Assembly: GCA_903865705.1 (NCBI GenBank)
Contig: CAIPKT010000190.1
Span: forward strand, 1-48,000
DNA from: an uncultured Chlorobiaceae bacterium
Lineage (GTDB): Bacteria > Bacteroidota > Chlorobiia > Chlorobiales > Chlorobiaceae
Direction of reading: 5' to 3'
Length of the DNA: 48,000 nt
Part shown: positions 1-48,000 of the stretch, in pieces
How positions within the stretch are numbered: the stretch's first letter is position 1
Layout of the letters: every line of letters starts with the position of its first letter
Program-made: the position numbers and the translations under genes
Notes under the pieces: model-generated
Told to the model about the DNA's origin: nothing
Seen by the model: only the letters and a program-made list of their open reading frames with translations
The model's database searches: none

Positions 1-1
1 G

Positions 2-1912
2 ACCGATGGTGGAAACCTTGCATGGCAGAGTGGAGATCCTGTTGGTGGCCAAGTTAAGACAATTGCCGAGACACTGAGAGCCGATCTTGGTTTTGCAATA
101 GGTGTAGTCAGTACCGTGCCGTTCTCACATGCAACACCGGCTTCGTTTGTCAGCCATAATGTTAACCGTGGCAACTATCAGGATATTGCTCACGAAATTC
201 TCTTTGACACAAAGCCCGAGGTGGTGATTGGTGGCGGGCTCGACAGCCTCTTTGCAAAGGCTGTTACCAACGCAGCGAATGCTGACACTGATCTTAACAA
301 GAATGGTTTCAATGACGATTACGATGCCTTCAAGGCGGGTACAGCGGGTACAAACCACGACAATAACGGATACTCGTTTGTTGAACGTGCGACTGGTGTA
401 GATGGCGGAACAGCATTGGCAGCGGCAGCCAACAGCGTACATCTTGCTGATGGTGATAAACTGTTCGGCCTGTTCGGCACATCAGGTGGCAACTTTGAAT
501 ATTATGAAGTGGCAGACACACCCGGCACGGCCACCATCACCCGCAGCACCACCGATGGCACTCCTGGCGTTGATGAAGACCCGACCATGACTGAAATGAC
601 GACAGCAGCGCTTTCAGTGCTTAATCAGGATCAGGATGGCTTTTTTGCGATGTTCGAGCAGGGCGATATTGACTGGAGCAACCATGCCAACGGTTACGAA
701 AATATGGTTGGTGGGGTTTATGACCTTGAGCAGGCCGTCACTAATGCAGAGAGCGTCGTGGAAACTGGTGTTAAGGGAATGGATTGGTCGAACACATTGA
801 TGATTGTCACCAGTGACCACTCGAACAGTTATCTGCGTCTTCAGGAAGAGCTGGGCAAGGGTAATTTGCCTCTTGAGGTTGTAGGTTCAAGCAAATCCAC
901 TTATTCTCCCGATGGCGAGGTTACCTACAGCACAACCGGGCATACGAACGAACTGGTGACGCTCCAGGCAAGAGGTGCAGGTGCGGAACTGTTCAAGCAA
1001 TATGCAGGAAGCTGGTATCCCGGTACGAATATCGTTGATGACACACAGATCTACCAGGTGATGACCTCAGCAGCAAAGGATCTTGGTGTAAAGCACATTA
1101 TTCTTTTCATCGGTGACGGTATGAACATCGAGCATGAGATCGCCGCCAGTCAGTACCTTTATGGCAAGGATTTCGGCTTGACCTGGCAGGACTGGGGAGG
1201 TCTCAAAGATGGATGGGCAGGTTACTCAAGCACGTGGGATGTTACCGCCTACAATGCCTATGCAACTGCGGCTGGTGTGGCCAAATATAGCGCAAGCACC
1301 TTCGACCCATTAATCGGTTACGATCCATCGAAGGGCGGTGAGACTCCGCTGTCGACTGGCGTGACCTTCAGTGGTACACCGACACATTCAAATGTCGGTT
1401 CCATCGAACTGAAGGTAACGGCTACCGACGAAAGCGGTGCTAAGGCAAGCGATATATTCACCTTGAAGGTGGAAGATACCACTGCACCAGCGGTAGTGAC
1501 CTTCAGCCCTTCTGTTTCTGCGCTCGGAGTTGCGATCGGCAGCAATATTGAGCTGTTATTCAGCGAAGCGATCCAGAAGGGTGACAGTACTGGTACAATA
1601 GAAATACACAGCGGTTCAGCAGGTGGAAAGCTGGTTGAAAGCTACAATGCAGCAACGAGTGCCAACCTGACTATTTCAGGTTCAACATTGACGATCAACC
1701 CAACTGGTGATTTGGATTATCAATCGCAATACTTCGTCACCTTCAAGGATCATGCGATCCACGATAATTCGGGAAATGCCTACGCAGGAAGCAGTTCTTA
1801 CGGTTTCGCCACTGGTGTGGATCCCTATGCGGGAGACAATGGAGGAACAAGTACTGGAACGGTTTTGGCTGGTGTGGGAGCGCTTGGAGTTCTGGCATGG
1901 TTGCTTATTTAA
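2..1912 (+). CDS. Alkaline phosphatase (PhoA family), 3' part, with rearranged C-terminal domains
   Basis: The reading frame is open from base 2, so the gene starts before the window; a GTG at 116 is only an internal codon. The fragment carries the back half of an alkaline phosphatase that cleaves phosphate monoesters outside the cytoplasm. Visible zinc-site motifs are E-x4-D-x3-H (FEQGDIDWSNHAN, about 655-694), the DH pair in VTSDHS (about 806-823) and the His in TGHTNELV (about 938-961). After this domain ends, a second N-terminal motif, IILFIGDGM, appears at about 1100-1125 and continues for about 70 residues. It stops before any serine-nucleophile motif and runs into the latter half of a cadherin-like Ig domain (about 1345-1480). 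Then comes an SbsA-like Ig domain (about 1480-1815) and a hydrophobic C-terminus. The family call is secure; the domain order is odd. The gene lies close to the pst operon, which suits phosphate starvation. Confidence 0.88.
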   Translation, partial: TDGGNLAWQSGDPVGGQVKTIAETLRADLGFAIGVVSTVPFSHATPASFVSHNVNRGNYQDIAHEILFDTKPEVVIGGGLDSLFAKAVTNAANADTDLNKNGFNDDYDAFKAGTAGTNHDNNGYSFVERATGVDGGTALAAAANSVHLADGDKLFGLFGTSGGNFEYYEVADTPGTATITRSTTDGTPGVDEDPTMTEMTTAALSVLNQDQDGFFAMFEQGDIDWSNHANGYENMVGGVYDLEQAVTNAESVVETGVKGMDWSNTLMIVTSDHSNSYLRLQEELGKGNLPLEVVGSSKSTYSPDGEVTYSTTGHTNELVTLQARGAGAELFKQYAGSWYPGTNIVDDTQIYQVMTSAAKDLGVKHIILFIGDGMNIEHEIAASQYLYGKDFGLTWQDWGGLKDGWAGYSSTWDVTAYNAYATAAGVAKYSASTFDPLIGYDPSKGGETPLSTGVTFSGTPTHSNVGSIELKVTATDESGAKASDIFTLKVEDTTAPAVVTFSPSVSALGVAIGSNIELLFSEAIQKGDSTGTIEIHSGSAGGKLVESYNAATSANLTISGSTLTINPTGDLDYQSQYFVTFKDHAIHDNSGNAYAGSSSYGFATGVDPYAGDNGGTSTGTVLAGVGALGVLAWLLI

Positions 1913-1966
1913 CCTTCTCCTTACGGCTTGGGTAAGATTCAATATCCATGTGGAGAAAAGGTCGGA

Positions 1967-2021
1967 AAATGAGGGAAGCCCTTACTGACGCAGAACGCGT
2001 TTGTAAGGGCTTCCCTCATTT
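1967..2021. terminator. Long perfect hairpin between convergent genes
   Basis: Bases 1967-1985 pair perfectly with 2003-2021 (19 bp stem, 17-base loop). The hairpin lies between the alkaline phosphatase (+) and the HAD phosphatase (-), which converge here. There is no strong T-run on either side, so it may act as a weak bidirectional terminator or as a 3'-end stabilising hairpin. Confidence 0.65.
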
Positions 2022-2044
2022 GGGTGCGAAGGGCTCAAGAGTAG

Positions 2045-2707
2045 TTACAGGATATTATTCAGCAAGCTGATAATCTCTTCAGGGTGCCGAACCAGCGTTT
2101 TGGCGCCAAATTCAAGCAACTCGCTTTCCGGCCGGAATCCCCAGAGGACACCGAGAGGGTACATGCCAGCGCGTGAAGCGGTCAGCATGTCAATACCGCT
2201 GTCTCCGACATACAGAATTGAGGAAGGCTCTTCTCCAAGCATCCGGGCAACAAGAAGGGCTCCTTCAGGGTCGGGCTTGTGGGCTATGCCGCTGTGATGG
2301 CCCATAACGACATCAAAATCCCATTCCTTCAGTAATAAATCCGCACAGAGTTGGGTGAAGTGGTCGGCTTTGTTTGAAAGGATTGCCATTTTAATACCCC
2401 GTTCTGTAAGGGTGTTGAGTAAGGTGCTGATACCGGGGTAGGGTCGTGAATTCTGGTTCCAGTTGTCGGCATAGTGCGTCAAGAGATCCTTGAGCAGGAG
2501 GTCGATCGTCTCAGGAGTTCCGGCTTCTTCGGGCAGCGCTTTTTTTATCAGCTCTCTCATGCCGTGTCCGACAAGAAAGCGGCACTCATCGATGGTATGC
2601 TGGGGATAATGGTGCAGGGCAAGAACGGTGTTGAGTGTGTTGACAATATCCTGAAGGGTGTCGAGCAAGGTTCCGTCAAGGTCGAAAATAACTGCTTTGA
2701 GGGTCAT
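2045..2707 (-). CDS. gph: HAD-family phosphatase, phosphoglycolate phosphatase-like
   Basis: This 220-residue protein belongs to the haloacid dehalogenase superfamily. Motif I is FDLDGT at residues 8-13, with the nucleophilic Asp9 and acid Asp11. Motif II is in ILSNKAD, motif III is the Lys in AHKPDPEG, and motif IV is YVGDSGIDM. A helical cap lies between motifs I and II, as in the phosphoglycolate phosphatase/PGMB subgroup. The likely reaction is hydrolysis of 2-phosphoglycolate in the cytosol, but related enzymes cleave other small phosphate esters or pyrophosphate, so the substrate is an inference. It lies downstream of csmB on the same strand, but a strong terminator at 2725-2761 separates them. 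Confidence 0.85.
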   Translation of the reverse strand: MTLKAVIFDLDGTLLDTLQDIVNTLNTVLALHHYPQHTIDECRFLVGHGMRELIKKALPEEAGTPETIDLLLKDLLTHYADNWNQNSRPYPGISTLLNTLTERGIKMAILSNKADHFTQLCADLLLKEWDFDVVMGHHSGIAHKPDPEGALLVARMLGEEPSSILYVGDSGIDMLTASRAGMYPLGVLWGFRPESELLEFGAKTLVRHPEEIISLLNNIL

Positions 2708-2724
2708 GAGGGGGATTCACTGGT

Positions 2725-2761
2725 TAAAAAAAGCACCTTATACCAGCGTGCATAAGGTGCT
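2725..2761 (-). terminator. Rho-independent terminator of csmB
   Basis: On the minus strand a 10-bp stem (2752-2761 with 2732-2741) is followed by a run of seven T (2725-2731). It lies right after the csmB stop and before the HAD phosphatase start at 2707. The left arm plus A-run is shared with the terminator behind tRNA-Leu (32519-32547). Confidence 0.85.
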
Positions 2762-2780
2762 CATAAAAAAAAACAACAGA

Positions 2781-3008
2781 TTACTTTTTAGGGGTAATCG
2801 CTGATGTTAAGTTTTGCAGCATCTGGGTAGCAGTGTTTGCTGCGCTGCCAGCAAGCTCAAGAGCTGTTTTTGTCAGGGGTTCAACAATCGATACAGCAGC
2901 TTGAACTCCGCTGCTTACCATATCAACCTGTTGCTGGGCAAGTTTCCCCGCAGCATTCAAAAGGTCGCTGAACGCACCTGAAAAATCATTGGTTGGTTCG
3001 TTTGCCAT
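2781..3008 (-). CDS. csmB: Chlorosome envelope protein of the CsmB/CsmF family
   Basis: This 75-residue protein is small, hydrophobic and almost free of aromatic and sulfur residues. It is rich in Ala, Leu, Val, Thr and Asn, and ends in a short basic tail (AITPKK). The central part, VEPLTKTALELAGS, with repeated Ala/Thr/Asn-Thr segments, is typical of the CsmB/CsmF proteins. These sit in the lipid monolayer around the chlorosome, the light-harvesting organelle of green sulfur bacteria. Length and composition agree with that family. I cannot separate CsmB from its paralogue CsmF with certainty; CsmB is the better guess. It has its own terminator, so it is probably a single-gene, strongly expressed unit. 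No clear Shine-Dalgarno sequence precedes the ATG. Confidence 0.78.
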   Translation of the reverse strand: MANEPTNDFSGAFSDLLNAAGKLAQQQVDMVSSGVQAAVSIVEPLTKTALELAGSAANTATQMLQNLTSAITPKK

Positions 3009-3174
3009 GGCTATTATTATTTATGGTTGTCAAGAAGAATTGTCGGGTCAAAAATCAGTGTGATATTTTCTTTTCCAACAACATGTTCAAGATTATAATT
3101 GAATTTAATAAAATTATAGCAATTGATGCCAATAGATAAACGGTGTCGTCATAGCTCCGGGGTTTGATTGGGTG

Positions 3175-3212
3175 ATTCTTATTTTCCGTTTTTGGCTTAT
3201 TCTTGTTTTCCG
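3175..3212 (+). promoter_or_regulatory. Candidate operator: two direct repeats upstream of pstS
   Basis: A 14-base element at 3175-3188 (ATTCTTATTTTCCG) is repeated at 3199-3212 with one change (ATTCTTGTTTTCCG). The start-to-start distance is 24 bases, roughly two helical turns. The pair ends about 77 bases before the pstS start. Tandem direct repeats are the usual shape of binding sites for PhoB-type regulators. The sequence does not match the enterobacterial Pho box, so the assignment is an inference from position and form. Confidence 0.4.
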
Positions 3213-3288
3213 ATCACAGATGAAATTTCAAAGTTATTCCTTTGGTGCGTATCTTGCCCATATTTATTAAAAAAATCTGACTGAAGCC

Positions 3289-4101
3289 ATGATGAAAAAA
3301 CTGTTTTTGTTTGTTGCCTTGCTTGCTCTTTTCGTCACTGCAATAGCAAGTGCTGCCGGTAACCCGATTGTGATCGATGGCTCTACAACCGTCGGCCCTG
3401 TTGCAAAGACTTTTGCCTCCTACTTCACGAAAAAATATGGGATTCGTGTTACGGTGAGTGAGTCGGGAAGCGGTAATGGCGCTAAAAGTCTGATCAATGG
3501 CTCGTGCACTATTGCTGCCATGTCACGTGCCATGAAACCGGCTGAGATAGGTGCTGCGCGTACAAAAGGGGTCAATCCTGTTGCAAATGTTGTTGCTTAT
3601 GACGGGCTTGCCATGGTTGTTCATCCGTCAAATCCGGTTCGTGGACTTACTAAAGCCCAGATTAGCAGTATCTATCGCGGCTCCATTACTAACTGGAAAG
3701 AGGTTGGGGGACCAAACGCCCGGATTGTTGTTATTCAGCGTGAATCCAATAGCGGTACCGAGGAATCCTTCAAGGAGCTGGTTGCAGGCAAAGGTTTACA
3801 GATAACAGGAGCTGCTGAAACCCAGTCCAGCAACGGTTCGGTAAAAAGCAGGGTGAGTACAACTCCTTCAGCCTTAGGGTTTCTCGGACTTGGCTTTGTG
3901 GACCGTTCAGTTAAAGTTCTTGCGGTCAATGGAGTTTTACCCAATGTGACAACGGTGAAAAATGGTACCTATACGGTAACAAGGCCTCTCTATTTCTATA
4001 CCAACGGCCAGCCTTCGGGATCGCTCAAGCAGTTTGTTGATCTGAGGAAAACCGCTGAGGGAAAAAAGATGATCAGTGAGCTTGGTTTTATCAATCACTG
4101 A
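3289..4101 (+). CDS. pstS: Phosphate ABC transporter, periplasmic phosphate-binding protein PstS
   Basis: This 270-residue protein has a signal peptide with a KK start, a hydrophobic core and a likely cleavage near Ala22-Ala23 (IASAAG). There is no lipobox, so the mature protein should be free in the periplasm. The mature start IDGSTTVGP, the SGSGNGAKSLINGS segment and the later RESNSGTEESF match the phosphate-contacting loops of the PstS family. It would bind inorganic phosphate and hand it to PstC/PstA. It is the first gene of pstS-C-A-B-phoU, with a hairpin terminator after it at 4140-4169 that would make pstS transcripts more abundant than those of the membrane genes. A second ATG at 3292 is an equally possible start. 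Confidence 0.93.
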   Translation: MMKKLFLFVALLALFVTAIASAAGNPIVIDGSTTVGPVAKTFASYFTKKYGIRVTVSESGSGNGAKSLINGSCTIAAMSRAMKPAEIGAARTKGVNPVANVVAYDGLAMVVHPSNPVRGLTKAQISSIYRGSITNWKEVGGPNARIVVIQRESNSGTEESFKELVAGKGLQITGAAETQSSNGSVKSRVSTTPSALGFLGLGFVDRSVKVLAVNGVLPNVTTVKNGTYTVTRPLYFYTNGQPSGSLKQFVDLRKTAEGKKMISELGFINH

Positions 4102-4139
4102 GATCGTTTTCTTTTATTGTAACATCATTTTTTCTGTAT

Positions 4140-4169
4140 AAAGCCGGTTAACCAATAATCCGGCTTTTT
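4140..4169 (+). terminator. Hairpin terminator or attenuator between pstS and pstC
   Basis: AAAGCCGG (4140-4147) pairs with CCGGCTTT (4160-4167), with a 12-base loop, followed by a short T-run. The gap of over 200 bases to pstC and this hairpin suggest partial termination after pstS, as often seen where the binding protein is needed in excess. Confidence 0.7.
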
Positions 4170-4328
4170 CAGCATTTCTTCTTCTCGCTAAATGTTTCAA
4201 ATTTGTAACAGAAATGCTATTGCATTCTATAGTGAATGCTCATAGATTGCACGCATTAAATTCAGGTCACTGAAAAATACAAGAGGTCCGGTAAAAACCG
4301 GTAATTGTCACAGAAACTATTCAAGACT

Positions 4329-5492
4329 ATGGCTGAAGAAAGTGTAGGGGAGCGCAACCGTTCAAATGCTTTTGTTGTAAGCCCCGGTAAACGCATTATC
4401 CAGAAGGTGGCTAAATCAGCCGGGGAGGGTTTGCTTTTTGCTATTGCCTCTTTTGTTGCTGTTATTGTCCTCTTTATCTTCTATTTCGTTGCACGCGACG
4501 CGGTCCCTTTTTTCCAGATTCGCGGGTTCAGTGAGTTTTTTACCAGTTCCAACTGGTATCCAGCAGATGAGCCCTCTCGATTCGGTGCTCTTGCTATTAT
4601 TTACGGCAGTTTGATGGTCACACTTGGTTCTGCCATGATTGCTGTGCCGATGGGTGTGGCCGCAGCAATATGCTTAAGTGATATTCTTCCCTTCTCGATC
4701 CGCCAGTATGCCAAGCCTGTTATTGAAATGCTTGCTGCAATTCCTTCCGTTGCATTTGGTTTTTTTGCTCTTGTTATTTTGGCGCCGCTTTTGCAGGAGA
4801 ATGGTGGACCCATGCTGATGTGGGCATGGTGGATTCTTGTATCACCCTTTATGCTGCTTGCCGTTATCGTTATTTCCGATCTTTTGACGACGCAAATCAA
4901 GGAGCAGAAGCGGCGTGAGCAACTGCATATCCTGTACTTGATTTTATTGGGTCTGCTTTCGGTTCTTCTTTTATACAAGGTTGGTACCATCCTTTACGGG
5001 ATTCAGATTCTGACGGGCACAAACGCGCTGAATGTCTCCATTATTCTGAGCTTTATGGCTCTACCGACGATTGTCAGCGTCTCGGAAGATGCTCTTCAGG
5101 CCGTCGGACGCGACATTCGTGAAGGCAGTTACGCTCTTGGAGCGACCAGGGCTGAAACGATTATTAAAACAATTCTTCCTGCGGCAAGCAGCGGCATTCT
5201 TGCTGCCGTGATTCTCGGTATCATGCGTGCACTTGGTGAAACGATGGTGGTGTGGATGGCTTCGGGCAACTCTTCCCAGATTCCCGAGCCTTGGTTCAAC
5301 TATCTCCAGGGAATCAGGACGCTCACGGCGACTATTGCCGGCGATATGGGTGAAGCTGATCAGGTGACCGGTTCCGCCCGTTTTCATGTGTTGTTCGCCA
5401 TGGGGCTGCTTCTGCTGATTATCAGCTTTGTCAGCAACCTGATCAGTGAGAGAATTGTTGTCCGTCAGCGGAAAATTCTTTCAGGCCAGTAA
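4329..5492 (+). CDS. pstC: Phosphate ABC transporter permease PstC
   Basis: This is a membrane subunit of the Pst importer, which moves phosphate into the cytoplasm using ATP hydrolysed by PstB. The EAA-type loop that contacts PstB is visible as REGSYALGATRAETI, followed by the conserved LGETMVVWMASG segment. About six to eight membrane spans can be read. At about 387 residues it is longer than the usual 300-320. The extra part lies in the middle: a charged stretch (KEQKRREQ) and an added hydrophobic span sit between IPSVAFG and the second half. I chose the ATG at 4329; an in-frame TTG at 4305 would add eight residues. An AAGAGG at 4281 is too far from either start to decide. Confidence 0.92.
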   Translation: MAEESVGERNRSNAFVVSPGKRIIQKVAKSAGEGLLFAIASFVAVIVLFIFYFVARDAVPFFQIRGFSEFFTSSNWYPADEPSRFGALAIIYGSLMVTLGSAMIAVPMGVAAAICLSDILPFSIRQYAKPVIEMLAAIPSVAFGFFALVILAPLLQENGGPMLMWAWWILVSPFMLLAVIVISDLLTTQIKEQKRREQLHILYLILLGLLSVLLLYKVGTILYGIQILTGTNALNVSIILSFMALPTIVSVSEDALQAVGRDIREGSYALGATRAETIIKTILPAASSGILAAVILGIMRALGETMVVWMASGNSSQIPEPWFNYLQGIRTLTATIAGDMGEADQVTGSARFHVLFAMGLLLLIISFVSNLISERIVVRQRKILSGQ

Positions 5493-5544
5493 TTTTTTAC
5501 CGGTAATTTAATCGTTTTGTTTTTGTTCATTTAACCCTGTTGTT

Positions 5545-6891
5545 ATGAATATCGGAACCAGAAAAATACTGGATCGTTCTTTCACCGCTGTTGGTATCGG
5601 CTCTATCATCGTCATGGCGATGGCCTTGATGATTGTTGTTGTGCCGATTGTCACCAACGGTATCGGCGCGGTATTTTTTACAGGTACGATCGAGCATCGC
5701 AAAATGCTCTTTAATGAATTCACAAGGGGCAACAGCGAGAATCTTTCGAGTGAGGTAGCCTCTTCAGAGCGGTACAGGACGAATGTGTACAAAATGCTCA
5801 GTGGGTTTGAGGCGGAACTTGAAACAATGGCGCCGGAAAAAAAGAGTGAATACAAGGCGAAATATTCCCAGGTCAGAATGGCCCTTCAGGGCTTGCTTGG
5901 CCCGCTTCCGGGTGATTCTGCGCCGATGCTGACAAGGTTCAAGTACGGTCAGACCCGTTGGGAGAAAGCTGAGGAAAAGCTGCACGACCTCCTCTATGAA
6001 TCCAAGTGGGATAACTCCAATCCCGATGTTATGTCGAAGGAGTACTTTGTGAGCCGCGCGATAGGCTTTGAGGGCACCTCTCTTGTCAAGCTTTTTCCCT
6101 ACGTTAAGAATAATCTTGAGAAGATGCTCCTTCCCGAGTTTACCTTTTATTGGGGATTTATTACTGACAGCTCCGTTGACTCGCACTTTTTCGGGGGCAT
6201 CTGGCCGGAAATCCAGGGCACCTTTTTTCTTGCGGTCGGAGCTATGCTCTTTGCCTTTCCTCTGGGTGTTGTAGCAGCGGTTTACTTTACCGAATACGCC
6301 AAACCAGGCTTTTTGAACAGTATGCTGCGCAGTGCCAACAGCACCCTGGCTGGAGTACCAAGCATTGTTTTCGGTATGTTCGGTCTTGCTTTTTTTATCA
6401 ATACCCTGAAAGTCTCGGAATCAAAAAGTGTTATTGCCGGTGCTCTGACGCTGGCCATCATGATTCTTCCGACGATTATTCGTGCAGCCGAAGAGGCGAT
6501 CCTTGCTGTTCCCAAAACCTACAGGGAAGCATCACTAAGCCTTGGTTCCACTAAATGGAACACCATTGCGACGGTTATATTGCCGGCAGCGCTGCCCGGA
6601 ATCTTGACTGGAGGAGTTATCAGTCTTGGTAGAGCGGCTGGTGAAACGGCTCCGATTATCTTTACCGCAGCGGTCAGTGTTGGCTCGGCCATAGGGCTTG
6701 CCGATGTCTTTTCCTCTCCGACACCGGCACTTTCCTGGAACATTTATAACCTTGCCAGCGAACATGAGGCTGCTTCACAAATTCGGCATGTCCAGTATGG
6801 TATGGTACTCGCGTTGGTCAGTATTGTGCTGTTGCTGAACTTGTCAGCGATTGTCCTTCGGGCACGCGTTTCCAAAAAATTAAAAGGCTAA
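5545..6891 (+). CDS. pstA: Phosphate ABC transporter permease PstA with a large periplasmic insertion
   Basis: This is the second permease of the Pst importer. The C-terminal half (from about residue 215) is a normal PstA: spans with GVVAAVYFTEYA, the AGVPSIVFGMFGL segment, the EAA loop REASLSLGSTKWNTI and GRAAGETAPIIF. It is 448 residues long instead of the usual 280-300. The extra roughly 160 residues lie between the first membrane span (about residues 15-40) and the rest. They form a hydrophilic, charged, mostly helical region (about residues 46-205) that should face the periplasm. The gene follows pstC after 52 bases and precedes pstB by 12. The role of the insert is unknown; it could contact PstS. 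Confidence 0.92.
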   Translation: MNIGTRKILDRSFTAVGIGSIIVMAMALMIVVVPIVTNGIGAVFFTGTIEHRKMLFNEFTRGNSENLSSEVASSERYRTNVYKMLSGFEAELETMAPEKKSEYKAKYSQVRMALQGLLGPLPGDSAPMLTRFKYGQTRWEKAEEKLHDLLYESKWDNSNPDVMSKEYFVSRAIGFEGTSLVKLFPYVKNNLEKMLLPEFTFYWGFITDSSVDSHFFGGIWPEIQGTFFLAVGAMLFAFPLGVVAAVYFTEYAKPGFLNSMLRSANSTLAGVPSIVFGMFGLAFFINTLKVSESKSVIAGALTLAIMILPTIIRAAEEAILAVPKTYREASLSLGSTKWNTIATVILPAALPGILTGGVISLGRAAGETAPIIFTAAVSVGSAIGLADVFSSPTPALSWNIYNLASEHEAASQIRHVQYGMVLALVSIVLLLNLSAIVLRARVSKKLKG

Positions 6892-6903
6892 AATAAAAAA
6901 TCA

Positions 6904-7764
6904 ATGCACATGATAGTTGATGCCAAAGAAATATCTGAAAGTGCGCCGGTACAGAAGGCAACAAGAGAGATTTATCTACCTCCTGAACGAAGAAAAATTA
7001 CCGGCGGTGATACCACTCATATCTCAGCCAAGGATTTTTCTATTTATTATGGTGAGTTTGAAGCGGTAAAGCGTGTAAACGCCGATATCCTTTCAAAATA
7101 TGTTACCGCCATTATCGGCCCAAGCGGTTGCGGCAAGAGCACCTTTTTACGTGCCATAAACCGGATGAACGATCTTATACCAAGCTGTCATACCACCGGT
7201 GCCCTGCTTTTTGATGGCGAAGACGTTTATGGTAAATTCACCGATGAGGTGCTGCTCCGCAAGAAGGTCGGGATGGTGTTCCAGAAACCGAATCCCTTTC
7301 CCAAGTCTATTTTTGACAATATTGCTTATGGCCCCCGTCTGCATGGTGTGAACGACAAGAAAAAACTGATGGAAATTGTCGAGCGCAGCCTAAGAAAAGC
7401 GGCTATCTGGGATGAGGTCTGTGACCGTCTCGACAAAAATGCCCTTGGTTTGAGCGGCGGCCAGCAGCAGCGGCTCTGTGTTGCCCGCACGCTTGCTGTT
7501 GAACCGGAGGTTCTTCTGCTTGACGAGCCAACCTCTGCACTTGACCCCAAAGCTACAGCGAAAATCGAGGATCTTATTCAGGAACTTCGCGGCAGTTATA
7601 CCATCATGATTGTTACGCACAACATGCAGCAGGCTTCACGAGTATCCGATTCTACGATGTTTTTCTATGAAGGGGTACTGGTTGAACACGCCACGACAGC
7701 ACAGCTCTTTACCAATCCAAAAGACCCGATGACGGAAGATTATATAACCGGAAGATTCAGCTAA
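6904..7764 (+). CDS. pstB: Phosphate ABC transporter ATP-binding protein PstB
   Basis: This 286-residue cytoplasmic ATPase powers phosphate import by PstCA. Walker A is GPSGCGKST at residues 72-80 (Lys78), the Q-loop is in [11 protein letters not shown], the ABC signature LSGGQQQR begins near residue 183, and Walker B is [12 protein letters not shown]. The H-loop follows as VTHNMQQ. The PNPFP motif after the Q-loop and the long signature are typical of PstB rather than of other ABC ATPases. The first 40 or so residues are an extra, poorly conserved lead. It is 12 bases after pstA and 18 before phoU, so it is clearly within the operon. Confidence 0.95.
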
Positions 7765-7782
7765 CGAAATTACAGTACTTTT

Positions 7783-8442
7783 ATGCCAGAAAGGCCAGTC
7801 CATGAGCTAATAAAGGAACTCTCTGAGGTTCTTGTTCAACTTTCCGATAAAGTTGTAGGAAATCTTCTTGCCTCCCTTGATGCAGTAAAAAATCAGGATA
7901 AAGAGGGTGCGCGGAATATCAGGATGGTTGATGATGAAATTGATGTGGCAGAGGTTAACCTTGAGTGGCGCTGCCTGTCGTTTTTGGCGCTCCAGCAGCC
8001 GGTAGCAAGAGATTTACGTACTATTGTCACCATTATCAAGATTAACGATGACCTTGAGCGTATCGGTGACCTGGTGGTTCATATTATTGAGCGAATGCCA
8101 GACATCAGTCCAGAGATACTTGAATTGTTTGCATTCGAGAGTATGGGCATGCTTGCCGGCGATATGGTTAAAAAGTCCATCGAGGCATTTGTGGCTAAGG
8201 ATCGCATTCTTGCAAATCAGGTGTGCGCTCTTGATGAAGAGGTTGATGTGATGCATCGCTCAGTCTTTAAAAAAGTGACAGCCTTGATGAAGGAGCCAAA
8301 TGCTGATATTAACCAGCTCATAGCAGCATTAAGCTTATCGCGTTATATTGAACGCATGGCTGATCACGCTTCGCGCATAGCCAATGAAGTTATTTTTTTG
8401 GTGACGGGTGAAATTGTCCGCCACAGGGAAGGTTTCTTTTAA
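7783..8442 (+). CDS. phoU: Phosphate-signalling protein PhoU
   Basis: This 219-residue, all-helical protein is made of two PhoU repeats. Each carries the metal-binding ExxxD signature: DDLERIGDLVVHI in the first and RYIERMADHASRIANEV in the second. PhoU proteins damp the Pho response by linking the Pst transporter to the sensor kinase and help prevent phosphate overload. The gene closes the pst operon, 18 bases after pstB. No phoR/phoB pair lies in the window, so the signalling partner is elsewhere. A weak hairpin with a T-run follows at 8450-8488. Confidence 0.94.
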   Translation: MPERPVHELIKELSEVLVQLSDKVVGNLLASLDAVKNQDKEGARNIRMVDDEIDVAEVNLEWRCLSFLALQQPVARDLRTIVTIIKINDDLERIGDLVVHIIERMPDISPEILELFAFESMGMLAGDMVKKSIEAFVAKDRILANQVCALDEEVDVMHRSVFKKVTALMKEPNADINQLIAALSLSRYIERMADHASRIANEVIFLVTGEIVRHREGFF

Positions 8443-8449
8443 AAAACGG

Positions 8450-8488
8450 CCTGAGTACTTAAAGAGTGATCAGGTTTTGTTTTTTTTC
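8450..8488 (+). terminator. Probable terminator after phoU
   Basis: CCTGA (8450-8454) pairs with TCAGG (8470-8474), with weaker inner pairing, and is followed by TTTTGTTTTTTTT. The stem is short, so read-through into the next PhoU-like gene is possible. Confidence 0.5.
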
Positions 8489-8564
8489 TTGCATTTAATC
8501 TTGCAGGTCTGCTAAATTAACGTCACCTTGTATTTTTTAAACATAAGCATGGTGTTTGAACTCT

Positions 8565-9296
8565 ATGGCTAACCTGTTAGGCAAATTTTTCGGTGAGTCA
8601 CCGAAAGCAACAGAAACTCCGAAAGCGTTTACTATCCAGATTGATCCTGCGAAGTTCAGTCTTTCCTTGAAACCGCAGGGGACGGTTCATGTGCAGCTTG
8701 AATCACTCAAGCAGAAGCTTACCAAGCTCTCTTCAAACGTTGAAAACAACTTGATGCTCAGCATCCGGGCATCAACCAAGAACAATGTCGAGCTTGCAGC
8801 TTCGGCCTTCAAGTTCGATGAAGCCTATATTCGCAAAGGGAAGTTTGAGGTCGAATATCTTACGCTGGCCTATTCTTCGTTCCAGAATCTTGGCGAAGCC
8901 GATTTCAAGGCGGTAAACTATGCCCGTATGATTCTTCGTGAACTTGAAAAACTGGCCCAGTTGGCTCTCAATATTGCCGACAAAACCGGCTATGTAGAGT
9001 TTGCCAATGTTCAGGAACTGCACAAGGATGAGTACGGCCTGAAACCGATGGGAGATATTACGGCTGAAATGATTAAAAAGTCGGTTGAAGCCTATGTCAG
9101 CAGCAATTCAAAACATGCCAGTGAAACTTTGGTGATGATGAAAGAGATACAGGGTCTATACGATACTGCTGTTTCAAAAATCAAGGCATCGGTCAACGAT
9201 CAGAATATCACAAATCTTACCGGTATTCTTTCGATTGTTGAGCACGTTAAGACATCGGCGGATATCTCCTGCTCTATTGCAAGCCATTTCTGCTGA
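8565..9296 (+). CDS. Divergent PhoU-like protein lacking the metal-binding motifs
   Basis: This 243-residue protein is predicted to be all helical and sits directly behind phoU. It resembles PhoU in length, in helical layout and in local segments such as ITAEMIKKSVEAYVSS, which parallels MVKKSIEAFVAK of PhoU. The two ExxxD metal sites are not kept: the first aligns with ELEKLAQLAL (Asp replaced by Gln) and the second with VEHVKTSADI (Asp replaced by Thr). It also has an extra N-terminal 50 residues. I infer a paralogue that keeps the PhoU fold but not metal binding, perhaps a modulator of PhoU or PstB. The ATG at 8565 is preferred over an in-frame TTG at 8556. A strong terminator follows. Confidence 0.7.
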   Translation: MANLLGKFFGESPKATETPKAFTIQIDPAKFSLSLKPQGTVHVQLESLKQKLTKLSSNVENNLMLSIRASTKNNVELAASAFKFDEAYIRKGKFEVEYLTLAYSSFQNLGEADFKAVNYARMILRELEKLAQLALNIADKTGYVEFANVQELHKDEYGLKPMGDITAEMIKKSVEAYVSSNSKHASETLVMMKEIQGLYDTAVSKIKASVNDQNITNLTGILSIVEHVKTSADISCSIASHFC

Positions 9297-9312
9297 GACG
9301 TTCCTCTTTTAT

Positions 9313-9352
9313 GATAAAAAAAAGCGTACTTCGGTTCGCTTTTTTTTTATCA
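9313..9352. terminator. Bidirectional terminator with UUCG loop
   Basis: An A-run, then AGCGTAC-TTCG-GTTCGCT (one mismatch), then a T-run. The C(UUCG)G tetraloop is a very stable RNA hairpin. It ends the pst/phoU block and works in either direction, although the next gene is also on the + strand. Confidence 0.85.
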
Positions 9353-9389
9353 TGCATGTTGCCTTTGATCATCCGATGACTTTTTTTGA

Positions 9390-10493
9390 ATGAAAAACCT
9401 CGAAACGATAGCCGGAAAGCCAAAAAAGAACAAGATTGTTATTGTGTTGCTTGTTCTTTCTTTTCTTTTGGCACTTGTCTGGTACTTACAGCATCATGAG
9501 TCGCAAAAAGTGATAACCAACAGGGATGTAGAGCGTATTCCAGTTTCGGTTGCTCTTGTATCGAAGGCTGCTGTCCGTGACAGCTTCAGTACGGTCGGTA
9601 CCGTTGAGGCATACAGGGAGGCTGATATCTTTTCTGAATCCCAGGGTCTTGTTCGCAAGGTTTTGGCTGAACCCGGGAACCTGAAAAAGGCAGGAGAAGC
9701 CTTGTTTGTTGTTGACGATGAGCTTGCCACTGCCCGGAAACGGAAGGCGGATGCACACTACAGTCAGGCAAAACGGGATGTGGAGCGTTACAAAAATCTC
9801 TATAGCGAAGGTGCCGTAGCGCTTTCAGCCTATGAATCGGTGCAGTTGCAGCTCGAAGAGGCTGAAGCCGAGTTTATAGCTGCAACCCGCAAATACAGCG
9901 ATACCAGAGTGAAGGCTCCATTTTCAGGCATCGTAACCTCACGGTTTGTTGAGCAGGGGGAGCTGGTGCAAGAGGGAAAGAAGGTTGCGCAGATGGTCGA
10001 TATGATGAAAGTCAAGGTCATCATTTTTGTTCCTGAGCGAGAAATCGTCAAGTTTGTGCCCGGGGTTTTACTGACGGTTACCAGCGATCTTTATCCAAGG
10101 GAAAGTTTCAGTGGAAAGGTAAGTTCAGTTAGTGACAAGGCGGGCCGTGATCACACCTTCAGGGTGGAAGTAGTGCTGCAAAACCCGGCAAAGAGCGTGT
10201 TCAGATCCGGTATGTTCGCCAGGGTAATCCTTATGGGCGATGCTGAGCGTCAGGCCGTTCTTGTTCCGCGCGTCGCGCTTGTTTCAGGGATCAGAAAACC
10301 TGAACTTTTTGTTGTCCGGAACGGCAAGGCTTTTTTGAAACCTTTTGTCGCCGGTATGGAGTTGCAAAAGCAGCTTGAGGTTCTCGGGGGTCTTTCGGTT
10401 GGTGAGGGCGTGGTAATAAGCGGGCAGAACGAGCTTCATGATGGCTCTGATGTGGTTATCATCGACCAGAAGAAGAACCCCACCGAGCCATGA
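9390..10493 (+). CDS. RND efflux system periplasmic adaptor (membrane fusion protein)
   Basis: This 367-residue protein has a single N-terminal membrane span (about residues 15-34) and then a periplasmic body. It has the layout of HlyD/AcrA-type adaptors: a barrel-sandwich half (SQGLVRKVLAEPGNLKKAG), a helical hairpin (about residues 100-160), the returning half ending in RVKAPFSGIVTSRFVEQGE, and a beta-barrel. It would bridge the inner-membrane pump to an outer-membrane channel. The stop overlaps the start of the pump gene (ATGA at 10490-10493), which shows translational coupling. No TolC-type channel gene lies nearby. The substrate cannot be told from the sequence. Confidence 0.92.
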   Translation: MKNLETIAGKPKKNKIVIVLLVLSFLLALVWYLQHHESQKVITNRDVERIPVSVALVSKAAVRDSFSTVGTVEAYREADIFSESQGLVRKVLAEPGNLKKAGEALFVVDDELATARKRKADAHYSQAKRDVERYKNLYSEGAVALSAYESVQLQLEEAEAEFIAATRKYSDTRVKAPFSGIVTSRFVEQGELVQEGKKVAQMVDMMKVKVIIFVPEREIVKFVPGVLLTVTSDLYPRESFSGKVSSVSDKAGRDHTFRVEVVLQNPAKSVFRSGMFARVILMGDAERQAVLVPRVALVSGIRKPELFVVRNGKAFLKPFVAGMELQKQLEVLGGLSVGEGVVISGQNELHDGSDVVIIDQKKNPTEP

Positions 10494-13400
10494 CACTGAC
10501 AGAACTCTCCATAAAACGACCGACGCTTCTTGTCGTGCTCTTTACTGTCCTCGGTATTCTCGGTCTTTTCAGCTACCAGCAGTTGCAGTATGAACTGTTG
10601 CCGAAAATGACACCCCCGGTTGTTACGGTTTCCATCCGTTATCCCGGCGCCTCACCGTCTGAAGTTGAGACATCGCTGACCAAACCGGTTGAAGAAGCTG
10701 TTTCAGCCATTGAAAAGATTTCTTCCATTACCTCTACTTCGACCGAGGGAATGTCGATCGTCGCTATTGAGTTTTCCAATTCCGCCAATATTGAAAAAGC
10801 GCTGCAGGATGCACAGCGTAAGATCAATGAGGTGCGCGACCGCTTCCCGACAGAAGCAAAAGCTCCTGTCATTACCCGGTTTGCACTTGATGAGGCACCT
10901 GTGCTGCGTATCGGAGCAACCTCGTCGCTGCCGGATACTGATTTTTACCAGATGCTCAAGGATAACATTCAGCCTCAGCTTGCAAGTGTTGCTGGCGTTG
11001 GCCAGGTTTATCTGCTTGGAGGACGTGAGCGGGAAATCAGGGTCAATATCGATCTGGAACGGCTCCAGAGTTATAGCCTGACCATTCCCGATGTACTCAA
11101 AGAGGTCGGTAAGGCTAATTTAGATTTCCCGACCGGAAAAATTGATGACCGCGACCGGCAGTTTGTGGTGCGGCTTGCCGGGAAGTTCACGAATCTTGAA
11201 GAGCTGAAAGCGCTTATTCTCCGCTCATCCTCCTTCGGTACAGTCGCTCTTCGGGATGTTGCAGAAGTTGAGGATGGTTTTAAGGAGATCACAACCCTCA
11301 CAAGGGTGAATGGCCGGAGCGCTGTCGGCATTATGGTCATGAAACAAAGTGATGCCAACACGGTTGACGTCAGCAGGCTTACACGGGCAGCGCTTTCCCG
11401 GCTTACCGTTCTTTACCACGACAGGAACCTTTCATTTGATATTGCGCAGGACGCGTCGACCTTTACGATAGAAGCCGTTACTGCCGTTCAGCATGACCTG
11501 ATGCTTGCCGTGCTGCTTGTTGCTCTGGTTATGATGCTTTTCCTGCACAGCCTGCGCAACTCCCTGATTGTCCTTGTCTCAATTCCGACATCGCTGGTGA
11601 CCACCTTTATCGGCATGTATATGTTCGGATTTTCCCTGAATCTCATGACCTTGCTCTCCCTTTCACTGGTGGTGGGCGTTCTGGTGGATGACTCTATTGT
11701 GGTGCTTGAAAATATTTACCGCCATCTTGAACGTGGCGAAGAACCTCGTCAGGCCGCCCTTATCGGCCGAAACGAGATTGGGTTTACCGCACTCTCCATT
11801 ACTCTGGTCGATGTGGTTGTGTTTCTGCCGCTTTCACTGGTCAGCGGTATTGTCGGCAATATCCTGCGTGAGTTCTCCGTTGTTATGGTGATATCAACTT
11901 TGGTCAGCCTTTTTGTCTCGTTCACTTTGACGCCGCTACTTGCATCACGCTTTTCAAAGGTTGAGAAATTTTCCGGCAAGAACCTGCCTGAAAAATTTGC
12001 CATTGCTTTTGAAGGCAACTTCCAGCGTTTTCGCCAGAGTTATCTTGATATTCTTCAATGGAGTCTTCGAAATCCCTACAAAGTTTTTTTCAGTGCGATT
12101 GTTCTCCTGGTAGCCTCTTTCAGTCTGCTTGTTTTTGGTTTTATCGGCGGAGAGTTTATCTCCGTTTCTGATCGGGGAGAGTTTGCCGTCAAGCTGGAGC
12201 TTGAACCCGGAACACCGCTTGCTGAAACCAACCGGCTGACGAGGAGCGTTGAACGCCGTCTTACTGCCATGCCTGAGGTCAAAAAGGTGATGGTGAATGT
12301 CGGCTCTTCGAATGAAGGATTTTTAAATCAGAGTGCGGACAATATTTCAGAAATAAACGTCAAGCTTTCGCCAAAAGAGGACCGGACGCGATCGACTGAT
12401 GCTATCATGCAGGCAATCCGTATCAACTTGCAGGATATTGCCGGCCTTAAGGCCAACATCAATCCGATCGGTATTTTTGGAACGGCCAATGAGACACCGG
12501 TTGCGGTCATTTTGAGCGGTCCCCTGAGAAGCCAGGTAACAAGGGTCGCCGAAACACTTAGAGACAGTGTCAAAACCATTAAAGGAACCGCCGACGTCAA
12601 GCTGACCTCACAGATTGGGAGTCCGGAGATGCGCATTGTGGTCGATCGTGAAAAAATGGCTTCATTCGGCATTTCCATTGCTGATGTCGGAGCAGCTCTC
12701 CGTACTGCCTATGCAGGAGACGAAGCCGGCAAATACCGGGATGGAAGTGATGAGTACGATATCAGGGTTATGCTCGACAAGTCTTACCGTCAAAACACTT
12801 CAACGCTTGCGGAAATAACCTTCCGCACGCCGCAAGGGGATATGGTTCGTCTTGGACAGTTTGTAACGTTTGAACAGGATCGGGGCTATACGCAGTTACA
12901 ACGCAAGGATCGCAATAATGCAGTCTGGGTCAAGGCTCAGGTTGTCGGCCGTCCTGTTGGCAGCATTGGCAATGATATTGAGCGGATCATTGCAAACCTG
13001 AAAAAAAGTGGCATTATGCCTGCAACGGTCTCCTACGCCTATGACTCGGATCTCAAAAGGCAAAAAGAATCGAATTCAACCCTCATGCTCTCTTTTCTTG
13101 TTGCTATTATCTTTGTATATCTTATCATGGTAGCATTGTATGATTCCTATATCTGGCCGATGGTGGTGATGTTTTCGATCCCTCTTGCCATTATCGGAGC
13201 TCTTTTTGCCCTTGCCATTACCGGCAAATCGCTCAGCATCTTTACGATTCTCGGTATTATTATGCTTGTAGGGCTTGTGGGAAAAAACGCAATACTTCTG
13301 GTGGATTTTATCAACAAATTCCGTCTTGAGGGTATGGAACTTTCTGAAGCGATTATTGAAGCGGCCAAAGATCGGCTTCGCCCTATTCTCATGACCACCC

Positions 13401-13660
13401 TGACACTGATTTTTGGCCTTCTGCCGATTGCGCTTTCGGGTAGTTCCGGTTCTGAATGGAAGTCAGGACTTGCTGTCGCGCTGGTTGGCGGCCTTGCCAG
13501 CTCAATGTTTCTGACGCTTCTGGTTATTCCTGTTGTGTATGTCTGGTTCGACAGAGAACCGGGAAAGTTTATTGACTGGATCATTCGGCAGACTATGAAG
13601 TTCATTGAGTGGTTCAATAGCATTTTCATGAAGTCCTTTGTACTGAAAGGGAAGCGGTGA
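10490..13660 (+). CDS. RND multidrug efflux pump, inner-membrane component (HAE1/AcrB-like)
   Basis: This 1056-residue protein shows the twofold architecture of RND pumps: two sets of six membrane spans, each preceded by a large periplasmic loop. The N-terminal span is followed by PPVVTVSIRYPGASPSEVE, typical of the family. The proton-relay Asp pair is in GVLVDDSIVV (Asp400-Asp401). The second half has the conserved GLVGKNAILLVDF segment with its own Lys and Asp. It would export hydrophobic or toxic compounds, driven by the proton gradient. It shares a four-base overlap with its adaptor gene. It ends with a basic cytoplasmic tail. The drug or metabolite it exports is unknown. Confidence 0.94.
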   Translation: MTLTELSIKRPTLLVVLFTVLGILGLFSYQQLQYELLPKMTPPVVTVSIRYPGASPSEVETSLTKPVEEAVSAIEKISSITSTSTEGMSIVAIEFSNSANIEKALQDAQRKINEVRDRFPTEAKAPVITRFALDEAPVLRIGATSSLPDTDFYQMLKDNIQPQLASVAGVGQVYLLGGREREIRVNIDLERLQSYSLTIPDVLKEVGKANLDFPTGKIDDRDRQFVVRLAGKFTNLEELKALILRSSSFGTVALRDVAEVEDGFKEITTLTRVNGRSAVGIMVMKQSDANTVDVSRLTRAALSRLTVLYHDRNLSFDIAQDASTFTIEAVTAVQHDLMLAVLLVALVMMLFLHSLRNSLIVLVSIPTSLVTTFIGMYMFGFSLNLMTLLSLSLVVGVLVDDSIVVLENIYRHLERGEEPRQAALIGRNEIGFTALSITLVDVVVFLPLSLVSGIVGNILREFSVVMVISTLVSLFVSFTLTPLLASRFSKVEKFSGKNLPEKFAIAFEGNFQRFRQSYLDILQWSLRNPYKVFFSAIVLLVASFSLLVFGFIGGEFISVSDRGEFAVKLELEPGTPLAETNRLTRSVERRLTAMPEVKKVMVNVGSSNEGFLNQSADNISEINVKLSPKEDRTRSTDAIMQAIRINLQDIAGLKANINPIGIFGTANETPVAVILSGPLRSQVTRVAETLRDSVKTIKGTADVKLTSQIGSPEMRIVVDREKMASFGISIADVGAALRTAYAGDEAGKYRDGSDEYDIRVMLDKSYRQNTSTLAEITFRTPQGDMVRLGQFVTFEQDRGYTQLQRKDRNNAVWVKAQVVGRPVGSIGNDIERIIANLKKSGIMPATVSYAYDSDLKRQKESNSTLMLSFLVAIIFVYLIMVALYDSYIWPMVVMFSIPLAIIGALFALAITGKSLSIFTILGIIMLVGLVGKNAILLVDFINKFRLEGMELSEAIIEAAKDRLRPILMTTLTLIFGLLPIALSGSSGSEWKSGLAVALVGGLASSMFLTLLVIPVVYVWFDREPGKFIDWIIRQTMKFIEWFNSIFMKSFVLKGKR

Positions 13661-13711
13661 GTACAGTGACTTTTTTTTGCAGTTCCATATTTTTATGAAC
13701 ACTGACAAGCA

Positions 13712-14113
13712 ATGCGTTTTTTTTTAAACCAGACTCCGGCCTTTTTGACTTGTCGGGCAGCCCTTGCTTTTTCCTGGATTTATCAGGGAGCGGTACCAAA
13801 AATCGTCTGCCAGAGCAGTGGTGAAACCGCACTGCTCGGACATCTTATTCCCGTTTACCAGATTGCGTGTCTGGCTGTTTTCTGGATCGGAGCGGCTGAA
13901 ATTCTTTTCGGACTCCTCTTGCTCGTCGCTGTCTGGCAATGGGTTTTCTGGCTGAATATGACCGCGCTGATCGGACTCCTTCTTTTTGTTGCCCTCTTTG
14001 AACCTGCGATGTTTGTCTTGCCATTCAACCCCCTGACCCTGAATTTTTCATTGATTGCTCTTTCTGTAATCGCTTTGATTGAGCTGAAAAAATTTAAAAC
14101 ATCATCTGAATGA
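13712..14113 (+). CDS. Small DoxX-like membrane protein
   Basis: This 133-residue protein has four predicted membrane spans (about residues 12-30, 48-68, 72-92 and 102-125) and short loops. The start (RAALAFSWIYQGAVPKI) and the overall four-helix layout match the DoxX-like group (DoxX_3 type), whose members are often linked to redox membrane systems but have no settled function. Its last codons overlap the start of the next gene (ATGA, 14110-14113), so the two are translated together. The pairing with a haem-copper-oxidase-like membrane protein suggests a shared complex. Confidence 0.68.
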   Translation: MRFFLNQTPAFLTCRAALAFSWIYQGAVPKIVCQSSGETALLGHLIPVYQIACLAVFWIGAAEILFGLLLLVAVWQWVFWLNMTALIGLLLFVALFEPAMFVLPFNPLTLNFSLIALSVIALIELKKFKTSSE

Positions 14114-15381
14114 AACTGCTCCGTTTTGATGGAGAGTTGAGCAGTGTTGCACGGCTTTTTCTCTCTGTTTCAGTATCCGTTATTGCTCTTGCCTCTTTCC
14201 TTGGAGCCGCAGGAGCCGTTACGGGTAATCTCTTTCTTTTGAAGCTTCATCCGTATCTTTTTTTTATCGGATTCGGCAACCTTGCCATACTCATTCTCAA
14301 CCGTTACCTGACCGCAGCAATCTATCCTGAATTGAAAGTCGATCCGTTCAGGCAAGTGCGTTATATCTACCTTGTTTTGCTCGCTCTTTTCATGATTACG
14401 GTTGCCGTTGCTATGGACTGGCCATTATTGAAGGCCTTGACCGGTCTCCTGCTCATGATTGTGGTTGCAGGGCCGATCAAAGAAATTTTTACGACACTTT
14501 CGATTCCGAAAATATGGAAAGAGGTGTCGGTGCGCTACTACATTTTTGATGTTCTTTTTCTGCTCAATGCCAATCTTGGGCTTTTTACACTTGGCCTTAA
14601 AGAGGCATTCCCGCATCAGGGGATTATTCCATTTTTTGTGACCCAGTCTTCCTATTTTCTCGGTTCCTCTTTTCCCCTCAGCATCAGTGTGATGGGTTTT
14701 CTTTATACTTACGCATGGAGCCGCTCTTCGAAGCGGGAGCTGGTAAAACGCCTTTTCAGTCTCTGGTTTTATATTTTTGTCGGCGGAGTTCTGCTTTTTC
14801 TGATTGTTATTCTCGCTGAATACTATCTCGGGATGATGCTGATCAGCCATTTCTTGCTTTTCGGCGTCATGTTCCTGCTCGGAAGTTTTGCTCTTTATCT
14901 CTACAACTTTTTTCATAAAAACTTTCCTCATCCAGCGCTTGCGTTTCTGTTGACCGGCCTTGCCCTTCTTTTTGCTACAAGTGCTTATGGTATAATGAAT
15001 ATCTACTTTCTCAAGGGCATTCATTTCGGCACCATCCCCCCCTTGCGTCTCGACCGGATGTGGATTTATCACTCACATACCCATGCAGCGTTGCTCGGTT
15101 GGATAACATTTTCCTTCATCGGTATTATCTATATCGTAATACCCTCAATTGCCGGTTCCAACTCCCTTGAAACACTCCGCACTGAGCAGGCCCTTTCGGC
15201 ACTGCTTGGTCAGTCGGTCATGAAAAAAGCATTCAGGCAACTCACAGTGCTTTTGCTTTCAGCAACGGCAATCCTGATTGCTTTTTTTCTGGAAAACGAT
15301 ATTGTGCTTGGTGTTGCTGGTGTCGTTTACGGATGCTCAGTCTCTTATTTGTCTGTCAATCTTCGGCGGGAAATGAAATAA
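14110..15381 (+). CDS. Polytopic membrane protein resembling haem-copper oxidase subunit I (CcoN/NorB-like), non-standard
   Basis: This 423-residue protein has about twelve membrane spans. The segment [22 protein letters not shown] near residues 317-340 resembles the helix of CcoN/NorB-type oxidases that carries haem and copper ligands. An early [11 protein letters not shown] may supply another His. The full set of active-site histidines of a true terminal oxidase is not visible, so a catalytic oxygen or nitric oxide reductase is doubtful. Related orphan proteins occur in many bacteria and are sometimes linked to nitric oxide or copper stress. It overlaps the DoxX-like gene by four bases. Function is unassigned; the family resemblance is moderate. 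Confidence 0.6.
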
Positions 15382-15403
15382 TCTCTTTGCGGAGGATAAT
15401 GTT

Positions 15404-16321
15404 ATGGGTTCTCTGAATGCCCCTTATGTGACGGTGACGATACCGATGTACAATAATGCCCGTTTTATCGGCGAGACCATAAATTCGGTGCTTTCGCAGA
15501 CGTTTACCGATTTTGAGCTCTTGATTTATGACGATCATTCGACCGACGGCTCCTATGATATTGCGGCTTCCCTGACCGATCCTCGCATAAAGCTCTTCAG
15601 AAATCACGTGAACCTCGGGCCGGAAGGGAACTGGAACAAGGCGATCAGCAAGGTCAGAGGCAAGTATGTCAAGCTCGTGTGCGGTGATGATCTTCTTTTT
15701 CCTGAATGTCTTGAAAAGCAGGTTGCCGTTTTTGACGATCCGCTCAATACCGGAGTAAGCCTGGTCAGCAGTCAAAGGACCATTATTGATCCTGCAGGAA
15801 AGACGCTGATCAAAAAGGTGAATTTTGTTGATGGAGGTCGCAAGGAACCCGTTGATGTGATCAGGAAAATGGTCCGTATGGGAACCAATATCATTGGAGA
15901 ACCAGTCTGTGGCCTTTACCCGGCTGACCTGATTTCCAAAATCAGCGGCTATAGCGCCGTTGTGCCTTATACCATCGATCTCGATTTCTGGATACAGATG
16001 CTCAAGCACGGCGATCTGTTTGTTATTGACGAGTCACTCTGTGCTTTCCGTATCTCCGATCTTTCCTGGTCGTCAAGAATTGGAGAACTCCGTTATCAGC
16101 AGTTTATCGAGTTTATGGAGCTTGCAGCAGCCGATGAAAGCCACGGTGTTACCGATCTTGATCTGTTTATCGGAAAAATAAATTGTGCCGTACAGTCGAT
16201 GACCAGCCTTATGGGCTTCAAACTTTTCGCATCATCAACCTCCGCAAAAATAAACGGAAAGCGGGACGCCCCCCTTGTTACGGCGGAAAAAATTATTTAC
16301 GACAACGAATTAATCAGGTGA
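15404..16321 (+). CDS. Glycosyltransferase family 2
   Basis: This 305-residue protein has a GT-A fold N-terminus: [18 protein letters not shown], then [14 protein letters not shown] with the nucleotide-binding Asp residues, and [15 protein letters not shown] supplying the metal-binding DD. It should transfer a sugar from a nucleotide donor to a glycan or lipid acceptor on the cytoplasmic side. No membrane spans are seen. A good Shine-Dalgarno sequence (GGAGG, 15391-15395) fixes the ATG. It is not inside a polysaccharide gene cluster, so the acceptor cannot be guessed. Confidence 0.88.
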
Positions 16322-16331
16322 AAATTATTTT

Positions 16332-16697
16332 ATGCAACTCACAGCAAAGCTCGCAGCAATTCTTCCTGAACAGACGGGTGCGGGAAAAAATGGTGCATGG
16401 AAAAAACAGGACATCATTGTTGAAACTGACGGGCAATATCCGAAAAAAGTCTGCATCTGCTTGTGGGGTGATAAGTATGACAGGAATTTACTCAAGATAG
16501 GATCGAAGCTCACAATCTCCTTTGACATTGAGAGCAGGGAGTTTAACGGGAAGTGGTATACCGATGTTAAAGGCTGGAAGGTTGAGGGTGACAATGCGGG
16601 TGGGGGCTCATATTCCCAGGAACCGGCATCTTATGCTCCGCCAGTCTTTGAGCGTGACGGCGGGAGTGTTATCTCTAATGACGATTGCCCATTCTAA
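16332..16697 (+). CDS. DUF3127-type OB-fold protein with an SSB-like acidic C-terminus
   Basis: This 121-residue protein begins with about 95 residues that look like a small beta-barrel: QDIIVETDGQYPKKVCICLW, then GSKLTISFDIESREFNGKWYTDVKGWKVE. That pattern is typical of the DUF3127 family found in Bacteroidetes and Chlorobi. A low-complexity Gly/Ser/Pro linker follows and the protein ends in SNDDCPF. Bacterial single-strand DNA-binding proteins have this same plan: OB fold, flexible linker and an acidic tail ending in Pro-Phe that recruits repair enzymes. The next gene is a 3'-5' exonuclease. I infer a ssDNA-binding or DNA-repair role; direct proof is lacking. Confidence 0.72.
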   Translation: MQLTAKLAAILPEQTGAGKNGAWKKQDIIVETDGQYPKKVCICLWGDKYDRNLLKIGSKLTISFDIESREFNGKWYTDVKGWKVEGDNAGGGSYSQEPASYAPPVFERDGGSVISNDDCPF

Positions 16698-16746
16698 GCA
16701 TCATTTGCAGAGTTTTCTGAAATTTAACCATTGAGAGAGTACCTAT

Positions 16747-17319
16747 ATGTATCTCTTTTTTGATACCGAAACAACAGGGCTGCCGCGCAACTGGCGTGCT
16801 CCGGAAACCGATGTTGATAACTGGCCAAGGCTGGTGCAGTTGGCCTATTTATATTGCGATCGTGATGGCAACCAGCTCTCTTCAGGTGATTATCTCATCA
16901 AACCGGAAGGGTTTGTGATACCATCAAACGCTGTTCAGATTCATGGAATTTCAACTGAGCGCGCAACTCGTGAAGGAAAGCCACTGAAGCTTGTACTGCA
17001 ATCTTTCCATGAGCTGATCGCCGAATCAGAGATTCTTGTGGCTCACAATATCAGTTTTGATGAAAAGATTGTGGGTAGTGAACTGATAAGGGCCGGAATG
17101 CCAAATCCTTTGCCCTCGAAAAGAAAAATATGCACCATGGAGTGCACAACGGATTTCTGTGCCATCAAAGGCCCGTATGGCAACAAATGGCCAAAGCTTT
17201 CTGAACTGTATTGCCAACTGTTTGGAACCGGCTTTGAGGAAATGCATAATGCCGCTGTTGATATTAAGGCTACGGCAAAATGTTTCTGGGAGTTAAAGAA
17301 AAGGGGAGTTATCCGCTAA
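16747..17319 (+). CDS. DnaQ-like DEDDh 3'-5' exonuclease
   Basis: This 190-residue protein is of the RNase T/DnaQ exonuclease fold. ExoI is FFDTETTGLP at the N-terminus (Asp6, Glu8), ExoII is VAHNISFDEKIV, and ExoIII is MHNAAVDIKATA with the His and Asp of a DEDDh active site. All four catalytic acids and the His are present, so it should be active, removing nucleotides from 3' ends with two metal ions. It stands alone rather than as part of a polymerase. It follows the SSB-like DUF3127 gene by 49 bases, which suggests the two act together. The cysteines in the middle (KICTMECTTDFC) are unusual but may be chance. Confidence 0.87.
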   Translation: MYLFFDTETTGLPRNWRAPETDVDNWPRLVQLAYLYCDRDGNQLSSGDYLIKPEGFVIPSNAVQIHGISTERATREGKPLKLVLQSFHELIAESEILVAHNISFDEKIVGSELIRAGMPNPLPSKRKICTMECTTDFCAIKGPYGNKWPKLSELYCQLFGTGFEEMHNAAVDIKATAKCFWELKKRGVIR

Positions 17320-17333
17320 CCCAATAAAGGTGA

Positions 17334-18098
17334 ATGGTTATGAGGCTTGTTGAGAAAATTGCGCTTGTCACCGGAGCAGCGGGGGGGATAGGCAGGGCAG
17401 TGGCACTTCGCTTTGCAGAGGAAGGGGCCGTCGTTATTGCCAGCGATATCAAGGCGCTTGAATGTGCGGAGACCCTTGAACTCCTTGAACTGAGAGGAGG
17501 ACGTGGAATGTCGGCGGTTGCCGATGTGACGCAGGAAAAAGAGATTCAAGGGCTCTACCGCCAGATACAAGAGCGCTATGGGAGGCTTGATATTGTGGTG
17601 AACATTGCCGGTGGCGACTGCGAACCGGCCTCTGATGTCGAGGAGATTGACTATCTGAAAATGAGCGCCAATCTTGATTTGAACCTTAAATCCTGCATCA
17701 TCTCCTGCCGGGAGGCAGCGCGGTTGATGAAACCGCAGGGTTTTGGCAATATTGTTAACATGAGTTCGCTGGTTTATCGGGGGAGCCCTAACCAGTTTTC
17801 CTACTCGGCGGCCAAAGGGGGCATCTATGCCTTTACACGCTCACTTGCCATGTCGCTCGGGCGATTCGGCATAACGGTTAATGCCTTGGCACCAGCTCTT
17901 GTTGAGGTTCCGGCCTTTGTTGCGGCACTGGGCGCTGAACGGTGGGAGATGCTTCGCAAAGATTGCGCACAACGCTACCCACTTGGCCGGGTCGCAACGC
18001 CTCATGATGTTGCCAGTTGCGCTCTTTTTCTCGCATCCGATGACGCTGCGTTCATTACCGGCCAGATTCTGGAAATTTCCGGTGGTGCGAGGCTTTGA
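17334..18098 (+). CDS. Short-chain dehydrogenase/reductase
   Basis: This 254-residue classical SDR has the NAD(P)-binding TGAAGGIG motif at residues 13-20, the NIAG structural motif, the catalytic Ser in NMSS (residues 144-145) and the Y157-x3-K161 pair. The C-terminal part (RVATPHDVASCALFLASDDAAFITGQ) is the standard SDR ending. It should oxidise or reduce a small alcohol or carbonyl compound; the Asp after the second strand (SDIKAL) hints at NAD(H) preference. The ATG at 17334 lies four bases after AAAGGTGA; an ATG at 17340 has a better spacing and may be the true start. The substrate is unknown. Confidence 0.9.
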   Translation: MVMRLVEKIALVTGAAGGIGRAVALRFAEEGAVVIASDIKALECAETLELLELRGGRGMSAVADVTQEKEIQGLYRQIQERYGRLDIVVNIAGGDCEPASDVEEIDYLKMSANLDLNLKSCIISCREAARLMKPQGFGNIVNMSSLVYRGSPNQFSYSAAKGGIYAFTRSLAMSLGRFGITVNALAPALVEVPAFVAALGAERWEMLRKDCAQRYPLGRVATPHDVASCALFLASDDAAFITGQILEISGGARL

Positions 18099-18113
18099 CA
18101 CCGTTACTTTCGT

Positions 18114-21100
18114 TTAGTCGGTGTTAAGGATATTAAAGACGGTTGTTGTCAGTGATTTCATGCTGATGGGTTTCTGGATAAAGTTCACATTACTATCAAG
18201 ATAACTGTTGTGGGCAATAATGTCAGCCGTGTAGCCTGACATAAAAAGTGTTTTAAGCTTCGGACGAGCAGAGAGAAGTATTTTTGAAAGTTCGGCTCCA
18301 TTCATTTCCGGCATGATCACATCCGTAATCAGCAAGTCAATAGTGCCGTTATAGTTTTCAGCACTTTTTATGGCATCTGCGGCTGAAAGGGCATTAAATA
18401 CCTTGTAGCCATTGCGCTCAAGAATCATTATACAGATCGAGAGAATATCCGGTTCATCTTCCACGATCAGGATAGTCTGATGGCCTTTAAGAATTAATGC
18501 CTTCGTCGAGGTTTTCTGAACAGCTTTCGATTGTAGCTTATTCAAGGGAAGACGAATGGTGAAGGTCGTTCCTTTTCCAAGCTCGCTTTGGCATTCGATC
18601 TTGCCGTTATTCTGATTGATTATCCCATAGACTGTTGAGAGACCAAGGCCAGTGCCTTTTTCACCCTCTTTTGTGGTGAAAAAGGGCTCGAAAATATGTT
18701 CTAGATCGTATTGATTAATACCGGAACCATCATCACGAACAGAAAGCGTCACATAGCCTTTGGAGTGATTATCGGGGTTTCCGCATTCAAGAGTAATTGT
18801 GCCGTTACCGCTTATGGCATCACGGGCGTTGACACAGAGGTTGACAAGAATCTGGTCGATCTGCGATGGATCAATGTTTACTTGTGAGTTTTTGCTGCCA
18901 GGTTTCCATATCAGTTTGATATGTTCACCGATGAGCCGCTGCAGCAAGGGAAGCATCTCTTCGATCGCGACATTCAGTTCAAGAATTTTTGGAATGACAA
19001 CCTGTTTTCGGGCAAAGGCAATCAGTTGCTGGGTCAGATTAGCCGAACGGGTTGCCGACTGACGGATGGCTTCAAGATGGGGATAGACTTTATGGGATGT
19101 TTCAAAGAGTTCAAGGGCTATTTCAGAGTGCCCGAGAATAACGAAGAGCATGTTGTTGAAGTCATGTGCTATCCCCCCGGCCAGTTGTCCTATCATCTCC
19201 ATCTTCTGGGACTGCTGAAGCTGAACTTCAAGTTTCTCCTTCTCCTTCTGATTCTTCTTGAGTTCCGTTAAATCGATAAATGAACCAGCAATAAAAACAG
19301 GCTCTTCTTTCTCATTGAACACGATTCTTGCCGTATTACTGATCGTGGCTATAGTCCCATCCATGAGGTGAAAGTCGGCTTCAACATTATTCAGATAGCC
19401 TTGCTTCAGGAGAAGATCCCAGAATGGCACACTATCTTGCGGGAGAACACAGGGCGTTTGTATTTCATTGGAAAACCATAATTCCAGTTCAGAGATCTTG
19501 CACCTTAAAATATCCAGACAGCATTGATTTGCAGTGATGACTTTTCCGTCAAGGGTTAACTGGTATAGTCCAACCGGGACACTGTCAAACAATTCCCGGT
19601 AATTTTTTTCACTCTCTTGCAGAGCTTGCTCGCTTTGCAGCCGCTCCAGTTCTCCGCCTGCACGAACGGAAACCATTTTCAGTACAGCTTCTATAGACTT
19701 GCGATTTTTAAGCGGGCAGTTACCAATCGCGGTAATCAGACCGATTGGTTGACCGGTATGGTCAAAGAGCGTTTCACCAGCATAATTTTCCGCCTGCAGA
19801 TTCCGGAGAACCTGATTGTGCTGACAAAATTGACTCAACTTACTCGCCGGGAAATAACCCATCTTATTGTCGATGGCATAATCGCCGGGTGTATCGGTTC
19901 GGGTATAGACCAAATTATCCTCAAAATGACCATTATTCCAGACAGCCAGCGTTTTGCAGGTCAATCCATCATGATTGAGGCTGTCAATGCGGACAAAGTC
20001 AATATCGAAGTTTATTGCGATGTATCGGGCAAGAGCTTTAAAAAATGGCTCTTTTTGTAAGCCGTAGCTTGAATAAGAAAGAAATAGCTGTAAATCATCA
20101 GTATTTTTTCGCTCAGTGATGTCAATACCTATACCGATCAGGAAAGGGTTACCGTCAGTGATTATTCTTCTGCCAGTCATCAAAAACCAGCGAAACTGGG
20201 GGCCACCATGAACAAGTACTCTTACCTCCAAATTTTCTTCAATGCCATGCTTAAGTACATTCACCAACTTTTCGAGAAAAAATGCCCGATCTTCCGGATG
20301 TATGGTTGAAATCACCAGAGTATCAGCCATCTCGCTTTCCATTTTCCCGACAATATCATCTCGCAGGCAGGCGTTCCACCCCGCATAGTATCCACTGGCA
20401 CCAACCATATAAAATGTGTCGTTAATACTGGCAATAATGGTTTTACTGAAAGCCTGCTCGTTTTTCCCGATCTCCTTTGCAATCTTCAGTTCGGAAATGT
20501 CAATAACGATTCCAGCGTATCGGTTAACCTGACCATCATCTCCAATAAAGGGCGTACCTTTAGTCATTATCCAATGCTCCTGACCGGAAACCAGGACACG
20601 CCACTCAACGACAAACTGCCTCCTGCGTTCTATTGCTTTAAGGAAGATTTGTTCAGTCTGCACCCTGTCTTCAGGTATGATGGATTGAATCCATGTATCT
20701 AAGGTGGCATCGCTGAAGAGTGGATCCAAGCCAAAAAGGCTCCAAATCTCATCCGACCATTGAATGCTGTTTGTCCGTAAATCCCACTCCCAACTGCCAC
20801 TATGGGTTGCATCAATAATGAGTTGCTGGCGTTCATTACTGACGCGCATGCCTTGCTCAATCTTTTTTTGTTTGCTGATATCAGTGAGAATAACACGGCA
20901 CTCCTTGGCGTTATCAATGAGGACAGCGTCAATACGGAAAACTTTATTGTCGATGGCAGATATGCCTGACTGGAATAGCTTGACCTCGCAATAATCAGGT
21001 TCTTTGTGGTCGAATACACTTTTCAGAAGGTTCCGAAAGGTTTTGCGGTCTTCAGCAACAAAAAAGTGTTCCAGCCGTTTTCCGCGCAACAGGGATCTAT

Positions 21101-21422
21101 CAACGTCAAGCATCTTCGTGGCAGTCAAGTTTGCCGAGACGATCTTGCTGTTTGGTGCAATGGTCAGGTATCCAAGTGGAGCGAAGTCATAAAGATCGGT
21201 GTAACGTTCAAGAGTATTTTCCAGTTCTTCTCTTGAGTGAATCAGTTCTTGCCGCTGTTCTTCAAGTTCGACTTGGTGAACCCCCAGTTCATGAATCAAC
21301 CGGATGATATCCTCCGCTGAAAAGGACGTACTCGAGTTTGTCTGTTGACTTGTTGGCCGGTGCAGCTTAGCCTGAGTTTGTAATTCAGAAATGTCATCCG
21401 GATAAGTGCGATTTTGATGCAT
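18114..21422 (-). CDS. Hybrid sensor histidine kinase with multiple PAS domains, a GAF-like domain and a receiver
   Basis: This 1102-residue protein has no clear membrane span. From the N-terminus it shows a short coiled coil, PAS domains near 75-190, 200-315 and 320-440, a GAF-like region near 450-600 and another PAS near 610-725. Then come the HisKA helix with His753 in GGIAHDFNN, a HATPase domain (N-box LVNLCVNARDAI, G-boxes DDGSGI and GTGLGL) and a C-terminal receiver with Asp1034 in LITDVIMPEMNG. The first receiver acids are in LIVEDEPD. It should sense cytoplasmic redox, light or ligand signals and phosphorylate its own receiver. It starts 17 bases after the CheB-CheR gene and is probably cotranscribed. 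No output DNA-binding protein is nearby. Confidence 0.92.
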   Translation of the reverse strand: MHQNRTYPDDISELQTQAKLHRPTSQQTNSSTSFSAEDIIRLIHELGVHQVELEEQRQELIHSREELENTLERYTDLYDFAPLGYLTIAPNSKIVSANLTATKMLDVDRSLLRGKRLEHFFVAEDRKTFRNLLKSVFDHKEPDYCEVKLFQSGISAIDNKVFRIDAVLIDNAKECRVILTDISKQKKIEQGMRVSNERQQLIIDATHSGSWEWDLRTNSIQWSDEIWSLFGLDPLFSDATLDTWIQSIIPEDRVQTEQIFLKAIERRRQFVVEWRVLVSGQEHWIMTKGTPFIGDDGQVNRYAGIVIDISELKIAKEIGKNEQAFSKTIIASINDTFYMVGASGYYAGWNACLRDDIVGKMESEMADTLVISTIHPEDRAFFLEKLVNVLKHGIEENLEVRVLVHGGPQFRWFLMTGRRIITDGNPFLIGIGIDITERKNTDDLQLFLSYSSYGLQKEPFFKALARYIAINFDIDFVRIDSLNHDGLTCKTLAVWNNGHFEDNLVYTRTDTPGDYAIDNKMGYFPASKLSQFCQHNQVLRNLQAENYAGETLFDHTGQPIGLITAIGNCPLKNRKSIEAVLKMVSVRAGGELERLQSEQALQESEKNYRELFDSVPVGLYQLTLDGKVITANQCCLDILRCKISELELWFSNEIQTPCVLPQDSVPFWDLLLKQGYLNNVEADFHLMDGTIATISNTARIVFNEKEEPVFIAGSFIDLTELKKNQKEKEKLEVQLQQSQKMEMIGQLAGGIAHDFNNMLFVILGHSEIALELFETSHKVYPHLEAIRQSATRSANLTQQLIAFARKQVVIPKILELNVAIEEMLPLLQRLIGEHIKLIWKPGSKNSQVNIDPSQIDQILVNLCVNARDAISGNGTITLECGNPDNHSKGYVTLSVRDDGSGINQYDLEHIFEPFFTTKEGEKGTGLGLSTVYGIINQNNGKIECQSELGKGTTFTIRLPLNKLQSKAVQKTSTKALILKGHQTILIVEDEPDILSICIMILERNGYKVFNALSAADAIKSAENYNGTIDLLITDVIMPEMNGAELSKILLSARPKLKTLFMSGYTADIIAHNSYLDSNVNFIQKPISMKSLTTTVFNILNTD

Positions 21423-21439
21423 AAGGAGTTCTTCCCGAT

Positions 21440-24400
21440 TCAGATGTTGTCAGAAATCTGGTTTGGGTCGTTAATTTCAAAAAATGTCGTACAGAGTTGA
21501 TAAGTTTTTTCAGTTCCCTTTTGCAATCTGTTCGATGCACTGACTTTAATCCATCGGATCTTCTGATCCTGAGGATGGACAATGCCCATAACAACACCAT
21601 TTACAGGCTTGCCTGAGCGCAAGGCGACTACGGCAGGGTGTTTCTCATGAGGAAAGTCGGATCCATCGGTCTGGACAAGTTTCCATGGAAGGTCGGCAAC
21701 GTTGTAACCTTGCATTTCTTGCATGGAAATTCCTGTAATCCGCTCGGCTTCTCGATTTGTTATGACAATATTTCCTTCTGAATCCTGAAGCATGATTCCA
21801 ACGGGCATGGTATCGATCAAAAACCGGAAATTTTTCTCAATATCCCGCAGATTCTGCTCCAGTTTTTTGGCGACACTGATATCAGTAAAGGTAATCACAA
21901 GCCCGTTGATGCGGTTTTCATGTGTACGGTAAGGCATGATTTTGACGGTAAACCAGCGGTCTTTGCTTGCGGAAACCTGTTTTTCACTGAAAACAAGAGT
22001 ATTGAGTACCTCAAGGGCATCGTTAGCCAGGTTGGGATATTCCAGATCGGTAACAATATCCGTTATAGGGCGTCCGACATCGCTTGCGATCAGTTTGATG
22101 ATGGCAGATGTCTGGTTGGTGAAACGGCGTATGTTAAGTTTATCATCAAGAAAAAGAGTTGCAATGTCAGTGCTGTTCAGCAGGTTTTTCATGTCGTTGT
22201 TGGCCTCTGAAAGGTCAGTCACTTTTGACTGCAGTTCATGGTTCACGGTCTGCAACTCTTCGTTCAGTGACTGCATTTCCTCTTTTGATGTGGTCAACTC
22301 TTCATTGGTGCTCTGCATTTCCTCATTGGCCGATTGCATCTCTTCATTGGTGCTCTTGAGTTCCTCTTCTGAGGTCTGCATCTCTTCACGTATGGTGATA
22401 ATCTCTTCTTTGGCTCTTTTAAGGTCCTTACTAAGAGAAATAAACTTGCTGTTGTTGTTTACATCTGCAAGTGGAGTCTGACCAGAAGTATCTTGTTCTT
22501 TCATTGCAACGTCAGCAAAAACAATCATGATCATGTTTTTGAGGGTATCCGGATTTTCAATAAGCTTTACCGTCAAATCAACGGGATGCTTTTCTCCGTT
22601 TGATTCGACGATCACTCCCTTTTTGGAGGCCTCTCCTTTCTGGCGAAGAACATTTCCGAAAAGAAGATTCAGCTCGTAGCGAATCCCTTCCCTTGCCATA
22701 GCTAAAATATTCAGGTTGGCTTTTCCTGTTGCCGGTTCCAAATATTTGCCAGTACGACCGTTGATAAACAGAATCTCTCCATTCTCATTTGTCAGGACTG
22801 CCGCAGGAGTATAATGCTGGAGCAGGATCTTTTCGCTTATAGTTTTAAGATTAAGTTCGGATGTTGTTGGTTTGATCTGTGATTCCGGAATATTCGGCAT
22901 ATCCTTTAAATAATTGGTAAAGGAAGATGGGAAATCAAAAGGTTCAGGCTTGACTGACTTATGAATATGAAGGAAAAAACGGGCTTTGCTGTCAAGCGGT
23001 TGAAACAGTTGGTTATTGGTACCGACCGTTTCAGAGCTACCAAGAAAGAGAATTCCTCCGGGATTCAGGCTGTAATGAAACAATTGTATCAGTTTTTTCT
23101 GGAGATCATTCTCCATGTAGATCAAAAGATTGCGGCAAATGACAATATCGATTTTGCTGAAAGGTGGATCCATAATGATATTATGGGGTGCAAATACAAT
23201 TGAATCGCGAATTTCTCTTGTAATCTTGTAACCCGGGTCATCTTTTTCAAAGTATTGTTTGATACGGCCGGGAGAAACATCCGCAGTAATATTGGCGTGA
23301 TAATATCCGGAACGAGCCTTATCAATTGCATTTTTGTCGAGGTCCGTTGCAAATATCTGGAGTTTAAAATTACCGGTATGTTTCATTGTGGCAAGGACTT
23401 CTCTGAACACAATAGCAAGAGAATAGGCTTCCTCTCCTGTTGAACACCCTGCAACCCATGCCCGAATAATACCGCCAGATGGTCGGGAAGCAAGGATAGA
23501 TGTAATACCTTTTTGTTTAATGGATTCCCAGGCATCTGAATCCCGAAAAAATCTGGTTACACCTATCAGTAATTCCTTGAAAAGCAGCTCAATTTCATTT
23601 GGATTCTCCTGAAGATAACGGACATAGCTGGAAATTTTTTCAATTTCATGAATACCCATGCGTCGTTCGATACGGCGATAAATCGTGTTCTTCTTGTAGT
23701 GTAAAAAATCATGCCCTGTCTTTGTACGCAGAAGAATAATAATTTTATTAAGCGAACTCAGGGTTTTCGTTTCTAAGGATGATGCAACAGGTATTGAGAT
23801 GGCGGGAACATATTTCAAATAAGAAATAATTTTTGACGGGAGAGACTCCGCTGCTGCTACGATGTCAGCCAGTCCTTCATCAATAGCGCTTTGGGGCATT
23901 CCGTCAAACTTCGATGAAGCTGGATCCTGTACAAAAACGCCACCACCTTTTTCCTTGATGGCGCGTAGTCCAAGTGTTCCATCGGAACCCATACCAGAGA
24001 GAATAACTCCTATGGAATAGTGCTTAAGGTCGTCCGCCATGGAACGGAAAAAGAAATCAATTGGAAGCCTCAGACCACGAGGTTTGACCATATCAAACAG
24101 ATATAATACTCCGCGCAGTATCGTCATGTTCTGGTTTGGAGGAATCAGATAGACATGATTTGGCTCAATTTTAAGATTGTCGGTGACCTGGCAGACCGGC
24201 ATTTCGGTAACCCGCTGAAGCAGTTCAACCATAATTCCCTTGTGGGTAGGATCAAGGTGCTGTACGATGACAAATGCCATGCCGCAGGGATAAGGAACAT
24301 TCTTCAGAAACAGCTCGAGTGCTTCAAGTCCACCGGCTGAAGAACCAATGCCAATAACAGGAAAAGGAATTGCTTCTGGAGGTATGATGGTAATGTCTTC

Positions 24401-24442
24401 AGCCTCTTCTATTTGATGATGGACGGGTGTCTTTTTTTTCAT
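21440..24442 (-). CDS. CheB-CheR-PAS fusion signalling protein
   Basis: This 1000-residue protein joins a CheB methylesterase domain (residues about 27-215; Ser34/35 in GIGSSAGG, His62 in VQHLDP, Asp near 160 in GMGSDG) to a CheR methyltransferase (about 225-490; VAGCSTGEEAYSLA and VICRNLLIYM). Next are a PAS-like region (about 535-650), a heptad-repeat coiled coil (about 667-744, repeats of EEMQS/NEELQ type) and two more PAS domains. The usual receiver of CheB is absent. Such fusions are thought to add and remove methyl groups on sensory proteins outside flagellar chemotaxis. No MCP, CheA or CheW gene is present here. With the downstream hybrid kinase it forms a two-gene unit. Confidence 0.92.
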   Translation of the reverse strand: MKKKTPVHHQIEEAEDITIIPPEAIPFPVIGIGSSAGGLEALELFLKNVPYPCGMAFVIVQHLDPTHKGIMVELLQRVTEMPVCQVTDNLKIEPNHVYLIPPNQNMTILRGVLYLFDMVKPRGLRLPIDFFFRSMADDLKHYSIGVILSGMGSDGTLGLRAIKEKGGGVFVQDPASSKFDGMPQSAIDEGLADIVAAAESLPSKIISYLKYVPAISIPVASSLETKTLSSLNKIIILLRTKTGHDFLHYKKNTIYRRIERRMGIHEIEKISSYVRYLQENPNEIELLFKELLIGVTRFFRDSDAWESIKQKGITSILASRPSGGIIRAWVAGCSTGEEAYSLAIVFREVLATMKHTGNFKLQIFATDLDKNAIDKARSGYYHANITADVSPGRIKQYFEKDDPGYKITREIRDSIVFAPHNIIMDPPFSKIDIVICRNLLIYMENDLQKKLIQLFHYSLNPGGILFLGSSETVGTNNQLFQPLDSKARFFLHIHKSVKPEPFDFPSSFTNYLKDMPNIPESQIKPTTSELNLKTISEKILLQHYTPAAVLTNENGEILFINGRTGKYLEPATGKANLNILAMAREGIRYELNLLFGNVLRQKGEASKKGVIVESNGEKHPVDLTVKLIENPDTLKNMIMIVFADVAMKEQDTSGQTPLADVNNNSKFISLSKDLKRAKEEIITIREEMQTSEEELKSTNEEMQSANEEMQSTNEELTTSKEEMQSLNEELQTVNHELQSKVTDLSEANNDMKNLLNSTDIATLFLDDKLNIRRFTNQTSAIIKLIASDVGRPITDIVTDLEYPNLANDALEVLNTLVFSEKQVSASKDRWFTVKIMPYRTHENRINGLVITFTDISVAKKLEQNLRDIEKNFRFLIDTMPVGIMLQDSEGNIVITNREAERITGISMQEMQGYNVADLPWKLVQTDGSDFPHEKHPAVVALRSGKPVNGVVMGIVHPQDQKIRWIKVSASNRLQKGTEKTYQLCTTFFEINDPNQISDNI

Positions 24443-25044
24443 GATATAGCCCTGTTTTGAGGACTTGAACCTTTAATCCTAAATTTGCAACAATAGCTCT
24501 GAAACCATCATCATCTCCTGTATATGACTTTTCTGAGACTTCTGCCTGGCAAGTTTCATTACTCAATTTGAGTGTTAATATAGTTAATTGCATTCTATTG
24601 TCTTCAAAAACATCTTTTATTCCTCCATTGGTACGACTGCCTGATCAGGGAATGAACAGGCGTTTGTGACCGCATCATAGATGCATACGGTGTGAAGCCT
24701 GTTACCCCTTCATTTTTTTCCTTTAATGGAAATTGTCATCAATTAAAAATGGTTTGTTACCTTGAGTAGCAGAGATTAAAACGTGTTACGCCTGTTTGTT
24801 ACTCCTCTTTTGAGTTGGCATTGAAAATTGTTGTACTTTCCATAAAAATTGAGCTGATAAGCGCTCCTCAAGAATTGATTCCGTAGTAAACAAGCCAGAG
24901 CGTAAACTGATCCACATGTAAATCAAGAAAGAGGTCCCATAATCCTGAATCTCGGTTTAAAACGAATTACGGAGTCACTTGTTACTGAGCGCTTACAGTA
25001 CGTTATTGGTTGCTTGATGCAGGATTGAAAAGGTTTAAAAAGTT
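24443..25044. other. Intergenic region between divergent genes
   Basis: About 600 bases without a convincing gene. It should hold the promoters of the CheB-CheR gene (-) and the FAD oxidoreductase (+). A degenerate direct repeat is visible: 24776-24803 and 24957-24986 both start TTAAAACG and end TTGTTACT, with a TTACG or similar core. I see no tRNA, no insertion element and no clear terminator. Confidence 0.5.
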
Positions 25045-28000
25045 ATGACGTTAACCACAGCTCTCGAAGCCGCAAAGGCTTCTTCGAACGCCTCGCGTGA
25101 GATTCCTTTTAACTATACCTCTGCTGGTGACCGACAGGCGATATCGTTCCTGCTGGGTCCCGATATTGTGCAGATGCTTGATGAACTGCGCGATCTGCGG
25201 GTTACCGGAAGGTCGGCGCGGTTGCTGATGGGCATTATTGGTGAAATTCTCATTCACCGCCGCAATCCGTATCTCTTTCAGGAGCTGGTGAACTCTTCGG
25301 CCCGGCGCCGTCGCCTTTTTGAGAGGGCTTTTGCTGAGCTGGATACTATTGCCGACATGGGAAATGGTGAAACAAGGATTTCCTCTATTGTGGGTGCAGT
25401 GCGTGAACAGCTTGAACGGTTTCGGTCGGCTATTGAGAAGACACCTGAACTCCGCCGCCGCCTGAAGCGTGAGCTTGGTGCCGTGGTTGGTGTGAAAAAT
25501 GTTCTCTTTGATCCTTTTTCTCTTGCAGCCCATGCAACTGATGCAACAGACTGGAGGCTTCACCTCCCTGTTGCCGTGGTGACTCCTGACGAGGAGGGGC
25601 AGGTTGCGCCGCTGATTACGGCGATTGCAGCACTTGGGCTCAATATTATTCCTCGGGGTGCCGGGACGGGGTTGACCGGGGGAGCTGTGCCGTTGCGGTC
25701 GAGGTGCGTGATTATCAATACCGAAAAACTTAACCGTATCCGGGGAATCTCGGTGCGTGATTTTCAGCTTGAAAATGGTCAGATATCCCCGGCATCGGTG
25801 ATTGATGTTGAGGCAGGTGTGGTCACTGAAAAAGCAATGGAGGAGGCTGATGAGCATGGCCTTGTTTTTGCTACCGATCCAACGAGTGAGTGGGCTTGTA
25901 CGGTAGGAGGAAATATTGCTGAAAATGCCGGGGGTAAAATGGCTGTTCGCTGGGGTACCTGTATCGACAACCTGCTTGAGTGGCGTATGGCAATGCCTTC
26001 GGGAGAAAACTGGACGGTAAAGCGTGCTGATCACCAGTTGCGGAAAATCATGCATGAGGATACGGTTACCTTTGAAGTGTGGAACGGATCGGGTAAGAGG
26101 ATTGATCGTATTGAATTGCTCGGAACTGATATTCGGAAAAAAGGGCTTTGGAAGGATATTACCAACAAGGCGCTCGGGGGAGTACCGGGACTCCAGAAGG
26201 AGGGGACTGACGGAGTTATTACCTCAGCTCTTTTTGTGCTTTATCCGAAGTATCCTGAAAAAAGGACACTCTGCCTTGAGTTTTTCGGGCCTGATATGGA
26301 TGAGGCGAGCAGGGTGATTCTTGAGCTGTCGAAAATATTCCCGCTCCATTCTGAAAATCGTGAAGCGCTGCTTGCGCTTGAACATTTTGATGATGAGTAT
26401 ATCCGGGCTATAGATTACAAGGTTAAGGCTCCGCGTGCCCAGACACCGAAAGCGGTGCTACTGATCGATATTGCCGGCAAAAGCCAGGCGGAGGTACAGA
26501 GTGGTGTGGATCGGGTTGAACGGCTGCTTGAGCCTCATCCCAACACCTTGATGTTTCTGGCCAGGGATAATGCTGAGGGTGTCCGCTTTTGGGCCGATCG
26601 TAAAAAGCTTGGTGCGATTGCCCGGCGAACGAACGCTTTCAAGCTTAATGAGGATATTGTTATTCCGCTTGAAGCGCTTGCCGAGTTTTCGCGCTTTATC
26701 GACAAACTCAATATTGAGGAGGAGCGTTATGCCCAGCGTCGTTTTGTTGTGCATGCACGTGATATTCTTTTAACGTCAAAAGTAAGCGGGGACGGTGGCC
26801 AGTTTGCTTCAAAGATTCCGGCAGGAGTTGAGCTTTGCCGCCTGTTTAGTGAAAAGATCGATGCGGAGTCTGAGGATTCGCTTCGCTCACTTGCTGTTGT
26901 GCAGGAGCTTTGCAATGGGCTTGGAGAGCTGGTACAGGGTTATCCTGACTTGCAGGCCGCTCTTGATGGCTCTTACCAGCATGTCCGCGACCGCCGTATT
27001 GTGCTGGCCACGCACATGCATGCTGGCGATGGCAATGTCCATGTCAATGTGCCGGTACTTTCAAACGACAGACCTATGCTTGAGCGTGCAGACAAGGTGA
27101 TTGACCATGTAATGGAAAAAGTGGTCTCTCTTGGCGGTGTAGTCTCCGGTGAGCATGGTATTGGAGTTACCAAGCTTAAATATCTCGATCCAGCCATTGT
27201 TGAAGAGCTTTCGCGGTATCGTCGACGGGTTGATCCGAAGGGGATCATGAACCCCGGCAAGCTCGATGATTATGAAGTGCTTGATTATATTTTTACTCCG
27301 TCATTCAATCGCCTTGAGCTTGAGGCTCATATTCTCAGACGGGCCCAGATTGAGGAACTTTCTAAAAAAGTTGATTACTGTATCCGGTGCGGCAAGTGCA
27401 AGACGGACTGCTGTGTCTACTATCCGGCGCGGGGGATGTTCTACCATCCCCGGAACAAGAATCTTGCGATTGGGTCGCTGATTGAGGCATTGCTTTTTGA
27501 TGCTCAGCGTGAGCGCACGACCGACTTTGCTCTTTTGAAGTGGCTTGAAGAGGTGGCCGATCACTGTACCATCTGCCATAAATGTCTCAAGCCATGCCCG
27601 GTCGATATTGATAGCGGTGAGGTTTCGGTGCTCGAGCGCGAAATCTTGTCGGAGTGGGGCTTCAAGCACTCTTCACCGGTTACTGAATTGACCCTTCGCT
27701 ACCTCGAAAGCCGTTCACCCGTGTTTAATGCGCTCTTTCGTCGTGCGGTGTTACGTGTTGGCGGGGCTGTTCAGCGGTCGGGCAATAGGCTCTCTTCGTT
27801 GTTGCTGCCTGAGAATGATCCGCTCGCGTTTTATCCGCTCAAGCTGCTGAGCTCGCCTGTTCCTCCGGTACCTGATGGTACTTTGCGGGATGTTCTGCCG
27901 GAGTGCGGCCCTGACCAGGTGCTTGTTTTTGAGCCTGCCGGAGTGGTTACCAGCAACGTTTTTTATTTTCCGGGATGCGGCTCCGAGCGGATGAACTCTT

Positions 28001-28701
28001 CCATCTCTATGGCGGCGCTCCATGTGCTGCTTGAGCTTGGTGTGAGGGTGGTACTTCCTCCTCCGTTTCTCTGCTGTGGTTTTCCGGCGCATGTTAACGC
28101 CAAGACAAACCAGTATTCGAGCATTGTGCTGCGTAATACCGTGCTTTTCAGCCAGATCAGGGAGATGTTCTCCTATCTCGATTTTGATGCCTGCGTTGTG
28201 ACTTGCGGCACCTGCATGGAAGGGCTTGATGCAATTGAAACCGGTCGGATTTTTGGTGGAAAGATCATCGATATTGCAGATTATGCTCTTGATAAAGGGA
28301 TGAAGCTGGTTGGCAAGGGGGATTATCTGTATCACGCACCGTGCCACGATTCGCTTTCAGGAAAAGCGCGTGAAACCCTGCACCGTCTGGGAGGTTTTGG
28401 CAGTGTGACTGCTGTGCCGCACTGCTGTTCAGAGGCAGGAACGCTGGCCCTTTCGCGTCCCGATATTACCGATTCCATGCTTCATCGCAAAAGGGATTCC
28501 ATGAAGGAGCTTATGCATGGACGAGAGAGGGCTGTCATTCTGACCAACTGTCCTTCGTGTGTGCAGGGGCTTGGAAGAAATCTTGATCTTGGTATCGAGC
28601 CACAGCATATTGTTGTGGCTTTGGCTGAAAAACAGTCGGGTTCCGATTGGATGGAGCTCATGCTCATTCAGGCTTCAAGGGGGACCGTGGTAAGCTTTTA
28701 G
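25045..28701 (+). CDS. Large FAD-linked/Fe-S oxidoreductase (D-lactate/glycolate dehydrogenase type, with DUF3683-like N-terminus)
   Basis: This 1218-residue protein fuses domains that are separate subunits in many species. Residues 1-125 look like the DUF3683 lead. An FAD-binding domain follows with PRGAGTGLTGGAVP near 210, then the FAD-oxidase C-terminal domain with HMHAGDGNVHV near 657-667 and GEHGIGVTK near 701. A ferredoxin-like part has CIRCGKCKTDC from residue 779 and CTICHKCLKPCP near 841. The end carries two cysteine-rich CCG-type modules (FPGCG, LCCGFP, HAPCHD, HCCSEAG). It should oxidise a 2-hydroxy acid such as D-lactate or glycolate and pass electrons through two Fe-S clusters to a membrane acceptor. 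The substrate is inferred from the family. AAAAGG about ten bases upstream supports the start. Confidence 0.9.
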   Translation: MTLTTALEAAKASSNASREIPFNYTSAGDRQAISFLLGPDIVQMLDELRDLRVTGRSARLLMGIIGEILIHRRNPYLFQELVNSSARRRRLFERAFAELDTIADMGNGETRISSIVGAVREQLERFRSAIEKTPELRRRLKRELGAVVGVKNVLFDPFSLAAHATDATDWRLHLPVAVVTPDEEGQVAPLITAIAALGLNIIPRGAGTGLTGGAVPLRSRCVIINTEKLNRIRGISVRDFQLENGQISPASVIDVEAGVVTEKAMEEADEHGLVFATDPTSEWACTVGGNIAENAGGKMAVRWGTCIDNLLEWRMAMPSGENWTVKRADHQLRKIMHEDTVTFEVWNGSGKRIDRIELLGTDIRKKGLWKDITNKALGGVPGLQKEGTDGVITSALFVLYPKYPEKRTLCLEFFGPDMDEASRVILELSKIFPLHSENREALLALEHFDDEYIRAIDYKVKAPRAQTPKAVLLIDIAGKSQAEVQSGVDRVERLLEPHPNTLMFLARDNAEGVRFWADRKKLGAIARRTNAFKLNEDIVIPLEALAEFSRFIDKLNIEEERYAQRRFVVHARDILLTSKVSGDGGQFASKIPAGVELCRLFSEKIDAESEDSLRSLAVVQELCNGLGELVQGYPDLQAALDGSYQHVRDRRIVLATHMHAGDGNVHVNVPVLSNDRPMLERADKVIDHVMEKVVSLGGVVSGEHGIGVTKLKYLDPAIVEELSRYRRRVDPKGIMNPGKLDDYEVLDYIFTPSFNRLELEAHILRRAQIEELSKKVDYCIRCGKCKTDCCVYYPARGMFYHPRNKNLAIGSLIEALLFDAQRERTTDFALLKWLEEVADHCTICHKCLKPCPVDIDSGEVSVLEREILSEWGFKHSSPVTELTLRYLESRSPVFNALFRRAVLRVGGAVQRSGNRLSSLLLPENDPLAFYPLKLLSSPVPPVPDGTLRDVLPECGPDQVLVFEPAGVVTSNVFYFPGCGSERMNSSISMAALHVLLELGVRVVLPPPFLCCGFPAHVNAKTNQYSSIVLRNTVLFSQIREMFSYLDFDACVVTCGTCMEGLDAIETGRIFGGKIIDIADYALDKGMKLVGKGDYLYHAPCHDSLSGKARETLHRLGGFGSVTAVPHCCSEAGTLALSRPDITDSMLHRKRDSMKELMHGRERAVILTNCPSCVQGLGRNLDLGIEPQHIVVALAEKQSGSDWMELMLIQASRGTVVSF

Positions 28702-28705
28702 TCGC

Positions 28706-30115
28706 CTAATCGTCGTCTCCCCGTTTGCTCCCGCTGTTGCCATTGCGATGGCATTTGATGCAGTTCTGATAGTTATTAATACCCTCCTCACGATGCACTG
28801 CGGCCATATTTGATGGCGTGTGCTCGTGGCAGCCGTAGCAGGTATACTTTTTATAATTGCCAGGATCGGTGTGGCATGTCTTGCAGCTTGCCTGATGATC
28901 ACGGTCGAGCCTGAAATAGCGGTTATGGTTGAATGTTGCCGGTTTCCATTTTCTGGTACCATGGCATGCCGCGCAGTTCGCTTCTGACTGACGATGCAGA
29001 TTGTCATTCGGCTGGTCGGCCTTGTGGCAACTGATGCACTGCTTTCCTCCTGCCAACAGTTTGTGGTTGAATGTCGCCGGTTTCCATTTTGTGGTTTTAT
29101 GGCATACGGCACAGGATGCAGTGACGTCCCGGTGCATCTTGTCATTCGGCTGGTCGGCCTTGTGGCAACTGATGCACTGTTTCCCTTCTGCCAACAGTTT
29201 GTGGTTGAATGTTGCCGGTTTCCATTTTGTGGTTTTATGGCATACGGCACAGGACGCAGTGACATCACGGTGCAGCTTGTCATTCGGCTGGTCGGCCTTG
29301 TGGCAACTGATGCACTGTTTTCCTCCTGCCAACAGTTTGTGGTTGAATGTTGCCGGTTTCCATTTTTTTGTACTGTGGCAGACCGCACAGCTTGCGGTCA
29401 TTTCACGGTGCAGCTTGTCGTTGGGTCGGTCAGCCTTGTGGCAACTGATGCACTGTTTTCCTCCTGAAGCGACAAGCTGTTTATGATCGAATGCTGCCGG
29501 TTCCCATTTGTTTGTGTTATGGCATTCTGCACAGGTTGCCGTTACCTCGCGGTGCAGTTGGTCATTTGGCTGGTCAGCTTTATGGCAGTTGATGCACTGT
29601 TTTCTGTCTGCTGCAGCAATCTGTTTGTGGTCGAATGTTGCCGGTTTCCATTTTTTTATGCTATGGCACCCGGAGCAACTTCCTTTGGCATACCGATGGA
29701 GCGGATCTTTTGGTATTTGATTTTTGTGACAGGCGATGCAGTCTTTCTGGAGTACTGTCGTCAGTGATGCATGCTTGAAAGTTTTGATCGCTTTTGATGC
29801 ATCCCCCCCCTTGTGGTCGGTATGGCATTCAACGCAGGAGCTGGCAGAAAGTCCTTTATGAAAAAGTACCCTGGAGGAATCTTTTGGAAGCAAAGCTCCA
29901 GCGACATTTTTGATGCCGATGGCATCCGGTTTGTGGCAGTTGATGCATTGAACCGAAGTTACCCCTTGAAAAGGTGTGTGACAGCTCAGGCAATCTTTTG
30001 TCAGTTTCTGATGCCCTTTCATCAGTGTGCCTGGGTCGAGCAGTAAATCAGGAAAAGCTATAGCAAGGGCTGCAAGGATAATGGCTGACGTGATAAAAGT
30101 AAAAAGCGGTTTCAT
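28706..30115 (-). CDS. Multihaem c-type cytochrome with 18 CXXCH motifs
   Basis: This 469-residue protein has an N-terminal hydrophobic segment (residues about 5-25) acting as signal or anchor, followed by eighteen CXXCH haem-binding motifs (I counted each). The first five are spaced irregularly; the middle is made of 46-residue units with two motifs each (CAVCH and CISCH followed by KADQPND); the last three are again irregular. Many other histidines (HKLLAGG, LHR, FNHK) can serve as distal ligands. It should form a long haem wire in the periplasm or beyond. The upstream gene, four bases away, encodes a b-type-like membrane protein that would feed it electrons. It converges on the FAD oxidoreductase. 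The tail is basic and low in complexity. Confidence 0.93.
   Translation of the reverse strand: MKPLFTFITSAIILAALAIAFPDLLLDPGTLMKGHQKLTKDCLSCHTPFQGVTSVQCINCHKPDAIGIKNVAGALLPKDSSRVLFHKGLSASSCVECHTDHKGGDASKAIKTFKHASLTTVLQKDCIACHKNQIPKDPLHRYAKGSCSGCHSIKKWKPATFDHKQIAAADRKQCINCHKADQPNDQLHREVTATCAECHNTNKWEPAAFDHKQLVASGGKQCISCHKADRPNDKLHREMTASCAVCHSTKKWKPATFNHKLLAGGKQCISCHKADQPNDKLHRDVTASCAVCHKTTKWKPATFNHKLLAEGKQCISCHKADQPNDKMHRDVTASCAVCHKTTKWKPATFNHKLLAGGKQCISCHKADQPNDNLHRQSEANCAACHGTRKWKPATFNHNRYFRLDRDHQASCKTCHTDPGNYKKYTCYGCHEHTPSNMAAVHREEGINNYQNCIKCHRNGNSGSKRGDDD
29003..29697 (-). repeat. Tandem in-frame repeats, period 138 bp, inside the multihaem cytochrome gene
   Basis: The marker GTCATTCGGCTGGTCGGCC starts at 29003, 29141 and 29279, exactly 138 bases apart. 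Diverged copies follow at 29417 (138) and 29561 (144). Each unit codes for 46 residues and two haem motifs. The first three are nearly identical, while those nearer the gene's 5' end have drifted. This points to recent expansion by slippage or unequal crossing-over. Confidence 0.9.
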
Positions 30116-30119
30116 CAGG

Positions 30120-30698
30120 TTATTTCCAGTTCCAGAAGAAAAATATGGATAGAATATGGATTGTCGTTAACGCAAGCAGCACAGAGACCATCGGCATATG
30201 CACCTTTCTCCAGTTTTCAAGTATCTTGATGGTCAGGGTATCCAAGTATTGCTGCTGCTCAATTTCCTCATCGACACTGGCATTGATTCCAAGCTGTTGG
30301 ATTTTTAACTTTACCTCATCCTTGACCTTCTTGAGCAGATATTGCCCGACATGGCCGCTGGCTGTTACCACCATCATCAACGCTGTCGCCATCCATGGCA
30401 GAATGGCATTGAAATGAATCCCCGAGTGAACAAAAATCATCAGGGTACCGACCCAGCCGGTATTGCAGTGGAGCTTGAGAAAAAATTTCAGCGCACCGCT
30501 TTTGATTATCTTTTTTTTACGGGCAGAATAACCAAAGGATAAGGCAAGAAAAACAGTCCCTGCGATTCCAAGATATCGGCCTACCCATACAAGATTCGCA
30601 ATATGCAGGATGTAGTCAAGTGATATTCCTGCGGTAATCAGCAGGAGATACGAGATCGTCAGCGGTAATGTTCGTTGTACAAGAAGAGACTTCCACAT
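30120..30698 (-). CDS. Small membrane protein with cytochrome-b-like paired histidines
   Basis: This 192-residue protein has about five membrane spans. Two histidines in one helix region (His77 and His91) and two in the last helix (His167 and His181) are each 14 residues apart, the spacing used by b-type cytochromes to hold two stacked haems between two helices. Further histidines are His95 and His116. A hydrophilic, charged loop (about residues 122-160) joins the helices. I infer a dihaem quinol-interacting subunit that passes electrons to the multihaem cytochrome encoded four bases downstream. I cannot name the family; ferric-reductase-like or cytochrome b561-like proteins are the nearest in plan. 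Confidence 0.68.
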   Translation of the reverse strand: MWKSLLVQRTLPLTISYLLLITAGISLDYILHIANLVWVGRYLGIAGTVFLALSFGYSARKKKIIKSGALKFFLKLHCNTGWVGTLMIFVHSGIHFNAILPWMATALMMVVTASGHVGQYLLKKVKDEVKLKIQQLGINASVDEEIEQQQYLDTLTIKILENWRKVHMPMVSVLLALTTIHILSIFFFWNWK

Positions 30699-30825
30699 AT
30701 TTCAGGCTTCGTTAAACTATTCATAACTTTCTTCCGGAAAAGATATTCGGTACTGCTTAAAGGACTCTGAAAACAATCTTAAAAATCAATTAAAATTAAT
30801 AGCCATGCTCAGGATAGACTTCAAT

Positions 30826-30858
30826 TTATGAGCAAATACTGAATTGGTTTGCTCATAA
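30826..30858. repeat. Perfect 11-bp inverted repeat upstream of the cytochrome operon
   Basis: TTATGAGCAAA (30826-30836) is mirrored by TTTGCTCATAA (30848-30858) with an 11-base gap. It lies about 130 bases upstream of the cytochrome-b-like gene in an AT-rich, non-coding stretch of about 260 bases. The 22-base centre-to-centre spacing is about two helical turns, as for a dimeric regulator. It could instead be a weak transcript hairpin, since there is no T-run. Confidence 0.5.
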
Positions 30859-30995
30859 CAAAGTCTTGGAATTCTCGGTGAAGTATTGTTTTAGTGTAAA
30901 TTAATATTGATTAATTGGCAAGAATTAAATAAAGTATAAGTAAATATTACTTTAAGCAAAGCCAATCTCACCGGTGCCAATATGGTATAGGGGTT

Positions 30996-31229
30996 TTGAT
31001 TTTGCCTCCGCATATCCCCGATGGAGCCTATTATGTGCTTGCTGATGTTTCCCGTATTCCTGGATCAACAGGAAAGGAACATGCAATCCACATCTTGCAG
31101 AAAACAGGGGTGGCCAGTGTTCCCGGTGGGGCATTTTATCACGACAGGAGAGGGGAGAAGTTGGTTTGTTTTTGCTTTGCAAAAGAGGATGTGGCGCTCG
31201 AAGTAAAAAAACTGAAACCGAAGCTATAA
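30996..31229 (+). pseudogene. C-terminal remnant of a class I/II aminotransferase
   Basis: About 75 residues with the ending of a PLP-dependent aminotransferase: PDGAYYVLADVS, HILQKTGVASVPGGAFY and LVCFCFAKEDVALE. The PLP lysine, the N-terminal domain and all of the large domain are missing. Upstream the frame is open only to a stop at 30930 and codes for nothing recognisable. The first codon is at best a TTG. The last codons and stop lie within the 3' end of the RNase P RNA gene on the other strand. I call it a decayed gene fragment; expression as a short protein cannot be excluded. Confidence 0.75.
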
Positions 31230-31617
31230 GCCGAATTCTGTTCATTAACCGGAAAAACCGGTTAATGCTGCAGCCATTTATCTGATGCGGCTTACCCGAG
31301 AACTCTCCTTTCGGAATTGAACGGGCCGCTCTTTTTCCCCGGAGGGAAAAGTCCTCTTATTTAGCCTTGCTTCGGGGAGGTTTGCCAAGCACATTCCATT
31401 ACTGTAATGTCTGGTGGTCTCTTACACCCCCGTTTCACCCTTACTCCGGTTGCCCGAAGCGGTCTGTTTTCTGTTGCACTATCTGTGACGAGCGGCTTGC
31501 GCCGTCATCCCCGGGCTTGAGTCTTTCGACTCTCGACCGGCACCCTGCCCTGTGAAGTTCGGACTTTCCTCTGCGCAACCTTACGGCTGCACGGCGACTG
31601 CACACTTGCGGTTTCAG
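31212..31617 (-). ncRNA. rnpB: RNase P RNA (type A)
   Basis: The minus strand carries the conserved 5' core GAGGAAAGTCC (31561-31571 on the + strand), the central ACAGGG/GATGACGG region and the 3' ACAGAATTCGGCTTAT element (about 31225-31242). The two ends form the P1 helix: bases 31605-31617 with 31212-31223, one base bulged. A run of seven T follows the 3' arm on the minus strand, so P1 probably also helps terminate transcription. The RNA is about 406 nt and is the catalytic subunit that trims tRNA 5' ends. Confidence 0.94.
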
Positions 31618-31636
31618 CTTTTCAAAGAACCATCAT

Positions 31637-31665
31637 GAAAAAGAGAACGTTCAGGCTTCTGAACG
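31637..31665 (-). terminator. Terminator of the zinc-ribbon gene
   Basis: On the minus strand CGTTCAG pairs with CTGAACG around an AAGC loop (31648-31665), followed by TTCTCTTTTT. It lies between the zinc-ribbon gene stop and the RNase P RNA start. Confidence 0.65.
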
Positions 31666-31680
31666 GGTCATTTTGCTTAA

Positions 31681-32481
31681 TTAATTTTCGGCCTCATCAA
31701 AAAGACGCTCATGAACGACAATGCGTCCGCATGATTCGCAAAGATAAAATCCTCCCTGCACAATCAGGGTATGACGATTGGTCGGGACTCTTGTGTTGCA
31801 GCCGGAACAAGCGTTGCGGTTGAGCTTTACGACGGCATTGTTCAAGATGCCGCTTCTGAGATGGTCGTACTTGTCGAGCAGGCGTTTTGCTTCAGTGGCA
31901 ATAATCGCGCGTTGAGTAATTACCTTTTTTTTCAGGGAATCAACGTCTTCGGCTGTTTCAATAACGATACTGTCAAGCTCCTCTCTTTTCAGATCGACCT
32001 GCTGTTTCAGATCCTGAAGCTGCTGTTGCAAGACATCGTCCGGCATCATCTCTTCAGTAATCTCGTCATATCGATTTTCTGTAATGAGCTGACGTCCTTT
32101 TTTCTGGATATCCTGTGCCCGCTGAATGGCGTGAACAATATCCTGAAGCTGGATTTCTGCCTGCGCTATCTCTTTTTCTTCATATTCGATCTGCTTCGAG
32201 AGAGCGTCGTATTCCTTATTGTTGCGGGCAAGGGTCTGTTTTTCCTTGAAATTCAGAATCTTGTTTTTGCACTCAGAGATCGTTTCGTGCAGACGTGACC
32301 GGGTTTTAAGGTGTTCGTCAGCAATCTTCTTTCGTGATTCAATCTGGCGTGTTGTAAATACCAGGTCTTCATCAAGAGCATCAATTTCCTCCGGCAGCCC
32401 TTTTTGAAGGCTCACTATGCTTTCTATCTTATTGTCAAGATGCTGAAGTCTGACAAGGAGATTTATTTTTGTATGATCCAC
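31681..32481 (-). CDS. Coiled-coil protein with C4-type zinc ribbon
   Basis: This 266-residue cytosolic protein is mostly long heptad coiled coil (about residues 1-215) and ends in a zinc ribbon with Cys225, Cys228, Cys248 and Cys251 (CSGC and CESC). This layout fits the widespread zf-RING_7/DUF164 family, which is thought to bind nucleic acids but is poorly characterised. The segment TLARNNKEYDALSKQIE is characteristic of that family. It lies between tRNA-Leu and RNase P RNA on the same strand and has terminators on both sides, so it is probably transcribed alone. Function is unknown. Confidence 0.85.
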   Translation of the reverse strand: MDHTKINLLVRLQHLDNKIESIVSLQKGLPEEIDALDEDLVFTTRQIESRKKIADEHLKTRSRLHETISECKNKILNFKEKQTLARNNKEYDALSKQIEYEEKEIAQAEIQLQDIVHAIQRAQDIQKKGRQLITENRYDEITEEMMPDDVLQQQLQDLKQQVDLKREELDSIVIETAEDVDSLKKKVITQRAIIATEAKRLLDKYDHLRSGILNNAVVKLNRNACSGCNTRVPTNRHTLIVQGGFYLCESCGRIVVHERLFDEAEN

Positions 32482-32518
32482 TACTCTTGAAATTTATGGA
32501 TTGTTAAAGCAAAGCAAC

Positions 32519-32547
32519 AAAAAAAGCACCTTATCAAGAAAAGGTGC
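32519..32547 (-). terminator. Terminator downstream of tRNA-Leu
   Basis: On the minus strand GCACCTT (32541-32547) pairs with AAGGTGC (32526-32532) and is followed by a run of T (32519-32525 mostly A on the + strand). It shares AAAAAAAGCACCTTAT with the csmB terminator. Confidence 0.8.
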
Positions 32548-32647
32548 ATACGTGTGCGTTGTATGTAAAAAACCTGATCTGAGCTGAACCGGGTGATGAT
32601 ATGTTGTTGAGTGTATTCACGTGCATATCGCCTTGGAAGATTGTTTG

Positions 32648-32729
32648 TGCCCGAAAGGAGACTCGAACTCCTACACCTTGCGGCGCGCGTCCCTGAAACG
32701 CGTGCGTCTACCAATTCCGCCATTCGGGC
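32648..32729 (-). tRNA. tRNA-Leu (anticodon CAG)
   Basis: The minus strand starts GCCCGAA and ends TTCGGGC plus discriminator A, a perfect 7-bp acceptor stem. The D arm (GCGGAATTGGTAGACGC), the anticodon stem ACGCG/CGCGT with loop TTCAGGG (anticodon CAG, reading CTG), a type II variable arm and the T arm with GTTCGAGTC are all clear. CCA is not encoded. It is 37 bases downstream of rpmG on the same strand. Confidence 0.95.
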
Positions 32730-32766
32730 ATTTGCGTTCTGCTAAGACCAGTACCGTTAAAAAGCC

Positions 32767-32949
32767 TTACTTGATCTCCTTGTGCAGGGTATGACGCTGC
32801 ATATTTGGATTATACTTTTTCAAGATAAGACGTTCTGTGGTATTTTTCTTGTTTTTTGTTGTGGTATATCTGGAAACCGTTTGGCCCTCTTTTTTTGCTT
32901 CAGTGCATTCAAGGGTAATAACGATTCTGTTTTCTTTTCCTTTTGCCAT
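32767..32949 (-). CDS. rpmG: 50S ribosomal protein L33
   Basis: This 60-residue basic protein shows the L33 pattern: [11 protein letters not shown], then [23 protein letters not shown], typical of L33 near the E site of the large subunit. The zinc-binding Cys pairs of the C+ form are absent (only one Cys), so this is the zinc-independent form. It precedes tRNA-Leu by 37 bases, an arrangement in which both may be on one transcript. It is too small and too conserved to be a chance frame. Confidence 0.94.
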
Positions 32950-33097
32950 GGTAACCTCAATCAGGTATGTAATTGTAAAGAGTTTTGAATATAAAACCTT
33001 AAAGGTGATTTTGCAAGTTATGGGTTTTTTCTTTCGGTGATAACGGGATAAAAGCTATTTTTAACCTCTTTATAACCCTTTAACAGGTAATGGAACA

Positions 33098-34351
33098 GTG
33101 CTTGACAGTAATTTTTTTCACTATACCGGTACGACGCTCTGCTGCGACGAAGTCAGCCTTGAAGAGCTTGCCACTACTTTCGGAACTCCACTTTTTGTGA
33201 CTTCAAGGAGAAGTCTCATCGATAGTTATCAGATTTTTGAGCTTGCATTCAAACTTCTACCTCATTTTACCTGCTATTCCGTCAAGGCCAACTATAACCT
33301 CAGCGTTATTCGTACTCTTTCTGAACTTGGCTGCGGGTGTGATGTCAATTCCGGCGGAGAGCTTTATCGGGCTTTGCAGGCTGGTGTTTCACCTGAAAAA
33401 ATCATTTTTGCCGGTGTGGGCAAGAGAGCTGACGAGATTGTCTATGCCCTTCAGAGCGAGGTACTTATGCTGAAAGCTGAATCGTTGTCGGAACTCCGGG
33501 CCATTGACCGGATCGCTGGAGAACTAGGCAAACGAGCTGCTGTAGCCATAAGGATCAATCCGAATGTGACGGCTGAAACTCATCCCTATATTACAACCGG
33601 CGACAGCAAGGAGAAGTTCGGTATTGATGAGCTGGAGCTTCCGTCGGTATTTTCTCTTTTCTCCCAGTTGCCTAATCTCAAGCTTGTTGGACTTGATATG
33701 CATATCGGGTCTCAGATTTTTGACCCGGAATTTTATTTAGCTGCTACCGTGAAGCTGCTTGCGATTTTTAAGGCATCAAAAGAGCTCGGCTTTGCCATTG
33801 AATTTCTTGATATTGGCGGCGGTTTTCCGGTAACCTACGATCCGCTGAAACCGGCAACTCCAATTGAATGTTTTGCCGAAAAGCTTATTCCGATGCTTTT
33901 GCCGCTTGGCGTGAAGGTGATTTTTGAACCTGGACGCTATCTGGTTGCCAATGCATCGGTTCTGTTGACCAGGATTCTCTATAAAAAGAGCAATCATACC
34001 GGCAAACAGTTTTTTGTTGTCGATGCCGGAATGACGGAACTGATTCGTCCGGCGCTTTACCAGTCGCATCATGAAGTTCAGTCGGTGACTTTTCATGATG
34101 AAACGGTTGTTGCCGATGTTGTCGGCCCGATTTGTGAATCGAGTGATTTCTTTGCCCGCCATAGGGCTATTCCTCAGGCAGAAGAGGGCGAATTGCTTGC
34201 GGTGATGTCGTCGGGGGCTTATGCCGCCGTTATGAGCAGTAACTACAATGGCAGGCTACGCCCGGCAGAAGTGATGGTGAACGGAAGCGAGGTCAAGCTT
34301 GTCCGTAAACGTGAAACACTCGAACAGCTTGTACAGAATGAGAGGCTCTGA
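33098..34351 (+). CDS. lysA: Diaminopimelate decarboxylase
   Basis: This 417-residue PLP enzyme makes L-lysine from meso-diaminopimelate by decarboxylation, the last step of the pathway. The PLP-binding lysine is Lys63 in CYSVKANYN. Other family motifs are GCGCDVNSGGE, LDMHIGSQI, DIGGGFPVTY (phosphate loop) and FEPGRYLVANAS. The C-terminal VVDAGMTELIRPALY and CESSDFFA supply the substrate and dimer-interface residues. The start is a GTG at 33098 with AACAGG about ten bases upstream; the nearby ATG at 33090 is in a different frame. It converges with metF; no terminator is obvious in the 29-base gap. Confidence 0.95.
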   Translation: MLDSNFFHYTGTTLCCDEVSLEELATTFGTPLFVTSRRSLIDSYQIFELAFKLLPHFTCYSVKANYNLSVIRTLSELGCGCDVNSGGELYRALQAGVSPEKIIFAGVGKRADEIVYALQSEVLMLKAESLSELRAIDRIAGELGKRAAVAIRINPNVTAETHPYITTGDSKEKFGIDELELPSVFSLFSQLPNLKLVGLDMHIGSQIFDPEFYLAATVKLLAIFKASKELGFAIEFLDIGGGFPVTYDPLKPATPIECFAEKLIPMLLPLGVKVIFEPGRYLVANASVLLTRILYKKSNHTGKQFFVVDAGMTELIRPALYQSHHEVQSVTFHDETVVADVVGPICESSDFFARHRAIPQAEEGELLAVMSSGAYAAVMSSNYNGRLRPAEVMVNGSEVKLVRKRETLEQLVQNERL

Positions 34352-34380
34352 AAAGGGGAGTGCGGCTTGGTTTAACAAGG

Positions 34381-35250
34381 TTACTGGTGGATGTTATTGA
34401 AGATTTTAAGGGTTGCATCGGCCATGTTCAGGGTATAGAAGTGGATGCCTTTGATATGATGGTCGATGAGTTCCTGTACCTGCTCTGTAGCCCATTCGAT
34501 ACCGATTGACGCGACTTCATCGTCATTTTTTGCGTCGAGGATTTTTTTAAGGAGAGTAGCGGGAATTCTTGCGCCAAGTGCCAGTTCCGACATCCGGATC
34601 ATCCCTTTTCGTGTGGCGATGGGCATGATTCCCGGAATGATGGGTACTGTAATGCCGCCAAGTGCGCAGCGCTCAACGAAATCGAAGTAATCCCGGTTAT
34701 CGAAAAAGAGCTGAGTGACAATATAGTCGGCCCCGGCATCGACCTTTTCTTTCAGATACTCAATCTCTTTCATGCGGTTTGGTGTTTCAGGGTGTCCTTC
34801 AGGAAAGCCTGCAACACCGATACCGAAATCAGGGTACTCTTTTTTTATGAATCGAACCAGGTCTATGGCGTAAGGAAAATCCTTTATGGCATCGGCCATT
34901 GAGTTTATTCCGACTGGTATGTCACCTCTCAGGGCAAGCACGTTATTGATGCCGTGCTCCCTGTAGTTCTGGAGAATGGCTCCGGTCTCCTCTTTGTCAG
35001 AACAGATGCAGGTAAGGTGCGATACGACGGTAAGCCCGGTTTCTTTCTGTATTTTTGTTACCAGACTATGGGTTCTCGAGCGGGTCGATCCTCCGGCTCC
35101 ATAAGTAACACTGACATACGAGGGATTAAGCGGCGAGAGTGCTGCGATGGTTTCAAACAGTGTTTCCCAATCCTGATCTTTTTTTGGAGGAAAGAATTCA
35201 AAGCTGAAGACAGGTTTGGTAGCAGAGCTCAGTATATCTTTGACAAGCAT
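34381..35250 (-). CDS. metF: Methylenetetrahydrofolate reductase
   Basis: This 289-residue flavoprotein reduces 5,10-methylene- to 5-methyl-tetrahydrofolate for methionine synthesis. FSFEFFPPKK near the N-terminus, VSVTYGAGGSTR, the ALRGD loop and GADYIVTQLFFDN are all typical of MetF TIM barrels. The frame is open upstream to 35394, but the added 48 residues match nothing in the family and include an unlikely F-rich stretch. The ATG at 35250, giving MLVKDILSSATKPV, fits the family length. This start sits head to head with the comEC start region on the other strand. Confidence 0.94.
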   Translation of the reverse strand: MLVKDILSSATKPVFSFEFFPPKKDQDWETLFETIAALSPLNPSYVSVTYGAGGSTRSRTHSLVTKIQKETGLTVVSHLTCICSDKEETGAILQNYREHGINNVLALRGDIPVGINSMADAIKDFPYAIDLVRFIKKEYPDFGIGVAGFPEGHPETPNRMKEIEYLKEKVDAGADYIVTQLFFDNRDYFDFVERCALGGITVPIIPGIMPIATRKGMIRMSELALGARIPATLLKKILDAKNDDEVASIGIEWATEQVQELIDHHIKGIHFYTLNMADATLKIFNNIHQ

Positions 35251-37552
35251 GCAGAGAGTGAGGTTTAGAGCCTTGAAAAAAAACAATATACAAAACATTG
35301 ATTTGCCTAAAGTAAAAAAAATAAAGGAGCTGCGGCACTCTCTGCGGTTTTCCCTTGCGCCATACCCAGCCGTGCGGCTGCTCTGTATTGTCATTCCGGG
35401 GATTCTTGCAGGGGTAACCCTTTCTCTTTCGGTTTACGGGTGGCTGCTTCTCTCTGCTTTGGCCTTGGTCGCTCTTCTGGCGAGCCTCCTTTTTGAAAAG
35501 CTGCGCAGTAAAGCTTCGTTCCCGCTCTTTTTCTCCTCCATCAGCTACTTGCTTTTTGTATTCTTCTGCTTTGCCGCCTACAGCGATTACCAGCTCAATT
35601 ATGTGCCGCGCGACGGGTTATTGCGTTTCAGCGGAAAAGACGTGCTGCTTTACGGTCGGATTGCCAATCGGCCAAATTTCTCCAAAACAGGAGTCGGTTG
35701 GATTCTGGAAGTTGAAGAGGTTTTTGATAACGGCCGTACTTTCAAACTCAATGACCGGGCAAAAGTTTTTATGCGCAGTGCCGGGAAGCCGGATGTCAAA
35801 ATAGGGTATGGTGACATGGTTCGGGTGAAGGGGAAGCTCGATCTTATTCCTGAAGCCGCCAACCGGGGCGAGTTTGACCCCCGCAAAGCTGCTCGCATGA
35901 AGCAGCTTTCGGTGCAGCTCTACTGTGCCGGGCCCTGGCTGGTGCAGCATGAAGGAGAGCCAAGGCTTAATGGTTTTGAGCGCTTTATTGTACAGCCGGT
36001 CTATGACTATATCACGAAAAGTCTTGAAGAGCTCTTGCCCCCGGGGGAGGAGCGCAAGCTCTCTGCCGGGGTGCTGACGGGCGAAAGGGAGACTATGTCG
36101 GATGAGGTATTTGAGGCCTTCAAGCTAACGGGCACGGCCCATATTCTTGCTGTGTCAGGTCTCAATGTCGGTCTGTTGGCCCTTGTCATTCAAATCTGCC
36201 TGCAGCGTTTCAAGGTGACCACTTTGGGGCGGTGGCTCTCCTTCGTGCTTTTTGTCTTCATTCTGCTTGTTTACTGTTATGTGACCGGCAATTCGCCGTC
36301 GGTCAAACGCGCCGCTTTTATGTCTCTGGTACTGATTGGTGGAGAGACACTTGGACGGAAAAGCTATCCGGTTAACTCGCTTGCCATTGCCGATTTTCTG
36401 ATTCTTCTCTTCGATCCCTTTGATCTCCTCAATCCTGGGTTTTTAATGACCAACGGTGCGGTTCTGGCCATTCTTCTGATTTATCCCGGCTTTTTCGATT
36501 CGCCTTCTTCGCAAAAAGGGGGAGGGCTTTTACGAAGCAGCGGTCGTCTTTTGCTCGGCAGCGTTATGATTACCATTGCGGCCATTATCGGGGTCTCGCC
36601 CGTTATTGCCTACTATTTTGGTACCTTTTCGCTCATCAGCATTCTGGCCAATATTCCCGTTGTACTCTTTTCCACTCTTTTGATGTATGCTCTGGTGCCC
36701 ATGTTGCTGCTGAACCTTGTGTCGGGCTATGCAGCCTCATTTTTTGCTGCAACCTCTTTTTTCCTGGCAGAGCTTACCCTCCGTTCAGCCCTCTGGTTCA
36801 GCCAGGTTCCCTTCGCCTCAATAACCCTCAGGCCCGATGCGGTTGAAGTCTGGCTCTATTACGCACTCCTTTCCGCACTGCTCTTATTCGGTTACCGGAA
36901 AGCTTGGGGAAAAGTGGCGGTTTCGTTTTTATTGGGTGTAAATCTGCTCATCTGGTACGATTTTGCGCTGCATCCACCTTTTGATGCTCCCGATATGGTA
37001 ACGGTCAATCTTGGAAGAAACCTTGCCACAGTGTTTTCATCCGGAAGCGAAACGGTGCTTATTGACGCAGGCAGGACGCCGCGTGACCAGAAGCGCATTC
37101 TGCAGCAACTTGATGAGTACAACGTGGCCGCACCAAAAGCGGTTATACAGTTTTATACCCCTGATTCTCTCATCTCAAAAGTACCCGCCCGTTACCACAT
37201 GTTGCAGGCTGACAGCACGCTTTCATTGCCCTCTATGGTCATTGTCCGCCCGGAAGAGAAGGTGCTCAAGCTCTGGAGTCGCAGGCATTCGCTGCTCATC
37301 GTGTCGGGCACCAGCCGCCTGAAAGAGGAGGAGCTTTACAAAGCCGATATCGCCATCCTCTGGGTCTATCGCTTTGCCCCGAAACAGCAACAACAGATAA
37401 CGGCTTGGCTCAACTACGCAAAGCCAAAGCGTTGTATACTCATTCCCGGTTCTTTTCTTCCTCGAGCCAACCTCACCTTGATGCAGCGCTTCGCCGCAAG
37501 TCGCCCCGGAATTGAAGTGCGCAGCAAAACCCGGCAAGTGGTGGTGCCGTGA
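35249..37552 (+). CDS. comEC: ComEC/Rec2-type DNA uptake channel with a degenerate C-terminal domain
   Basis: This protein of about 767 residues has many membrane spans. It contains an N-terminal OB-like region (DUF4131 type, YGRIANRPNFSKTGVGW) and the core competence domain with FKLTGTAHILAVSGLNVGLL, which marks ComEC, the channel that takes single-stranded DNA across the inner membrane. The C-terminal part (from about residue 580) aligns in layout with the metallo-beta-lactamase domain of ComEC (VTVNLGRN, TVLIDAGRTP), but the HxHxDH metal site is absent. The start is uncertain: TTG at 35216, ATG at 35249 or TTG at 35270; I list the ATG, whose codon overlaps the metF start on the other strand. 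Confidence 0.87.
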   Translation: MQRVRFRALKKNNIQNIDLPKVKKIKELRHSLRFSLAPYPAVRLLCIVIPGILAGVTLSLSVYGWLLLSALALVALLASLLFEKLRSKASFPLFFSSISYLLFVFFCFAAYSDYQLNYVPRDGLLRFSGKDVLLYGRIANRPNFSKTGVGWILEVEEVFDNGRTFKLNDRAKVFMRSAGKPDVKIGYGDMVRVKGKLDLIPEAANRGEFDPRKAARMKQLSVQLYCAGPWLVQHEGEPRLNGFERFIVQPVYDYITKSLEELLPPGEERKLSAGVLTGERETMSDEVFEAFKLTGTAHILAVSGLNVGLLALVIQICLQRFKVTTLGRWLSFVLFVFILLVYCYVTGNSPSVKRAAFMSLVLIGGETLGRKSYPVNSLAIADFLILLFDPFDLLNPGFLMTNGAVLAILLIYPGFFDSPSSQKGGGLLRSSGRLLLGSVMITIAAIIGVSPVIAYYFGTFSLISILANIPVVLFSTLLMYALVPMLLLNLVSGYAASFFAATSFFLAELTLRSALWFSQVPFASITLRPDAVEVWLYYALLSALLLFGYRKAWGKVAVSFLLGVNLLIWYDFALHPPFDAPDMVTVNLGRNLATVFSSGSETVLIDAGRTPRDQKRILQQLDEYNVAAPKAVIQFYTPDSLISKVPARYHMLQADSTLSLPSMVIVRPEEKVLKLWSRRHSLLIVSGTSRLKEEELYKADIAILWVYRFAPKQQQQITAWLNYAKPKRCILIPGSFLPRANLTLMQRFAASRPGIEVRSKTRQVVVP

Positions 37553-37573
37553 ATGATTTGATCTGTTTGCTCG

Positions 37574-39010
37574 TTATCCCCTCATTCTGGGGTCAAGGGC
37601 ATCACGGACGCCGTCGCCGATCAGGTTGAAACAGACTACGGTGGTTAAAATGGCAACACCGGGGAAGGTTGAAATCCACCAGTAGTTCAAAAGGCTGTCG
37701 CGTCCTTCATTGATGATGTTTCCCCAGCTTGGGGTTGGCGGCTGAACGCCGAGACCGAGAAAGGAGAGCCCGGCTTCGGTCAAAATAATGCTGCCGATTC
37801 GCAGCGTTGCGGCAATGATGACCGGGGTGAGGGTATTGGGTGCAAGGTGGCGGAAAATGATTCTCATGCTGGACAAGCCGAGTGACTTGGCGGCGAGAAT
37901 GAACTCCTGCTCCTTGAGCGAGAGTACCTGGCTCCGGACAATCCTTGCAACACCCATCCATCCCGTAAACGAGAGAGTGATGACGATAAGGTAGATGGAG
38001 TTGCCAAAAGTGGCAATGATGATGAGGATGAGAAAGAGTGCCGGAAAGGCGATAAGGATATCAACAATCCGCATCATGAACGCATCGATCCATCCGCCAA
38101 AATAACCTGAAGTGACCCCTATCACGGTGCCGAGGGTAACAGAAATCAAAACAACAAGAAAGCCGATGGAGAGCGAGATTTTTGAGCCGTAGATGACCCG
38201 GCTGAGAATGTCGCGCCCGTACTGGTCTGTTCCGAGGATAAAGGTGCGCTTAACGGCGATGTTGTTAATTCCATTTCCTGTCAGCTCCCCGAGGGTGATG
38301 GTTTTTGTGCGTATGCCTTGACGGTAAATAACGCTGTTGCCTTCAATGCGGTATTCGTTGACAAAGCGTATGGCGTTGGGTTCATTGCGTGTTTTCAGAA
38401 GCTGAAAATCGCTGATAAGGCTGTTGGCCAGATTGATGGTTGTTCCGCTGCCTTGCTGCAGGGGTATCATCAGGTTTTTTGGTTGCCGCAGTACCAGTGC
38501 CTCTAATTGCGAAAGGGGAGGCTGATAGGCTGTGACCAGAAAGTCCTGCTGGTCATAGGGACTGAAGGGGGCGATGAAAGGCGCAAGAAATGCTGCCGAG
38601 TAAAGAACAAAAATAATGGCTGAAGCGTAGAGGGCTATGGTATGGCGCATGAAAGCCCGGAGGCTTATTTTGCTTAGGCTCAGTTCATCAGGTGACTTTA
38701 ATGGTTGTTTTCGCGCTTTTTTGCGAAACGATTTTCGGGCAATGATCCCAAGACCGATCAGTACCGCAATAAGGTAGATGGCTGCTATCCAGAATTCAAG
38801 AATCTCTATGGTGAAAATTTCCAGGTATGCTTCCGGTGCCGAGATAACGAGCGCAATTGCTGTAAAAAGCGAACGGAAACTGATCAGCACAAGATCGGCC
38901 TGGATAAGCAGGATGAGCAGAAAGGCAATGAAAGCGATCAGCAAAAAAAGGGTCCCCCCGCCGGAGTTTCGTTTCAGTAGGGATGATGGTGTGCTGCTAT
39001 CTGTTTTCAA
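37574..39010 (-). CDS. Peptide/nickel-type ABC transporter permease (DppC/OppC family), extended
   Basis: This 478-residue membrane protein has a C-terminal half that is a normal DppC-type permease: FILGTDQYGRDILSRVIYGSK, LGTVIGVTSGYFGG, the EAA loop EFILAAKSLGLSSMRII and the ending GDGVRDALDPRMRG. It is much longer than the usual 280-310. There are two extra membrane spans and a basic loop at the N-terminus (about residues 20-95), and a hydrophilic insert of about 110 residues (about 150-260) after the canonical first span, facing outside. It has no DppB, binding protein or ATPase gene beside it, so its partners lie elsewhere. The substrate is unknown; an oligopeptide is the family default. 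Confidence 0.86.
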   Translation of the reverse strand: MKTDSSTPSSLLKRNSGGGTLFLLIAFIAFLLILLIQADLVLISFRSLFTAIALVISAPEAYLEIFTIEILEFWIAAIYLIAVLIGLGIIARKSFRKKARKQPLKSPDELSLSKISLRAFMRHTIALYASAIIFVLYSAAFLAPFIAPFSPYDQQDFLVTAYQPPLSQLEALVLRQPKNLMIPLQQGSGTTINLANSLISDFQLLKTRNEPNAIRFVNEYRIEGNSVIYRQGIRTKTITLGELTGNGINNIAVKRTFILGTDQYGRDILSRVIYGSKISLSIGFLVVLISVTLGTVIGVTSGYFGGWIDAFMMRIVDILIAFPALFLILIIIATFGNSIYLIVITLSFTGWMGVARIVRSQVLSLKEQEFILAAKSLGLSSMRIIFRHLAPNTLTPVIIAATLRIGSIILTEAGLSFLGLGVQPPTPSWGNIINEGRDSLLNYWWISTFPGVAILTTVVCFNLIGDGVRDALDPRMRG

Positions 39011-39049
39011 GCTTTTGGTGGCTATCGGTTAATGTTTTAGTCCTGGAAC

Positions 39050-39086
39050 CAGAAAAAGCTGCTTTTCGCGGAAGAAAAGCAGCTTT
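39050..39086 (-). terminator. Terminator of rplY
   Basis: A 12-bp stem AAAGCTGCTTTT (39055-39066) with AAAAGCAGCTTT (39075-39086) and an 8-base loop is followed on the minus strand by TTTTTCT. It lies 46 bases beyond the L25 stop. Confidence 0.85.
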
Positions 39087-39131
39087 GTACTGATAAAATA
39101 CCCTGGTTTGTCAACAGAAGTTTAAACGCTC

Positions 39132-39728
39132 TCAGCTTGCTGTTGTTGCAGCCGCTTCGACAGTGGCATCTCCTGTTTTCGATGCAAGAATAGTAATGAC
39201 CGGAACGTCAGGATTATCCATGATCTGCAGACCAGCGTAGGCATCCATCGGGATCTCCTTGACGTGGATGGAGTGACCGATCTCAAGTGCCGTAACATCG
39301 ACAATCAGGTGATCGGGCATATCTTCCGGTTTGCCCTTGATGGTCAGTGCATGGAGAATAATCAGCAGTTTGCCGCCTTTTTCAACACCGGCACTCTCAC
39401 CGGAAACAGATACCGGGACTTCGAGTTCAATAATCTCATCGGCAGAGAAAAGCTGAAAGTCGGTGTGAATGATTCTGTCTGTTACCGGGTGAAACTGAAC
39501 CTCCTTGATAAAAGAGCGTTTGATTTTTCCGTCCGGGAACTGAAGATCGATAATATGTGATTCGGCCGAATGTACCAGCTTTTTGAGTGCCAATTCATTG
39601 ACGCTCACGGCAATGGTCTCTTCGCCTTTATGATAAATAACTGCCGGTACAACGCCGGTGAGGCGCAGATTTTTAGCAGCATTCTTTTTGATAACGCGAG
39701 GTTCTACACCTAATACAATTGTTTCCAT
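39132..39728 (-). CDS. rplY: 50S ribosomal protein L25 (general stress protein Ctc form)
   Basis: This 198-residue protein has the L25 5S-rRNA-binding beta-barrel at the N-terminus (LRLTGVVPAVIYHKGEE) and the second TL5/Ctc domain (FSADEIIELEVPVSVSGES, then IEIGHSIHVKEIPMDAY). It ends in an Ala/Thr-rich tail. The long two-domain form is typical of many bacteria outside the enterics. It stabilises 5S rRNA in the large subunit. AAGGAA before the ATG is a good Shine-Dalgarno. It follows prs by 34 bases, and prs-rplY is a common gene pair; the two are likely cotranscribed and stop at the strong terminator at 39050-39086. Confidence 0.95.
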   Translation of the reverse strand: METIVLGVEPRVIKKNAAKNLRLTGVVPAVIYHKGEETIAVSVNELALKKLVHSAESHIIDLQFPDGKIKRSFIKEVQFHPVTDRIIHTDFQLFSADEIIELEVPVSVSGESAGVEKGGKLLIILHALTIKGKPEDMPDHLIVDVTALEIGHSIHVKEIPMDAYAGLQIMDNPDVPVITILASKTGDATVEAAATTAS

Positions 39729-39762
39729 GTGCTCTTCCTTTATTCCTTTTGACAGCTTGTGT

Positions 39763-40734
39763 TTAACGAAGTTTCGTAAGTTTTTCGATGATATTTTTGC
39801 TGTCGAACAGGCAGCTCACTGAATCATCTTCATAAATACGCTTGATAGCTTCACCGATGAGGTTGCTGACCGTTACAGTCTCAATTTTTGGTGAATAGTC
39901 GTGATTGGTGATGACCGAATCGGTTACAATCACCTTTTCAAGTATGGATGCGTCGATTCTCTTGATAGCTGGTCCAGAAAGAATCGGGTGCGTTGCTGCT
40001 GCATAAATTTTAAGGCCGCCTGCTTCACGGATGGCTTTTGCTGCGTTGACGATGGTTCCTGCCGTGTCAATCATGTCGTCAACAAGAAGAACATTTTTAC
40101 CTTTGACGTCACCGATTATGTTCATTACTTCGGCAACATTGGCCGCAGGGCGTCTTTTGTCGACAATCACCAGGTCGGTACCGAGCTCTTCTGCAAATTT
40201 CCGGGCAAGTTTTACCCCTCCGACATCAGGGGAGGCAACGACAAGGTTGTCGCGAAAATCTCTGCGGCGAATGTCGTCGATAAGAATGACACTGGAGTAA
40301 AGGTGGTCAAACGGAATGTCAAAAAAGCCCTGAATCTGCGGAGCATGAAGATCCATGGTCAAAATCCTGTGGGCTCCGGCTTTGGTGAGCAGGTTAGCCA
40401 CAAGCTTTGCTGAGATGGCGACGCGTGGTCGATCCTTTCTGTCCTGTCGGGCATAACCGTAATAGGGGATCACTGCGGTGATTCTTGCTGCTGAAGACCT
40501 TCTTGCAGCATCAATCATGATCAGCAATTCCATCAGGTTGTCGGCTGGCGGATTGGTGGACTGGATAATAAACATATCCGAGCCGCGGATCGATTCTAAA
40601 TAGGTTACCGAAATTTCCCCGTCGGAAAAGTTTTCAACCTTTGCATCGCAAAGTGATATGTCGAGGTACTGAGCAATCTTTTCTGCAAGAGCTGGATTGC
40701 TGCGTCCCGCAAAGATTTTAATGGGTTTTGCCAT
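39763..40734 (-). CDS. prs: Ribose-phosphate pyrophosphokinase
   Basis: This enzyme makes PRPP from ribose 5-phosphate and ATP, feeding nucleotide, histidine and tryptophan synthesis. The protein is 323 residues from the ATG at 40734 (MAKPIKIFAGRSNPAL). ATP-binding residues lie in YYGYARQDRKDRPR, the flexible loop with the metal-binding His is in MDLHAPQIQGFF, and the PRPP loop is VLLVDDMIDTAGT. An in-frame ATG at 40782 would add 16 residues, but AGGACA stands just before the 40734 start and the family begins there. It is divergent from lpxD. Confidence 0.96.
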   Translation of the reverse strand: MAKPIKIFAGRSNPALAEKIAQYLDISLCDAKVENFSDGEISVTYLESIRGSDMFIIQSTNPPADNLMELLIMIDAARRSSAARITAVIPYYGYARQDRKDRPRVAISAKLVANLLTKAGAHRILTMDLHAPQIQGFFDIPFDHLYSSVILIDDIRRRDFRDNLVVASPDVGGVKLARKFAEELGTDLVIVDKRRPAANVAEVMNIIGDVKGKNVLLVDDMIDTAGTIVNAAKAIREAGGLKIYAAATHPILSGPAIKRIDASILEKVIVTDSVITNHDYSPKIETVTVSNLIGEAIKRIYEDDSVSCLFDSKNIIEKLTKLR

Positions 40735-40903
40735 CGTGTCCTGCATATTCGGATGAAAGGGGTTATATTGAGGCAAATACATTTATATGCCCTTGAGTGT
40801 TTTTGACCCCTTTACGGGAAAAAAACTCAAGAGAGCCCAAATATAATTAAAAAGGCTTAAAAATTTATTAATTATTTCCTGTTTCTAAAGTGAGGTTATT
40901 TGC

Positions 40904-41965
40904 TTGAAAAATATGACAATTAAGGATATTCAAAATTACCTTGGGCAATTTTTTGATTCTGTTGAGCTTGAGGGGAGTGATGAGTTGGTGATTTCCGGTC
41001 CGGCAAAGATCGAAACTGCGCAAAAGGGGCAGGTCAGCTTTATTGCCAACGAGAAGTACGCAAAATATCTTTCCACCACTGAAGCGTCACTCGTTATCGT
41101 ACACCGGTCGGTTTCGGTTGAGGAGTTCAGCTCCGGAATTTCTTTTCTCAAGGTCAGCGACCCTTATTCAGCATTTGTTTTTGTTCTGCAGAAATTTGCG
41201 ACGCCTCGCATGATCGCAGCCAAGGGCATAGCTCCGACAGCGGTGATTGGTGAAGGAGTCACGATAGGGGAGGGGACTTCGGTAGGAGCGTATGCTGTGA
41301 TTGGCGATCGCTGTTCAATCGGCCGCAATACGGTGATTGGTGCTCATACCGTTCTTTTGCATGATGTCTCTATCGGAGAAGATAGCATCCTTTTTCCCTC
41401 TGTTACCTGTTATGATGGTACCATTATTGGCCATAGGGTGGTTATCCATTCGGGAAGTGTGATCGGAGCTGATGGATTTGGTTTTGCCCCACAGAGTAAT
41501 GGTTCATACGTGAAGATTCCCCAGATGGGAATTGTTGAAATTGGTGACGATGTCGAAATCGGCGCAAATACGACTATTGATCGTGCCACCATGGGCGGTA
41601 CGGTGATTTGCAGGGGAGCCAAGATTGATAATCTTGTTCAGATCGCCCATAACTGCCGGATTGGCGAAGATACCGTTATTGCTGCCCAGGCCGGTATTTC
41701 CGGAAGTGTAACGATCGGCCGTCAGTGTCTGATTGGCGGGCAGGCTGGATTTGCAGGTCATCTTGAACTGGCTGACCGTATTCATGTCGCTGCCCAGGCA
41801 GGGATTTCAAAATCCTTTATGGAGCCGGGTATTTCTCTGCGTGGCTATCCGGCACAGCCCATGCGTGACCAGTTGAAGCATGAGGCGATGCTGCGCAATG
41901 TTGGTGCCATGAAGGCGAAGCTCGATCGCCTTGAAACTGAAATGAAAGAGCTCGCTAAAAAGTAG
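40904..41965 (+). CDS. lpxD: UDP-3-O-acylglucosamine N-acyltransferase
   Basis: This 353-residue enzyme adds the second acyl chain in lipid A synthesis. The N-terminal uridine-binding domain (residues about 1-105) is followed by a left-handed beta-helix of hexapeptide repeats (IGEGVTIGEG through HNCRIGEDTV, about 110-290). The catalytic His is in VQIAHNCRIG, and GADGFGFAP is the typical LpxD loop. A C-terminal helix closes it. The TTG at 40904 has TGAGG (40891-40895) at the right spacing; an ATG at 40913 is possible but less well placed. This agrees with a Gram-negative outer membrane. A bidirectional hairpin terminator follows at 42004-42041. Confidence 0.95.
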   Translation: MKNMTIKDIQNYLGQFFDSVELEGSDELVISGPAKIETAQKGQVSFIANEKYAKYLSTTEASLVIVHRSVSVEEFSSGISFLKVSDPYSAFVFVLQKFATPRMIAAKGIAPTAVIGEGVTIGEGTSVGAYAVIGDRCSIGRNTVIGAHTVLLHDVSIGEDSILFPSVTCYDGTIIGHRVVIHSGSVIGADGFGFAPQSNGSYVKIPQMGIVEIGDDVEIGANTTIDRATMGGTVICRGAKIDNLVQIAHNCRIGEDTVIAAQAGISGSVTIGRQCLIGGQAGFAGHLELADRIHVAAQAGISKSFMEPGISLRGYPAQPMRDQLKHEAMLRNVGAMKAKLDRLETEMKELAKK

Positions 41966-42003
41966 GCAACCGTCTACCGTTTTCCAGGCCAGAGTTTATA
42001 TTT

Positions 42004-42041
42004 CCGGAACAAGACATAATTTTTCTTATGCATTGTTCCGG
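42004..42041. terminator. Bidirectional terminator between lpxD and an NTF2-like gene
   Basis: CCGGAACAA (42004-42012) pairs with TTGTTCCGG (42033-42041). Inside it, after a small internal loop, CATAA pairs with TTATG around a T-rich loop. It lies between convergent genes. Confidence 0.7.
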
Positions 42042-42057
42042 TTATCCGTTTTTCAAT

Positions 42058-42504
42058 TTACGAAAGATTTCTTGGTACTTGCGAAGAGTGGTGGTGCAGG
42101 ATTGGTCGTTCAAGAGAGATGTCGATCACAAACGTAAATCGTGAAGGAAAAGAGAGCAGTACCTGGTCTACTTCGAATTCAAAGGAGCAGATGCCGCTCA
42201 GGGTATGCAAGGTATCGCTCAACGACTGCTTTCTGAGGGCTTTATTGTGCAGACGAACTCCAAGTCCATCTCTTGTTGCAAGCTGTCCAAAATAGTTTCT
42301 GACTCCCTCTGGAGTTATGACAGTGTGGGGAGAAAAGGTAGGAATCAGGACGGCTGCTTCATTGTAAAGCGCTGAAATGTCGTCGGCATTACCGCTGCAA
42401 ACTCGCGAAACCCATTGAAAGAGAACCTCTTCGGCATTTTTAAAATAGATCATGGTCGACGCGTTATGTTTTCCATTGGGGATAATGTTAGCATAATCAG
42501 CCAT
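42058..42504 (-). CDS. NTF2-fold (SnoaL/DUF4440-like) protein
   Basis: This is a protein of about 148 residues with a cone-shaped NTF2-like fold pattern: EEVLFQWVSRVCSGNADDISALYNEAAVLIPTFS, then TPEGVRNYFGQLAT and a C-terminal beta sheet (FTFVIDIS) ending in an unusual HHHSS tail. Many such proteins bind small ligands or act as stress or dimerisation modules; none has a fixed reaction. The frame is open to 42597, but the terminator of the upstream OmpA gene (42562-42593) lies in that lead, so the true start should be the ATG at 42504 or 42453. No signal peptide is seen with either start. A second NTF2-fold gene lies at 43404. Confidence 0.68.
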   Translation of the reverse strand: MADYANIIPNGKHNASTMIYFKNAEEVLFQWVSRVCSGNADDISALYNEAAVLIPTFSPHTVITPEGVRNYFGQLATRDGLGVRLHNKALRKQSLSDTLHTLSGICSFEFEVDQVLLSFPSRFTFVIDISLERPILHHHSSQVPRNLS

Positions 42505-42561
42505 CTTGGTCTGGCATATTTTTGATGGACGGAATTTAACTATTTTTTTCCACCCCTCAAT

Positions 42562-42593
42562 AAAAAAGCCTGAACAGATTCTGTCCAGGCTTT
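42562..42593 (-). terminator. Terminator of the OmpA-like gene
   Basis: On the minus strand AAAGCCTG (42586-42593) and CAGGCTTT (42565-42572) pair across a partly paired loop and are followed by a run of T. It comes 41 bases beyond the OmpA-like stop and excludes the long start of the next gene. Confidence 0.75.
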
Positions 42594-42633
42594 CCATCGG
42601 GAGCTATTTCGTTCTGTAATCTGCAAAAAGGAG

Positions 42634-43323
42634 TTAATACCGTAAATGACCGGATTCAGCCTGACGTTTGAGGTCGTCATTTGCATAAATCAGTACTTCA
42701 ACGCGGCGGTTTAGTTTGCGGCCGTACTCTGTTTCGTTTGTTGAAACAGGACGTGTTTCACCGAACCCAACCGGAGAGAGCCTTCTGTCGGAAACGCCGT
42801 ATGCCTCAAGGAGGTTTGCAACCGATTCAGCCCTTCTTTCGGAAAGAGACTGGTTTGCTTCCTCACTGCCGATATCATCGGTATGACCTTCTATTACCAG
42901 ACTGGTGTCATGATAGCGGTTGAGAATGCGGGCAAGTTTTTCAATGTTGTAGCGGCTGGTCGAGGTTATAGTCGCTGAGCCGGTAGAGAAGAGAATGCCG
43001 GAATCAAAAATTACCCTGATGCCTTCGCCGACACGTTCAACACGAGCTCCCTCAACATCGCGACCGATTTCTGCCGCCTGATTATCCATATAGTTTCCGA
43101 TAAGTGCTCCGCCAGCTCCGCCGATGACTGCGCCAATCATTGCTCCTTTTACCCAACTGCCCTCGCGGCTGCCGATAATACCGCCGATAATGCTGCCAGT
43201 CGTGGCACCGATACCTGCGCCACGTCCGGCATTGGTCGATGACTCACACCCCCAGGTCATGACGGATATGGCAAGAATGAGCAGCAAAATGAACGGTTTG
43301 GTAAGCATTTGTAAAGACTTCAT
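42634..43323 (-). CDS. OmpA-family outer membrane protein with glycine-zipper domain
   Basis: The protein is 229 residues from the ATG at 43323. It has a signal peptide ending MTWGC, a weak lipobox that may make it a lipoprotein at Cys26. A glycine-zipper region follows (about residues 35-80; repeated GxxxG in GAMIGAVIGGAGG), then an OmpA C-terminal domain with EGHTDDIGSEEANQSLSERR, whose Asp and Arg bind peptidoglycan. It should tie the outer membrane to the cell wall (YiaD-like type). An upstream in-frame ATG at 43365 adds 14 polar residues ahead of the signal peptide and is unlikely. Confidence 0.88.
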   Translation of the reverse strand: MKSLQMLTKPFILLLILAISVMTWGCESSTNAGRGAGIGATTGSIIGGIIGSREGSWVKGAMIGAVIGGAGGALIGNYMDNQAAEIGRDVEGARVERVGEGIRVIFDSGILFSTGSATITSTSRYNIEKLARILNRYHDTSLVIEGHTDDIGSEEANQSLSERRAESVANLLEAYGVSDRRLSPVGFGETRPVSTNETEYGRKLNRRVEVLIYANDDLKRQAESGHLRY

Positions 43324-43403
43324 AGTCGTTGATTGTTTATGATTTAAAGAAAGTTGCGTGAACAATTATGAAAAAGAATATATCGAAACACATGTTGTGC
43401 GAT

Positions 43404-43766
43404 TTAATCGGTCAACCCGGCATTGATTTTTCGCAATGCAGTTGCATCAAAAATAAGCTGAATAGCGGAAATTTTGTTGTCCGATACCGTGAAAAATTCA
43501 GCCGTGCGAATGACTCCTGCAGGCGAGATCGTATCACAGTCGTACAGAAGAGCTGCTCCGTGGTCATCAAAAAAGCTTTTAAGCATCACGATGCTGTTTG
43601 ACATTTGCTTGAATCGGGTCAATGCTGCAATGAAATTGTCCGCATTCGAAAAGCAATCAATACTGCCTTTGAAATCAAGGTCATCTGCAAGGCATCCTCG
43701 CGCTGTAGCAAAATCACCGTTTGTCCAGGAGTGGTGATAGGTTTCAATCAGGTGTCTGGTATCCAT
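43404..43766 (-). CDS. Small NTF2-fold (SnoaL-like) protein
   Basis: This 120-residue protein has the classic opening helix of SnoaL-like proteins: DTRHLIETYHHSWTNGDFATARGCLADDLDFKG. It continues with a helix (ADNFIAALTRFKQM) and ends in a beta sheet (AEFFTVSDNKISAIQLIFD). Such proteins form a ligand pocket; the best-known members are isomerases or cyclases, but most are unassigned. It lies 80 bases upstream of the OmpA-like gene on the same strand and may be cotranscribed. Confidence 0.78.
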   Translation of the reverse strand: MDTRHLIETYHHSWTNGDFATARGCLADDLDFKGSIDCFSNADNFIAALTRFKQMSNSIVMLKSFFDDHGAALLYDCDTISPAGVIRTAEFFTVSDNKISAIQLIFDATALRKINAGLTD

Positions 43767-44025
43767 ATGGTTATCGTGTTTTGCCTTGATGTTTAATAAT
43801 CATGAACAGAAGAACATGTAAATGAACGGAAAAAAAACCGCAGATTAACGGGAAATATTAAGAAATATGAGCTGACATAGCCTTGGTGCTGTTACATTGT
43901 TTTTAATAATACCAAGTTAAATGATTCGTGCCCTCTTTTTGCCAGTTTGATGCGGACGAAAATTTATAATTCGATTTGTTGGTTATATCTCCGACTACAG
44001 TAACCCTTTCAGAAACCTTTTTGCT

Positions 44026-44967
44026 ATGAGCCGCTCAAAAGAAGAATGGATTGAACAGCTTGAATCCGGTCTGCCGCCAAAGGAGAGGATCGTCGAGCGT
44101 AACGCGGCCATTACTGCTCAGTATGCGGCGTGGTATTTACAAAAACCGGAGCTTTTCAAGTGGGCGGGTATGGCGGCTTTTGCATCGCGGCAGGTTGGCG
44201 TTGCGCTGGCTTTCTCCGAAATGATACATGACCCGGATCAGCTTGTCATTCAGGAAGAGGCGCAGGATGAGGGTTTTTCATTTGATCCTGGACGGTTGTT
44301 CCGTTCTGCTCTCAATAACTTTTTTTCTGTCCCTTCGTTTCTGCTCTCGGTAGGCGCCCAGCAGCTTTTTCTTGCTGATCTTGATGAACTCCGACGCGGG
44401 AACAATGATATTTTTTCCGATATCGCTTGGGCACATGCGGCCTATCTTGAAGGCGGCATTGGTGAAATTGAGAAAAACTGCGTGGGAGAGAAAGAGGAAT
44501 ATATGCTGACAGGCTTCAGAATGATTGATGAGGGCATGCGCATGCTCGAACAAAGGGGAAATCAAGAGGAGGCCCGCAGGATGATATGGGACGGTAATGT
44601 GCTCCTGCTTCGTCAAGAACAGCTTAATACCTTGCAGCCGGTTTTTGATGCAATCAGTCAGCAGGGAAGGATTGTGATTTCTTTTGGAAGCGAGCTTGAT
44701 TTTTCCGGAGCGGTTGAAAACGTCAAAGCATCATTTTCATCTTTTTCAGGATATTTCGAAACGCTGTCCGGTATCAAAAGCGTTACTGACCGGGATAGCC
44801 GCTGGCAGTGGATCGAAAAAGATGTGCTGCCGGCCTGGAAGCGCGTGGATTGTACCTACGGTGAAGGATCCGGTCTGAAAAAGCAGCTTGAAGCATTTGC
44901 TGCCGGTGAATTAACCATGATGCATCAGGTCAAACAGTATGCCGCTAACCTGTTCCATATTTCTTGA
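44026..44967 (+). CDS. Protein of unknown function (possibly DUF2515-like)
   Basis: This 313-residue soluble protein is predicted to be mostly helical. The opening VERNAAITAQYAAWYLQKPELFKWAGMAAFASRQVGVAL recalls DUF2515 proteins, where a similar NRN-T-Y-PE-W-A pattern appears, but I make this link from memory and with low confidence. The middle has WDGNVLLLRQEQLNTLQPVFD. No signal peptide, membrane span or catalytic motif is evident. It is transcribed alone, with a 260-base AT-rich region before it that shows nothing else, and it converges with the ABC exporter. Confidence 0.75.
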   Translation: MSRSKEEWIEQLESGLPPKERIVERNAAITAQYAAWYLQKPELFKWAGMAAFASRQVGVALAFSEMIHDPDQLVIQEEAQDEGFSFDPGRLFRSALNNFFSVPSFLLSVGAQQLFLADLDELRRGNNDIFSDIAWAHAAYLEGGIGEIEKNCVGEKEEYMLTGFRMIDEGMRMLEQRGNQEEARRMIWDGNVLLLRQEQLNTLQPVFDAISQQGRIVISFGSELDFSGAVENVKASFSSFSGYFETLSGIKSVTDRDSRWQWIEKDVLPAWKRVDCTYGEGSGLKKQLEAFAAGELTMMHQVKQYAANLFHIS

Positions 44968-44993
44968 ACAGGAGAAAATGGTACGCTGTTGTT

Positions 44994-46229
44994 CTACTTT
45001 GGTCGGAGCGCTTCTACGGGGTTGAGATTAGCTGCTTTCCAAGCGGGGAAGAGTCCGAATGCTATACCGATTACGGAGCATACAATCATGGAGACGGTTA
45101 TCCAGAGCAGCGGGAATATCGGCGGGAGATTGAATTTGAGTGCCACAATATTCCCTGCCGCAATGCCGATAATAATCCCGATCAGGCCGCCGGCAATGGA
45201 GAGAAAGAGAGCTTCAAAAAGGAACTGGCGAAGAATGGTGGTGCGGGGTGCCCCGATTGATTTTCGGATACCGATCTCTTTTGTTCTTTCGGTAACGCTG
45301 ACCAGCATGATGTTCATGATTCCTACCCCGGCGGTAAGGAGGGCCATAAAGCTGATGATGAATGCGCCGGTACTGATAGCGCTCTTTATGTCTCTGAACG
45401 AGTCGATGAGTGATTCGTTTGTTCTGATTTCGAAGTCATTGATGTCTTTGACGGTGAGTCCTCTGGCAAGCCTCATGTTCCCTATCGCCCGGTCGATGAC
45501 ATGGGGATACTCTTTGCGTGAGGGGGCTTCGACAGTGATGTTGAGGCTGCTTTTTTCATTGATATGGTCGAGGTATCGGGTTATGGGAATGAGCACAAAG
45601 TTATCCTGACTCTGCCCGAATGCGGCTCCCTTTTTATCAAAAACTCCGGCAACACTATAGACGTCTCCGTTTACCTTGATAAGTTTGTTTTGCGGGTTTT
45701 CGCCTGAAGGAAAGAGCGTTGCGGCAAGTTCGCTTCCGATTACTGCGATGTTTCTTGCTGAGCGGATATCGGTTTCCGAGAGGTTGCGGCCGGTCGCTAT
45801 GGTGTAGCCGTTGGAGGCGGAAAAGTTTTCATCACCGCCGGTCATGGTAACATCGGGGTTTGTGGTACGGTTGGCATATTTCGCAAGATTGGCAGGGCTG
45901 GTAATGGTAAAACCGATATTGCGAGCGCTTGTTCCCATGCTTTTTCGGAACAGGAGCGCCTGCTTGTAGGTGATATCTTTCCTGTTGGCATAGAAGTTCC
46001 GGCTGTGTCCGCTGCCGAACACTGTGGCTGGATTTTTTTGAATCTGGAAGGTGTTGGCTCCAAGGCTGGTGAGACCGGTTTCTACGCTTTTGTCGATGGC
46101 ATCAAGCGCGGTCATGACGGCAATGATGGAAAATACTCCTACAGCTACACCCATAATGGTGAGCCAAGAGCGGAGCCGGTTGACGGCGAGAGAGTAGATC
46201 GCCTGGGTAATGGTTTCACGCAACTGCAT
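44994..46229 (-). CDS. MacB-type ABC transporter permease (second)
   Basis: This 411-residue protein has one N-terminal membrane span, a periplasmic MacB_PCD-type domain (about residues 45-270) and three C-terminal spans of the FtsX fold. TERTKEIGIRKSIGAPRTTILRQFLFEA is the typical coupling loop that contacts the ATPase. It starts eight bases after the preceding permease and is cotranscribed with it and with the ATPase. Such systems work by moving a periplasmic or membrane-bound substrate toward the outside; it may use a MacA-like adaptor outside the window. The substrate is unknown. Confidence 0.9.
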   Translation of the reverse strand: MQLRETITQAIYSLAVNRLRSWLTIMGVAVGVFSIIAVMTALDAIDKSVETGLTSLGANTFQIQKNPATVFGSGHSRNFYANRKDITYKQALLFRKSMGTSARNIGFTITSPANLAKYANRTTNPDVTMTGGDENFSASNGYTIATGRNLSETDIRSARNIAVIGSELAATLFPSGENPQNKLIKVNGDVYSVAGVFDKKGAAFGQSQDNFVLIPITRYLDHINEKSSLNITVEAPSRKEYPHVIDRAIGNMRLARGLTVKDINDFEIRTNESLIDSFRDIKSAISTGAFIISFMALLTAGVGIMNIMLVSVTERTKEIGIRKSIGAPRTTILRQFLFEALFLSIAGGLIGIIIGIAAGNIVALKFNLPPIFPLLWITVSMIVCSVIGIAFGLFPAWKAANLNPVEALRPK

Positions 46230-46237
46230 AAATACTC

Positions 46238-47503
46238 CTATTCATAACGCAACGAGTCTGCCGGGTCGAGCTTCGAGGCTGTCACTGCCGGAGCAAGGCC
46301 CGAGATGATGCCGGTGACGACGGAAACGGCAAGACTTGCCATGATAAGGTCAAGCGAGAACTGTACCGGAAAATCCGGCATGATTTTTCCGATGGCAAAG
46401 GTTATCAGAAAAGAGGTGCTGAGCCCGATAAATCCTCCGATGAGGCAGATCATCACCGATTCGATAAGAAACTGCAGAAGAATGGTCTGGCGCCGGGCAC
46501 CGAGCGCCTTGCGCAGTCCGATCTCCCGGGTACGTTCTTTGACGCTGACGAAGGTGATGTTCATGATCCCAATGGCACCGACAAAGAGCGACATCCCTGT
46601 TATAAAGATACCTGCCACAGCAATGCCGTTTTTGATGGGGTCAAGCTGGCTTTTGAAGGCCCTCTGTTCGTTGATCGAAAAATTTTCATTATTTCCGGCC
46701 GGAATCCTTCGGATTCTGCGCATCAGCCCGAGCAACTCCTCCTTGGCTTCTGCTACACGCGTCTGATCTTTGATTTTCACCCGTACGGTGGTGAACATGT
46801 TTTTACCGTAGATTTTTTCAAAAGCACCGAGCGGCATAATAATTTGGTTATCGAAACTGAAAAGCCCCAGAAATTTACCCTGTTTTTTGAAAACACCGAT
46901 AATGCGGCATTTGCGGCTTTTGAGCTGGATGGATTTGTCGAGAGCGGGCTCGTTCGGAAAGAGGCCGCTTGCAATATCGTCACCGATGACGCAGACCATT
47001 TCACTGCTGCTTGATTCTGCTGGTGTAAAGAACCGGCCCATGGTAAGCGCACCGGATGCCGTTTGAAGGTAGTCGCCGGTGGTACCGAGTGAAATTACCT
47101 GCTCAAGGATTTGATCCTTGTATTTAGCCGTTGCCTGATAGGTCGACATTTGCGGTACGGCGATTAGGAGCTCGGATTTCGGATTGTCGGCAATGATCCG
47201 GTTGAGCTGGGCGGCATATTCTGGTTTAAGGTCAGGACGGTTCCGGTACAGCCACCACTGCCCCATGGTGGTCCATGATGATTTCTGGACGTAAATAACA
47301 TCGTAGCCAAGCATGGCAAGGCTTTTTTCAAATCCTAGATCAATGCCGTTGATTGCAGTGCCCATCATGGTGATGGCGACAATACCGATAATGACGCCGA
47401 GCGCGGTAAGAAAAGAACGCGTTTTATTCGCCCTGATCTGAAAGATGGCCATTTTCAGGCTCTCCGTACTTTCATAGCGGAATTGTCGGTAAGTCTGGCT
47501 CAT
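46238..47503 (-). CDS. MacB-type ABC transporter permease (first)
   Basis: This 421-residue protein has the same plan as its neighbour: an N-terminal span near residues 30-50 ([18 protein letters not shown]), a large periplasmic domain, and three C-terminal spans with the FtsX loop [21 protein letters not shown]. The start codon overlaps the end of the ATPase gene (47500-47503), indicating coupled translation. The two permeases are clearly related to each other but not identical, so they may form a heterodimer around one ATPase pair. Substrate unknown; macrolide, lipoprotein or peptide export are family possibilities. Confidence 0.9.
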
Positions 47504-48000
47504 TGACTCATGTCACTTTCGATTTTCCCGTCCCGGAGCCGGATGATACGGCGGGTGTAGCGGGCGATGTCCTCTTCATGCGTGATGAGGATGATGGTAT
47601 TGCCTGCTTCGGAAAGCGCACCGAAAATCTTCATGATATCCTTGCTTGTTGCGGTGTCGAGGTTTCCCGTTGGCTCATCGGCAAGAATAATCGACGGGTT
47701 GTTGATGAGCGCTCGTGCGATGGCCACGCGCTGAATCTGACCTCCCGAAAGTTCAGCCGGTTTATGCATTATCCGGTCGCCGAGCCCTACTCTGACAAGA
47801 GCTTTATTTGCCCGTTCTTCACGTTCATCAGGCGAAACCCCGGCATAGATCAACGGCAATTCGACATTGCGAAGGCAGTTGAGACGGGGGAGTAAGTTAA
47901 AGGTCTGAAAAACAAAGCCGATTTCCCGGTTCCTGATACGGGCAAGTTCATCATCGTCCATCTCGGCCACCTGTTGACCGTTGAGTTCATAGGTGCCTGA
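47500..48000 (-). CDS. MacB/LolD-type ABC transporter ATPase, 5' end outside the window
   Basis: The frame stays open to the window edge, so the N-terminal part with Walker A is missing. What is visible is the typical [21 protein letters not shown] (Q-loop), the signature [15 protein letters not shown], Walker B in [12 protein letters not shown] and the H-loop LITHEED. These features match the LolD/MacB subgroup that pairs with FtsX-fold permeases. The GTG at 47970 is only an internal codon. It overlaps the next gene by four bases. Confidence 0.92.

Follow-up and report, generated by a model that had tools for sequence, protein, structure and literature searches.

Two adjacent genes on the minus strand of the window, by which we mean the whole 48,000-nucleotide stretch of DNA analysed here, most probably encode a membrane-bound electron conduit. 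In this reading, to which we give a probability of roughly 0.7, the upstream gene product (B) would be a dihaem b protein exchanging electrons with menaquinone, and the downstream product (C) a multihaem cytochrome c tethered in the periplasm as a wire or store, with the flow of electrons mainly outward. If true, most green sulfur bacteria have, in addition to Cyc2 and the sulfur enzymes, a pathway dedicated to linking the quinone pool with the periplasm.

The Gene Pair and Its Conservation

Gene B (30120..30698) encodes a 192-residue membrane protein with five helices, a predicted dihaem b, and gene C (28706..30115) a 469-residue cytochrome c of the class III or c7 type with 18 CXXCH motifs. 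The start of C follows the stop of B by 4 nucleotides. These features of the two reading frames, together with the histidine pairs 77/91 and 167/181 in B, had been pointed out in an earlier note on this DNA, and all of them are confirmed. The window comes from a draft genome of 2.48 Mb, of which it is one contig; the genome is rated 100% complete and has a single copy of B.

The pair is almost universal in the Chlorobiaceae, the family of 86 genomes that was searched and to which all counts for Chlorobiaceae refer. B was found in 71 of the 86 genomes and C in 73; 70 genomes carry both genes and 12 carry neither (Fisher p = 4e-11 for co-occurrence, uncorrected for phylogeny). The four exceptions, one genome with B only and three with C only, are all fragments at contig ends. 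Moreover, relatives with an intact sequence have B next to C in essentially all cases, and this holds for the Chlorobiaceae, other Bacteroidota, Calditrichota and Nitrospirota alike. The number of haems in the adjacent C ranges from 8 to 20 in the Chlorobiaceae and from 4 to 12 in the other lineages: 10 in other Bacteroidota and in Calditrichota, and 8, 12, 9 and 7 in Nitrospirota, the most distant group of which has 4–7. The earlier note had proposed a dihaem-b-like membrane protein paired with a multihaem cytochrome, and had raised the prospect that homologues of the two genes might never occur together; the almost constant company of the two genes supports the pairing, as a conserved unit, and is the opposite of the latter.

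Some copies of B are damaged. In L098 (G072:C31), G075:C227, G065:C36 and G071:C131, we found B copies with internal stops or short fragments of B only, those in G065, G071 and G075 being extra copies. Such copies suggest duplication and decay of the B-C pair.

The Membrane Protein

B of the window has histidines at positions 32, 77, 91, 95, 116, 167 and 181, and the members of the pairs 77/91 and 167/181 are each 14 residues apart. Among 73 distinct relatives of B, six of these histidines never vary (H32, H77, H91, H95, H167 and H181), and 72 of the relatives also have H116. An AlphaFold model built on a 43-row alignment (mean pLDDT 70.5) has helices at residues 5-33, 37-60, 69-95, 99-135 and 143-187. 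Both pairs lie on predicted helices, His77 (30468..30470) and His91 (30426..30428) on helix 3 and His167 (30198..30200) and His181 (30156..30158) on helix 5, and not outside the membrane helices, an outcome that the earlier note had considered. The first pair makes up an HX13H motif; the second belongs to the longer motif W163-X3-H167-X13-H181, in which the tryptophan is kept in 73/73. Helix 4 carries an SGXXG motif (S114-G118, 30345..30359), again in every one of the 73 proteins. The four histidine ligands and SGXXG are also found in 13 distant relatives, which retain both HX13H pairs. Distant relatives of B were also seen on alphaproteobacterial plasmids, of Roseomonas and Methylocystis (L141 5051-7741 and L142 5207-7654), beside genes for 2Fe-2S proteins or ferredoxin reductase and with no multihaem cytochrome.

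Since the loop between helices 2 and 3 is strongly positive (six K/R and no acidic residue; the loop between helices 3 and 4 has no K/R), the N-terminus of B would be in the cytoplasm. By the positive-inside rule, H77 and H167 are then expected on the cytoplasmic side, and H91 and H181 on the periplasmic side. In the well-known dihaem b proteins, such as ferric reductase/NOX, cytochrome b561 and the cytochrome b of the bc1 complex, two stacked b haems are expected. Most likely B would hold two stacked b haems as well, one between H77 and H167 near the cytoplasmic face and the other between H91 and H181 near the periplasmic face, and would exchange electrons with the menaquinone pool.

No Pfam family matches B at the family's own cut-off, with cytochrome b561 (PF01292) reaching 12.2 bits against a gathering score of 30.1. 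The ferric reductase family (PF01794) is found at E<=0.1 in 8 of 43 relatives of B, the best at 4e-5, and the B of the window is not among the eight. Searches of the PDB by sequence returned nothing meaningful for B, and searches by structure (Foldseek and VIA-align) gave no confident match. Cytochrome b6 (Z 8.3), b561 (Z 7.9) and the hydrogenase cytochrome b were near the top of the structure search, and these matches were dropped as proof because unrelated helical bundles reach similar scores.

The Cytochrome and Its Modular Haem Array

Cytochrome C has exactly 18 CXXCH motifs, whereas shuffles of its residues averaged 0.2 and never exceeded 3 in 2000 trials. It has 19 further histidines, all of them invariant wherever they can be aligned among relatives, and judging from this conservation each haem of C can be bis-His ligated. 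Haems with bis-His ligation are expected to be of low potential, and so should be those of C. The 18 haems would form a linear wire or a charge store in the periplasm.

At its N-terminus, C has a hydrophobic helix (residues 1-21, 30053..30115), directly followed by the conserved motif FPxxLLxPGxLxxGH. Several relatives have K, R, T or V immediately before FP, and there is no conserved signal-peptidase site; the helix is therefore likely to be an uncleaved membrane anchor, by which C would most likely be tethered beside B. In Pfam, C matches the class III and c7 families well above their gathering scores (PF14522, 88.6 vs 24.8 bits; PF02085, 76.3 vs 22.9 bits), while NapC/NirT (PF03264) stays below its cut-off, at 15.7 bits against 24.1. 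Sequence searches of the PDB gave one weak match, the c7-like domain protein 8k9e (E 3.5e-4). An AlphaFold model of C from 25 sequences reached a pLDDT of 45.6 and was set aside.

The arrangement of the haem sites follows a simple plan: three capping haems, n dihaem modules of about 46–48 residues each, and another three capping haems, 6+2n haems in all. In the window n = 6. The N-terminal cap (29822..29992) has its CXXCH motifs at residues 42, 57 and 94; the six modules of the central array (28925..29749), a tandem repeat of 138 bp, run from the motif pair 126/147 to the pair 360/381, with a spacing of 21 inside each module and linkers of 25–27; and the C-terminal cap (28748..28885) has its motifs at residues 411, 426 and 452. 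The spacing rule 15, 37, 32, 21, (25-27, 21) x n-1, 30, 15, 26 applies to nearly all relatives of C, including the 15, 37 of the first cap and the 30, 15, 26 of the last. In the Chlorobiaceae n varies from 1 to 7, and complete copies have 8, 10, 12, 14, 16, 18 or 20 haems; the odd numbers of 9 and 11 in single drafts look like the result of a lost motif or a frameshift. Along the wire, the fixed N-terminal cap would be next to B, followed by the variable dihaem modules, and the fixed C-terminal cap would meet the partner.

The central modules are recent tandem duplications, since they resemble each other more than they resemble the modules of relatives. Modules 4 and 5 of the window are 95% identical in DNA, as compared to 84% between them and the nearest relative, and in the single-contig genome behind L096 the identity between modules 2 and 4 is 99%. 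The first and last modules are mostly closest to the modules at the same position in relatives, whereas the central ones are often closest to each other. Close relatives often differ in haem number: C has 18, 16, 14 or 10 haems in the window and in relatives with a B 83–90% identical to that of the window, and B is constant. A tree built from 63 B proteins requires at least 33 changes of haem number, against a mean of 37.6 for shuffled numbers (a value as low was found in 5 of 200 shuffles), so the haem number is only weakly conserved by descent. An origin of the repeat array in assembly error was rejected because single-contig genomes also differ, with 10 haems in L092 and 16 in L096, which shows the variation to be real. 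With a repeat of 138 bp, however, the exact module counts in fragmented short-read drafts, the window included, may be off.

Taken further, B-C could be a near-universal quinone-to-periplasm conduit of green sulfur bacteria with a haem wire of tunable length, in which evolution gains and loses dihaem modules, by tandem duplication and loss, between two unchanging caps and on an unchanging membrane partner, and the result is a natural series of 8–20 haems. This broader proposal is a tentative one, for which we would not claim even odds. If it holds, a natural length series of C on a constant B would offer an experimental handle on how the rate and reach of a haem wire, and the charge it stores, depend on chain length.

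Relation to Known Systems

B-C belongs to a known, though unnamed, kind of gene pair. In the main text of He et al. 2017 (PMC5566968), conserved, unnamed inner-membrane proteins are described that have five helices, with an HX13H motif on helix 3 and another on helix 5, and are encoded beside multihaem cytochromes of varying haem number. The pairs grouped there as ‘Other multiheme cytochrome c’ usually come without a porin, and C. ferrooxidans is listed among them. B shares with these proteins the five transmembrane helices, as predicted by AlphaFold, an HX13H motif on each of helices 3 and 5 (73/73) and an adjoining gene for a cytochrome c of variable haem number. The order of the genes is different: there, the membrane gene is usually downstream of the cytochrome gene, whereas here B is upstream of C. 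The earlier note did not recognise the pair as a named system; the kind had in fact already been described, but left unnamed, in that work. New in our analysis are the cap-module-cap plan, the recent expansion of modules and the near-universality in the Chlorobiaceae, none of which appears in the main text of He et al. (PMC5566968), as well as the linkage to two-component systems in some lineages (see below). Genome papers on the Chlorobia (PMC8302410, PMC8125076, PMC5374249) name cyc2 alone in this context and do not mention B-C.

The same work (PMC5566968) proposed a quinone-active dihaem b for the inner-membrane proteins of its PCC3 and PCC4 conduits. As far as these are described there, they have in common with B the SGXXG motif on helix 4, WX3HX13H on helix 5 and HX13H on helix 3, and PCC3 also has large repetitive multihaem cytochromes. 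Both conduits differ from B-C in having a porin in the cluster, since neither a porin nor an extracellular cytochrome is found beside B-C at the loci examined, and in having a tryptophan before HX13H on both helices; on helix 3 of B, this position is F in 71/73 proteins and L in two. In addition, the inner-membrane protein of PCC3, at about 300 residues, is longer than B.

The decahaem cytochromes MtrA, PioA and DmsE share with C the multihaem repeats of the class III type. The NCBIfam model of DmsE matches C at 69 bits and a 10-haem relative at 37 bits, both far below the cut-off of 192.2 bits, and the decahaem proteins are fixed at ten haems in contrast to the 6+2n of C. A search of the 86 genomes for porins of the MtrB/PioB family gave no match, with the control set likewise silent. 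Geobacter has the c7-repeat ‘nanowire’ cytochromes (e.g., GSU1996), in which a wire is made of repeated small c-type modules with three haems per unit. C is likewise a series of small c-type modules, but its unit has two haems instead of three and its partner is a predicted b-type membrane protein. On the side of B, ferric reductase/NOX, cytochrome b561 and the cytochrome b of bc1 also have two histidine pairs 14 residues apart on two helices (He et al. 2017, PMC5566968), whereas B has no flavin or FeS domain in addition to lacking a Pfam match at cut-off.

Direction of Electron Flow and Possible Roles

We favour an outward flow, in which B-C would hand electrons from menaquinol to an acceptor in the periplasm or further out, because the bis-His haems of C should be of low potential and because the pair occurs in non-phototrophic lineages. 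In the reverse arrangement, C would take electrons from outside, donated by Fe(II), by sulfur compounds or by a cell in partnership, and B would pass them to menaquinone, for use in photosynthesis or in reverse electron flow. Such a model was put forward by He et al. for related inner-membrane proteins of Fe oxidisers, and C. ferrooxidans is among the genomes they list with such a pair; in the same text, however, most porin-less pairs are judged less likely to take part in extracellular transfer (PMC5566968). In favour of an inward conduit, we did not find dsrA in the window's genome, rated complete as it is, and the organism is therefore probably without the reverse-Dsr route of sulfur oxidation. 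Among high-quality genomes, B is present in 17/17 without dsrA and in 36/47 with it (p = 0.03, shared ancestry uncorrected). We do not rely on this link, which is weak (p = 0.08 when all genomes are taken) and confounded by phylogeny. The pair is also present in most dsrA-carrying relatives and in lineages that are not phototrophic. Moreover, low-potential bis-His haems are a poor fit to Fe(II) at neutral pH. On balance we consider an inward conduit unlikely.

The earlier note had suggested Fe(II) oxidation, sulfur compound oxidation or interspecies electron transfer as the service of the pair, and none of these finds specific support. A role specific to Fe(II) or to partner cells is not supported because cyc2, with 40% of Chlorobium mOTUs reported to carry it (PMC8125076), is rarer than the pair, and because the pair is found whether or not dsrA is present, and in Nitrospirota and Calditrichota too.

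The variable length of C bears on a different question, whether conduction or storage is its main task. C could be chiefly an electron capacitor, with the haem number setting how many electrons can be stored under a fluctuating supply of light or acceptors, and with B charging or draining it. The frequent changes of haem number between close relatives on a constant B are in keeping with this, and they argue against the bridging of one fixed gap, which should keep the length constant. A linear wire that tolerates changes in length accounts for the same facts, however, and errors in the assembly of genomes from metagenomes could account for part of the variation; storage as the chief task is, to our judgement, quite improbable. 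Least probable of all, and hardly to be expected, is a defence of these strict anaerobes against oxidants, in which menaquinol electrons would pass through B-C to a periplasmic protein reducing peroxide or O2: one Calditrichota operon (L057) has a rubrerythrin with a signal-like N-terminus between the two-component kinase and B, but no rubrerythrin was seen beside the pair at the other loci examined, and a chain of as many as 20 haems looks too long for the purpose.

Genomic Neighbourhood

At loci of the window type, C is convergent with a gene for a 1218-residue DUF3683/FAD-oxidase/CCG protein, the two stop codons being 4 bp apart (28701-28706), and some 510 bp upstream of B there is a bacterial RNase P class A RNA (31211-31614), likewise on the minus strand. 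Neither of these neighbours suggests a function for B-C. A scan for promoters and terminators found no excess above shuffles. Neither the window nor its close relatives nor L134-L140 showed a porin next to the pair; L137 alone has a TonB-dependent receptor, at a distance of about 2 kb from B, and no conserved outer-membrane partner adjoins B-C at the loci examined.

A recurrent neighbour of another kind is a CusRS-like response regulator and kinase, which precede B-C in other Chlorobiaceae, at two Calditrichota loci and at one Nitrospirota locus, three phyla in all (L057 4428-9374; L127 2231-6429; L120 1838-5645; L043-L055; L134-L136). In the Chlorobiaceae and Calditrichota cases, DUF4405 or DUF2231 stands ahead of the two-component system. 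On another contig of the window genome (L133, G000:C28, 6060-9702), a DUF4405-regulator-kinase block is directly followed by a second C, with 10 haems and without B; in the relatives L134-L136, the same block carries B and an 18-haem C. As the second C of the window genome has no B beside it, C may also work apart from B.

A few other observations were made along the way. In one Bacteroidota locus (L113 6073-8652), a cytochrome of 859 residues with 34 CXXCH motifs is encoded just upstream of the B-C pair. Elsewhere in the window, a fused CheB-CheR-PAS protein (1000 residues) and a PAS-kinase-receiver hybrid (1102 residues) are encoded in tandem on the minus strand (18114-24442), and an RND efflux pump, consisting of an HlyD-type adaptor and an AcrB-type transporter, on the plus strand (9390-13660).
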